This document shows positions 1-43,055 of a DNA stretch of 43,055 bases, in pieces. The notes beneath the pieces are model-generated. The model worked only from the letters and a program-made list of their open reading frames with translations, ran no database searches and had not been told where the DNA came from. The stretch spans positions 1 through 43,055 of the forward strand of contig JAJPKO010000008.1 of the NCBI GenBank assembly GCA_021323655.1, read 5' to 3'. The position numbers were made by a program, and so were the translations under genes. Origin of the DNA: Acidobacteriaceae bacterium. GTDB lineage: Bacteria; Acidobacteriota; Terriglobia; Terriglobales; Acidobacteriaceae. Positions within the stretch are counted from its first letter, which is position 1. Each line of letters starts with the position of its first letter.

Positions 1-1
1 C

Positions 2-46
2 CTTACCAGCATCCTCAATCTGGCCATGAACGGCATCCCCTCATAG
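2..46 (+). CDS. C-terminal tail of an upstream gene (partial, unidentified)
   Basis: The first 45 bases read in one frame as the end of a protein closing with NLAMNGIPS and a TAG stop. Codon third positions are mostly G or C, as in the genes of this window. It is followed by the convergent zinc-ribbon gene and its terminator-like hairpin, which fits an end of gene here. Fourteen residues are too few to name a family, and chance is a real alternative. Confidence 0.3.
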   Translation, partial: LTSILNLAMNGIPS

Positions 47-81
47 CTGCAACGCCCGATACCGACAAACACTCAGCTAGC

Positions 82-109
82 AAAAAAGACGCCCCCTCGC
101 GGGAGCGCC
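82..109 (-). terminator. Rho-independent terminator of the zinc-ribbon gene
   Basis: Read on the minus strand, a G/C-rich stem (CGCTCCC pairing with GGGGGCG through one G-U pair) closes a four-base GCGA loop. A run of six T follows shortly after it. It lies 65 bases beyond the stop codon of the zinc-ribbon gene on the same strand. The geometry is that of an intrinsic terminator. Confidence 0.65.
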
Positions 110-174
110 TCGATACATGGAGACTGCGTTTCGTAACAGCCTCCAACGCCAGGCCCTTTTCATAGGGATCGAAG

Positions 175-354
175 CTACAGCTTCTCGTAGAAATCGCATG
201 CCGAGCACGAGATGTAGACCCCGCCCGGAATGCCGCGCTCACGGTCTTTCACGCGCTTTACAATGCGGGTAGGTTTGCTGCACTTTGGACAGTCGGTGCT
301 CTTCGACGTGTCCATTACCTTCTTGCGGTCTGCTGTTTTGGCGATTTTAGCCAT
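175..354 (-). CDS. Small zinc-ribbon protein, 59 aa
   Basis: A 59-residue reading frame encodes a basic protein with two CxxC knuckles: CPKC at residues 22-25 and CSAC at 50-53, separated by a Lys/Arg-rich linker (TRIVKRVKDRERG). This is the layout of a treble-clef/zinc-ribbon domain, so one zinc ion bound by four cysteines is likely. A GAGGAG ribosome-binding site lies about 12 bases before the ATG, and an intrinsic terminator follows the stop. The gene is divergent from the response regulator gene. The N-terminus (MAKIAKTADRKK) has no signal peptide, so the product is cytosolic. A role in nucleic-acid or ribosome binding is possible from the charge and the fold, but I do not recognise a named family. 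Confidence 0.75.
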   Translation of the reverse strand: MAKIAKTADRKKVMDTSKSTDCPKCSKPTRIVKRVKDRERGIPGGVYISCSACDFYEKL

Positions 355-591
355 GGAAACTCTGTCTCCTCAAAATCTTGAATATCGCTATGTTCAGGGG
401 GCCTCAAAAGCTCACCAACAAAGCTGGTGGCATCCGGACTTCCGGAGAGAAGAATCTCGGATATACTTTTTTATTTTACAACAAAAAACGGCCGCATTTG
501 GCACTTGCTGTCCTCCATTTCAGCGGCAAACTCGACCCTCTCATGTTACAAACGAAAGAGCTTCCATAATTAAGAGGTACTGCGCAGTACT
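355..591. promoter_or_regulatory. Divergent intergenic control region
   Basis: This 237-base stretch separates the divergent zinc-ribbon gene and the response regulator gene. It contains an AT-rich patch around 466-490 and no convincing open frame. Promoters for both genes should lie here, but I see no strong -35/-10 pair. One TTGGCAC sequence near 498 resembles half of a sigma-54 site but lacks a correctly spaced GC, so I do not call it. Confidence 0.4.
577..590. promoter_or_regulatory. 14-bp perfect palindrome abutting the response-regulator start codon
   Basis: The sequence GTACTGCGCAGTAC is a perfect palindrome ending one base before the ATG at 592 and overlapping the AAGAGG ribosome-binding site at 572-577. 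It could be an operator for a dimeric regulator, for example autoregulation by the response regulator itself. It could also be an RNA hairpin that hides the ribosome-binding site. Both are inference. Confidence 0.4.
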
Positions 592-1992
592 ATGGCAATT
601 CAGGAAAAGGTCCTGATCGTCGAAGACGAGGAAAATGCCCTCACCGGGCTGGCCGAGCTGGTCTCCGGCTGGGGTTACCGCACCGAAACTGCCCGTGACG
701 GCCTGGAGGGCCTCGAACGCGCGCAGGCATGGCAGCCCGGAATCGTAATTACTGATCTGAAAATGCCCCGCATGGACGGGCTGGAGCTCCTCGAACGCCT
801 CGGCGAACTCAAGCTGGACAACATGGCCGTCATCGTACTCACCGCCCAGGGCAGTATCGAGCAGGCCGTCGAAGCCATGAAGATGGGCGCCTACGACTTT
901 ATCCAGAAGCCCATTGACCCCAACCGCCTGCGCACTATCCTGGCCAATGCCAGCCGCCAGCGCGAGACCCAGCTTGAGCTCGAAGTCACGCGCCGCAAGC
1001 TGCGGGAAACTGGCGTGCTCGGCCACCTGGTCGGCTCTTCGAAAAAAATGCAGGAGCTCTTTGCTCTCATTGAGCGCATTGCCTCCAATAATGTCTCTGT
1101 CCTCATCACCGGCGAAAGCGGCACCGGAAAAGAGCTGGTCGCCCGGACCCTGCACGACCTTAGCCCGCGCAAAACCAAGCCTTTCGTCGCTGTAAACTGC
1201 GCCGCCATCCCGGAAACACTTATCGAAAGCGAAATATTCGGGCACGAAAAAGGCGCATTTACCGGCGCCCTTGAACGCCGCGCCGGCTGCTTCGAGTTGG
1301 CCGAAGAAGGCACCCTGCTGCTGGACGAAATCGGCGAGATGCCCATCGGCACGCAGGCCAAGCTGCTCCGCGTGCTTGAAGACCGCAAGCTCCGCCGCCT
1401 GGGCAGCAAAGTCGAGTCGCCCGTGGACGTCCGCGTTCTGGCCGCGACCAACAAAGACCCCGAGAGCGCCGTTGCCGACGGGCACCTGCGCGACGATCTT
1501 TTCTATCGCCTCAATGTCTTCAATATCCACATGCCGCCGCTGCGCGAGCACAAGGAAGACATCCCCGAAATCGTGGATTCCATACTCAAGGACATGAATG
1601 AAAAACACGATCGCCAGGTCGTCGGCATCACCGAGGACATGATGACACGGCTCATGGCGTATGATTGGCCGGGAAATGTGCGCGAACTGCGCAATACCAT
1701 TGAAAGGGCCGTCATTTTATGTAGCAACGGCTATCTTGAGCCGAAGCACTTGCCTCCCGGTTTTGGCAGCAAACCGGCCAAGCATCTTCCCGAAAGCTTT
1801 GGAAACGTTGTGCAGGTTGAGATAGGAACTACAGTGGATGAAGCCGAGCGCCGCCTGATTACGAAGACGCTCGAATCCACAAACAACAATAAGACCAGGG
1901 CTGCTGAGATCCTTGGCATCAGTCTCAAGACCCTGCATAACAAGCTCAAAGAGTATGGAAGCGCCAGCAACAGCCCAGAGTCTGAAGAGTGA
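592..1992 (+). CDS. Sigma-54-dependent response regulator, NtrC family
   Basis: A 466-residue protein with the three classic NtrC-type domains. An N-terminal receiver has the phospho-acceptor Asp55 in ITDLKMP and an acidic pair at 11-12. A central AAA+ domain carries Walker A GESGTGKE at 174-181, the sigma-54-contacting GAFTGA loop at 221-226 and a Walker B-like LLLDEIGEM. A C-terminal Fis-type helix-turn-helix follows (TRAAEILGISLKTLHNKLKE). The protein should, when phosphorylated, hydrolyse ATP to open sigma-54 RNA polymerase complexes at its targets. It sits directly upstream of a membrane histidine kinase gene (44-base gap), which is almost certainly its partner. The stimulus is unknown. 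The intact GAFTGA loop argues that it still acts with sigma-54. Confidence 0.95.
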   Translation: MAIQEKVLIVEDEENALTGLAELVSGWGYRTETARDGLEGLERAQAWQPGIVITDLKMPRMDGLELLERLGELKLDNMAVIVLTAQGSIEQAVEAMKMGAYDFIQKPIDPNRLRTILANASRQRETQLELEVTRRKLRETGVLGHLVGSSKKMQELFALIERIASNNVSVLITGESGTGKELVARTLHDLSPRKTKPFVAVNCAAIPETLIESEIFGHEKGAFTGALERRAGCFELAEEGTLLLDEIGEMPIGTQAKLLRVLEDRKLRRLGSKVESPVDVRVLAATNKDPESAVADGHLRDDLFYRLNVFNIHMPPLREHKEDIPEIVDSILKDMNEKHDRQVVGITEDMMTRLMAYDWPGNVRELRNTIERAVILCSNGYLEPKHLPPGFGSKPAKHLPESFGNVVQVEIGTTVDEAERRLITKTLESTNNNKTRAAEILGISLKTLHNKLKEYGSASNSPESEE

Positions 1993-2035
1993 CCTGCCCT
2001 GGCGCTTCAGACCTCCAATGTTCCAGGAACACTGA

Positions 2036-3976
2036 ATGCGGCTGAAGACAAAACTCGTTCTTGCCATCACCGGACTCGTGTTTGCCGTGGTCTCGGTCTT
2101 TTCCTGGCTCTATTTCAGCCAGTTGCTCCAGCAGCACATTGACCAGTCCTACAATGCTACGGACATCGTCGCCCATCAGCTCCTCTTCGCCACCCGGCAG
2201 GCAGTTGAGAACGGCACCCGCAATCAGCCGTTTGACCCTAACGACCCAGTAGCTGTGCGCGCCGCAGTAGCCAATGCTTTACGCAAAGATGCGGCCCTCA
2301 ATGCCCTGCTCAACTCCGTCATCAGTTACTCGCCTACTGTCTTTGACATCTCAATCGCCGACCAGAATGGCCGCGCCTATCTGAGCACCGACCCCATTCT
2401 GCAGGACCAGCTCGTGCCCCACCGCCTTGCTTATGCTTCCCTTCGCAAGGCCTCCATGCCGCAGATTCTGGAGGTAGTCTTCGGCCCGCCCCGCGTCTAT
2501 GACGTTTCCCTCTCTCTGGATCGCAACAATCAGCCCTTCATCACGCTGCACATCGGCATCCGCACCACGTTTCTGAGCAATGCCTTCCGCCCCTGGTTTC
2601 TTGAGGCAGCCACCTTGATCGGCATAGCAGTGGTGATTACACTGCTGGTGTCCGCCCTGATGGCCAATTTTGCGCTTGCCCCCATCGAGCAGATCAGCAA
2701 ACGCCTCGACTTCCTCACCGCGGAAGCGCAATCCCAGGAAATCGAGCCTGCCGGTGAGCTCGAAAATCCCGACGGCGGCGACACTGTCCTTCAGGTATCG
2801 AACAAAATTGAGCGCCTCGGCCGTCGCATGCGGAACGTCGAGGAGGTCTTTTCTTCCCTTAAAGAGAACCTTGATCAAATCCTGTCTAACTTACAAGATG
2901 GAATGATCTTATTCACCCGTGATGCGCGCGCGGTCCTTGTATCAAGCTCAGTCGAGCGCTTCCTGGTCAAAAGCCGCGATGAAATTCTTGGAGCCAGCGC
3001 GCATGACATCTTCGACCGCTCCACCATTCTCGGTCGCGTCGTGCGTGAAGCCTTTGACCGCGGAATCGGTCTCGTCCAGGAGGAGATCACCACCGAAACC
3101 GGCCGCCGGGTCGAGGTCTCCCTCGACTTCATCCACGACGACCGCCTTCCCCAGCAACGGCATGGCCTGGGAGCATTGCTCACCCTGCATGACCTTGAAT
3201 CGGTCCAGGAGATTGAGTCGGAGCTCGAAATTTCCCGCCGCATGGCCGCCATTGGACAACTGACTTCCGGCGTAGGACACGAGGTTAAAAACCCCATCAA
3301 CGCCATCGTGGTGCACCTTGAGCTGCTGCGAAATAAGCTGACCACCGACGACGCCTCGGCCAAACGCCATCTGGACGTGATCCAGAACGAGATACAGCGC
3401 CTCGACCGCGTCGTACAAACACTCGTGGATTTCTCGCGTCCGGTCGAGTTGAACCTTCAGGAGCAGGATCTCCGGGCCATCGTCAACGCCGTGCTCGCTC
3501 TCGCTTCTGTGGAACTGGCAACCCGCAATGTACGTGTCCTGAACTCTCAGCCCAATCATCCCGTCATTGCCAAAGTGGATGCCGACCTGATGAAACAGGC
3601 CATCCTCAACATAGTCCTCAATGGTGCCCAGGCCATGGCAGACGGCGGCACTCTGCGCGTGGTCCTCGCCGAAGATGCACGATGGGGCTGCCTCAGCATC
3701 AGCGACGACGGCGAAGGCATTCCGCCAGACATCCGCGAAAAGATATTTAATCTGTATTTCACAACCAAAAAGGAAGGCAGCGGCATTGGACTCGCCATGA
3801 CCTACCGCATCGTCCAGATGCACAATGGTCAGATTGAAGTAGAATCAGAAGTGGGCAAAGGGACCACCTTCACCTTGCGGGTCCCGGCCTCTGGTACTTC
3901 AGAAAATAGACTGCGCGGGCACCTGGAAGCAGAAACGACCAAAAGCGCAACGTTTGTAAAGGAGCCTTGGGGATGA
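2036..3976 (+). CDS. Membrane sensor histidine kinase with PAS domain
   Basis: A 646-residue inner-membrane kinase. Transmembrane helices near residues 7-29 and 188-214 flank a periplasmic sensing domain of about 155 residues. A HAMP-like segment follows (LAPIEQISKRLDFL), then a PAS-like region (ILSNLQDGMILF, about 280-390). The HisKA dimerisation helix carries His415 in GVGHEVKNP. The HATPase domain shows the N box (NIVLNGAQAM), G1 (SDDGEGIPP) and G2 (GSGIGLAMTYRIV). The kinase should autophosphorylate on His415 and pass phosphate to Asp55 of the NtrC-type regulator encoded just upstream. The ATG at 2036 follows an AGGAAC ribosome-binding site. The 3' end overlaps the next gene by four bases (ATGA), implying translational coupling. 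The ligand cannot be read from the sequence. Confidence 0.93.
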   Translation: MRLKTKLVLAITGLVFAVVSVFSWLYFSQLLQQHIDQSYNATDIVAHQLLFATRQAVENGTRNQPFDPNDPVAVRAAVANALRKDAALNALLNSVISYSPTVFDISIADQNGRAYLSTDPILQDQLVPHRLAYASLRKASMPQILEVVFGPPRVYDVSLSLDRNNQPFITLHIGIRTTFLSNAFRPWFLEAATLIGIAVVITLLVSALMANFALAPIEQISKRLDFLTAEAQSQEIEPAGELENPDGGDTVLQVSNKIERLGRRMRNVEEVFSSLKENLDQILSNLQDGMILFTRDARAVLVSSSVERFLVKSRDEILGASAHDIFDRSTILGRVVREAFDRGIGLVQEEITTETGRRVEVSLDFIHDDRLPQQRHGLGALLTLHDLESVQEIESELEISRRMAAIGQLTSGVGHEVKNPINAIVVHLELLRNKLTTDDASAKRHLDVIQNEIQRLDRVVQTLVDFSRPVELNLQEQDLRAIVNAVLALASVELATRNVRVLNSQPNHPVIAKVDADLMKQAILNIVLNGAQAMADGGTLRVVLAEDARWGCLSISDDGEGIPPDIREKIFNLYFTTKKEGSGIGLAMTYRIVQMHNGQIEVESEVGKGTTFTLRVPASGTSENRLRGHLEAETTKSATFVKEPWG

Positions 3977-4581
3977 ACATCGCTCTCCGCACTGCGGCGA
4001 TCGTATCAGCATGTTTGCTCCCCATGGCGGGATGCAACCATAAGAGCAAGTCTTTGCCGCCTCAGCAGGCGCAGGCCCCCGTCCCGCCTCCTTCGGCCAT
4101 GGTGCATTATCCTTCGCTTCCACCTCTGCCCCCGCCCAGCAATCCTCATGTGGAGCTGGCCACCTCACAACAACCTCCCGCACCACCGCACCCGCACCGG
4201 ACTTCGCGCCATAAACCCTCTCCGATAAAAACCGCTCCTGCGGCTGAAACCGCCGCCCAGGCACTAGAAAAGCAGGCGCAGCAGACCACGGAAGTGGCTT
4301 CGGGCCCCTCCTCTGATGCCTCCCCCATTGGACAACTGACCGCCGGGGGTGACGCCACCAATATTCAGCAGCGCCGCGACATCGAACAACTGATTACGAA
4401 TACTGAAAATGGACTGGATAAAATCAGCCGTGGCCTCAATACAGAAGAGCAGAAAACAGCCATCCAGATCAGAACATTTCTCACCAAAGCAAAACAGGCA
4501 CTGATCGACAACGACCTCGATGGCGCCAATACCTTGGCGACCAAAGCCAAAGTACTCCTAGACGAACTCACAAAAAAATAG
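3973..4581 (+). CDS. Proline-rich lipoprotein, 202 aa
   Basis: The start at 3973 has a good AAAGGAG site and overlaps the kinase stop by four bases. It gives a signal peptide with the lipobox LPMAGC, with the lipidated Cys at residue 21. Residues 30-95 are rich in Pro, Gln and His, a typical extended periplasmic linker. Residues 125-202 are helical and polar (IEQLITNTENGLDKISRGL and onward), likely a helical hairpin. No enzymatic motif is visible. Translational coupling to the kinase gene suggests an accessory role in the same two-component pathway, for example envelope-stress sensing. That role is inference from position; the family is not one I recognise. Confidence 0.8.
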   Translation: MNIALRTAAIVSACLLPMAGCNHKSKSLPPQQAQAPVPPPSAMVHYPSLPPLPPPSNPHVELATSQQPPAPPHPHRTSRHKPSPIKTAPAAETAAQALEKQAQQTTEVASGPSSDASPIGQLTAGGDATNIQQRRDIEQLITNTENGLDKISRGLNTEEQKTAIQIRTFLTKAKQALIDNDLDGANTLATKAKVLLDELTKK

Positions 4582-4658
4582 CGGCGCCACCCCTCATCAA
4601 AATATTCCAGAACAGGTGCCCCGGCTCTCGACTTTGAGACGTGGGCTTATCTGCGACA

Positions 4659-6524
4659 CTAGGTTCGTTCCTCCACAGCATCCCCTTCTCCCGGAGCAAG
4701 AAAAAGGTTCGCTTCGAGCCCATGCTGGCGGGTATAGAGGTCGTAGTACCGCCCGCCCAGCGCATACAAGCTGTCATGCGTGCCGCGCTCGACAATCAGA
4801 CCCGCCTCCACCACAAGAATCTGATCAGCCCGGCGAATTGTGGACAACCGGTGCGCAATCACAAACGTCGTCCGGCCCTGCATCAGATAGCTGAGTCCAT
4901 GCTGGATCATCTGCTCGGATTCGGAATCAAGCGAAGAGGTCGCTTCATCCAGAATCAGAATCCGCGGGTCGGCCAGAATCGCGCGGGCAATGGAAAGCCT
5001 CTGCCGCTGTCCGCCAGAGAGCTTGACGCCGCGCTCACCCACAATTGTGTCGTAGCCCTCCGGAAACCTATCCGCGAACTCGTCCACGCGCGCAATACGG
5101 CAGGCTTCGTTAAACTGCTCCTCCGTAGCATCCGGGTAGGAGAACATCACATTCTCGCGGATGGTCCCGTCAAAGAGAAACGACTCCTGCAAAACCACGC
5201 CAAGCTGGCTGCGATAGCTGTTCAGTTTCACCGTGGCAAGATCAATGCCGTCCACCAGAACCCTGCCCGAATCCGGCTTATGAAATCCGCAGACCAGGCT
5301 GATGATCGTAGACTTGCCCGAGCCCGAAGAACCAACCAGCGCAGTCACTGTTCCCGGCTTCGAGCGGAAGGAGATGCCATGCAGCACCGGCTTGTCCTGC
5401 TCATAGCTGAAGCGGACATCCTGAAACTCCACATCGCCCCGAATCTCGCCGATCTTCACTGCGCGCTGCGGATCACTAAATTCGTCCATCTCGCTCATGA
5501 TCTCAATGGTGCGGTCCAGCCCGGCAACGGCCTCGGTCAGTTGCGTACCAATGTTTACGATCTGGAAGACCGGAGCAATCATGAAGGCGAGAAACATGTT
5601 GTATTGGAAGTAATCACCCAGCGTAAGCCGATGGGCAAAGTAATCGCGCCCGCCCAGAAGCATCACCAGGCCACCCACAATGCCAAGCACAGTTGTCGCC
5701 GCAAAGGAAAGCGCGCTGGTGGCCGTGAGCGAACGCATCACATTGTCCAGCAGACGTTGTACGCCTTGCGCAAACACGCCAGCTTCCCGGGCCTCAGCAT
5801 GATAGCCCTTGACCACGCGCACTCCGCCGAGCGACTCCGTAAGCCGCCCGGTAACTTCGGCATTGATCCTGCCCCGCTCCCGAAAAATCGGCCGGATGGT
5901 CTTAAATGCTCTTTGCAGAATGAGAACAAAAACCGCAATGACGGCAAAAACAATCAGCGTAATCTTGCGGCTGGTGTGCATCAGCACGGCAAAGGCCATG
6001 ATCGCCGTCATGATTCCGCCCAGAAATTCGACCAGTCCTGTGCCAATCAGGTTCCGCACGCCTTCCACGTCCGTCATGATGCGGGAAACGAGCGTGCCTG
6101 TGCGGTTGCTATCATAAAAACTCACCGGGAGCAGCCCAATGTGCTGCTGCACCTGCTTGCGCAAGTCGGCAATCATGCGCTGCGCGGCCTTGGATAGAAG
6201 CTGCGTGAGTGAAAACGAAGTGACGGCCTGAATGGCCGTGGCCCCAAAAACCACACCCACCAGCGGAAGCAGCTTGTCAACATGATGCTGCCGCAGGACT
6301 GTATCAATAAAAAATTTGGTGGAAGCGGGCAGAACGAGTCCCGCAACCCGATTGACCGCCATCAGAAGTAGGCCAAAGAACAACAGCCAACGGCGCGGGC
6401 GAATCAGCTTCCATATCTCAGGAAGAACTTTTTTGATGTCGGCCTTTTTCTTAGGAAGATCGCTGGCGACACGGCGGGAACCACTTCTCTCCGCCCGCAT
6501 CGTTGTCATGGAACCAGGCCGCAT
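4659..6524 (-). CDS. ABC exporter, fused permease/ATPase (MsbA-like)
   Basis: A 621-residue half-transporter. An N-terminal cytosolic stretch of about 40 residues is followed by a six-helix type-I exporter membrane domain (about 45-335). The nucleotide-binding domain has Walker A GSSGSGKST (about 398-406), a Q-loop LQES, signature LSGGQ (about 502-506), Walker B LILDE (about 523-527) and switch His558. The domain order and the EEDR-rich tail are typical of lipid A or multidrug homodimeric exporters; the substrate is not determinable. The start lies six bases after the stop of the small membrane protein gene, with AGG shortly upstream, so it is co-transcribed with that gene. It converges on the lipoprotein gene with a 77-base gap. 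Confidence 0.92.
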   Translation of the reverse strand: MRPGSMTTMRAERSGSRRVASDLPKKKADIKKVLPEIWKLIRPRRWLLFFGLLLMAVNRVAGLVLPASTKFFIDTVLRQHHVDKLLPLVGVVFGATAIQAVTSFSLTQLLSKAAQRMIADLRKQVQQHIGLLPVSFYDSNRTGTLVSRIMTDVEGVRNLIGTGLVEFLGGIMTAIMAFAVLMHTSRKITLIVFAVIAVFVLILQRAFKTIRPIFRERGRINAEVTGRLTESLGGVRVVKGYHAEAREAGVFAQGVQRLLDNVMRSLTATSALSFAATTVLGIVGGLVMLLGGRDYFAHRLTLGDYFQYNMFLAFMIAPVFQIVNIGTQLTEAVAGLDRTIEIMSEMDEFSDPQRAVKIGEIRGDVEFQDVRFSYEQDKPVLHGISFRSKPGTVTALVGSSGSGKSTIISLVCGFHKPDSGRVLVDGIDLATVKLNSYRSQLGVVLQESFLFDGTIRENVMFSYPDATEEQFNEACRIARVDEFADRFPEGYDTIVGERGVKLSGGQRQRLSIARAILADPRILILDEATSSLDSESEQMIQHGLSYLMQGRTTFVIAHRLSTIRRADQILVVEAGLIVERGTHDSLYALGGRYYDLYTRQHGLEANLFLAPGEGDAVEERT

Positions 6525-6530
6525 AAATAC

Positions 6531-6905
6531 CTAAGCCCGCGCCCGTCGCGCCGCAATAAACGAGCGCACACAAAGAATCACGAAAACCAGCAGAATCCCT
6601 GCCATCGCGGCCTTTGCTTCCACGGCTGCAGGGTGCGGAAACTGGTGCCCCTGTATCAGCCGGATGTAGTCATAAATACTCTTCGCCGTACCGAGAAACC
6701 CAATCAGGCCTATCGTCACCGCGATGTGCATGTAGAGTTTGCGCTTGCCCGCGTCCTCCGTAATGGAGAGAAAGCCCAGAATCCCCAGCACAATTCCCAC
6801 ATACGCGGGAATCAGCGCCGTAGGCGCGTGGCTGCCCGTAGCAACAAAACCAAAAATTCCAAGAAGAATCAGAATGACGCCGAAAAGAATCGTCGTTCTA
6901 GCCAT
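6531..6905 (-). CDS. Small four-helix membrane protein
   Basis: Starting at 6905, which has a GGAGGA site ten bases upstream, the product is 124 residues (MARTTILFGVILILLGI and onward). It has four hydrophobic helices spanning almost the whole chain and an arginine-rich C-terminus (RSFIAARRARA), which would be cytosolic. An upstream ATG would add 21 non-hydrophobic residues without a ribosome-binding site, so I prefer the shorter form. No named domain is evident. It lies six bases before the ABC exporter gene and shares its transcript, so it may assist that exporter; this is only positional evidence. Confidence 0.75.
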   Translation of the reverse strand: MARTTILFGVILILLGIFGFVATGSHAPTALIPAYVGIVLGILGFLSITEDAGKRKLYMHIAVTIGLIGFLGTAKSIYDYIRLIQGHQFPHPAAVEAKAAMAGILLVFVILCVRSFIAARRARA

Positions 6906-6998
6906 GCTTAGATCGTCCTCCGCGTGCTGGAAACAGTGTAAATGCCGGACACCTCTTGTCTCTTCCATAAGACTCGGCGCAGCATCCAGCGACTCAAT

Positions 6999-7502
6999 TT
7001 ATTGCGCGGCAGGAACAATCCCAAGCGCGTCCAGAATCTCTCTGGCCGCCTCTTCCGGAGATTGAAGCGCCGAAATATGCAGCGCCTCTTTCGGAGGCTG
7101 GAGTGTCGCAATCTGGCTATCCAGCAGCGCAGGAGGCATAAAATGCTGCCGCGCCCGCATGCGATGGGCAATCACATCCTTTGGCGCTTCCATCAAGGCA
7201 AAGCTATATGCATCATGCGGAAGCCCCGTTACCAGAAGATCGCGATATGCCTGTTTCAGCGCCGAGCATGTCAGGATGCCGTTTTCCCCGCGGTCATGCC
7301 AGCCGCGAATCAGCGTATGCAGGGTCTCCAGCCACGGCACGCGATCCTCATCATTCAGCGGAATTCCCGCGGCCATCTTCTGCCGATTGGCTTCCGAGTG
7401 ATAATCATCGCCCTCGGCAAACTGCCATCCCGTAAGCTTTTGCAGCGCCAGAGCGGTCGTGGTCTTCCCGGAACCGCTGACCCCCATCACAATCACGATC
7501 AT
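6999..7502 (-). CDS. gntK: Gluconokinase (GntK type)
   Basis: A 167-residue P-loop kinase of the usual length for bacterial GntK. Walker A GVSGSGKTT is at residues 7-15. The family-typical stretch AEGDDYHSEANRQKMAAG follows, which contacts gluconate and Mg-ATP, and then PLNDEDRVPWL. The reaction is D-gluconate + ATP to 6-phosphogluconate + ADP, feeding the pentose phosphate or Entner-Doudoroff routes in the cytosol. The start codon overlaps the SCO gene stop (ATGA), so the two are translationally coupled. That pairing of a copper protein with a sugar-acid kinase has no obvious functional logic. Confidence 0.93.
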   Translation of the reverse strand: MIVIVMGVSGSGKTTTALALQKLTGWQFAEGDDYHSEANRQKMAAGIPLNDEDRVPWLETLHTLIRGWHDRGENGILTCSALKQAYRDLLVTGLPHDAYSFALMEAPKDVIAHRMRARQHFMPPALLDSQIATLQPPKEALHISALQSPEEAAREILDALGIVPAAQ

Positions 7503-8434
7503 GCTTTTCCCTGTTTCGCCACTAGTTGTTTCACGTCGTTCAGGACCTGGTCGGTCGTCCAGTCATTCGTGGGATACCACTTATAGACCTTGCCATCCGG
7601 CTCAATCACCAAAGTCGAGAGAGAATGCGTAATCGTGCGGTCTTTCTCCGGAGTAGCCCCTACATCGAAATACCGCAGTAGCGCAGGCAGATCATTCTTG
7701 CTCGGCGCTGCAAAGTCCCAGTGCGCGAATGTCTCTTTCGTGTAGTTCCCCGTATAAGAACTGCCATAGCTGCGCAGGACCTGTGGTGTGTCGTAGTCCG
7801 GATCAAAGCTCACACTCAGCAGATGGGTTTTCCTGTAGAGCTGAGGGTCTTTGGCCAATGCCTTGTCTATTTCCGCGAAATTGCGGCTCATACGCGGACA
7901 GTAGTCTGCCAGAGGGCACCGCGTATAGATAAACGTCATCAGGAGCACCTTACCCTGAAATTGCCCCAGATGAATTTCCTTCCCGCTCTGGTTCAGCAGC
8001 TTGAAATCAGGGACTTTGTCCCCGGGCTGAATCGGATGGTAGTAGAAGCTCGGCTTATAGTCTGGCTTGGCCTGCGCGATGATCACAATCTGGTCCAGCA
8101 GGTCTGAAGCATCCGTCGCAATGAGTGTCGCCGTAATGCTGTCTCCCGGATGCAGTTCGCTGATAATGCTCGGGTTCTTCAACTTGAACGGCATCGTCAT
8201 CGCTTCCATATAGCCAGGTATGGCCGCCGCATCCAGCACGACCTCGCCCCGCTGCGCATCCACGGTAACGATCTTCCCGCGCACTGGATAATGCTTTGCA
8301 CCAGCATCGGAGACCGTCTGACTGGCTTGCGGAGTGGACTTGTGGCATCCGCCCAAAAGCAAAACACAGGCGGCAGCAGCGGCACAGAGCAGGGTGGAAA
8401 GGTAGCGGACCACAGCCCAGTTTACACTTTTCAT
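7499..8434 (-). CDS. SCO-family copper lipoprotein with N-terminal copper-binding domain
   Basis: A 311-residue lipoprotein (LLLGGC lipobox, Cys30). Residues 48-120 resemble a CusF/secondary copper-binding domain, with a Met-rich motif MEAMTMPF at 76-83. Residues 135-305 form a thioredoxin-fold SCO domain (PDFKLLNQSGKEIHL, with YTRCPLADYCP at 170-180). The copper-ligand cysteines Cys173 and Cys179 are spaced C-x5-C instead of the usual C-x3-C; the conserved His270 (THSLSTLV) is present. SCO proteins deliver copper to the CuA site of cytochrome oxidase or act as thiol reductants in the periplasm. A GGGAG site precedes the ATG. Its start codon abuts the proposed start of the divergent nuclease gene. 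Confidence 0.9.
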   Translation of the reverse strand: MKSVNWAVVRYLSTLLCAAAAACVLLLGGCHKSTPQASQTVSDAGAKHYPVRGKIVTVDAQRGEVVLDAAAIPGYMEAMTMPFKLKNPSIISELHPGDSITATLIATDASDLLDQIVIIAQAKPDYKPSFYYHPIQPGDKVPDFKLLNQSGKEIHLGQFQGKVLLMTFIYTRCPLADYCPRMSRNFAEIDKALAKDPQLYRKTHLLSVSFDPDYDTPQVLRSYGSSYTGNYTKETFAHWDFAAPSKNDLPALLRYFDVGATPEKDRTITHSLSTLVIEPDGKVYKWYPTNDWTTDQVLNDVKQLVAKQGKA

Positions 8435-11182
8435 GTGCTCCCACTGTTTGACTCACCCACTCCGCACACATTGGCGGAACAGGTCTCAGGCGCTCTTCTT
8501 GACGGCGGAATGGTCATTGCGGCCAGCGCTCGTTCCGCTCGGTTCCTGCACCTGGTCTATGCTGAGCAGCAACGCGCCGCAGGCCACGAGATGTGGACCT
8601 CTCCGCAGATTTACGACTGGGAAACGTGGGTCACAAATCTCTGGCGCGAGCTCACATTCACCGTGCCGGAATCCCCCCTGCTTCTCACACCCCTTCAGGA
8701 GCACTCGCTTTGGAAACAGGTGCAACGCAGCGATGCCCGCCTGGTCGTCTCGCCTGACGGGATGGCCTCTCTCGCACAGGAAGCCTACAAGCTGCTCAGT
8801 GCATACCGCATGCAGGACACGCTGAAGTCTCCATGGGCAGAGCCAGACGCCGAACGCTTCCGCCAATGGGCCGCTGAATTTGACCGCCTCTGCAACAGCC
8901 GCGACTGGACAAGTCGCAGCCTTCTGGAAGATCTGCTGTCCGGCGCAATCAGAGCTGGGCACCTCTCACCAGCAAAGAGAATTCTGCTCGTCGGTTTCGA
9001 CCGTCTCACTCCTCAGCAGGAGCGCTTTATCGCAATTTTGCGCGAAGCAGGAGCGGTAGTGGAAAGCGCTGTTTCCGAAGCCGCGGATACATGCGCCGGC
9101 ATCCTGGTCCGCGCCGACGATCTGCACGACGAATTGCATGCCTGCGCGCAGTGGTGCAGAAGCAGGCTTGAAGATGACCCCTCCCAACGGATCGGAATTA
9201 TCGCTCCCGATGTTCGCAGCATACGCGCAGAAGCTGACCGCATCTTTCGTGCCGTGTTAACGCCAGAAAATCTTGAGATCGCAAAAAATCCCGGCCCGCC
9301 CGTGTATGAATTTTCTCTTGGCGTGCCGCTCGCAGATGTTCCAGTCATTCGCGCCGCCTTGCTCATGCTGCGCTGGCTCACGGGCCCTCTGAAAGAAGAG
9401 GAACTCACCTGGCTCATGCTGTCGGGCTTCTTTTGCAAGCATCCAGGCGAAGTCCCAAGGCTGGCAGAAACTGACTTCAGGCTGCGCGATGCAAAGACAC
9501 TCTCACCAGAGATGTCTCTCGATACGTTTGCATCGAAAACGCGTACTGGCCCGTTTCGCACCCGGCTGCTGCACCTGCAGCGGATTTTTCAAAAGCAGCA
9601 GGCCCTTCCATCGGCCACCTACACCCATTGGGCCAACACCACAGATCAGATGCTCCGCGCAGGACGATGGCCCGGATTCCGGCAGCCTGACAGCATTCAA
9701 TATCAGGCACAGGCCCGTTGGCAAAGGCTTCTGGATGAAGTGGCCTTGCTCGACTTCTCCCGGCACGAAGTAGCTTACAAAGAATTTGTAAAGGCAGTGG
9801 AACAACACGCTGCCGAAACCATATTCACACCTGAATCACGGAATGCACCAGTTCAGATCATGGGTGCCTTTGAGTCCTCCGGGCAAACATTCGATGCTGT
9901 ATGGTTTCTTGGCGTAGATGACTCTCAATGGCCGGGCTCTGGACGGCCCCACCCTTTGCTTCCGCAGTTTCTCCAGGTCAAGGCGCAGATGCCGCACAGC
10001 AGCGCTTCCATAGATACAGATCTGGCATTGTTGGTCACGCAACGCATTGCGACCAGCGCGCCGGAGTTTGTCTTGAGCTATGCCCGGCAGAACAAGGAAG
10101 GAGATCTGCGCGTTTCCCCTGTGCTCGCCCGGATTTTTGGTGCAACACTTAATTCGCTTACTACTCACGATCTGCGCTCACAACTTCATGCCCCGGAGCC
10201 GGCGCTCGCCACCCCGAGACTCGAATCGCTCGTTACATCTTCTGAAGTAGCCCCGTGGCCGCAGGACCGCTCCGCTGCTGGCGCGAATGTCCTCAAGGAG
10301 CAGGCTGCATGTCCTTTCCAGGCATTTGCAATGCGCCGCCTGCACACGAAGCCCCTGAATCGCGCCGAATGGGGCCTGAGTGCGATGGAGCGCGGCAATC
10401 TCATCCACAAGATTCTGCAGCACCTCTGGTCTCCTGATACGCCCGAACCCATGCGTATGACAAGCCTGGATGACCTGAAGCGCATTCTTTCCGAAGGACG
10501 ATTAGAGGAAGTGCTGCGCCACCACATCAGCACCGCGTTTCTACCTCTGGTGCAGGAAAATACAGACGACCCATGGATGAGTGCTTACCTTGAGTCCGAA
10601 CAAAATCGAATGTTTGTTCGACTGCGCGAATGGATGCATTGCGAAGCCCAACGTCAACCGTTTAAAGTCGAGAAACGTGAAGAAAAACTGCAAAATGTCC
10701 GCGTAGGCGAATTAAAGCTTGAATTGCGTGCCGACCGCATAGACCTCTTGCCAGATCAAAGCCGTCTCTTGCTTGATTACAAAACCGGAAAAGTCTCGCC
10801 TGCCGACTGGCAAGGTGAACGGATGAAAGAGCCGCAGCTTCCTCTATATGCTATTTACGGCAATGTTGAAAACGTAAGTGGCCTGCTCTTCGCCCAGATT
10901 CGCGCCAGAGAAACAGGTTTCGTGGGTCGCATATCCGACGCGCGGGCACATCTCAAATCCGACCTCCCTGGCACCAGCCCTCTTGTCAATCAACCCTATA
11001 ACGACGAAATGAAAGAAGATTGGCAAAACGCATTACTATATCTCGCACACGAGTTCCTGCGCGGCGAAGCCTCAGTAGCTCCCCGCGACGGCCAAAAAAC
11101 ATGCAAACTTTGCCCGCTACCTGGACTCTGCCGCGTCGCGGAAACAGAAGTAGACGCTGATGGAGAGGATGATGATGAGTAA
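8435..11182 (+). CDS. AddB-like PD-(D/E)XK nuclease with Fe-S cluster
   Basis: About 915 residues from a GTG at 8435; the frame is open further upstream but would then run deep into the SCO gene. TTG 8471 and ATG 8510 are alternatives, so the start is uncertain. The N-terminal half resembles an inactive helicase domain of the AddB/TIGR03623 type (ALLDGGMVIAASARSARFL). The C-terminal RecB-like nuclease has RADRIDL and LLDYKTGK (Asp781, Lys783). Cys626 with Cys890, Cys893 and Cys899 match the four-cysteine iron-sulphur staple of AddB-type nucleases. With the helicase encoded next, it should resect double-strand breaks for recombination. The genes overlap by eight bases. Confidence 0.85.
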   Translation: MLPLFDSPTPHTLAEQVSGALLDGGMVIAASARSARFLHLVYAEQQRAAGHEMWTSPQIYDWETWVTNLWRELTFTVPESPLLLTPLQEHSLWKQVQRSDARLVVSPDGMASLAQEAYKLLSAYRMQDTLKSPWAEPDAERFRQWAAEFDRLCNSRDWTSRSLLEDLLSGAIRAGHLSPAKRILLVGFDRLTPQQERFIAILREAGAVVESAVSEAADTCAGILVRADDLHDELHACAQWCRSRLEDDPSQRIGIIAPDVRSIRAEADRIFRAVLTPENLEIAKNPGPPVYEFSLGVPLADVPVIRAALLMLRWLTGPLKEEELTWLMLSGFFCKHPGEVPRLAETDFRLRDAKTLSPEMSLDTFASKTRTGPFRTRLLHLQRIFQKQQALPSATYTHWANTTDQMLRAGRWPGFRQPDSIQYQAQARWQRLLDEVALLDFSRHEVAYKEFVKAVEQHAAETIFTPESRNAPVQIMGAFESSGQTFDAVWFLGVDDSQWPGSGRPHPLLPQFLQVKAQMPHSSASIDTDLALLVTQRIATSAPEFVLSYARQNKEGDLRVSPVLARIFGATLNSLTTHDLRSQLHAPEPALATPRLESLVTSSEVAPWPQDRSAAGANVLKEQAACPFQAFAMRRLHTKPLNRAEWGLSAMERGNLIHKILQHLWSPDTPEPMRMTSLDDLKRILSEGRLEEVLRHHISTAFLPLVQENTDDPWMSAYLESEQNRMFVRLREWMHCEAQRQPFKVEKREEKLQNVRVGELKLELRADRIDLLPDQSRLLLDYKTGKVSPADWQGERMKEPQLPLYAIYGNVENVSGLLFAQIRARETGFVGRISDARAHLKSDLPGTSPLVNQPYNDEMKEDWQNALLYLAHEFLRGEASVAPRDGQKTCKLCPLPGLCRVAETEVDADGEDDDE

Positions 11183-14100
11183 GCTCAATCTCCCTTCAGA
11201 CCATCTCCAGCGCGCCGAAGCACTGAATACAGCCATTTCCTGCATTGTTCAGGCTCCCGCCGGATCAGGAAAAACCGAGCTGCTCACACAGCGCTTCCTG
11301 AAATTGCTGGCGGAGGTAGATGAACCTCATGAAATTCTCGCCATCACTTTCACCCGCGCCGCCACCGCGGAGATGCGTTCGCGAATCCTGCAGCAGTTGG
11401 AAAAGGCGCGTGCCGAAAAATATGACCCGGCACTCGAAACAGCCAGAAAGGCGCTGGCCCACTCTGAAAAGCGCGGATGGAGGCTGCTGGAGCAGCCGCA
11501 AGCCCTTAACATCCAGACCATTGATTCGCTCTGCCTGCGCATAGCCTATGAACAGCCCCTGCTGGCTCAAATGGGCGGACATATGCAGCCTCAGGACGAT
11601 ACACGTCCGCTCTACGATGAGGCCGCGCGCCGCACCCTGGCCAACCTGGGGGGTCCGGGCAAAGACATTCATGAAGCGCTTATGCATCTTCTGGCCAGGC
11701 GCGACAACAATCTCGCTGAGGCCCAACGCCTCATTGCAGAAATGTTGGCCAGTCGCGACCAGTGGCTGCACATATTTCCTCTAGGTCAGCAATGGAGCGA
11801 AGAAGATTGGCACGTCACGCGATTGCAGCTCGAAGTTCCATTCAAAAGCGCCGTCCAGCGTGTTCTGGAGCAGGCACATTCCCTTCTTTCTCAATCTCCT
11901 CTGATTGCGGCAGAACTCCTCGAACTTGGACGGTACGCGTGTGAACACGGCGGCGATTTCGCTTTGCTCGCCGAGCTCAAAGATCTGCCCCACGCGGGCC
12001 TTGTCGAGCACTGGCAATGCCTTGCCAAATTTCTGACTACGGATAAAGCCTGGCGGAAAAAATATTCCAGGACACAAGGCTTCCCCGCCGATCTTGAAAA
12101 GCATCTTCCCGAAAACCAGAGGCCGAGCCGAAGAATGCAGGCCATCATTCAGCACCTCCGCAGCCTCCCCGATCTGCTTTCCGTCCTGAATGAAATACCA
12201 AATCTGCCTCCGCCGCGGTATACAGAAGACCAGTGGAACACGCTCCGCAAGCTCTTCATTGTTTTGCGCTATGCGGTCGCCGAATTGCGCGTACTCTTTG
12301 CGGAACGAAACATCATTGATTTCGTTGAAATTGGTGTCGCAGCATTGCAGGTGCTCGAAACACCAAATGAGAATGTGCTACGTTTCGGTGAACAGATTCG
12401 CCACCTACTCGTGGATGAATTCCAGGACACATCGCGCCACCAGCTACGTCTGCTCCAGCTGCTCCTGCGGGCATGGACGGGCGATGAGCGCCGTACCTGC
12501 TTTCTTGTCGGAGATCCGATGCAATCCATCTATATGTTCCGTCAAGCGGAGGTGGAATTATTTGAGCAGGTAAAACGGCACGGCATTGAATACCACCCAT
12601 TTCAGCCGGTCTATCTGTCAGCAAATTTCCGCTCACATGCAGGCCTGGTCAACCCACTGAACGCATGGTTTCAAAAAATATTCGTAAGCGACCGCTCGCC
12701 TGACGCCGCGGTCTCTTTCGCTCCGTCCGAAGCCGTCACCCCTGCGCAGCCTGTTGATGCTGTCTATCTGCACACTCAGTTTGTCGCCCGTGGTGACGCC
12801 ACAGGAGAAAAGCGGGCAGTGGAACATGAGGCGGAGGAAGTACTTCGGATTGTTCAGGACTGCCTGCCTCGCATTCGGCAGGCGGAAACCGACCCCGACG
12901 CATCATTCACTGTCGCAGTGCTGGCACGCGCGCGTGAACATCTGTCACCGATTGCGAAATTGCTGCGAAAAAATGATATCCCTTTTCGCGCGGTCGAAGT
13001 GGAACGGCTCGGGCAGCAACAGGAGATTCGCGACTTGGTTTCGCTCACACGCGCGCTCCTTCACCCTATGGACCGCATTGCATGGCTTTCTGTCCTGCGC
13101 GCGCCATGGTGCGGACTCATGCTTCCCGATTTACACCTCCTCTGCGGCGAAGATAATAAGAATCTTTCACATATTTCTGTTCAGAAACTCATTGAAGAAC
13201 GTCAACAGCTTCTCAGCCACGATGGCCAGCAGCGCCTCCAGCGTGTCTCCCAGATACTGCGGCACGCTCTTGAAAATCGGTACCAGCAGGGCCAGTCCCT
13301 TTCCACATGGATTGAGCGGACATGGCACACTCTCGGAGGTCCGCTTTGCCTCGATGCTGCGCAACGCGAGAATGCCCGCGTCTTCTTCTCGATGCTCGAC
13401 GGTATCTCACCTGATGGCATTGCCTGCCTGGGCGACGAGCTTGACAGGCAACTCGAACGCCTCTTCGCGCAGCCAGATCCTCGTGCAAGCGAACGGGCTG
13501 GCGTGCAGCTGATGACGATACACAAAGCCAAAGGCCTCGGTTTCGATGTGGTCATCGTGCCTGGATTGGAGCGCATGGCGCGCGGCGACAGCAACCCACT
13601 CATTGTCATGCTTCAGCGCCCCGACCCCGCCAACAGTGAGAAAGACGAACTGCTGATTGCACCTCTCGGAAGCCGCGACAGCGATATACCGCCTGTCTAT
13701 CGCTGGGTGCAACAACAGCGCGACAAGCGAGAGCAAGAGGAACTGAAGCGTGTTCTTTATGTGGCGTGCACTCGGGCGCGTCGCGAGCTTCACCTTTTTG
13801 GTACAGCCACGATTACAAAAGATGGCAGGCTTGCCGAATGCAAAAACACCAGCTTGCTGTATGCCGCATGGCCCGCACTGGAAGCGAATTTCCTTGCCGA
13901 CTTTGAGGCGAAAAAACGGCAGAACGTCATCATGTTCCCTTCCGCTGCTGAACCAGGAGTGGTCTCCTCTCTCGCCGCAGTTGCTGAAAGCAATCGCGGA
14001 CATATCCTCATGAAGAGACTGCCCGCATCTGGAGCGTTACCAGAACACAGCACGAACATTTCAGTACCCGTTGCTTTTGAACCAGAGTTCCATGCGCTCT

Positions 14101-14666
14101 TCGAACGCCCTGATGCTGGACGCTTGCAGCGGCTGACAGGCAGCATCACGCATGCCCTGCTGGATCGTCTTTCGCGGTCCCAGTTACCTTTCGGCGCGGA
14201 TGCAGCACGATGGGTCGAACGCTACGCCTCTGTCATGCTGCGCACCACCGCACTGCCTGAGATACAAAAAGCGCATGCACTCTCAGAAATTACTGCGTCT
14301 GTAATAAGCGCCCTCGAAGATCCGCAAGGTCAATGGCTTCTGGCGCAGCACCTTGATGCGCAATCGGAAGCCTCATGGACGGGCTGGATAGAAGGCGCTC
14401 TCCGCACCGTCCGAGCCGACAGGGTCTTTCGTGCTGGCAGCACACCTTTGTCCGCCGGCAAAGACCACATCTGGGTCGTAGATTACAAAACTACACCTTA
14501 CTCAGGCACGAACATTGCTGGATTTCTTTCCGCTCAACGCGAACAGTATGCGCCACAACTCGCCCTGTACGGGAAGGCCCTGCAAAAGATCCACGGCAAC
14601 CATATACAGCTGCGGCTCGCCCTCTATTTCCCACGCCTGAAGCGGCTGGAGCACTGGAGCTTCTAA
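11175..14666 (+). CDS. AddA-like UvrD/Rep helicase-nuclease
   Basis: 1,163 residues from the ATG at 11175, chosen because GGAGAGG lies six bases upstream; three earlier in-frame ATGs exist. SF1 helicase motifs appear in order: Walker A APAGSGKTE (Lys33), Ia ITFTRAATAEMRSRI, II LLVDEFQDTS (Asp414), III LVGDPMQSIYMFR, IV LSANFRS, V MTIHKAKGLGFDVV and VI RVLYVACTRAR. A C-terminal PD-(D/E)XK domain carries RADRVF and VVDYKTTP (Asp1103), so it has helicase and nuclease activities like AddA/RecB. It should unwind and degrade broken DNA ends with the AddB-like partner. Its stop overlaps the stop of the convergent gene by four bases. Confidence 0.93.
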   Translation: MSKLNLPSDHLQRAEALNTAISCIVQAPAGSGKTELLTQRFLKLLAEVDEPHEILAITFTRAATAEMRSRILQQLEKARAEKYDPALETARKALAHSEKRGWRLLEQPQALNIQTIDSLCLRIAYEQPLLAQMGGHMQPQDDTRPLYDEAARRTLANLGGPGKDIHEALMHLLARRDNNLAEAQRLIAEMLASRDQWLHIFPLGQQWSEEDWHVTRLQLEVPFKSAVQRVLEQAHSLLSQSPLIAAELLELGRYACEHGGDFALLAELKDLPHAGLVEHWQCLAKFLTTDKAWRKKYSRTQGFPADLEKHLPENQRPSRRMQAIIQHLRSLPDLLSVLNEIPNLPPPRYTEDQWNTLRKLFIVLRYAVAELRVLFAERNIIDFVEIGVAALQVLETPNENVLRFGEQIRHLLVDEFQDTSRHQLRLLQLLLRAWTGDERRTCFLVGDPMQSIYMFRQAEVELFEQVKRHGIEYHPFQPVYLSANFRSHAGLVNPLNAWFQKIFVSDRSPDAAVSFAPSEAVTPAQPVDAVYLHTQFVARGDATGEKRAVEHEAEEVLRIVQDCLPRIRQAETDPDASFTVAVLARAREHLSPIAKLLRKNDIPFRAVEVERLGQQQEIRDLVSLTRALLHPMDRIAWLSVLRAPWCGLMLPDLHLLCGEDNKNLSHISVQKLIEERQQLLSHDGQQRLQRVSQILRHALENRYQQGQSLSTWIERTWHTLGGPLCLDAAQRENARVFFSMLDGISPDGIACLGDELDRQLERLFAQPDPRASERAGVQLMTIHKAKGLGFDVVIVPGLERMARGDSNPLIVMLQRPDPANSEKDELLIAPLGSRDSDIPPVYRWVQQQRDKREQEELKRVLYVACTRARRELHLFGTATITKDGRLAECKNTSLLYAAWPALEANFLADFEAKKRQNVIMFPSAAEPGVVSSLAAVAESNRGHILMKRLPASGALPEHSTNISVPVAFEPEFHALFERPDAGRLQRLTGSITHALLDRLSRSQLPFGADAARWVERYASVMLRTTALPEIQKAHALSEITASVISALEDPQGQWLLAQHLDAQSEASWTGWIEGALRTVRADRVFRAGSTPLSAGKDHIWVVDYKTTPYSGTNIAGFLSAQREQYAPQLALYGKALQKIHGNHIQLRLALYFPRLKRLEHWSF

Positions 14667-15766
14667 AACGGATGCCCGCGAAATAGATAAAACAACTCAA
14701 CAATCAGGATGATCACGACGGTCAGCTCGAGAAAGAACATGCGGCTCTGATTGAACTGGTCCACCATAAAGTGGTATAGCTCCCGTGCCGTCTGCATTTT
14801 GTTCGTGACCAAATTCTTGTAGTCGGGCACACCAACCTTCGCTGCCGCCACTCGATAGAGGCGCGCAGAGAACATATCACTTAAAAACTTGATGGCATTA
14901 TCGGCGTGCTCCGTAAGCTCGCTCACCTCCAACAAGACCGCGTTCAACCGCGTGGCCGACCTCGCCAGCCGCCATCGAGCAAAAAAACCTGTTCCCTTTT
15001 CCAACGAGTTATATACGGTCTCTAACTCGGTTGTCAGCAGCTCATCGTAATGGCGGAACTCAAGCAGCTGCGAGTTTGCGTATTCAAGCAGCTGGATCGC
15101 GCTTTCCGCGCCTGACTGCGTGTCATAAAGAAAAGCAGCATTCCAGCCAATGACTGCAAGGTCTCGTGTGCCATAAGAAATGCCTGATTGCAGCACCTCA
15201 TGCCTTTCGCTGTCAGACAGTTCGATAGCATCTCCACGCACAATCTGTGAAATCTCCCGGCCCCGAAGTTGTACGATCTGTGCCGCCGTGGGCGAATCAT
15301 CTACTTCGCTTACATGAAAGATAAAGTAGTCCTCATTCAGCCATTCCTTATATGGCTTCACCAGTGCTCCAGATGCCTGTTCCAGACGCTTCTGCACTAT
15401 GCGAAGCGCATAGGCAGAAAAATCTACGTCCCATACCCAGCGGCTTGAAAGTTGCACCAGTTTTTCCCAGTTACCGGCAAAGGGCAGCTCGAAGATTACG
15501 CTGACCACACCATAGTCGTAATACTTGATCTGCCCCTGCAGGCGTTCGCCGCTGTCCAGCACCAGCGGCTCCGTAGTTTCTACAACCGGGGGCCGCTCGT
15601 ACCGGATATAGCTGGGCAAAGCATGTTTTAAAGCAGGTCTTTGAACTGTGTGCGCGCTGAATAGCTGTTTCAGTTGATCAAGCCGTATCTCTTCGCACAC
15701 GTCGAATTGAATCAGAACCAGGACCGCTCCCTGCAATCCATCCCGCAGCTTTGGTGTGCTTCCCAT
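14663..15766 (-). CDS. RMD1/DUF155-like protein with C-terminal membrane anchor
   Basis: 367 residues. The architecture fits the RMD1/Sif2 (DUF155) family. A central soluble domain has the DYGVVSVIFELPF segment, a long helical region runs over about 220-330, and one transmembrane helix lies at the extreme C-terminus (LELTVVIILIVELFYLF). Members occur in bacteria and in the mitochondrial inner membrane of yeast; the biochemical function is unknown. No Shine-Dalgarno sequence precedes the ATG, but TATAAT lies five bases upstream, so the message may be leaderless. It converges with the helicase gene, sharing four bases, and is divergent from the Nudix gene with only 49 bases between them. Confidence 0.65.
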   Translation of the reverse strand: MGSTPKLRDGLQGAVLVLIQFDVCEEIRLDQLKQLFSAHTVQRPALKHALPSYIRYERPPVVETTEPLVLDSGERLQGQIKYYDYGVVSVIFELPFAGNWEKLVQLSSRWVWDVDFSAYALRIVQKRLEQASGALVKPYKEWLNEDYFIFHVSEVDDSPTAAQIVQLRGREISQIVRGDAIELSDSERHEVLQSGISYGTRDLAVIGWNAAFLYDTQSGAESAIQLLEYANSQLLEFRHYDELLTTELETVYNSLEKGTGFFARWRLARSATRLNAVLLEVSELTEHADNAIKFLSDMFSARLYRVAAAKVGVPDYKNLVTNKMQTARELYHFMVDQFNQSRMFFLELTVVIILIVELFYLFRGHPF

Positions 15767-15815
15767 AAGGATTATATGATTCTATCGTTTACATATGTAT
15801 GGATATGGATAATGT
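15767..15815. promoter_or_regulatory. Short divergent promoter region, possibly leaderless both ways
   Basis: This AT-rich 49-base gap lies between divergent start codons. On the minus strand TATAAT ends four bases before the RMD1-like ATG. On the plus strand a GATAAT-like hexamer ends two bases before the Nudix ATG. Neither gene has a clear Shine-Dalgarno site. The layout suggests overlapping promoters that give very short or absent leaders. No matching -35 element is obvious for either. Confidence 0.35.
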
Positions 15816-16274
15816 ATGCCAAAATGCAGTGCCGGAATCCTGATGTATCGCCATAATAAAGACCAGATCGAAGTCTTTCTGGTCCATCCCGGAGGCCCCT
15901 TCTGGGCAAAGAAAGATGCTGCGGCGTGGTCTGTTCCCAAAGGCGAATATCTTCCCGAGGAAGACCCACTCACCGTCGCACAGCGTGAATTTGAGGAAGA
16001 AACCGGACTGCAGATCAACGGCGAATTTCTTCCGCTTGGAGAAACCAGACAACCCGGCGGAAAGCTCGTAAGCGTGTGGGCCGTGGAAGGCGATTGCAAT
16101 CCTTCTGCCTTAAAGAGCAACAACTTTCCCATGGAATGGCCTCCACGTTCAGGCAAGATGGTCCAATTTCCTGAGATAGACCGCTGGGAATGGTTTCCTC
16201 TCGATGAAGCGAAAAAGCGAATCCTGAAAAGTCAAACAACTTTTCTGGAGAGACTTGCAGAAATGCTGAAATGA
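15816..16274 (+). CDS. Nudix hydrolase
   Basis: A 152-residue protein with an exact Nudix box GX5EX7REUXEEXGU. The residues are Gly43, Glu49, Arg57-Glu58-Phe59, Glu61-Glu62, and Gly64-Leu65, the helix that holds the catalytic Mg2+. The N-terminus (KCSAGILMYRH) and the PGGPFWAKKD segment are typical of stand-alone MutT-like members that hydrolyse nucleoside diphosphates linked to another moiety. The substrate (oxidised nucleotides, Ap4A, NDP-sugars) cannot be told from sequence. No signal peptide is present, so the enzyme is cytosolic. It is monocistronic, ending at a stem-loop shared with the convergent GH172 gene. Confidence 0.92.
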   Translation: MPKCSAGILMYRHNKDQIEVFLVHPGGPFWAKKDAAAWSVPKGEYLPEEDPLTVAQREFEEETGLQINGEFLPLGETRQPGGKLVSVWAVEGDCNPSALKSNNFPMEWPPRSGKMVQFPEIDRWEWFPLDEAKKRILKSQTTFLERLAEMLK

Positions 16275-16275
16275 A

Positions 16276-16311
16276 CACTGCCCCACAACTGTTCAGAGAT
16301 GTGGGACAGTG
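16276..16311. terminator. Stem-loop between convergent Nudix and GH172 genes
   Basis: CACTG-C-CCCACA pairs with TGTGGG-A-CAGTG, giving 11 base pairs with one mismatch and a 12-base loop. It starts two bases after the Nudix stop codon and ends nine bases from the GH172 stop codon. It lacks a proper T-run on either side, so it may act as a bidirectional, weak or Rho-assisted terminator. Confidence 0.45.
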
Positions 16312-16320
16312 CTGCTGGAA

Positions 16321-17442
16321 TTATTTCACTGCGTGATTTCCAGGCCCGCCAACCGACTGCAGTTCAGGAATTCTCTGCTCTACAGCAGGAAGTGCTGGAA
16401 AAGCCTCGTGCGGCTCTGCCTGATACCAGTACGCAACGGAATAGTAGTTATCAGAGCGAGCATTTGCGTGCCCATGCTCAATCGTCGCTTTGAACGACTT
16501 TGTAAACGGGATGGGCGAATCCAGATGAAAGCGATATACACTGGAGCGGCTCCCTGCCAGCTCCTCCCCCACGACAGGAGCACCGTAGAGCTGATACGAA
16601 AACGGATGCCCTCCAAAGTCCCACGCACCCAGAAAGTAATCTTCTGAACCAGTGCCAATGATCGCCGGCTTCTCAGCGCCATCAATAAAGAACATATCGT
16701 CGCCTTCGCCCCACCAGTAATCCTGGTTTTGCAGGACAGACATGGTCACACCCACATATTGCCCATGCCCTTTGGCTTCCATCCAGACGTAGTTGTCCGC
16801 GCCATCCTCGTTCTTCTTGTCATTCACCTTCGGATCACCATTGTCTACCCATCCTGAAACTGTGCTATGATTGGGCTGTCCCTGCCGGTACTGCGCGTGA
16901 AAGTAAACAGTATCCAGCGGCAGATTGCCGGCCAACTTGCGGTAATCAATGTTGTAGTAAAGAGCATTGATGGGTCGCGTACCCTCATTCGTCACTGTAA
17001 TGCGCGCGTGACGTTCAAATGGCATCGGAAAGAAGCAGTTCAGCGCTTTGTCACTACCCACTGAAAGCATCTGCGACTGCCAGTTGTGGTACGTACCCAG
17101 GCCCAAACCAAAGAAATCCCCAATCGGTGCTTCCACGCTCGGCGTAGATTCGCCGTCCCAGTACATTCGCAGCACAATGCGTTTCAGGTGGTATGGTTCC
17201 GGGTCCGCAATCGTAAACCAGATATGCGAAATCACGCCTGGCCCATCTACATCAAGCACAGTCTGCGTCGCTCCTGGAGCAACTACGCGGAAGTCCGCAT
17301 TCCTCCCCGTCGGGTCTGTGCTCGATTCACGATGAAGCGTATACGTCTGCTGCCGGGTCAGGTCCGGCTGCCATGAGGAATTCTGCGCGTACGCGCCCAG
17401 TGTGCCGACCATTGTCAGCAAGCAACTAATCAGCAATCGCAT
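16321..17442 (-). CDS. GH172 (DUF2961) glycoside hydrolase, exported
   Basis: 373 residues with a signal peptide cleaved after GAYAQ (about residue 20). The body matches DUF2961/GH172: GPGVISHIWFTIADPEP, VLRMYWDGE, APIGDFFGLGLG, MPFERHARITVTNEGTR, GTGSEDYFLGAWDFGG and YRFHLDSPIPF. Known members include exo-alpha-D-arabinofuranosidases, alpha-D-fructofuranosidases and difructose dianhydride-forming enzymes, so a furanoside of D-arabinose or D-fructose is the likely substrate. A GAGGTGAAAGA site precedes the ATG. It is last in a five-gene operon, 12 bases after the sugar porter gene. It is a single-domain form, located in the periplasm or outside the cell. Confidence 0.9.
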   Translation of the reverse strand: MRLLISCLLTMVGTLGAYAQNSSWQPDLTRQQTYTLHRESSTDPTGRNADFRVVAPGATQTVLDVDGPGVISHIWFTIADPEPYHLKRIVLRMYWDGESTPSVEAPIGDFFGLGLGTYHNWQSQMLSVGSDKALNCFFPMPFERHARITVTNEGTRPINALYYNIDYRKLAGNLPLDTVYFHAQYRQGQPNHSTVSGWVDNGDPKVNDKKNEDGADNYVWMEAKGHGQYVGVTMSVLQNQDYWWGEGDDMFFIDGAEKPAIIGTGSEDYFLGAWDFGGHPFSYQLYGAPVVGEELAGSRSSVYRFHLDSPIPFTKSFKATIEHGHANARSDNYYSVAYWYQAEPHEAFPALPAVEQRIPELQSVGGPGNHAVK

Positions 17443-17454
17443 TCTTTCACCTCG

Positions 17455-18804
17455 TTATTTCAATACCTCGTGATGGCTCACCGCTTCCAACCGGTCGTGC
17501 ATTCTCTCCAGAGAAACACCTGCCGTCTCCGGGTAATAGAACAGCACCAGAAAGAAATCGATCACCATCATGACCGCAAAAAATACAAATGGCGTTGCGC
17601 CTGATGATTTCGCAAAAACAGGAAACACCAGCGAAATAATCGCATTTGACACCCAATGCGAAGAACTGCCCAGACTCTGCCCCTTGGCGCGCACGCGGTT
17701 CGGAAACACTTCGCTGATGTAGACCCATACCACCGCTCCATGCGAAATCGCGAACAGCGCTATGTATGCCATCAGCAGCCATACCAGTAAATTCAGATGA
17801 CTGTGCGTATAAAACAGCGCCGCAATGGCACCTAGCACCACCGTCAAGCCAACAGTGCCGGCCAACAACAGCTTCTTGCGCCCCAGCTTGTCAATCACTG
17901 ACATTGCAATCAGCGTAGCCACAAGGTTCATGGCCCCAACAGCCACGGCCTGCAGACTTCCGGATATCTTCGATGCTCCGGCCAGAGAGAAAATGTCATT
18001 CAAGTAATAGAGGATGGCATTGATGCCCGTAAGTTGGCAGAAAGCTCCAACTGTCAGCGCAACAAAGACAGGCAGCCGGTACTGCTTCGACCAGAGAGAG
18101 TCCTTGCCAGCACTCGCTTCCTGGCGCAGCGAATTCCGAATTTCTTCAAGCTCCTGCTGCGGGTTTTCCACTCCGATGAGTGCCAGCACGCCGTACGCTT
18201 CATCCAGTCGCGATTGCGTTGTGAGCCAGCGCGGGCTGCGTGGAATAAAGAACAGCATCACCATGAACAGCGCTGAAGGAATCGCTGCAACCCCTAGCTG
18301 CCATCGCCATTCCGTTGCGCCCAGTTGCAATGAGGCAATCAGGTAGTTCGAAACGTATGCAATCAAAATACCTATGACGATGTTGACCTGAAAGAACCCG
18401 ACCAGCCTTCCTCGCCATTTCGGAGGCGCAATTTCTGCAATGTACATCGGCCCCAGCACCGACGATCCACCAATTGCCAGGCCGCTGATAAACCTGAACA
18501 CAATCAGCGATTCGATGTTCCACGCCAGAGCACAGCCCAGCGCGGAAATCACATAAAACAATGCCATGACACGCAAGCTGTCTCGACGGCCATATTTTTG
18601 CCCTGGAACGCCTGCGGTAATGGCACCTGCCACGGTCCCCCACAACGCGCTCGAAACAACAAACCCAAGCATCCCCGGAGAAAGATGAAATTTATTCGTG
18701 AGGGCCTGCGTAGTGCCGGAAATGACAGCGGTGTCAAATCCGAACAACAGCCCGCCCAGCGCACCAACAACGGTGCTCTTCACCACATGACGCGATATGC
18801 TCAT
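17455..18804 (-). CDS. Sugar porter (MFS, SP family)
   Basis: 449 residues with 12 predicted transmembrane helices. Sugar-porter signatures include GGLLFGFDTAVISG in helix 1, GQKYGRRDSL in loop 2-3, RFISGLAIGGSSVLGPMYIAEIAPPKWRG split across helix 4 and its loop, QLTGINAILYYLNDIF in helix 7, and the PETAGVSLE motif at the C-terminus. It should bring a monosaccharide across the inner membrane by proton symport. It is encoded between the isomerase and the GH172 hydrolase genes (34 and 12 base gaps), so it most likely imports the sugar that the hydrolase releases and the isomerase converts. Confidence 0.93.
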   Translation of the reverse strand: MSISRHVVKSTVVGALGGLLFGFDTAVISGTTQALTNKFHLSPGMLGFVVSSALWGTVAGAITAGVPGQKYGRRDSLRVMALFYVISALGCALAWNIESLIVFRFISGLAIGGSSVLGPMYIAEIAPPKWRGRLVGFFQVNIVIGILIAYVSNYLIASLQLGATEWRWQLGVAAIPSALFMVMLFFIPRSPRWLTTQSRLDEAYGVLALIGVENPQQELEEIRNSLRQEASAGKDSLWSKQYRLPVFVALTVGAFCQLTGINAILYYLNDIFSLAGASKISGSLQAVAVGAMNLVATLIAMSVIDKLGRKKLLLAGTVGLTVVLGAIAALFYTHSHLNLLVWLLMAYIALFAISHGAVVWVYISEVFPNRVRAKGQSLGSSSHWVSNAIISLVFPVFAKSSGATPFVFFAVMMVIDFFLVLFYYPETAGVSLERMHDRLEAVSHHEVLK

Positions 18805-18838
18805 CCAACTACTCTACTTCCCGAGAGATTTGCCAGGC

Positions 18839-20452
18839 TTATCCAACATCCACCACGCCGCACAGATGCACCCTAACTCCTAATGCGTCGAACATCGCTG
18901 CTTTCACAGCAAGCGCCCTGGCTGCTTCTGCTTCGTTGCCAGCATACGCGATGTTCACATGGTTCGCACGGTGCCGTGCCATAAAGCTGTCTCTGGAAAC
19001 GCCATCAAAGACGGCACTCACCAACGGCCACTGCGGTGTGGTCTGCTGCCAGCGTCGTTCTGTTTCTTCTTTCGGAAGCTGTACGACGGAGCCAAGCCCC
19101 ATATCAACATGCAGCTGGCCTCCTTCCACAAAGACGCGGCTCCATACAATCCTGCCCGGCTTACCAATTCCCTTCAGAGTTCCTCCGCCAAGCGGAAAAT
19201 ACATTGCAGGCTGCCGACTGCTCGTGGCACCAGCGTAACCATTCACGAAATGGTTTGCGGGTGCAGCGCCGGAAATCTGCAGCACCCACACAAATTCCGT
19301 CTTGCCGTTAAGGGAGTACAGCTCGCCCCAGCGAACATCATGCAGCGTCGTCGAGGGATCCAGCCCCAGGGCCGTCCAGCAGCGGTTCGTCACCACTGCA
19401 TCCACTCCAGCGCCCTCGTCCACTTCATTAAAATGCGGTAGCGGACCACCAGCGTACAGCTCGTGCCCCTTTTCGTCGAACACCGGAGGACGCTCCGCGT
19501 TGTTCAGCAAGCCTTCTGCCAGGTCCGATGCAGGCACCATATCTTTCAACCCCTGTTGATACTGAATACCGATCGCATCGCAGCCGAACTCATGTGCCAT
19601 GCGGGTTGCAGCAATATACATTTTGCATTGCTCGTGGACCTGCGCGTCTGTTAATTCCGCCTCTGGGTCTTTGCCAGTCTCAAACTTCACTCCGCGATCG
19701 TCCAGCCATTTCCGTATGGCTTCGGCTTCTCCATTGGAAACCGTGCGCATCCTGGCTACCAAGGCCGACTGGCTCAGCCGCTCCTTAAAGAAGCCCGATG
19801 GATTCAGCAACTCATCATCAATGATGGCGTTGTACATTCCCATGCAGCCTTCATCAAACACACCCAGAATGATCTTCTTCCGCAGCAGTTCCTCCGCCAG
19901 CTTCTGGCCCATCGCGGCCGCATCCGGCGGAAGTCTTCCTCGGTCAAGCTCTCTCACGTGCGAAAGATCATGAGTCACCTCTCCGGTGGTGACCCATTCA
20001 TGCAGCCTGTTCAGGAAGTAGTCATCATGAAACTGCTCGCTCCACAACGTGCTGAATGATTTTCCCGCCTTCACAAGCGAGCCATTCAGATTCAGCAACC
20101 CCACCAGTCCAGGCCATTGGCCAGACCAGTTCGCCACTGTCAGAATTGGGCCCTGATGTCCGCGCATCCCCGGCAATACGTGATGCGTGTACTGCCATGC
20201 CGCCGTTGCAAACACCAGGTTCGCATTCGGATCAATCCTGGTGAAAATATCCATGCCCATGCGCTGGCTGGAAATAAATCCATGCCCTCGCGCCTCGTCC
20301 ACTGGAAAAGCGCGACGGAGTGCAACTCCTTCTTTTCTGAAGCATTCAGTCAGTTTCCGCTCCAGATCTTCCTGCGCAGGCCAGCACACCTTATTGGCTG
20401 ATTCACGCAAATCTCCGCTGGTAATCAGAACAGCTTCCTTCATCTGTGGCAT
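18839..20452 (-). CDS. L-fucose/D-arabinose isomerase-like protein
   Basis: A 537-residue cytosolic protein of the FucI/AraA-like superfamily (COG2407 type). It has an N-terminal Rossmann-like part (LVFATAAWQYTHHV, GPILTVANWSGQW), a central region with LGVFDEGCMGMYNAI, and a C-terminal domain ending RHRANHVNIAYAG as in fucose isomerases. Glu and Asp candidates for metal binding (DEGCMGM, FNEVDEGAGVD) are present. FucI-type enzymes isomerise L-fucose and also D-arabinose (to D-ribulose) with Mn2+. The co-encoded GH172 enzyme makes D-arabinose a plausible substrate, by inference. An AAGGAAA site fixes the ATG at 20452. The gene lies 20 bases after the TPR gene. No kinase or aldolase for the product is in the window. 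Confidence 0.82.
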   Translation of the reverse strand: MPQMKEAVLITSGDLRESANKVCWPAQEDLERKLTECFRKEGVALRRAFPVDEARGHGFISSQRMGMDIFTRIDPNANLVFATAAWQYTHHVLPGMRGHQGPILTVANWSGQWPGLVGLLNLNGSLVKAGKSFSTLWSEQFHDDYFLNRLHEWVTTGEVTHDLSHVRELDRGRLPPDAAAMGQKLAEELLRKKIILGVFDEGCMGMYNAIIDDELLNPSGFFKERLSQSALVARMRTVSNGEAEAIRKWLDDRGVKFETGKDPEAELTDAQVHEQCKMYIAATRMAHEFGCDAIGIQYQQGLKDMVPASDLAEGLLNNAERPPVFDEKGHELYAGGPLPHFNEVDEGAGVDAVVTNRCWTALGLDPSTTLHDVRWGELYSLNGKTEFVWVLQISGAAPANHFVNGYAGATSSRQPAMYFPLGGGTLKGIGKPGRIVWSRVFVEGGQLHVDMGLGSVVQLPKEETERRWQQTTPQWPLVSAVFDGVSRDSFMARHRANHVNIAYAGNEAEAARALAVKAAMFDALGVRVHLCGVVDVG

Positions 20453-20472
20453 CTGGTTTCCTTTTTTGTGGA

Positions 20473-21852
20473 TTATGACTTGGGAGGCCCGTCCTCAACG
20501 GTCTCTGCATTTTCTCTGTGACTTAGCTCCGCCTGCGCAAGGTTGCGCTCTTTCGCGTCCAGTGATGTTTTCTTATACTGCTCTATCGCGTCGTTCATCC
20601 GCGCCCGGTCTCCTGTCGCGCGATATGCAATGCCAAGCAAATAGTAGCCGGCTGAATCGTCCGGTCGTGTAGAGACGTAATGTTCAAGCATCTGCACCGC
20701 GTCCCTTTCATTGTGGTTCCGCAGCTCTGCTTTTCCGAGCAACAAATAGGCTTCTTCCGGCGGAGTTTGCGCAGCTACAGCCTTCTTCAATGCCGCGATT
20801 GCTTCCGCATTTCTATCCATTGCCAGCAGCACGCGGCCCAGATCAGTCTGTACCTGCGCGGACTCGGGCTGAAGCTTTTCCTCTTCCTGATACTCTTTGA
20901 GCGCCGCGTCGAACTGCCCACGAATCATCAGACAGCGCGCAATCTGCGAATGAATTTCCGGCAGGGTACTGTCTGACTGAAGCACTTTACGGTACTCCGC
21001 CATTGCATGGTCCAGCTGCTCGTGCGCAAAGTACGAGTCCGCCATAATTTCATGCGCCCTTGACGATTCCGGCGCCATCTGCAATACGTGCTCGAAAGCC
21101 GCCTGCGCGGCCCGCTCCGCCGTGTGCGCCTCACAATACAAAGAATCTTCTTTGCTCCCATCTCCAGGACAGGCAGCAAGCTGCGGCCGCAGGTGTTTAG
21201 CTTCAGCCAGTGCCGTCCTGGCCTTTACCTCGTCTCCCGCAAGCGCAAACTGTTCGCTGGCCAGCTGCCATACACGGGCACTTTCTGGCGCCGTGGCCAG
21301 CAACCCCTTTGTTTTCGCTTTTCCCAGCTCAAGATAGCTCTTCCCCAATGCGTACCACAGGTCCACGTTCTCTGGCTGTAAAGCCTGCGCGCTCTTAAAC
21401 TGCGCAATCGCATTCGCATGTTGCGACAGCGCAGCATACGAGTAGCCCAGCCAAGTATGGGCATTTGCATCTGCAGGATTGATCCTGGCCGCCTCCTCCA
21501 GTTCCGGAATCGCAGCGGCTGGAGCCGAGAGATGATACTCCGCAAGTCCCAGAAACAGATGTGGCGCAAACAACACCGGATTCAGCTTCTCCGCTTTATG
21601 CAGTACGGTAATGGCTCTTCGCAGGTCATGGTTAAAATACAACGCTACTCCAAGATTGCTCTGCACCTCTGCATCCCGTGGCAGCGAGGTAGCCAGCACT
21701 TCATACTCCCGCACTGCCGTAGCAAAATCATTCCGCCTCTCTGCTTCCTGTGCCTTTCGCGCATGCTGTTTTAATTGCTCTTCCGTTAAGGTCTGCGCCA
21801 TCAGAGATGTGGCCATGCCCACCATCACGATCCATGTAGCCAGCATGGCCAT
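20473..21852 (-). CDS. Exported TPR-repeat protein
   Basis: 459 residues with a signal peptide ending ATSLMAQ. The rest is a string of about ten tetratricopeptide repeats with the usual spacing of W/L/G-Y/A/P (AVREYEVLATSLPRDAE, AIPELEEAARINPADA, AIAQFKSAQALQPEN, AMAEYRKVLQSDS and so on). TPR solenoids bind partners and have no catalytic role. In acidobacteria such genes often follow TonB-dependent receptors; here the start lies three bases after the receptor stop with GGAG ten bases upstream. It probably acts in the periplasm as an assembly or binding partner of the glycan-uptake machinery. It is not a SusD-type binding protein. Confidence 0.88.
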   Translation of the reverse strand: MAMLATWIVMVGMATSLMAQTLTEEQLKQHARKAQEAERRNDFATAVREYEVLATSLPRDAEVQSNLGVALYFNHDLRRAITVLHKAEKLNPVLFAPHLFLGLAEYHLSAPAAAIPELEEAARINPADANAHTWLGYSYAALSQHANAIAQFKSAQALQPENVDLWYALGKSYLELGKAKTKGLLATAPESARVWQLASEQFALAGDEVKARTALAEAKHLRPQLAACPGDGSKEDSLYCEAHTAERAAQAAFEHVLQMAPESSRAHEIMADSYFAHEQLDHAMAEYRKVLQSDSTLPEIHSQIARCLMIRGQFDAALKEYQEEEKLQPESAQVQTDLGRVLLAMDRNAEAIAALKKAVAAQTPPEEAYLLLGKAELRNHNERDAVQMLEHYVSTRPDDSAGYYLLGIAYRATGDRARMNDAIEQYKKTSLDAKERNLAQAELSHRENAETVEDGPPKS

Positions 21853-21855
21853 TCT

Positions 21856-24800
21856 TCAGAACTCCAGTCTCATCCCAAACTGAATGACTCTCGGCGCATT
21901 TTGCTGGGCCGTCATAATGCCAAAGATTGTATTAGAATTCTGCAGCGAGCCAGGACTCAAATCCGGTGGAGCGCCATTAATGATGAACGTCTGCGCATTT
22001 CCTCCCGATGAAAAAATCGTCCGGTTGAGTGCATTGAAAAAGTTCGCCTGTATCTGCAGATTCAGGTTCTCAAAGATCGTTGTCCGCTTTGAAATGGACA
22101 GGTCTTCATTGATATACGCAGGCATGCGCAGTGCTGAAATCAGGTTTGGCGCATTCCCAAACTCACCCGGAGCAGGCAGCGAAAACGCCGCCGGATTAAT
22201 GTAGAACTGGCATGGATTCCGCCCCGTTCCCACCGTTGGACCAGAGCAATGACGCTTGTACGCAGGGTTTTTGAAGAGCTGATGCGGAACAATGTTGGGG
22301 CGGAAACTGAATCCATCACCCGCTGCAAAGAACGGATTCGAAGCTCCAAACGCGTCATACTCAATGTGAATAGGCCGCCCACTCTGGTAATGATGAATCC
22401 CGGAAACAGACCATCCGCCAACGACTGTATTGACCGCGCCCCCGTGACTCAGCAACCGCTTCCCTCTGCCAAATGGCAGCTCATAGGTGTAGCTCAACGC
22501 CACAACGTGCGGAATGTCTGAGCTGGTCACCGAGCGCTCAGCCTTATTGTTGTAGTAATCCTGATAAAACGACCCGGCAAAGATCGCATTCTCAGCTCCA
22601 GCCAACACGCCATTGTTCGAATCCACATCGCCTATGGTCTTTGAGAACGTATAGGACAGCAGGAAGGTCAGCCCTTGCGTGAAGCGTTTTTGCAAACTGG
22701 CCTGCAGACCGTTATATGACACGCTTCCAATCGGATTCAGCGGATTGTCCACATCTCCATACTGCGGCCATGGACGCAGCGCCTGACTTGCAGTGGCGCC
22801 CTGCCCAAACGTCGCCACAAAGCCGGGCCACGGTGGCTGAATCCCTGCCGCAGCCACTCTCGGGTCGGTTACAGGCAGCGCCAGAAATTCGTTCAGTGGT
22901 AATCCTGCCGCAGCAGCTGCAGGTCCGTACTTCTGCCGTGCTTCTGTCGGGTTCACCTCATTCGGCTTGGACCACACGCCAAGATGATAGGTGTGCATGC
23001 CCACATATCCCATGGTCGCTACCATGCTCGACGAAACTTGCTGCTGCACCTGCATGGACCAGTACATCTGCGTCGGCGGCAGGCCTGACCTCGGGTGAAT
23101 CATCGGAGGATTGTCATTCCCCACCAGCACGCCTGGATTAAGGTTTGATCCCGGCGGACTGATCGCGTTCTGTGGATACGGATTGTCCCAGTAATACGCC
23201 GGAGAGCCGATCGTGTCCTGCGGCCTGTTCACTGTCGCCAGTCCGGCAAACCCGGTGTTGTAAAGACCGCCACCGATTCCATTCTCAAGATTGTCATTAC
23301 CCAGCGGCCGCGTCAGCGCAAATCCTCCACGAAGCGCCGTCAAATGCGATGGCCCCGGTGAATAAGCGAATCCAAAGCGCGGCTGGAATCCTTTCCAGTC
23401 AATTTCGCCAATGCGCGTATGACCATTGCGTCCGGTCCCATGTCCGTAATAGGTAAACGCTCCGGGAATTCCCCCAACAGCCGGATTCGGCAGCGTCGGA
23501 TCCATCGTCGAAACATTGCCCCTCGTGTCCGTTCGCGGAATCTGGAGATCATAACGTAGCCCCAGATTCAATGTCAGGTTCGGCGTCGCTCTCCAGTCAT
23601 CCTGAAAAAATACGCCCGTCTGCCACCACCTGTACGCAGACTCAATCGGGTAATCAAAGCGCGAGAAGTCCATTCCGCCAAACAGAAAACTGGCCGCAGG
23701 CGCACCTGTTCCCACTGGAAGCGTGACAGCCTGGTTTCCATTGATAAATCCAGTGCCATTCAGCGCCGTCTGTGTCGGCTCAAAGGTAAAGCTGCCGCCC
23801 GGCAGTCCGCCTTCATTCCGCTGCAGCCAACGCACTTCTCCGCCGAACGTAAAGGTGTGCTGTCCGCGCACCATCGTAAGGTTGTCATTCACGATGTAGC
23901 GGTTTTCAGCAACCTTCGATGCACCTACACCGCCAATACCATTCTGCACTGTCCCAATCCCGATTCCCGGATACGAACTGTCCTTCGCAAGCGGCGGCAA
24001 CCCCTGGATTCCGAGCGCTGCCAGCCCAGGTCCAGGAACGAGCGGTCCGCTGAAATCTGTATCACGAATGTACCCAAGGTTCATGTTATTCAGCAGCGTT
24101 GGGGAATGTGTATAGTTGTAGCTGATGCGAATCTGCTTTGTTGGAGCAGAGTTCGTCGTCGCATCCAGCTCGTTCAATCCACCATTATTGCTGTTGGAAA
24201 AACCCCCGAAAAAGTAGCTGCCTGAAAGCGAATGCTTGTCGGAAATATGCTCATCCAGTTTGATGACCGCCCGGTGCTCGTCAATCTTCGAGCTTTGCCT
24301 GCGAACAAAATTGTTGAAAATATCATTGTTGTTCGCTACGGGAAAACTCTTTGCAATCGTTTGCGAAACAGAACTCAGCCCTGGAAAGCCGCTCGGAATC
24401 ACATTGTGCGGAAATGGATCACGTACTGGATAACTCTTCCCATCAGGCCCCACAACCGTGTGCACAGAAAATGGATCGTAGATCTCACCCGCATACACCG
24501 GCCGCCCTTCCGCATCAAAAACCGGCGCATTATTCACCATGAGCTGCGGTCCAAGGATCGCAGAAAAATCCCCATTGCGGAATGGTGTGGGCAGTGTCGT
24601 AAGAGTGGCGTTGTTTGCACTTGGGCGATATTTGAATTCGGTAAAATCCACGAAGAAAAAGGTCTTGTCTCGTCCGTTGTATAGCTTCGGAATCCATACC
24701 GGCCCGCCAAATGTGCCGCCAAATTCATTCTGCTTGAGCGGGGCCTTCTTCAGGCCGAGCCGGTTCGTCACATACCCAGCCGCATTCAGCGCATCATTCT

Positions 24801-25581
24801 GCAGATACTCAAAAAGACTTCCGTGAAAGTCATTCGTGCCGGAGTTAAAAGCAAACGAGACAATGCCACTCGAAAGTCCATACTGCGCCGTCTGCGTATT
24901 ATTGATGATCTTGAACTGGCTGATGGCATCAATCGGTGGATGGTTCGATCCAATATCACCGGCCTGATTCGTGTTCATCACCGGAATGCCGTCAATGTAG
25001 ACCTCGTTTGCATAGCTCACCGATCCGCTGATGTGCAGCCGGTAATCCGGCGTCGCTCCCGGCGTGGACCCGGATACACCCGGCGTAAGAACAACAAAGT
25101 TCAGCGGATTTCGCATGTCGCCACTCAGCGAAACCGGGAGGTCTTTGATCTCGCGCGGCGTAATCACCGTTCCCACGTCCGATGTCTGCGTCTCCACCGC
25201 AGCCGCATTCGCAGCCACCGTGACCGTCTGCTGCACCTGCCCCGGCTGCATCGTGACAGTCAGCGCCACAGTGCTTCCCACACCAACTTCAACGTGCTGC
25301 CGCACCACTGTGCCAAATCCCGGCGCCGAGGCCGTCAAGTCGTAGAGCCCGGCTGGAAGCGCAGGAAAACTGTACTGTCCCGACGCTCCGGATGTAGTTG
25401 TCTCCACCACGCCGGTAGCTTCATTCTTCAATGTGAGCGCAACGTTAGGTACGGCAGCATTCTGCGTGTCCTGCACCTCTCCTTTGATCGTCCCACGGTC
25501 CGCTTGAGCAAACATGGCGGACGGCAATAGAAGAAACAGGACAAGGGGAAAGAAAGCAACAAATCGTCTCGTGATTTTCAT
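21856..25581 (-). CDS. TonB-dependent receptor with carboxypeptidase-regulatory-like domain
   Basis: 1,241 residues, the acidobacterial Oar-like length. A signal peptide (LLLPSAMFAQ) is followed by a carboxypeptidase-regulatory-like beta-sandwich at about 27-115 (GTIKGEVQDTQNAAVPNV). A plug domain at about 120-270 (PREIKDLPVS, VYIDGIPVMNTNQAGDIG) leads into a long beta-barrel ending in the outer-membrane sorting residue Phe (IQFGMRLEF). It should import oligosaccharide across the outer membrane with energy from TonB-ExbBD. It is the first gene of the operon, with GAGAGG before the ATG. Operator-like palindromes lie 27-56 bases upstream of the start. Confidence 0.94.
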   Translation of the reverse strand: MKITRRFVAFFPLVLFLLLPSAMFAQADRGTIKGEVQDTQNAAVPNVALTLKNEATGVVETTTSGASGQYSFPALPAGLYDLTASAPGFGTVVRQHVEVGVGSTVALTVTMQPGQVQQTVTVAANAAAVETQTSDVGTVITPREIKDLPVSLSGDMRNPLNFVVLTPGVSGSTPGATPDYRLHISGSVSYANEVYIDGIPVMNTNQAGDIGSNHPPIDAISQFKIINNTQTAQYGLSSGIVSFAFNSGTNDFHGSLFEYLQNDALNAAGYVTNRLGLKKAPLKQNEFGGTFGGPVWIPKLYNGRDKTFFFVDFTEFKYRPSANNATLTTLPTPFRNGDFSAILGPQLMVNNAPVFDAEGRPVYAGEIYDPFSVHTVVGPDGKSYPVRDPFPHNVIPSGFPGLSSVSQTIAKSFPVANNNDIFNNFVRRQSSKIDEHRAVIKLDEHISDKHSLSGSYFFGGFSNSNNGGLNELDATTNSAPTKQIRISYNYTHSPTLLNNMNLGYIRDTDFSGPLVPGPGLAALGIQGLPPLAKDSSYPGIGIGTVQNGIGGVGASKVAENRYIVNDNLTMVRGQHTFTFGGEVRWLQRNEGGLPGGSFTFEPTQTALNGTGFINGNQAVTLPVGTGAPAASFLFGGMDFSRFDYPIESAYRWWQTGVFFQDDWRATPNLTLNLGLRYDLQIPRTDTRGNVSTMDPTLPNPAVGGIPGAFTYYGHGTGRNGHTRIGEIDWKGFQPRFGFAYSPGPSHLTALRGGFALTRPLGNDNLENGIGGGLYNTGFAGLATVNRPQDTIGSPAYYWDNPYPQNAISPPGSNLNPGVLVGNDNPPMIHPRSGLPPTQMYWSMQVQQQVSSSMVATMGYVGMHTYHLGVWSKPNEVNPTEARQKYGPAAAAAGLPLNEFLALPVTDPRVAAAGIQPPWPGFVATFGQGATASQALRPWPQYGDVDNPLNPIGSVSYNGLQASLQKRFTQGLTFLLSYTFSKTIGDVDSNNGVLAGAENAIFAGSFYQDYYNNKAERSVTSSDIPHVVALSYTYELPFGRGKRLLSHGGAVNTVVGGWSVSGIHHYQSGRPIHIEYDAFGASNPFFAAGDGFSFRPNIVPHQLFKNPAYKRHCSGPTVGTGRNPCQFYINPAAFSLPAPGEFGNAPNLISALRMPAYINEDLSISKRTTIFENLNLQIQANFFNALNRTIFSSGGNAQTFIINGAPPDLSPGSLQNSNTIFGIMTAQQNAPRVIQFGMRLEF

Positions 25582-25607
25582 GGAAGGCCTCTCGCGAAGA
25601 TTAAAAC

Positions 25608-25621
25608 TTTAAGCGTTTATA
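25608..25621. promoter_or_regulatory. LacI-type operator-like site 1
   Basis: TTTAAGCGTTTATA is an imperfect palindrome around a central CG, the layout expected for LacI/GalR-family binding sites, where the hinge helices kink the CpG step. It lies 27 bases upstream of the TonB-receptor start, downstream of a TTGACA element, so a bound repressor would block transcription. Confidence 0.6.
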
Positions 25622-25623
25622 TT

Positions 25624-25637
25624 TTTAAACCTTTAAA
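25624..25637. promoter_or_regulatory. LacI-type operator-like site 2
   Basis: TTTAAACCTTTAAA lies two bases from site 1. Its arms are symmetrical (TTTAAA/TTTAAA) around a central CC instead of CG. The tandem arrangement with site 1 (16-bp centre spacing) suggests cooperative binding, though AT-richness makes a chance match possible. Confidence 0.45.
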
Positions 25638-25757
25638 TTTCTCGGATTATCTGAGCATATCCGGAAAAACACTGTCAAGCATTTTTTAGAGAAAGTATTC
25701 GAGAGACTTGCCTTAACCAAAACCGTTGATTTACAGAAGACTTGGCACTCGGAATGC

Positions 25758-25791
25758 GCCCTTTTCATCTTGATGGGCAAAGCAAAAGGGC
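25758..25791 (-). terminator. Possible terminator after the LacI gene
   Basis: GCCCTTTT and AAAAGGGC can pair perfectly over 8 bp with an 18-base loop, 41 bases past the LacI stop. There is no T-run on the minus-strand 3' side, so it may only be a partial terminator. It would separate the LacI transcript from the receptor operon. Confidence 0.35.
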
Positions 25792-25831
25792 CGCGGTTCT
25801 TTGCAGGAAAACCGTGGCAAGAAACTGAAGA

Positions 25832-26857
25832 TTACCTCTTCCGGCCAGAAGAAACATGGGCTTCAGTAGACTCGCGCAGGATCAGCGTAGGCGAAACCCG
25901 TACAATAAACGGCTCTTTCTTCAGCTTGCCCTCAATGCGATCCATCAGGATCGTCGCCGCACGCGAGCCCATCTCATAGCTCGGCTGTACCACCGTCGTC
26001 AGATGCGGATGGAACGGACTGTCCAATTTCATGTCGTCAAAGGTCGCCAGGGCCACATCTTTTGGACACTCCACTCCAATGTCCTCAAAGGCCTTCAGCA
26101 AACCTACCGCCATCACACCATTGCAGACAAAAATCGCCGTAGGCCGGCTTCCCTGCTTCATGATCTGCTTCCCCAGGCGATGACCAGACTCGTAACGAAA
26201 ATCGCCCTCAAACACCAGCTTTGGGTCAATGGAGATACCGGCCTCCCGCAGCGCGTCTTCATACCCACGCAGACGTTCCCGGCCAGTCTGTAAATCAAGC
26301 GCGCCCGTAATAATGGCAATTCGCTTATGCCCTTTCTGGACCAGGTGACGCACGCACTCGCGAGCACCGCGCACATTGTCCAACAGAACTGCGTCCGTCT
26401 TGATGCCAGGAACGGTACGGTCCAGGCAGACCAGCGCAACCCCCGCTTCCATCGTGCTCTTCAGATGCGCCGTGTCCTTGCCGCTCGCCGACGCCAGCAG
26501 AATCCCATCCACACGGTACGATCGAAGTGCCGCAACAATGCGGCGTTCACGGCCTACCTGCTCATCCGTGTTTGCGGTTACCAGAAAGTAGCCTCGTTCA
26601 AAGGCCGTGTCTTCTGCGCCACGAATAATTTCAGGGAAAAACGGATTTGTGATGTCCGGCAGCACCATCCCCAGCATCCGCGTCTGGCGCACCTTCAGGC
26701 TGCGGGCAATTTCATTGGGCGAGTAGTTCAGCTCGCGGATCGCCGCCTGCACCCGTTCTGTCAGCTTCGGGCTGACGCGTCGCGTACCCCGGATGACGTT
26801 AGAGACCGTCGCAATGGAAACATCTGCTCGCTTTGCTACTTCTACGATTGTGGCCAT
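25832..26857 (-). CDS. LacI/GalR-family transcriptional regulator
   Basis: A 341-residue regulator of standard family length. The N-terminal helix-turn-helix is ATIVEVAKRADVSIATVSN, followed by the hinge region (LNYSPNEIARSLKVRQT) that inserts into the operator minor groove. The periplasmic-binding-protein-like sensor domain is at about 60-335 (LGMVLPDITNPFFPEIIRGAE, AIFVCNGVMAVGLLKAFED, ALATFDDMKLD). It should repress the receptor operon and the divergent glycosidase pair until a sugar effector binds. CG-centred operator-like palindromes occur in both control regions. No clear Shine-Dalgarno site precedes its ATG. The effector is unknown; a pentose or disaccharide from the target glycan is likely. 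Confidence 0.94.
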   Translation of the reverse strand: MATIVEVAKRADVSIATVSNVIRGTRRVSPKLTERVQAAIRELNYSPNEIARSLKVRQTRMLGMVLPDITNPFFPEIIRGAEDTAFERGYFLVTANTDEQVGRERRIVAALRSYRVDGILLASASGKDTAHLKSTMEAGVALVCLDRTVPGIKTDAVLLDNVRGARECVRHLVQKGHKRIAIITGALDLQTGRERLRGYEDALREAGISIDPKLVFEGDFRYESGHRLGKQIMKQGSRPTAIFVCNGVMAVGLLKAFEDIGVECPKDVALATFDDMKLDSPFHPHLTTVVQPSYEMGSRAATILMDRIEGKLKKEPFIVRVSPTLILRESTEAHVSSGRKR

Positions 26858-26941
26858 TGAGTATGTAGAGTAGGTTCGTTTCTTTCAGGGTTTTGGCAAG
26901 GAATTTCGTCCCAGGCCTTTGTAGCTCAATCGAATTATAGC

Positions 26942-26970
26942 TTGCCAGAAATATATTTAAACGATTAAAA
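26942..26970 (+). promoter_or_regulatory. Promoter with overlapping LacI-type operator
   Basis: TTGCCA (26942-26947) and TTAAAA (26965-26970), 17 bases apart, form a plausible sigma-70 promoter for the divergent two-gene arm. The palindrome TTTAAACGATTAAA (26956-26969) has a central CG and overlaps the spacer and the -10 box. A repressor bound there would block polymerase directly. The expected transcript start near 26977 supports a translation start at 27008 over an ATG at 26975. Confidence 0.6.
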
Positions 26971-27007
26971 CTATATGACGACATTCCCAGAGGAAAAACT
27001 ACATCGA

Positions 27008-28060
27008 ATGATGATTTTCTGGTTTCGCTCTTCCATGCGTCTCAGCCTTTGTGCTCTTGTCATTGCCGCTTTTCCTCTGTGCCTTTTTGCCACCGACAAC
27101 GCCTGGGTCCGCCCACAAAAACCCGGTGATCCGCTCATCTGGGGCCGCCGCGACGGTATCCTCTTCGGCCTTCCCTCTCCCGGCGGACTGAAAGGTCCCC
27201 GCGGGCTGGTCCGAATCGGCATCATCACTCCTCCGGAGAACTCGCCGAAGCTGTTGAACTACATCGCCATAGAACCAGTCATTCAGGGGCCCGGCAGCCG
27301 TTTCGCACGCATGGCCTTCAGCGAACTCGAGCCCAGCACCCTCGACCCTGGCCAGCGCGGAAAACGTCTCTGGATAGACCCGGACACACCTATATCCGGT
27401 AATCTCGAAACCATTCACGCCGGCTCCGCAGTCGTGGAGCGCCTTTCCGTAAAGATCAACGTAGAACGTTATACCGCAAACGGCGCGCACGTATATCTCA
27501 TCGCTTCCATTGACAGCGATCACCCCAGCGAATTGCGCCTTTCTGTATTCAAGGAAAACGACAGCCCAGCACTGGATGATCTGACCGTCACCGCAACCAT
27601 GGGCAATTACGAACGCCTGCGTCTGCTCTGGCTAAAAGATCATGTCGTGGACAGCCGCAAGCTCTTCGCTGGCTACCAAGGCGATGCCTTCGTCGAGCAC
27701 GATAATTACCCGCTCGACGAAATGTTGCGTACTCCCGATGGAGACGCCATCGTCTACTGCACTTCTAATGAGCTGTCCCCAGCCACGACTCCTGGAAATG
27801 ACACAGCACACTGGAAATACATCCTTCCGAAACTCACGCAGTATTGGCGCGTTCCCGCGCACGATATCCAACCCGACCTGCGTGTTCGCGTCAATGCGCG
27901 CCGCGTATACTGGGCCTCCGCTGCGCCTGTTCTCGGAGGGATCGCGTTTGAAAACTTTGAAGTGCGCCAGCGTTATTTTCCCGGACAAACCTTCATCTTC
28001 GGCATTTCCCCGAAAGAACCCTGGGAACTGGACACTCGCCTGTCGAAAGGAGACAAGTAA
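27008..28060 (+). CDS. Exported protein of unknown family, partner of the downstream glycosidase-like protein
   Basis: From the ATG at 27008 (AGAGGA 14 bases upstream) the product is 350 residues with a signal peptide ending PLCLFA. An in-frame ATG at 26975 lies too close to the operator and lacks a ribosome-binding site. The mature protein is soluble and rich in beta-prone segments (LVRIGIITPP, YIAIEPVIQGPG, AHVYLIASIDSD, RVYWASAAPVLGGIAFENFEV). That is compatible with a beta-sandwich enzyme or binding module. I do not recognise the family. Its stop codon directly abuts the next start (TAAATG), so the two are made together. Position and shared operator type imply a role in attacking or binding the same glycan. 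Confidence 0.75.
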   Translation: MMIFWFRSSMRLSLCALVIAAFPLCLFATDNAWVRPQKPGDPLIWGRRDGILFGLPSPGGLKGPRGLVRIGIITPPENSPKLLNYIAIEPVIQGPGSRFARMAFSELEPSTLDPGQRGKRLWIDPDTPISGNLETIHAGSAVVERLSVKINVERYTANGAHVYLIASIDSDHPSELRLSVFKENDSPALDDLTVTATMGNYERLRLLWLKDHVVDSRKLFAGYQGDAFVEHDNYPLDEMLRTPDGDAIVYCTSNELSPATTPGNDTAHWKYILPKLTQYWRVPAHDIQPDLRVRVNARRVYWASAAPVLGGIAFENFEVRQRYFPGQTFIFGISPKEPWELDTRLSKGDK

Positions 28061-30376
28061 ATGCTTCGACCATGGGCAATCCTGAGCGCGTTTGCACTTC
28101 TCTCCCTGTCAGGTCTTTATGCTGCCACCTTAGAAACACCACGACATACGCTCCAGGTCGAAGTACAGGGTGCAGGTACCTCGGCGCAGGAAACTATCTC
28201 GATCAAAACCACAACAGGCTGGACGCCAGTATTGTTTGCTACCGGTTCATCTCTTCTCGTCACTACAGCACAAGGCCCGAGCACCTGCGCTCTGACTCAA
28301 GCCGTCTCCATCGAACACGGCCTCCTATTGACGGGGGATTGCGCCATCGGAACATTCGAGCAGCGCATCATGCTCACGCCAGCCGAGGACATCGTCACTG
28401 TATCCACTCGGCTCATCCTTCAGTCTGGGGCAACCGTCCGCTCCGTCGAAGACCGCTATAGCTTCATGCCAGAACGCCACGCAACGGACACACCGCTTGC
28501 CGGCCCTCTTGACTTCATCTGGTCCCAGAACATCAAAAGCGAGGCGGACGATCTCATTCCCACTTACACCTTCAAGTCACCGGCCGTCATGTTGCAACAA
28601 GGGGAAGTCTTCGCCGCCTTGCTGCCTCATCTCAGCAGCCGTAAGGCCGAGCCGCTCGCGCTCGATCTCGACGTCACCTCAGAAAAGCATCCGTGGCTCT
28701 CCTATGGAGCCATCCCCTCACAGCCGCATGGACACAGCTATTTCCGTCGCACGGTTGATGGCATGCCGAAAATTCTCGCCAACACAGTCGAATACTCCTA
28801 CTCCATCGTGGCGTCCCGCCAGCCAGCAAAGCTTGGCTACCGCCGTGTTGTCCGCTGGCTATGGCAGCAATATGGACACGGCGAGCTACTCAACTCCCCT
28901 GACATGCAGCAGAACATTATCCGCAGTGAACTTGCTTCCTTTAACTCGTGGAGAAAAGATGCGTGGATCGATTACGCCAACCAGGTCTATGTAGGATTCG
29001 ACTGCAACGGCAAACGCTGCGGCGCCCTCAAGAGCAATCGCAGCGTCAGTGGCGATTGGGCACATCCCGAACCCGACGCATGGTTCAACGCATGGTTTCA
29101 GACCCTGCGCACTGCGTATGGCTGGTACATCTATGGCCGCAACACGCACAACCCGCAGATCATGTCAAAAGCGGAAAGCGTGCTCAATATGGCCCTGTCC
29201 GCGCCGCAAAAGGATGGCGCCTTCCCTACAATCTACCTGCTGACCAGCCATCAGTGGATCCCCGATGATGGCTGGTCCGGATACAAAGACTCCTACCACG
29301 CTTTCTGCATGTCCTGGACCGCCTACTGGATGCTCAAATGGGCTGAAGACTTGGTCCCTCAGCGCAAAGCTGAAGTCCTTCGCTTTCTCACACCCTACGC
29401 TGACTTCCTGCTCAAGCATCAGCTCCCTAGCGGAGTCATCCCCTCATGGTATGACTCTGCCTCTCTGCAGCCCCGCTCCGAATTCCGCGACTTCAACGCA
29501 GAAACCGCCGCCTCCGCACTCTTTCTCGCCTCCTTCGGCGCTGCCACCACGGAGCAGAAGTACATCACCTCGGCCGAGCACGCCATGGACTTCATCACAA
29601 ACGAAGTAGTCCCGCGTCAGCGCTGGTTCGACTTTGAAACTTATCTCTCCTGCGCGCGAAAGCCTTATGACTTCTTTGATCATTGGACCGCCCAATACCC
29701 ACAGAACAATCTCGCAGAAATACAGGCTCCCGAAGCATGGCTCGTCCTCTATCATGCCACCCACAAAAGTGAATACCTCGACCGCGGGACAAAGGCACTC
29801 GATTATCTGTTGCTCACCCAGCAGGTCTGGAGCAACCCTCTCTTTTCCCCCAAACTTCTCGGCGGCTTCACCACGCAAAATACTGACGCCGAATGGAGCG
29901 ACGCTCGCCAGGGCTACGCCGCCATTGTCTTGTTTGATTACTTCCGCGAGACCGGGAATTTCGAGTATCTCGAACGCGCCGTCGCCGCAGCTCGCTCTAC
30001 CTTCGCTGTCGCTCCGTGGGAAAACTGGGCCCACACTGGATACAAAGACGAACCCGGCGCGCTGACCGGTTTCCATTGGGGCACCGGCAGTGCCATGACT
30101 TCAGTCGAGATCATGTCCCCTGCATTAGGCGATGCCTACATTGACGTGAAATCCGCCAAAGCTGTCGGCTTTGACGAATGCTCCATCCGCGACCTCCACA
30201 TCGAGAACAACAAAATTGCGTTCCGCTTCGAATCACCCGCTAAGCTGCGAACGTTCCTCGTCCGCTTTGCGAATGTTGATTCGGCAAAACAATACAGCAT
30301 CTCCTGGAATAACGGCCCGGAGCATATAGTCTCAGGCCGCACGATGCTCGCGGATGGATATCTCGTACAAAAATGA
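28061..30376 (+). CDS. Putative exported (alpha/alpha)-barrel glycosidase, family not recognised
   Basis: 771 residues with a signal peptide ending SGLYAA. Residues 25-270 are beta-rich, like the N-terminal super-sandwich seen in several toroidal glycosidases. Residues 290-680 show repeated helical hairpins typical of (alpha/alpha)6 barrels: DAWFNAWFQTLRTAYGWYIY, YADFLLKHQLPSGVIPSWYD, ETAASALFLASFGAATTEQ, APEAWLVLYHATHKSEYLDR, ARQGYAAIVLFDYFRETGN. Aromatic and acidic residues cluster at the hairpin tops, as in a sugar-binding cleft. The last 90 residues look like a beta-sandwich. An AAGGAG site lies before the start. I cannot assign a CAZy family; hydrolase or lyase are both open. It is likely periplasmic and under LacI control. 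Confidence 0.7.
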   Translation: MLRPWAILSAFALLSLSGLYAATLETPRHTLQVEVQGAGTSAQETISIKTTTGWTPVLFATGSSLLVTTAQGPSTCALTQAVSIEHGLLLTGDCAIGTFEQRIMLTPAEDIVTVSTRLILQSGATVRSVEDRYSFMPERHATDTPLAGPLDFIWSQNIKSEADDLIPTYTFKSPAVMLQQGEVFAALLPHLSSRKAEPLALDLDVTSEKHPWLSYGAIPSQPHGHSYFRRTVDGMPKILANTVEYSYSIVASRQPAKLGYRRVVRWLWQQYGHGELLNSPDMQQNIIRSELASFNSWRKDAWIDYANQVYVGFDCNGKRCGALKSNRSVSGDWAHPEPDAWFNAWFQTLRTAYGWYIYGRNTHNPQIMSKAESVLNMALSAPQKDGAFPTIYLLTSHQWIPDDGWSGYKDSYHAFCMSWTAYWMLKWAEDLVPQRKAEVLRFLTPYADFLLKHQLPSGVIPSWYDSASLQPRSEFRDFNAETAASALFLASFGAATTEQKYITSAEHAMDFITNEVVPRQRWFDFETYLSCARKPYDFFDHWTAQYPQNNLAEIQAPEAWLVLYHATHKSEYLDRGTKALDYLLLTQQVWSNPLFSPKLLGGFTTQNTDAEWSDARQGYAAIVLFDYFRETGNFEYLERAVAAARSTFAVAPWENWAHTGYKDEPGALTGFHWGTGSAMTSVEIMSPALGDAYIDVKSAKAVGFDECSIRDLHIENNKIAFRFESPAKLRTFLVRFANVDSAKQYSISWNNGPEHIVSGRTMLADGYLVQK

Positions 30377-30389
30377 GCGCCGCTCAAAA

Positions 30390-31154
30390 TTACTTCGCGC
30401 GCGACGGATCTGCATAGTGCTCTTCAAAATTCGGGCTCTTCAAGGCAAACGGGTTGAAATCCGTTCGCGCATCGAATGTATCCGCTCCCTCTGAGCGCTT
30501 CAGGTAAGCAACCACGAGATAAGTCACCGGAGTGGCCACCGTCTCATAAATTACCTTTGTCAGATACGACCAGAAAATCACGCTGACCATCGTCCGCCAC
30601 GGCGTTCCCCAGAACGCAATCAGAATAATGGTCGCTGTATCCACCGCCTGTCCTGTCACCGTCGAGCCTATGGTTCGCGTCCAAAGCCAGCGCCCCTTGG
30701 TAAGCAGTTTCAACTTCGCAAGAGTATAGGAGTTCGTAAACTCCCCCGCCCAGTAAGCAATCAGGCTGGCTGCTGCAAACCGAGGCACCAGTCCAAAGAC
30801 CCTAGCAAACGCCTGTTGGTCGTGCCAATCACTTGCTGGAGGAAGCGCAACCGTAATTGCCCCCATCACAGAAAGCAGCGCCATAGCGAAAAATCCAAAC
30901 CAGATGGCCCTACGCGAAGCGGCATAACCATACACCTCAGTAAAAACATCGCCGCATATATAGGTAATCGGAAAGAGAAGCTGCGCGCCGCTTATCCGAA
31001 TCGCTCCCAGTTCGCGCAAAACAGGCACATCATAAGGCCCAAACTGGCAAATTTTGGGCCCAATCAGGTTCGAAACCAGCAGGACCACCACAAACCCGAT
31101 CGTCAAAACATCCAGATATTTGTATTGCCGCATGGAATCCACAGAATATCGCAT
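30390..31154 (-). CDS. Queuosine-precursor transporter (YhhQ/VUT family, DUF165)
   Basis: 254 residues with about six transmembrane helices. Family landmarks are VLLVSNLIGPKI in the first helix, LLFPITYICGDVFTEVYGY (the acidic D-x-x-x-E-V-Y-G motif), FGFFAMALLS, VDTATIILIAFWG and the helix VIYETVATPVTYLVV. Members import preQ0 or preQ1 for queuosine in tRNA. The ATG at 31154 lacks a good ribosome-binding site; the one at 31133 (MRQYKYLDVL) has GGA nearby and matches typical family N-termini, so the true product may be 247 residues. It converges closely (13 bases) on the glycosidase gene. No preQ1 riboswitch is visible upstream. Confidence 0.9.
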   Translation of the reverse strand: MRYSVDSMRQYKYLDVLTIGFVVVLLVSNLIGPKICQFGPYDVPVLRELGAIRISGAQLLFPITYICGDVFTEVYGYAASRRAIWFGFFAMALLSVMGAITVALPPASDWHDQQAFARVFGLVPRFAAASLIAYWAGEFTNSYTLAKLKLLTKGRWLWTRTIGSTVTGQAVDTATIILIAFWGTPWRTMVSVIFWSYLTKVIYETVATPVTYLVVAYLKRSEGADTFDARTDFNPFALKSPNFEEHYADPSRAK

Positions 31155-31284
31155 TCACCGAAAAGATTCGGACAAAACCGTGCGCGCGACTGCGATCTGC
31201 TTTTTTTGACACAACGGCCCACGATTGATACCCTCATAGAGGTACTTCCTGTCTGGCTACGCAAATCAACGGCCATCCAACAGC

Positions 31285-31362
31285 GTCCCCGTCGTCTAGC
31301 CCGGCCTAGGACACCGCCCTTTCACGGCGATAACACGGGTTCAAATCCCGTCGGGGACGCCA
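31285..31362 (+). tRNA. tRNA-Glu (anticodon TTC)
   Basis: The 78 bases fold as a tRNA: acceptor GTCCCCG pairs with CGGGGAC, and the D arm begins GTCTAG. The anticodon loop is CTTTCAC with anticodon TTC, the T arm is ACGGG-TTCAAAT-CCCGT, and CCA is encoded at the 3' end. It closely resembles the E. coli tRNA-Glu. The integrase gene begins 61 bases beyond its 3' end, which marks it as the insertion site of the mobile element. Confidence 0.96.
31336..31362 (+). other. Probable attachment site (attL) in the tRNA-Glu 3' end
   Basis: The T arm and acceptor 3' strand of the tRNA lie directly before the integrase gene, the usual crossover target of tyrosine integrases. The element restores an intact tRNA here, so a direct repeat of part of this stretch is expected at the far end, outside the window. 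The exact core cannot be fixed without that copy. Confidence 0.55.
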
Positions 31363-31423
31363 AATCCTTTCAATGACTTAGCCCGAATCCCCTGTTTTCG
31401 CCGAGGAGCTTTTTGGGGAGCAG

Positions 31424-32695
31424 TTAAGCCCCCATTACAGCCGGTTGTGGCAAGGAGTGCGGTGCCCGCACCATTTCCACGACCTTCTGCTGTGCCGCCC
31501 GTTTTGCGGGCATCTGCGCCTGTGCGTAGATGTCCAGAGTGATGCGAGACGAGCTGTGACGCAGGAGTTCCTGCACTACTTTGACATCTTCATGGTTTGC
31601 CTGAAGAAGCGTCGTGTAGGTGCGCCGGAACGTGTGCCACGAGACCCGCTTGCTGATCCCCAGCCGTTTGATTACTGGCTGGATGTGGTAGCGCATGATG
31701 GTCTGCAACCAGAGCGGCTGCTTACCGCGCTTCTTGCCCGCGCGTGCGCTATTTGAAGCAAAGACCCAATCATCCGGCTGATGGTACGGCGTGAACCGAT
31801 ACCAGGCCAGCAGATCCTGTGCCGTGTATTCATCGAGCGGCACCGGCTTCTGCGACGCCTCCGTTTTGCAGCGGCCCACCACCTGACTCACGACCGACTT
31901 GTTGACATCGATCTGCAGATTCTCGAAATCAAGGTCCTGCCACTTGAGTCCGGCCAGTTCGCCGCGCCGCAGCCCGGTTGCCATGTCCAGAAACAGCAAG
32001 ACACGTTCCCGCAACTGCAATTCAGCGACGATAGCCTGCATCTCCGCGACTTCGAGGATATCCGGAATGCTCTGCCGCTTGGAACTCTGGCGGACACCGG
32101 AACCTCTCACCGGCCCCGTGATTGGGTTTCGATCCGTGAACTCCCACCGGATCGCGTGGTTGAAAAGCACACTCATCAGATTGCGAATTTTGGCCTTCGA
32201 TGCCGGAGCAAGAGGCTTCAGCATTTTCTGCTCCCGCTTGGCAGGCTGCTGCTTCTTTCGCTTACGCGGTTTCTTCACCAACTCGCCCAGCCATTCCTCC
32301 ACCAAAGGCGTCTTGATCGCGGCAAGTTCCTCTTTGCCCCATCTCGGCTCGATCCAGCAGCTGAGATAGCTCGCATAACGGTGTCGCGTCGACCAGGCGC
32401 GACCCTCCTCGCCCTTGTCCGCCATTTCCTTCATGCGAAAGTGATCGATGACGTCCTGCATGGTGATTCCGCTGAATGCGTGTACCTGATTGGAGTTGAT
32501 GGCCAGCCGCCAACTTCGCACCGCTCTTTCTGCCGCGGCCTCCGTCTTGTACTGGTCAAGGGTGCCCACTTGTCTCTTTCGGCGAACGTGCTTTCCGTCA
32601 GGCAGGATATGCCACCAACTGAATTTCCAGACCGGCGTCTTGCTTCCGTTCACGTCCAGATAAAGGGAGCCATTTTGCTTCCGCGCCTTCCTCAT
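31424..32695 (-). CDS. int: Tyrosine integrase of the element
   Basis: 423 residues from the ATG at 32695, fixed by a strong AAAGGAGG site; a longer in-frame start exists but lacks one. The N-terminal arm- and core-binding domains span about 1-200. The catalytic domain carries Arg243 (ATGLRRGEL), Lys278 (RCKTEAS), His354-x-x-Arg357 (HTFRRT), His380 (LLRHSS) and the nucleophile Tyr390 (TLDIYAQ). All catalytic residues are present, so it should be active in integration and excision. The gene points toward the tRNA, the classic arrangement. The Lys/Arg-rich insertion at 141-160 is characteristic of this subgroup. It lies 180 bases after the excisionase-like gene on the same strand. Confidence 0.95.
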   Translation of the reverse strand: MRKARKQNGSLYLDVNGSKTPVWKFSWWHILPDGKHVRRKRQVGTLDQYKTEAAAERAVRSWRLAINSNQVHAFSGITMQDVIDHFRMKEMADKGEEGRAWSTRHRYASYLSCWIEPRWGKEELAAIKTPLVEEWLGELVKKPRKRKKQQPAKREQKMLKPLAPASKAKIRNLMSVLFNHAIRWEFTDRNPITGPVRGSGVRQSSKRQSIPDILEVAEMQAIVAELQLRERVLLFLDMATGLRRGELAGLKWQDLDFENLQIDVNKSVVSQVVGRCKTEASQKPVPLDEYTAQDLLAWYRFTPYHQPDDWVFASNSARAGKKRGKQPLWLQTIMRYHIQPVIKRLGISKRVSWHTFRRTYTTLLQANHEDVKVVQELLRHSSSRITLDIYAQAQMPAKRAAQQKVVEMVRAPHSLPQPAVMGA

Positions 32696-32875
32696 TGAAA
32701 CCTCCTTTCGCTGAGGGCGCAGAATGCATCGGTAGTCTGAATGTAACTCCAATCACCCCTATATTGAAGACATGAGATCGCTGTATTTCTGGCCCCTTCC
32801 GAACGGTGGCCGAGAGAGCCTGCATGAAGAGGAAACTGAGTTTTTGAGCGCATCAAGCATCCACGCATCACACCT
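32696..32875. other. Gap between integrase and excisionase-like genes
   Basis: These 180 bases hold the integrase ribosome-binding site and a possible integrase promoter. I see no convincing gene, repeat or terminator. Confidence 0.4.
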
Positions 32876-33109
32876 TCAGTTCGCATAGCCGGAGGTCCCT
32901 CCATGCCTCTCCCGGAGCCACTCTCGAAGCTCCGTCAATAGAAATCGCCAGTGCTTGCGCTTGCCTTGCTGGACCGGATGCCCAGGTAATACTCCGTTGC
33001 GGGCCAGGCGCTGAACCGTCACGGGATGAAGTCCGAGAAATTCACCAGCCGCCGCTGCGTCGACGAAAGGCTCCAAACTCGTGAGAAACGTTGAAGTTGA
33101 ATTCCGCAC
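32876..33109 (-). CDS. Excisionase-like helix-turn-helix protein
   Basis: The GTG at 33109 with GGAGG six bases upstream is preferred over an ATG at 33157, which lacks a site. It gives 77 residues. The core FVDAAAAGEFLGLHPVTVQR is a MerR/excisionase-type winged helix-turn-helix, followed by the wing GKRKHWRFLLTELREWLRE. Such proteins bend DNA at attachment sites and direct integrases to excise. Its gene lies upstream of the integrase on the same strand, so it is likely the recombination directionality factor. An inverted repeat overlapping its promoter hints at control of excision. Confidence 0.8.
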   Translation of the reverse strand: MRNSTSTFLTSLEPFVDAAAAGEFLGLHPVTVQRLARNGVLPGHPVQQGKRKHWRFLLTELREWLRERHGGTSGYAN

Positions 33110-33144
33110 GGTCGACCTCCATCCAAAGCCCTCAACCAATGCAC

Positions 33145-33183
33145 ATTGAGCAATCAAAGTAGAACCTGCTCAATAGAGGTCAA
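33145..33183 (-). promoter_or_regulatory. Promoter and operator-like inverted repeat for excisionase/integrase
   Basis: On the minus strand TTGACC (33178-33183) and TACTTT (33156-33161) are 16 bases apart, a plausible promoter for the excisionase gene 47 bases further on. The perfect 8-bp inverted repeat ATTGAGCA/TGCTCAAT (33145-33152 and 33167-33174) has a 22-bp centre spacing and overlaps it. Two helical turns between half-sites fits a dimeric repressor that silences excision. Confidence 0.45.
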
Positions 33184-33226
33184 GAGCCTGTAAACCAAAG
33201 GTAGGAGCTGCCCTCACGTGGACGTT

Positions 33227-33266
33227 ATGCTTTTTCGGGGGTGGGGTATGCAGATTCTGCATACCC
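33227..33266 (+). repeat. 40-bp inverted repeat, left copy
   Basis: The copy consists of ATGC, a T-tract, a G-rich tract (GGGGGTGGGG) and a perfect palindrome GGGTATGCAGA-T-TCTGCATACCC (33244-33266). It matches the copy at 34570-34609 in the opposite orientation at 37 of 40 positions. It lies upstream of the methyltransferase gene. Confidence 0.8.
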
Positions 33267-33669
33267 GTCTGAGCGGCGATAAGCTATTTGTTTTTCCGCT
33301 CTTATCTGTCGGAGTGAATCATTCTCTGTGCATTTCGCTGAAGACCTGCCTTGTGCTGAACAGGTGAATGACTGGCCCGTTTGTTCGGAAGCCTGCAAGC
33401 AAAGATCGATCCCTGTGTGCTCCGTGTTCTCTCAGGCACCGCGAGAGAAAGCAGGCTGCGCCCTGCGCCGGAAAGATTCTGCTTCGCATGGGTCAGGTAG
33501 AACACAAGCAATCCTTAGAAATGAGTCTGGCCCATGCGCCCTGCGGGTTTCGGTTCCCCCTGAAGGTTCCTCCGAAAAAGCATCTTCCCGCCTTGGGAGC
33601 AGCCATCTCTCGCGCCCTCCGGGGGTGTCCTGAGAGATCACTCCGGGACCACAAAGGAGATCGAAGATC

Positions 33670-34407
33670 ATGCAGACCATCCAAAACAATCAGACCAACC
33701 AACTCATCAACACCATCGCGCAGGGAGATTGCATCGAGGTCATGCGTCAGATGCCCGCGAACAGCATCGATTTCATTCTGACCGATCCGCCGTATCTGGT
33801 GAACTTCCGCGACCGCACAGGCCGCACGCTGCAAAATGACACCAGCTCTGACTGGCTCAGGCCCGCGATGAAGGAAGCATATCGGGTACTCAGAAACAAT
33901 CGCCTGATGCTTTGTTTCTATGGCTGGCCGCGCGCGGAGAAGTTCCTCGAAGCGTGGCGGGAAGCGGGTTTCCGGCCTGTCGGTCATATGGTTTTCCGCA
34001 AATCCTACACAACAAAATCGACCGAGTTTCTCCGCTACCAGCACGAGCAAGCGTACCTGCTGGCAAAAGGCCGTCCGGCGATGATAGGCCAGCCAGTCGC
34101 GGATGTGCAGCGGCTGCTCTATACCGGCAACAGGCTCCACCCTACGCAGAAAGCTGTGATGTCGCTGATACCTGTCATCCGCGCTTACTCGCTTCCCGGA
34201 GATGTAGTGCTGGACGCATTCTGCGGCAGCGGCTCAACCTGCGCGGCTGCATTGTTGACGGGCCGCAAGTACATTGGCATTGAACTGGATGCTGAGTATC
34301 ATCGCGCGGCAAGCGAACGGATGGAGCGTGTAGAGGAGAGGATCGCAAGAAGGTCCTCTCCTTCCTTCCCGACCGGGTGCATTGTATCCGCGCCGCAGCG
34401 CGCGTAA
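33670..34407 (+). CDS. Orphan DNA methyltransferase (beta type, N6-A or N4-C)
   Basis: 245 residues. Motif IV TDPPYLVNF (DPPY at 39-42) precedes motif I DAFCGSGST (about 182-190), which binds S-adenosylmethionine. That order defines the beta class of amino-methyltransferases. HPTQKAV (about 157) is the usual motif X. DPPY favours adenine-N6 methylation, with N4-cytosine as an alternative. No restriction endonuclease gene is adjacent, so it is an orphan that may protect the element from host restriction during transfer or mark its own control sites. An AAAGGAG site precedes the ATG. The gene is flanked by the two inverted 40-bp repeats. Confidence 0.9.
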   Translation: MQTIQNNQTNQLINTIAQGDCIEVMRQMPANSIDFILTDPPYLVNFRDRTGRTLQNDTSSDWLRPAMKEAYRVLRNNRLMLCFYGWPRAEKFLEAWREAGFRPVGHMVFRKSYTTKSTEFLRYQHEQAYLLAKGRPAMIGQPVADVQRLLYTGNRLHPTQKAVMSLIPVIRAYSLPGDVVLDAFCGSGSTCAAALLTGRKYIGIELDAEYHRAASERMERVEERIARRSSPSFPTGCIVSAPQRA

Positions 34408-34569
34408 AGGCGAACCATCTCCTGAGTCGTTGTCCTCGCCGCCTTGACTCGCGCCACGGTGCGGTTTTCTTTCCTGGCCACGTCGGGAAGGAAAGGTTTG
34501 GCAGTTCCTCCTCTGCCGTCCGGCGCGGCGTATACCCGGCGTTTGCAGCCCTGCCATCACGAAATTCGA

Positions 34570-34609
34570 GGGTATGCCGAATCTGCATACCCCACCCCTC
34601 AAAAAGCAT
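34570..34609 (-). repeat. 40-bp inverted repeat, right copy
   Basis: This is the reverse-oriented partner of the copy at 33227-33266 (three mismatches). Its palindrome GGGTATGCCGA-A-TCTGCATACCC (34570-34592) has one mismatch. It lies 89 bases upstream of the pilin gene that starts the secretion operon, so it may be a regulatory site for that operon. Confidence 0.8.
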
Positions 34610-34697
34610 TCGACGGCGCCGGGGACCGCCCCTACATTCGCTCCATCCGTTGCAGCCGGGAGTGCCTACTCGCCGGAAGTGCACAGGAAAGGAGAGC

Positions 34698-35024
34698 ATG
34701 AGAGCCAGCATTCACATTCGATCCCCTCGTCTCCGGCGTTGGCAGGCGCGCGCCCGGAGGCTGACCATTCCATCCCTGATCCTTCTCGCGGCGCTGCCGG
34801 TTTATGCCCAGGCCGGCAGCGATCCGTGGGACAACGCAGTAAACGTGCTCAGGGCCGCCTTCACCGGCCCCATTGCTACAGGCCTGTCTCTGGTCGCCAT
34901 CGTGGTGGGCGGGCTGATGTTCGCCTACGGCGAAGGCCAGTCTAAGCGCATGCTCGCCGGGATCGTCTTCGGCATCGGCATGGCGGTCGGCGCCGTGAAC
35001 TTCATGGCCTGGCTCTTTCCGTAG
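34698..35024 (+). CDS. virB2: VirB2/TrbC-type conjugative pilin
   Basis: 108 residues from the ATG at 34698 (AAAGGAG just upstream). A long basic signal sequence ends LPVYAQA. The mature part of about 70 residues has two hydrophobic helices (FTGPIATGLSLVAIVVGGLMF and GIVFGIGMAVGAVNFMAWLF), separated by a polar turn (EGQSKRM). This is the standard VirB2/TrbC major pilin. It is inserted in the inner membrane, then extracted to build the conjugative pilus. It is the first gene of the secretion operon. A 106-base gap with hairpin potential follows, unlike the tight spacing of the rest. Confidence 0.88.
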   Translation: MRASIHIRSPRLRRWQARARRLTIPSLILLAALPVYAQAGSDPWDNAVNVLRAAFTGPIATGLSLVAIVVGGLMFAYGEGQSKRMLAGIVFGIGMAVGAVNFMAWLFP

Positions 35025-35048
35025 CAGCCGCTGACGGCAGGCCGGGAT

Positions 35049-35077
35049 CCCCACGGACCAGGTCTTTGTCGGTGGGG
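35049..35077 (+). promoter_or_regulatory. Stem-loop between pilin and virB3 genes
   Basis: CCCCAC pairs with GTGGGG and an inner GACC with GGTC. The downstream GGGGTGGGAGACCCC can form an alternative hairpin. There is no T-run. Such a structure could reduce read-through or stabilise the pilin message, raising pilin above the downstream proteins; this is inference. Confidence 0.35.
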
Positions 35078-35130
35078 TGGGAGACCCCGACCACAACCCA
35101 ATCACTCGACAGGCAGAAAGGAGGTTGCAG

Positions 35131-35547
35131 ATGGCAGCGGGCGGCTTTCGACAGAACAAAGTTTATAAGGCGATGAACCACCCGCTGACCGTTCTCGGCG
35201 CGGAGCGAAGACTGTTCTTTGTGGCACTCATTGCCGGAGGCGCGGTCTTCTCGCTGATGCACTCGCTGTTCGGAGGCATCGGCCTGTTCATCGTCGGCGT
35301 CATGATCGCCCGCCTTGCTACCAAACACGACGTGGAGATTCTGCGCGTGCTGTTCAACTCCGGCAAGTTCCGCCGCCGCTACGACCCCATGAAACCACTG
35401 CGTGGAGCAGACGCACTCACGTGCGTGCAGTTGCCCTCCCGCTCCACCCCAGCGCACAGCAATCATGCGCCGGGGACCCCGGTCTGGTCGGGAGAGGGAT
35501 TTGACGATAGCCAACTACGAATTGTGAGGCGACATGCTCAGAATTGA
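35131..35547 (+). CDS. virB3: VirB3/TrbD-type inner-membrane protein
   Basis: 138 residues from the ATG at 35131 (AAAGGAGG upstream). The N-terminal KVYKAMNHPLTVLGAERRLFF is the VirB3/TrbD hallmark, followed by two membrane helices (FVALIAGGAVFSLMHSLF and GIGLFIVGVMIARLAT) and a basic segment. It anchors the VirB4 ATPase at the inner membrane. It is longer than typical (about 100 residues) owing to a hydrophilic tail. The last 14 bases overlap the virB4 gene. Confidence 0.88.
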   Translation: MAAGGFRQNKVYKAMNHPLTVLGAERRLFFVALIAGGAVFSLMHSLFGGIGLFIVGVMIARLATKHDVEILRVLFNSGKFRRRYDPMKPLRGADALTCVQLPSRSTPAHSNHAPGTPVWSGEGFDDSQLRIVRRHAQN

Positions 35548-38008
35548 CGCCATCACCAAGGACTGGAAAGAAGCTGGCTCGTTTCCGGCGCAGATTAACC
35601 TGTACGGGTTCTGGGACGAACACGCTTTCCTGACCAAGTCCGGCGACCTCGGCTCCGTGCTGAAGATCGGCGGCATCGACTACGAGAGCCTCGATCACGT
35701 CGGCAGGGATTATGCGATCAAGCGCCTCGAAGCCGCTCTGCGCTCACTCGATGACAGGTGCCGTCTCTACCAAATCCTGTTCAAGCACAACCGGCCATCC
35801 ATCCCACACGCCGAGTATACGAATCCGCTGGTCCGCGCCGCCGTCGAGCAGCGCGCGGCCTTCCTCCAGTCCAAAGCCGACCGGCTGTATTCCATCGAAA
35901 TTGTCTGGGTGGTGATGATCGACGGCAACTATGCCAAAACCGGCCTGCTGCACGCCCTCGCCACACTGCCGAAGCAGCCGCGTTCGTCGCTCCGCGACAT
36001 CCGCGCTCTGCTCTCGGGCAACCAAGAGAGAACGCTCATCTACGAGCAGATCGAGCGCGACCGGCTGCGTCTGCAGCAAAAAGTTCAGAGCTTGAGTGGG
36101 CAGTTGAACGAACTGATGACGGTCACGCTGCCAGGGGCGGAAGAGACGTTTCGCATACTGCGCCGTCTCGTCAACTTCCGCCCCTCGAAGACTGAAAATG
36201 CGCGCCTGTACAGCGCGCGGCAGATCGACTATCAGCTATGCGATTCGGAACTGGAGGCGCACCGCGGCTATCTGCGCATGGATGACGATTATCTCCGCGT
36301 CCTGACGCTGAAAGAGCTTCCCTCCGAGACGCGGTCCCTCATCCTCAACGGTCTACTGGACATTCCCGCCAACTTCCACGTTGTCACGGAATGGCATCCG
36401 GTCGATAACGCCAGAGCGCGGAAAGAGATCGCATCGCGCCGCCGCCATCACCATAACTCGAAAACCAGCTTCGTCTCGAACCTGCAGGACCGCCAGAGCA
36501 TGGGGCCAAAGGACGAGCTGGTCGATGACTCGAAAGAGGCCGCCGTTGCCGAGCTTGGCGCCGCGCTGACGGCGCTCGGCATGGAAGGCAAGAACTTCGG
36601 GGAGTTCACGCTGTCGGTCGTGACCTACGACGAAGGCCGCATGAAGGTAGAGCACGCGGTCGCCGAGTTCCAGAAACTGTTCACGCAGCACGACGGCCTG
36701 CTCTACGAGGAACGCTACAACCTGCTCAATGCGTTCTTTGCGACGATTCCTGGCAATCGGCAGTTCAACCTGCGTAAACAATGGGCGCTGAACTCGAACT
36801 ATGCCGACCTGTCCTTCCTGTTCACCATCGATTCCGGCTCGAAGTGGAATCCGCAGCTAGAGCGCGAATACCTTGCAGTCCTCGAATCGACGCATGGCAC
36901 GCCCTACTACCTGAACCTGCATTGGGGCGATGTGCCCAACGCCTTCATCCTCGGCGCTATCGGGAGCGGCAAGTCGTTCACCACTAATTTCATTATCCAA
37001 TCGGCGCAGAAATATAACCCGCTGACCTTCGTCTTCGACCTCGGCGCCAGCTATGAGATGCTGACTCGCTCCTTCGGCGGGAGCTATCTCAATGTCGGCC
37101 TGAAAGACCCGGGGTTCACGATCAATCCGTTCTCGCTGGAGCCGACGCATGAGAACCAGAATTTTCTTTACTTGTTCCTGCGCGTGCTGATCGAAGCGGG
37201 CGGGCGCTACGACCTCACGCCGGAGGATGAAAAAGCCCTCTTCGCCGGCATCGAGCGTGTCTACAAGCTGCCCCGCGAGATCAGGACGCTGACCAACTTC
37301 GCGTCCATCCTCGGGCCTTTGAGCGAGCGCCTGCACCGCTGGCTCCAGTCCGGGCAGTTCGGCTACCTCTTCGACAACGTCGAGGACACACTTACGTTTT
37401 CCCGCTTCCAGACCTTCAACTTCGACGGTTGGGACAAGTACCCCGACGTGCTGGAGCCGATGCTGTTTTATCTCTTGCAGCGGGCGGCCTCGGAGATCGA
37501 GAAGAAGCAGAACATCGCCACTTTCAAACTGTTCGTCATCGACGAGGCGTGGATTTTCTTCAAACGCCAGATCATCCACGACTGGGTCATGCGGGCGGAG
37601 AAGACGTGGCGGAAGCTGAACGCTTCCATGATCCTGACCACACAATCGATGATAGAGCTGGTCTCGAACAACCTGCTGCAACTGGTCAACGAGTCCTGCC
37701 CAAGCCGTATCTTCCTTGCCAATCCCGGCATCGACCGCAAGCTGTATGCCGAAGCCTTCCAGTTGAACGACACCGACCTCGAGCTGCTCGAATCGCTTGT
37801 ACCCAAGCGTGACCTGCTCTTCAAGCAGCCGCAGTATGCGAAAAAAATGCGTCTCTCGGTCGATCCGCTGAGTTACTGGATGGCGACCAACACGCCCCGC
37901 GACAACATCCTCAAGCAGCAATACTTCGCCCGCTACGGGCCGGAACAGGGACTCCTGCGTCTGGTCCAGGACTATCCCGATCCAACGCAAACTGAGGTGA
38001 ATCGATGA
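35534..38008 (+). CDS. virB4: VirB4/TrbE-type secretion ATPase
   Basis: 824 residues, the usual VirB4/TrbE length. The C-terminal RecA-like domain has Walker A GAIGSGKS (474-481) and Walker B LFVIDEAW (Asp670). Further motifs are LTTQSMIEL and the late PSRIFLANPG. The N-terminal half (about 1-450) matches the CagE/TrbE/VirB family (GSVLKIGGIDYESL). The ATPase powers pilus assembly and substrate transport at the inner membrane. The GAGGCGAC before the ATG and the 14-base overlap with virB3 suggest coupling. The stop overlaps the virB9 start (ATGA). Confidence 0.96.
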   Translation: MLRIDAITKDWKEAGSFPAQINLYGFWDEHAFLTKSGDLGSVLKIGGIDYESLDHVGRDYAIKRLEAALRSLDDRCRLYQILFKHNRPSIPHAEYTNPLVRAAVEQRAAFLQSKADRLYSIEIVWVVMIDGNYAKTGLLHALATLPKQPRSSLRDIRALLSGNQERTLIYEQIERDRLRLQQKVQSLSGQLNELMTVTLPGAEETFRILRRLVNFRPSKTENARLYSARQIDYQLCDSELEAHRGYLRMDDDYLRVLTLKELPSETRSLILNGLLDIPANFHVVTEWHPVDNARARKEIASRRRHHHNSKTSFVSNLQDRQSMGPKDELVDDSKEAAVAELGAALTALGMEGKNFGEFTLSVVTYDEGRMKVEHAVAEFQKLFTQHDGLLYEERYNLLNAFFATIPGNRQFNLRKQWALNSNYADLSFLFTIDSGSKWNPQLEREYLAVLESTHGTPYYLNLHWGDVPNAFILGAIGSGKSFTTNFIIQSAQKYNPLTFVFDLGASYEMLTRSFGGSYLNVGLKDPGFTINPFSLEPTHENQNFLYLFLRVLIEAGGRYDLTPEDEKALFAGIERVYKLPREIRTLTNFASILGPLSERLHRWLQSGQFGYLFDNVEDTLTFSRFQTFNFDGWDKYPDVLEPMLFYLLQRAASEIEKKQNIATFKLFVIDEAWIFFKRQIIHDWVMRAEKTWRKLNASMILTTQSMIELVSNNLLQLVNESCPSRIFLANPGIDRKLYAEAFQLNDTDLELLESLVPKRDLLFKQPQYAKKMRLSVDPLSYWMATNTPRDNILKQQYFARYGPEQGLLRLVQDYPDPTQTEVNR

Positions 38009-38757
38009 ACCGTGTCCCGATCTTCCCATTGGTGCTCGGCCTGATTGCCGCCGTCGCGCACGGCCAGCAACAGGCCCGCATCGTCCACTACCACCAGAAC
38101 GACATCGTCTCGATCCGGGCGCGGATGCGCTACACCACTTTGATCGAGCTGCCTCCGACCGAAAAGATCATGGAAGTCGCCACTGGCGACAAGGACTTCT
38201 GGATCATCGACGCGGTCGGCAACTACTGCTTCCTGCATCCTGCCCAGGCAGGCATTCACAGCGACCTCAACCTGATTACCGATAAGGGTAATGTCTATTC
38301 GTTCCTACTGGACGATGACGAGTCCGCCGAGCCGGACCTGAAGATGGTTATCGAGCCGAGCGACCCGTCCTCCATCGCCGCGTCGAATGGCGCAACCAAG
38401 TGGGTTCCAGCCTCGGAAGTTTCCACGCTCGAAACACAAGCCAAAGCGGTGCGGCTGCACGACGCCAATGCAGTTGAAGCGTTCCGCGCCAACTACCCGA
38501 CTCAGAAATTGAAGTTCGATTACCACTACAAAAATGACAAGCTGTTTGCTGTATCCGCCATTTACCGCGACGACAAATTCACTTACATCAAGTCCACCGC
38601 CTCGGAAAAGTTTGCTGTTTACGAAGTAAAAGACGGCAAGCCCGACCTCATCAATTACCAATTCGAGGACGACACCTACGTCATTCCCCAGGTGGTGAAC
38701 AAAGGCTACCTCCAGATCGGCAAGCACAAGCTCACCTTTGAGCGGAAAGGGAAATAG
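38005..38757 (+). CDS. virB9: VirB9/TrbG-type outer-core protein
   Basis: 250 residues with a signal peptide ending AVAHG. The N-terminal domain shows the family pattern IRARMRYTTLIELPPTEKI, then ATGDKDFWIID. The C-terminal domain ends FEDDTYVIPQVVNKGYLQIG and LTFERKG, as in VirB9 and TrbG. It forms the outer ring of the core complex with VirB7 and VirB10. The ATG overlaps the virB4 stop by four bases and follows GAGGTGA. The small lipoprotein encoded further down would be its VirB7 partner. Confidence 0.92.
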   Translation: MNRVPIFPLVLGLIAAVAHGQQQARIVHYHQNDIVSIRARMRYTTLIELPPTEKIMEVATGDKDFWIIDAVGNYCFLHPAQAGIHSDLNLITDKGNVYSFLLDDDESAEPDLKMVIEPSDPSSIAASNGATKWVPASEVSTLETQAKAVRLHDANAVEAFRANYPTQKLKFDYHYKNDKLFAVSAIYRDDKFTYIKSTASEKFAVYEVKDGKPDLINYQFEDDTYVIPQVVNKGYLQIGKHKLTFERKGK

Positions 38758-38765
38758 GTGCTCCG

Positions 38766-40007
38766 ATGGCAGAGGAAAAACAGACGCCGCAGCCAGATGT
38801 TCCTCAAGTCACGCCAGCCGCGCAGGTGCGCGACAAGCGCATCCTGCCCGAAGGCGTGGTGCCCAAACAGGCGCAGGCGTATGTCGTCGCCGCCCTCGCG
38901 CTTTTGATTCTGATGGCAGTGCTGTTCTCGAAGAATCATGCGCGGCCCTCGCCGAAGGAACCGGCGCCTACTCCAGTCTCGGTGTCGAATGACATGAATC
39001 AGCAGCGGATTCACGAACTGGAGCAGGACCTGAGCGCCGACCAGCGCCAGAGCCAGCAACAGGCCCAGGCGCCGATGTCCGGCGCGACGGCAGTGGCGGG
39101 AAGCGCAGCGTCTGGGAGTGGAGCGGCTCAGACCAATATCAATCCTGCCGGACCGTCACAGGAGCCTGCGCAGCCTCCCCGCGATCCGATTGCCGACGCG
39201 GAAAAGGCGCTGGCCTTCAAAGCGCGCTTTGCCTCGAATCTTGTCACGTCTGCCGGGACCACGGCATCGGCAGGCGGCGACGTGAATGTGCAGGCGAATC
39301 ATCCCCATGCTTCGCCGGCGAATCGCCCTGAAGATTTACCACAACAGGCTTCTGCTTCGCAGACCGCCGCTGCCGCCAGCAAACGCGCCCCTGAAGTCAA
39401 CATCGACAGAGCGCATGGCCGCCCCTATGTAATCTTCGAGGGCGTCACCATCGACACCGTGCTGACCAATCGGCTGGACAGTGACTTTGCCGGGCCGGTC
39501 AAGGTCATGGTCACCAATCCCGTTTACAGCCGGGACCGTCAGCATGTGCTGATTCCGGCAGGCACGTTCATTCTCGGCAATGCGCAGAAGATCGGCTCGA
39601 TGGGCCAACGGCGGCTGGCCGTCGCCTTTCACCGTATGATCATGCCCGATGGGTACTCAGTCGACCTCGATCAGTTCCACGGTCTCGACCAGATCGGCGA
39701 CACCGGCCTCAAGGATAAGGTCAACAATCACTACCTCGAAATCTTCGGCGCGAGCATCGCGCTCGGCGTGATCGCGGGTGCAGCCGAGTCCACCACCTAC
39801 GGCAACGGCTACACCCTGAGTGGCCCCTCCATGTACGAGCAGGGCATGGCTTCGAGCCTGTCGCAATCGAGCGCGGACGTTCTCGACCGTTTCATCAACA
39901 TCCCGCCGAAGATCACCATCCGCGAAGGCCACCGCATCAAGGTTTATCTCACCCAGGACATGCTCCTTCCCGCGTATGAGGACCACGACATGCCGGGGGT
40001 GATGTGA
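38766..40007 (+). CDS. virB10: VirB10/TrbI-type core protein
   Basis: 413 residues. A cytosolic N-terminus is followed by one transmembrane helix (AYVVAALALLILMAVLF, about 39-55). A Pro/Gln/Ala-rich periplasmic linker follows (60-210). The C-terminal VirB10 barrel domain carries FEGVTIDTVLTNRLDSDFAG, VLIPAGTFILGNAQ and GHRIKVYLTQDMLLP. It spans both membranes and senses ATP use by the inner complex. The end overlaps the next small gene by one base. Confidence 0.94.
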   Translation: MAEEKQTPQPDVPQVTPAAQVRDKRILPEGVVPKQAQAYVVAALALLILMAVLFSKNHARPSPKEPAPTPVSVSNDMNQQRIHELEQDLSADQRQSQQQAQAPMSGATAVAGSAASGSGAAQTNINPAGPSQEPAQPPRDPIADAEKALAFKARFASNLVTSAGTTASAGGDVNVQANHPHASPANRPEDLPQQASASQTAAAASKRAPEVNIDRAHGRPYVIFEGVTIDTVLTNRLDSDFAGPVKVMVTNPVYSRDRQHVLIPAGTFILGNAQKIGSMGQRRLAVAFHRMIMPDGYSVDLDQFHGLDQIGDTGLKDKVNNHYLEIFGASIALGVIAGAAESTTYGNGYTLSGPSMYEQGMASSLSQSSADVLDRFINIPPKITIREGHRIKVYLTQDMLLPAYEDHDMPGVM

Positions 40008-40144
40008 TGCGCTTGGCTTCGCTCGCGCTTCTCGTGCTCCTGGTTGGCTGCGCCTCCCCCGCGCCGAAGAAGCCCTCTCCCTATCGCTACCCAACCCACG
40101 CGCCGTTGCTTGCGCTCGGCGCTCATAGAAAGGAACTGCCATGA
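40007..40144 (+). CDS. Small lipoprotein, VirB7-like or entry-exclusion-like, 45 aa
   Basis: A 45-residue frame encodes a signal peptide with lipobox LLVGC (Cys15), then a short polar chain (ASPAPKKPSPYRYPTHAP). It starts one base into the virB10 stop and overlaps the virB5 start by four bases (ATGA), so it is firmly built into the operon. Length and lipobox match VirB7 lipoproteins, which anchor VirB9 in the outer membrane; a TrbK-like entry-exclusion protein is the alternative. Easily missed because of its size. Confidence 0.7.
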   Translation: MRLASLALLVLLVGCASPAPKKPSPYRYPTHAPLLALGAHRKELP

Positions 40145-41010
40145 CTCACCGCAGACTGTTTTTCCCAGGCTTCGCTCTGCTGTTTGCGCTTACGCCTCTT
40201 GCGCACGCGCAATTCGGCTCCGGCATCGTCTACGACCCGACCCAGAGCGTCCACGCCATCGAGCAGATCCGGCAGGGTGTGCAACAGATTCAGCAGGCCC
40301 AGCAGATCTACACCACCGCCTACACCACCATGAACCAGGTCATCGCAACCTACAACCTTGCCTACCAGATGTCGCGGATGCCGCAGGACCTCGCCGCACG
40401 CTATCAGTCCGATTTTTCCCTGTGGACCAACTTCTCGTCGGCTTCCGCTCCCGACACCTATGGCAACACCTCCGCATGGATCAACGCGCTCGATCTCGGC
40501 AACCCCACGCGCGCCACGTCCGCGTACAACAATGCCGTCATTCCATTAGAGAGCTATCCGAGCGGCAGTCTGTCGCAACAGGACGTCAACACCCAGGCGG
40601 CCATCAAGAACCAGTACGCGTCGTCGGAACTCGGCCAGGCCACGCTGACCCAATCGCTCGCGACGCTCGGCACGATCCGCGCCGACTCCGAGACCTTCCA
40701 GCAGAAGCTGGCGAACCTCCAGGCCGACACTTACTCGACTGACCCAAACCAGCAGACCTCGAACGCCCTGCTCGGCAAGATCAATTCCTCAACCGTGCTC
40801 GAGATTCACTCCCAGCAGGACACCAACCAGATCCTCGCCGCCGAGGCCGCGCAGCAGGCACTCGACGAGAAGGAGCAGTTGGACGAGCGCAATCGGCTCA
40901 TCAACCAGTCGATCTACTTCCAGCAGAACTTCCCCACGCTGATCGAGAGCATGACCTCCGGCGTGAGCGATTCCATCCACTCCGTCTCTCTTTCAACGAC
41001 AGGACACTGA
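40141..41010 (+). CDS. VirB5/TrbJ-type minor pilus protein
   Basis: 289 residues with a signal peptide ending TPLAHAQ. The body is rich in Gln, Ala and Ser and mostly helical. It has an early coiled coil (IEQIRQGVQQIQQAQQIYTT) and a late one (EAAQQALDEKEQLDERNRL), as in TrbJ/VirB5 proteins that sit at the pilus tip or base. A conserved enzymatic motif is absent. AAGGA lies before the ATG, which overlaps the small lipoprotein stop. Family assignment is by architecture and position between VirB7-like and VirB6-like genes. Confidence 0.8.
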   Translation: MTHRRLFFPGFALLFALTPLAHAQFGSGIVYDPTQSVHAIEQIRQGVQQIQQAQQIYTTAYTTMNQVIATYNLAYQMSRMPQDLAARYQSDFSLWTNFSSASAPDTYGNTSAWINALDLGNPTRATSAYNNAVIPLESYPSGSLSQQDVNTQAAIKNQYASSELGQATLTQSLATLGTIRADSETFQQKLANLQADTYSTDPNQQTSNALLGKINSSTVLEIHSQQDTNQILAAEAAQQALDEKEQLDERNRLINQSIYFQQNFPTLIESMTSGVSDSIHSVSLSTTGH

Positions 41011-41013
41011 GCC

Positions 41014-41838
41014 ATGCAGCCAAACCCCTTTAGCGCCTTAAACCAGGCGATCAGCCAACTGATTACGTCGAACAGTCCCGCATTGGAGGCTACCGGGTTC
41101 GACATCTTCCGCGGCCTGGCCGTGATTCTGATCGCCTGGTTCGGCATAAAATCCGCCCTTTCGGCATCGCAGGGACACGGCGGCGGCTTTCATTTCGCCA
41201 GGTTCGCGGACCTCATTCTGATGATCTCCTTCGGCCTCGGCATGCTGACCTATTACTCCACACCCATTCCCGGCGTGGGCTTGAGTTTCAGCGACCTCGT
41301 GACCAAGGAAGCTCAAAATATCTCGAACCAGATCGAATCGGACCAGACGCAGCAGATCGCCAACACGATCGTCAACGCCGAGGAGCAACTCGGCGCCCCG
41401 CCCGGCAAATACAGCATCCTCGAAGACCTGACTTACCTTCTGATCGCTGTGATTCTCGCTGCAATGGAGGCTGTGGCCTTCGCCGTGATTGCCTACGGCC
41501 TGGTCGCCTCGGCGGTCTGCGTGCTGGTGGGGCCGATGTTTATTCCCTGGTTCATCGTGCCCAAGATGGACTGGCTCTTCTGGGGGTGGTTCAAGGCCTT
41601 CATCGGCTTCAGCTTCTACCAGGTGATCGCCTCGGCCTTCATCTACGTCTTCGCCAAGGTGCTGACGGCGATGTTTCAGGTCATCGGCAAGATCAGCATC
41701 TCGAATGCGCTGACCGTCCTGCCTGCCCTCTTTATCACCCTCATGGTCTGCATCTACGGCCTGGTCAAGATACCGGAGCTGACAGGCGCGATTCTCAGTG
41801 GCCGCGCCGGAAGCTGGGTCAACCCTATGGGGAGTTAA
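41014..41838 (+). CDS. VirB6/TrbL-type polytopic channel protein
   Basis: 274 residues with about six hydrophobic helices: FDIFRGLAVILIAWFGIKSA, FADLILMISFGLGMLTYYS, LTYLLIAVILAAMEAVAFAV, ASAVCVLVGPMFIPWFIV, WGWFKAFIGFSFYQVIASAF and LTVLPALFITLMVCIYGLV. The P-F-x-x-W-F and G-F-S-F-Y-Q-V patterns are common in TrbL/VirB6 proteins, which form part of the inner-membrane translocation path. The N-terminal extension typical of TrbL is short. It starts three bases after the virB5 stop. Confidence 0.85.
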   Translation: MQPNPFSALNQAISQLITSNSPALEATGFDIFRGLAVILIAWFGIKSALSASQGHGGGFHFARFADLILMISFGLGMLTYYSTPIPGVGLSFSDLVTKEAQNISNQIESDQTQQIANTIVNAEEQLGAPPGKYSILEDLTYLLIAVILAAMEAVAFAVIAYGLVASAVCVLVGPMFIPWFIVPKMDWLFWGWFKAFIGFSFYQVIASAFIYVFAKVLTAMFQVIGKISISNALTVLPALFITLMVCIYGLVKIPELTGAILSGRAGSWVNPMGS

Positions 41839-41842
41839 TGCC

Positions 41843-42520
41843 ATGAAGAATACTTCGTTTCAAACTTCGGAAGCCGGACACAAGTTTATCGAGCTATATG
41901 CGGAGCCTGTTGTGACGAACACCTACCTGAAGGTTGCGTTGCTTGTGCTCTCCATCGTCGCGCTCGCCTTGCTTGCGCTCCTCTGGCGCGCCGAGACCGC
42001 TGCCTCGCGGCTGAAGCCGCTAGTTATCTCTGTCTCGGACGTCGGGCGCGGCCAGGTCATGAACTACGACGAGTTCTCGAAGATCCCCATCGATCGCGTG
42101 AGCAAATACTATCTCGCCCGCTGGTGCGAGCTCTACTACGGTCGCAACCATGCGACGTTGCAGCGGGATTTCTCGCAGTCGCTCGATTTCTTCTCGAACC
42201 AGCTGCAGTCCGCCACGCTCCAGCGGGTGAACCAGCAGAAAACCCTCCAGACCTTCCTGCTCGACCCCAGCGCGCCCAACGTGGACATCGAGATCGAAGC
42301 CGTAGTCCTCGAAGACACACGGCAGTCGCCCTATCGCGCCCAGATCGAGTTTCAGAAGGTCTTCCGCTCGCCGGGCGATGGGACAGAGCAGCGGCGGGAA
42401 CGCTGGACTGTGAATGTCATTTACAGCTTCCGCGACCAGGTTCCCAACCAGATGCTGCTCACCAATCCACTTGGCCTCGTTATCAGCTACGTCCATGCAG
42501 ACCAGGCATTCGGGGGTTGA
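41843..42520 (+). CDS. virB8: VirB8/TrbF-type inner-membrane scaffold
   Basis: 225 residues from the ATG at 41843, chosen for GGGGAG eight bases upstream. One N-terminal transmembrane helix (VALLVLSIVALALLALLW, about 31-48) is followed by a periplasmic domain with the VirB8/TrbF pattern. That pattern runs YYLARWCELYYGRNHATLQRD at about 80-105 (shortened here to YYLARWCELYYGRN), then QIEFQKVFRSP and WTVNVIYSFRDQVP. VirB8 nucleates assembly and contacts VirB9 and VirB10. The order of the operon places it after VirB6, unlike the canonical trb order. Confidence 0.9.
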   Translation: MKNTSFQTSEAGHKFIELYAEPVVTNTYLKVALLVLSIVALALLALLWRAETAASRLKPLVISVSDVGRGQVMNYDEFSKIPIDRVSKYYLARWCELYYGRNHATLQRDFSQSLDFFSNQLQSATLQRVNQQKTLQTFLLDPSAPNVDIEIEAVVLEDTRQSPYRAQIEFQKVFRSPGDGTEQRRERWTVNVIYSFRDQVPNQMLLTNPLGLVISYVHADQAFGG

Positions 42521-42525
42521 GAACT

Positions 42526-42906
42526 ATGCGACCGAAGAAATCAATCCTGCTTTACTGCGCCGACCGGGAACTGCTCTCCGCGACTGCGTTCGCACTGCGC
42601 CTGCAGCCCTACGACGTAACCGCGGTAGACGACAGCCGTAACGCCGCTGCCGTCATGATGTCCGGCGATCTTGTCTGCGGCGTCCTGATTCACGCGCAGC
42701 AAGGCGACCCCGCAGGCAGGTTGATTCATCGTCTGCTGGAAGCGGACCTGCATGTGCCTGTATTGCTGGTGGACCGTGCCGGCGACCTCGCACCCGTTCG
42801 CTACGCGGACATGGTGCTCTATGGCCGCAATACCTCGATGGCACATATCCTCGGCGCCCTTACCGTGCTCTGCGCGCGGAAGCGCGGACCACGGAGTGCG
42901 GCATGA
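42526..42906 (+). CDS. Degenerate receiver-domain protein of the secretion operon
   Basis: 126 residues that fold as a CheY-like receiver from the pattern of hydrophobic strands (KSILLYCADRELLS, VCGVLIHAQQGDPAG, VPVLLVDRAGD, ADMVLYGR). The phospho-acceptor Asp is replaced by His56 (VLIH), the N-terminal acidic pair is reduced to one Asp13, and the Lys of the switch region is missing. It should therefore not be phosphorylated and may act as a structural or protein-binding module. It lies five bases after virB8, so it belongs to the operon. A single-domain receiver is an unusual passenger in a conjugation operon. No output domain is attached. Confidence 0.72.
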   Translation: MRPKKSILLYCADRELLSATAFALRLQPYDVTAVDDSRNAAAVMMSGDLVCGVLIHAQQGDPAGRLIHRLLEADLHVPVLLVDRAGDLAPVRYADMVLYGRNTSMAHILGALTVLCARKRGPRSAA

Positions 42907-42920
42907 ATGAGCTAGTTCTT

Positions 42921-43055
42921 TCAGGCAGCCAGTTTGAGCTTAGGCCGCAGGCCAAGCCGCGAAGCGATGGTCAGCAGCATATCCAGGGAGAAGTCTTTCC
43001 ATTCGCCGCGCTTGATCTTCGAAACGCGCGGCTGCGAGATACCAAGCTCTCTGGC
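42921..43055 (-). CDS. XRE/HigA-type helix-turn-helix regulator (C-terminal part)
   Basis: Forty-four codons before the stop are within the window; the 5' end lies to the right. The visible part is a classic XRE helix-turn-helix with ARELGISQPRVSKIKRGEW and then FSLDMLLTIASRLGLRPKL, which strongly resembles HigA/MqsA-type antitoxins and small Cro-like regulators. It converges on the secretion operon with a 14-base gap. A toxin gene (HigB type) may lie beyond the window edge, upstream of it on the same strand. A stand-alone regulator is equally possible. Confidence 0.7.
   Translation of the reverse strand, partial: ARELGISQPRVSKIKRGEWKDFSLDMLLTIASRLGLRPKLKLAA

Follow-up and report, generated by a model that had tools for sequence, protein, structure and literature searches.

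Twin inverted repeats around an orphan methyltransferase gene as predicted operators of a LysR-type regulator in an integrative and conjugative element of Acidobacteria

The recognition sites of LysR-type regulators (LTTRs) are often found at about -65 and follow the pattern T-N11-A, with T-N10-A and T-N9-A sites also known (described in PMC8407307). LTTRs also act in the transfer of integrative and conjugative elements (ICEs). In the Tn4371 family of ICEs, the LTTR TraR is encoded mostly downstream of the mating-pair genes and in reverse orientation, and a T-N11-A inverted repeat is located just upstream of the predicted xis promoter (as described in PMC11448139). Overexpression of TraR increased xis transcripts 80-fold and traG transcripts threefold (PMC11448139). 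ICEclc possesses TciR, a LysR-type activator that starts transfer of the element via bisR and not directly on Pint (as described in PMC7423338). Methyltransferases (MTases) are also carried by conjugative elements. M.EcoGIX and M.BceJIII are single-strand-specific plasmid MTases, and M.EcoGIX and its homologues are placed among the early-transferred genes (as described in PMC7736820).

The DNA analysed here is a stretch of 43,055 nucleotides from an Acidobacteriaceae bacterium (contig JAJPKO010000008.1), referred to below as the window, in which two inverted repeats bracket an orphan MTase gene. These twin repeats are very probably the operators of an ICE-encoded LTTR that would switch on excision and conjugation together. 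Judged from its description and gene layout, TraR of the Tn4371-family ICEs appears to be the closest known system. As far as the published description of that family goes, both systems have the LTTR gene after the transfer genes and in reverse orientation, and both have a T-N11-A box before xis. They differ in that the traG promoter of the Tn4371 family has a half site only, whereas the window ICE has matching full boxes at both promoters, around the MTase gene. TciR is likewise a LysR-type starter of transfer but acts through bisR, and the part of PMC7423338 drawn on here describes no twin operators. The window MTase can be likened, by description, to M.EcoGIX and M.BceJIII as an orphan MTase of a conjugative element. 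No description of this ICE family or of its twin LTTR operators was found in the open-access literature searched.

The window contains one end of an ICE at tRNA-Glu, and an integrase, a T4SS and att direct repeats at the tRNA are all present. The integration site is the tRNA-Glu (ttc) gene at positions 31285-31362 (plus strand), the 3' end of which makes up a 47-bp att direct repeat (31319-31365, plus strand). A second att copy, without the whole tRNA, is located near position 3300 of contig C4. The window further encodes a tyrosine integrase (31424-32752, minus strand), an excisionase-like HTH_17 protein (xis; 32876-33157, minus strand), the orphan DNA MTase (PF01555; 33670-34407, plus strand) and a TrbC/VirB2 pilin, the first gene of the T4SS operon (34698-35024, plus strand). 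The operon goes on with VirB3, VirB4, VirB9, VirB10, a conserved protein, VirB6 and VirB8 (35131-42520, plus strand), the VirB6 and VirB8 genes being named from homologues in the related ICE G340. Since the last 104 bases of the window are the first 104 of contig C14, and since C14 carries homologues of the remaining conserved genes of the G340 element (a C5-methyltransferase, SSBs, a coupling protein, a VirB11-like ATPase, a lipoprotein-like gene and a LysR-type regulator), the element extends from the window into C14; C4 is likely its far end. The LTTR gene of the window ICE is C14:11785-12735. Pfam recognised no relaxase in the conserved ICE genes to which it was applied, which leaves oriT unplaced. 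Two conserved neighbours of 348 and 346 aa are without a family match (L018:3820-5907 and homologues); the predicted fold of the second starts with a winged helix and gives mostly winged-helix/MarR-like matches, none with E <= 0.001. An Rfam search of positions 31000-35500 gave four matches with E up to 1, of which the tRNA alone reaches the gathering score.

A preliminary description of this locus reported 40-bp inverted repeats, and these are borne out. The copies at 33227-33266 and 34570-34609 stand in opposite orientation with 1303 nt between them and are complementary at 37 of 40 positions (93%), whereas in 20 first-order Markov randomisations of the window, inverted 40-mers matched at no more than 24-28 of 40 positions. 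The T-tract and the G-rich tract that were reported are present in both repeats and are oriented outward in each. A palindrome had been ascribed to each copy as well. The left one (GGGTATGCAGA-T-TCTGCATACCC) is perfect, but the wording was slightly too strong for the right one (GGGTATGCCGA-A-TCTGCATACCC), since one of its pairs is broken. The bracketed gene does encode a DNA methyltransferase, as noted, of the N6/N4 type (PF01555, E 1.4e-34). The Pfam scan between the repeats covered the MTase alone, and no restriction gene was noticed among the ORFs there. The protein exceeds the NCBIfam PRK13699.1 cut-off, and its identity to plasmid 'DNA methylase' genes is 58-59% (the best 12 of at least 5000 records).

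The repeats are not a dispersed element occurring genome-wide, the case that had been named as refuting their significance. When up to three mismatches are allowed, the palindrome matches these two sites only in the bacterium's own genome (4.59 Mb, 65 contigs), and the same count rules out a further copy at the LTTR gene for autoregulation. Matches with up to two mismatches occur in 4 of 399 genomes drawn from the class, the own genome counted. Exact matches to the palindrome pattern were found in five stretches on four contigs of the species collection, and an exact match was absent from the viral contigs. The named records with palindrome matches are Acidobacteria MAGs and Acidobacterium sp. 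S8.

Each repeat is predicted to serve as the upstream box of a promoter directed outward from the MTase gene and not reading into it. The left 40-bp unit (33227-33266, minus strand) contains a predicted LysR-type recognition dyad centred at 33255 and an outward A/T tract, followed by the putative leftward xis/int promoter with the -10 box TACCTT (33198-33203, minus strand; from the motif), 52 nt from the dyad centre. The right unit (34570-34609, plus strand) likewise consists of a predicted dyad, centred at 34581, and an outward A/T tract upstream of the putative rightward T4SS operon promoter, whose -10 box TACATT (34633-34638, plus strand; from the motif) is also 52 nt from the dyad centre. 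The -35 boxes are poor: TTCGAC (34609-34614, plus strand), read by eye 18 nt before the right -10, is a weak match, and so is the left -35 register, TAACGT. When the start is taken as 7 nt after the -10, the dyad centres fall near -64 on both sides of the window, as do those 50-52 nt from a -10 in the related ICEs described below, close to the position common for LTTR recognition sites. An outward T-tract, 23 nt and a -10-like hexamer, in this order, are common to both sides of the window, of the related ICEs G254, G257 and G340 and of JA6 (MAG contig JAJZEA010000020, loci L003 and L006) in an alignment read by eye.

Of 150 genomes drawn from the family, 18 encode window-like MTase proteins, at 29 places in total, and 17 of these places were followed into wider stretches. 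The other 12 were covered as loci of about 3 kb or less (two in G269, four in G482, one each in G462, G364 and G307, and three of the five in G040). A narrow search of these 12 loci gave no bracketing pair in nine and had too short a stretch downstream in three; the narrow search also missed the pairs of G151, G040c5, G484c6, G416c13 and G040c7, which were found in the wider stretches. Among the first 16 regions, 13 have bracketing repeats that score above their own controls and belong to six sequence types. The remaining three (G484c6, G040c5 and G151) showed no pair within the first search range and were resolved later: the pairs of G484c6 and G040c5 were found by a prediction based on their LTTRs, with left copies 4.9 and 7.4 kb before the MTase gene, and the right copy of G151 was beyond the reach of the first search. 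Addition of G040c7 and of G416c10L, an ICE without an MTase match, gave a set of 18 ICEs with 36 sites. The set is composed of 14 of the 17 followed places together with G257, G340, JA6 and the MTase-less G416c10L, and includes the window ICE. Outside it are G026 and G425, where a T4SS is absent from the 40 kb examined, G331, which has a right-hand operator copy only and in which none of the queried integrases matched below E 0.8, and the contig fragments L002 and L004. L005 and L007 duplicate the G254 element and do not add to the count. The MTase gene is directed toward the T4SS in 17 of the 17 MTase-bearing ICEs of the set.

In the 18 ICEs, the distance from the dyad centre to the start of a TANNNT hexamer is 50 nt at 3 sites, 51 nt at 18 and 52 nt at 14, or 35 of 36 sites in all, and only one match is found at other offsets within 40-63 nt. 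The exception is the left site of G484c10, which reads GAGAAT. The motif was picked after inspection of the sites. The spacing also helped to place five centres, namely the two of G459, the two of G416c10L and the right one of G040c7; the remaining 31 sites, with centres set independently of it, give 30 matches. When type I, the operator type of the window, is left out, the hexamer is found at 50, 51 and 52 nt in 3, 17 and 5 of 26 sites. Thus, the spacing rule is independent of the window's own type. Twin operators for divergent control were one of the roles suggested in the preliminary description, and this suggestion is supported by the equal distance of both repeats from an outward -10 box and by the retention of this geometry in 18 ICEs.

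The boxes were sorted into eight operator types. Types I and II are related, having part of the palindrome in common, and the others are not visibly related. The left and right boxes are on average 77% identical within an ICE and 42% identical between ICEs, and the two boxes of G416c10L are only 57% alike. By eye, types I, II, III, V and VIII conform to T-N11-A and types VI and VII to T-N9-A, while type IV (G459) has no clear dyad, with 4 of 11 pairs.

CbnR/BenM/CatM-type LTTRs regulate catabolic operons beside their own LTTR gene. In the window ICE, unlike in these systems, both targets are far from the LTTR gene as long as the ICE is integrated. The solved sequence nearest to the LTTR is 1ixc ('LysR-type regulatory protein', E 1.9e-17), which we take to be CbnR; BenM and CatM match too. 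The LTTR gene is located beyond VirB11 in 16 of the 18 ICEs, and the stretches of the other two, JA6 and G151, end before that point. It is in reverse orientation to the T4SS in 12 of the 16, including the window ICE, and on the T4SS strand in G087, G212, G040c7 and G416c10R.

The LTTRs fall into groups that coincide with the operator types: type I (G000, G254, G257 and G340), type II (G087 and G416c10R), type III (G060, G212, G484c13 and G040c7) and type VI (G416c13, G484c6 and G040c5), the rest being single. Across the 16 ICEs, operator identity follows LTTR identity (Pearson 0.84; partial given VirB4 0.84, permutation p 0.0002), a correlation that cannot fully separate the LTTR from a lipoprotein-like partner gene without a family match (L026:11087-11782, minus strand, and homologues) since this gene adjoins the LTTR gene in 12 of the 16. 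The partial correlation of operator identity with VirB4 given the LTTR is 0.20 (p 0.07; 16 ICEs). When all pairs are ranked, operator and LTTR identities give a Spearman value of only 0.24; it is the related pairs that hold the signal. LTTR pairs that are 67-84% identical have operators with identities of 0.69-0.94, and pairs with LTTRs below 60% never exceed an operator identity of 0.57, a value reached by type I with type II. The most informative pairs combine VirB4 proteins 86-94% identical with LTTRs of 17-39% and operators of 0.26-0.49 identity; the window ICE and G087 are 93% identical in VirB4, 24% in the LTTR and 47% in the operator. The rule was also checked by prediction. In two ICEs with type VI-like LTTRs, for which no repeat pair was known beforehand, perfect GGTGTCC-N5-GGACACC dyads number exactly two over about 40 kb, with outward -10 boxes at the usual distance. 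G040c7 has a type III operator, as its LTTR suggested, and the LTTRs of G416c10R and G484c13 are 67% and 81% identical to those of ICEs with the same operator.

The repeats, their fixed -10 spacing, their conservation, the agreement of operator and LTTR types and the LTTR gene in the same ICE make up the computed part of the proposed circuit; binding by the LTTR, and activation rather than repression, are what we infer. The left unit would drive xis and the integrase gene, and the right unit would drive the T4SS operon. An LTTR tetramer is predicted to occupy the palindrome at about -64 as its recognition site and, when the signal is present, to occupy the A/T-tract/-35 side as well, as an activation site. 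RNA polymerase would then be recruited at both promoters for concerted transcription of xis/int and the T4SS genes, with excision and mating-pair formation at the same time as the outcome. Excision to a circle would bring the LTTR end nearer to the int end. The LTTR, the integrase module, the operators and the MTase would thus be closer neighbours, which may ease their exchange as a block.

The operators could serve both outward promoters in a different manner, with the LTTR mainly repressing or with another LTTR-linked ICE protein reading them. This is unlikely overall. Repression is compatible with the same geometry, but the closest studied relative, TraR of the Tn4371-family ICEs, activates xis and traG according to the account in PMC11448139. 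The conserved lipoprotein-like partner gene described above would be the other possible reader by virtue of its linkage to the LTTR gene; its product has a lipoprotein-like start (by eye) but no DNA-binding match, and the gene is a fragment in G212 and was not found in G060, G484c10 and G459, all three of which have operators. Comparison of an AlphaFold model of the partner (pLDDT 83) with the PDB gave no match with E <= 0.001. The excisionase is also unlikely to be the reader, as the type I operator is also that of G257 and G340, in which nothing matched this xis. An epigenetic switch, in which the bracketed MTase would control binding of the LTTR by methylating the centre of the palindrome, GANTC in the window, is very improbable. 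The centres in the window are GATTC/GAATC, as they are in the other type I copies compared except the left one of G340, and the best solved relative of the MTase is CcrM. However, the GANTC centre is not kept (it is replaced by GATCC in the left copy of G340, and the L002 right box contains GTTTTTT), the centres of types III-VIII are different although the MTase is conserved, and the MTase-less ICE still has two boxes. Control through this centre was rejected, since the centre varies between operator types and even within type I.

Two roles that do not involve a regulator were considered as well, and both had been raised, at least in part, in the preliminary description. It is extremely improbable that the palindromes are part of oriT or of an integrase attachment site. 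They do lie near the T4SS genes and the integrase gene, and no relaxase was identified among the genes scanned, but a nick site does not need two copies with a fixed promoter spacing, and no evidence emerged in favour of a transfer origin. The att repeat is at the tRNA, and the type I operator is found alongside both tyrosine (G000, G254 and JA6) and serine (G257 and G340) integrases, unrelated enzymes, and is therefore not an integrase site; integrase binding and an att site were rejected on these grounds. The idea that the pair forms the ends of a small MTase cassette able to transpose or invert draws on the inverted orientation and on the 1.3-kb spacing in the window and its close relatives, and is scarcely credible. 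No recombinase gene was seen inside, and the repeats differ in sequence between ICE types while keeping their position relative to the int-side and T4SS-side promoters. Their spacing ranges from 0.26 to 8.3 kb with other DNA inside, the MTase gene has the same direction in every MTase-bearing ICE of the set, and the pair also occurs, weakly, in the ICE that lacks the MTase. No constant repeats that move or flip as a unit were seen, and the cassette was rejected.

Under the preferred reading of the repeats as LTTR operators, the MTase gene lies between two promoters that face away from it, and it has a structured leader of about 235 nt (33426-33661, plus strand). The leader forms a covarying rod-like hairpin that also precedes ssb genes across this group of ICEs. 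From 25 leaders (16 MTase and 9 ssb) a profile was built and searched against 20 MTase-bearing regions. It matches before the MTase gene in 19 of them, G425 being the exception, and before ssb in 15, with two pieces in G340 and G484c13; the matches outside the profile members comprise three MTase and six ssb genes. The leader is also carried by L026:3751-3993 and related loci, and one further copy in G484c13 has no core gene downstream. The consensus fold is a long rod of 27 pairs, with 95.0% of pair cells paired compared with 36-51% in slid controls, the structure having been derived from the same alignment on which pairing and covariation were scored. Double-sided changes number 86, against 9-21 in slid controls and a mean of 24.8 in shuffled ones, and 14 pairs have double changes against a shuffled mean of 10.5, with 2 of 500 shuffles as high. 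Pair types are no more numerous than in the shuffles (26 vs 27.4).

G-U pairs are commoner in RNA helices. In the leader they occupy 20 of 633 paired cells, or 8 when one doubtful pair is set aside, and this scarcity hints at pairing in DNA rather than RNA. Folded as single-stranded DNA, the window leader has a z of -6.56 and an ssb leader a z of -4.95. By description, the leader is like the Frpo/ssi single-stranded-DNA promoters in placing a long hairpin immediately before ssb and MTase genes, and unlike them in that no -35/-10 was recognised in the stem (compared with the account in PMC11541004). A search of the stem by eye gave no such elements, and the Frpo comparison therefore remains a lead. 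Going by its sequence, the leader is possibly a single-stranded-DNA promoter or another hairpin element.

A broader joint reading is put forward tentatively and is itself doubtful. The repeats would bracket an 'arrival module', with an outward donor programme controlled by an exchangeable LTTR, recipient genes between the operators, a single-stranded-DNA promoter leader and a swappable specificity cassette. Excision and the T4SS would constitute the donor programme, fired outward from the two operators, and the DNA between them would carry recipient genes, the MTase among them with the leader it has in common with ssb. The leader, folded in single-stranded DNA into a covarying hairpin poor in G-T/G-U pairs, would represent a lineage of single-stranded-DNA promoters unlike the known Frpo, and the LTTR together with both operators would act as a swappable cassette that stops co-resident ICEs from triggering each other.

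The proposed circuit offers a readable and testable scheme of control for an ICE family of Acidobacteria. Near-identical backbones are found with an exchanged regulator and matching operators (VirB4 up to 94%, LTTR 20% and operator 39% identical), and this natural exchange is a ready-made specificity experiment for LysR proteins. Such ICEs can be recognised and assigned to types from their operator sequence. The hairpin leader of the MTase and ssb genes is a concrete candidate for single-strand gene expression beyond the plasmids where it is known.

Several further observations were made on these elements. The G484, G040 and G416 genomes contain co-resident ICEs that are all of different operator types (three genomes, eight ICEs); this pattern has a chance probability of 0.35, and regulatory insulation of co-resident ICEs is just an idea. 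At about 34400-34530 of the window, past the MTase stop codon, the sequence is strongly conserved in a five-way alignment, with no RNA family above threshold. Integrase modules are exchanged among the ICEs (tyrosine integrase and xis vs a large serine recombinase) while the order of the MTase and T4SS genes is constant (L012, L013, L014, JA6 and others). At L002:1788-4859, an insert of other DNA, about 2.4 kb long, separates the first 36 residues of the MTase homologue from the rest, and L004:776-2740 has about 2 kb of additional DNA between trbC and virB3 compared with other ICEs.
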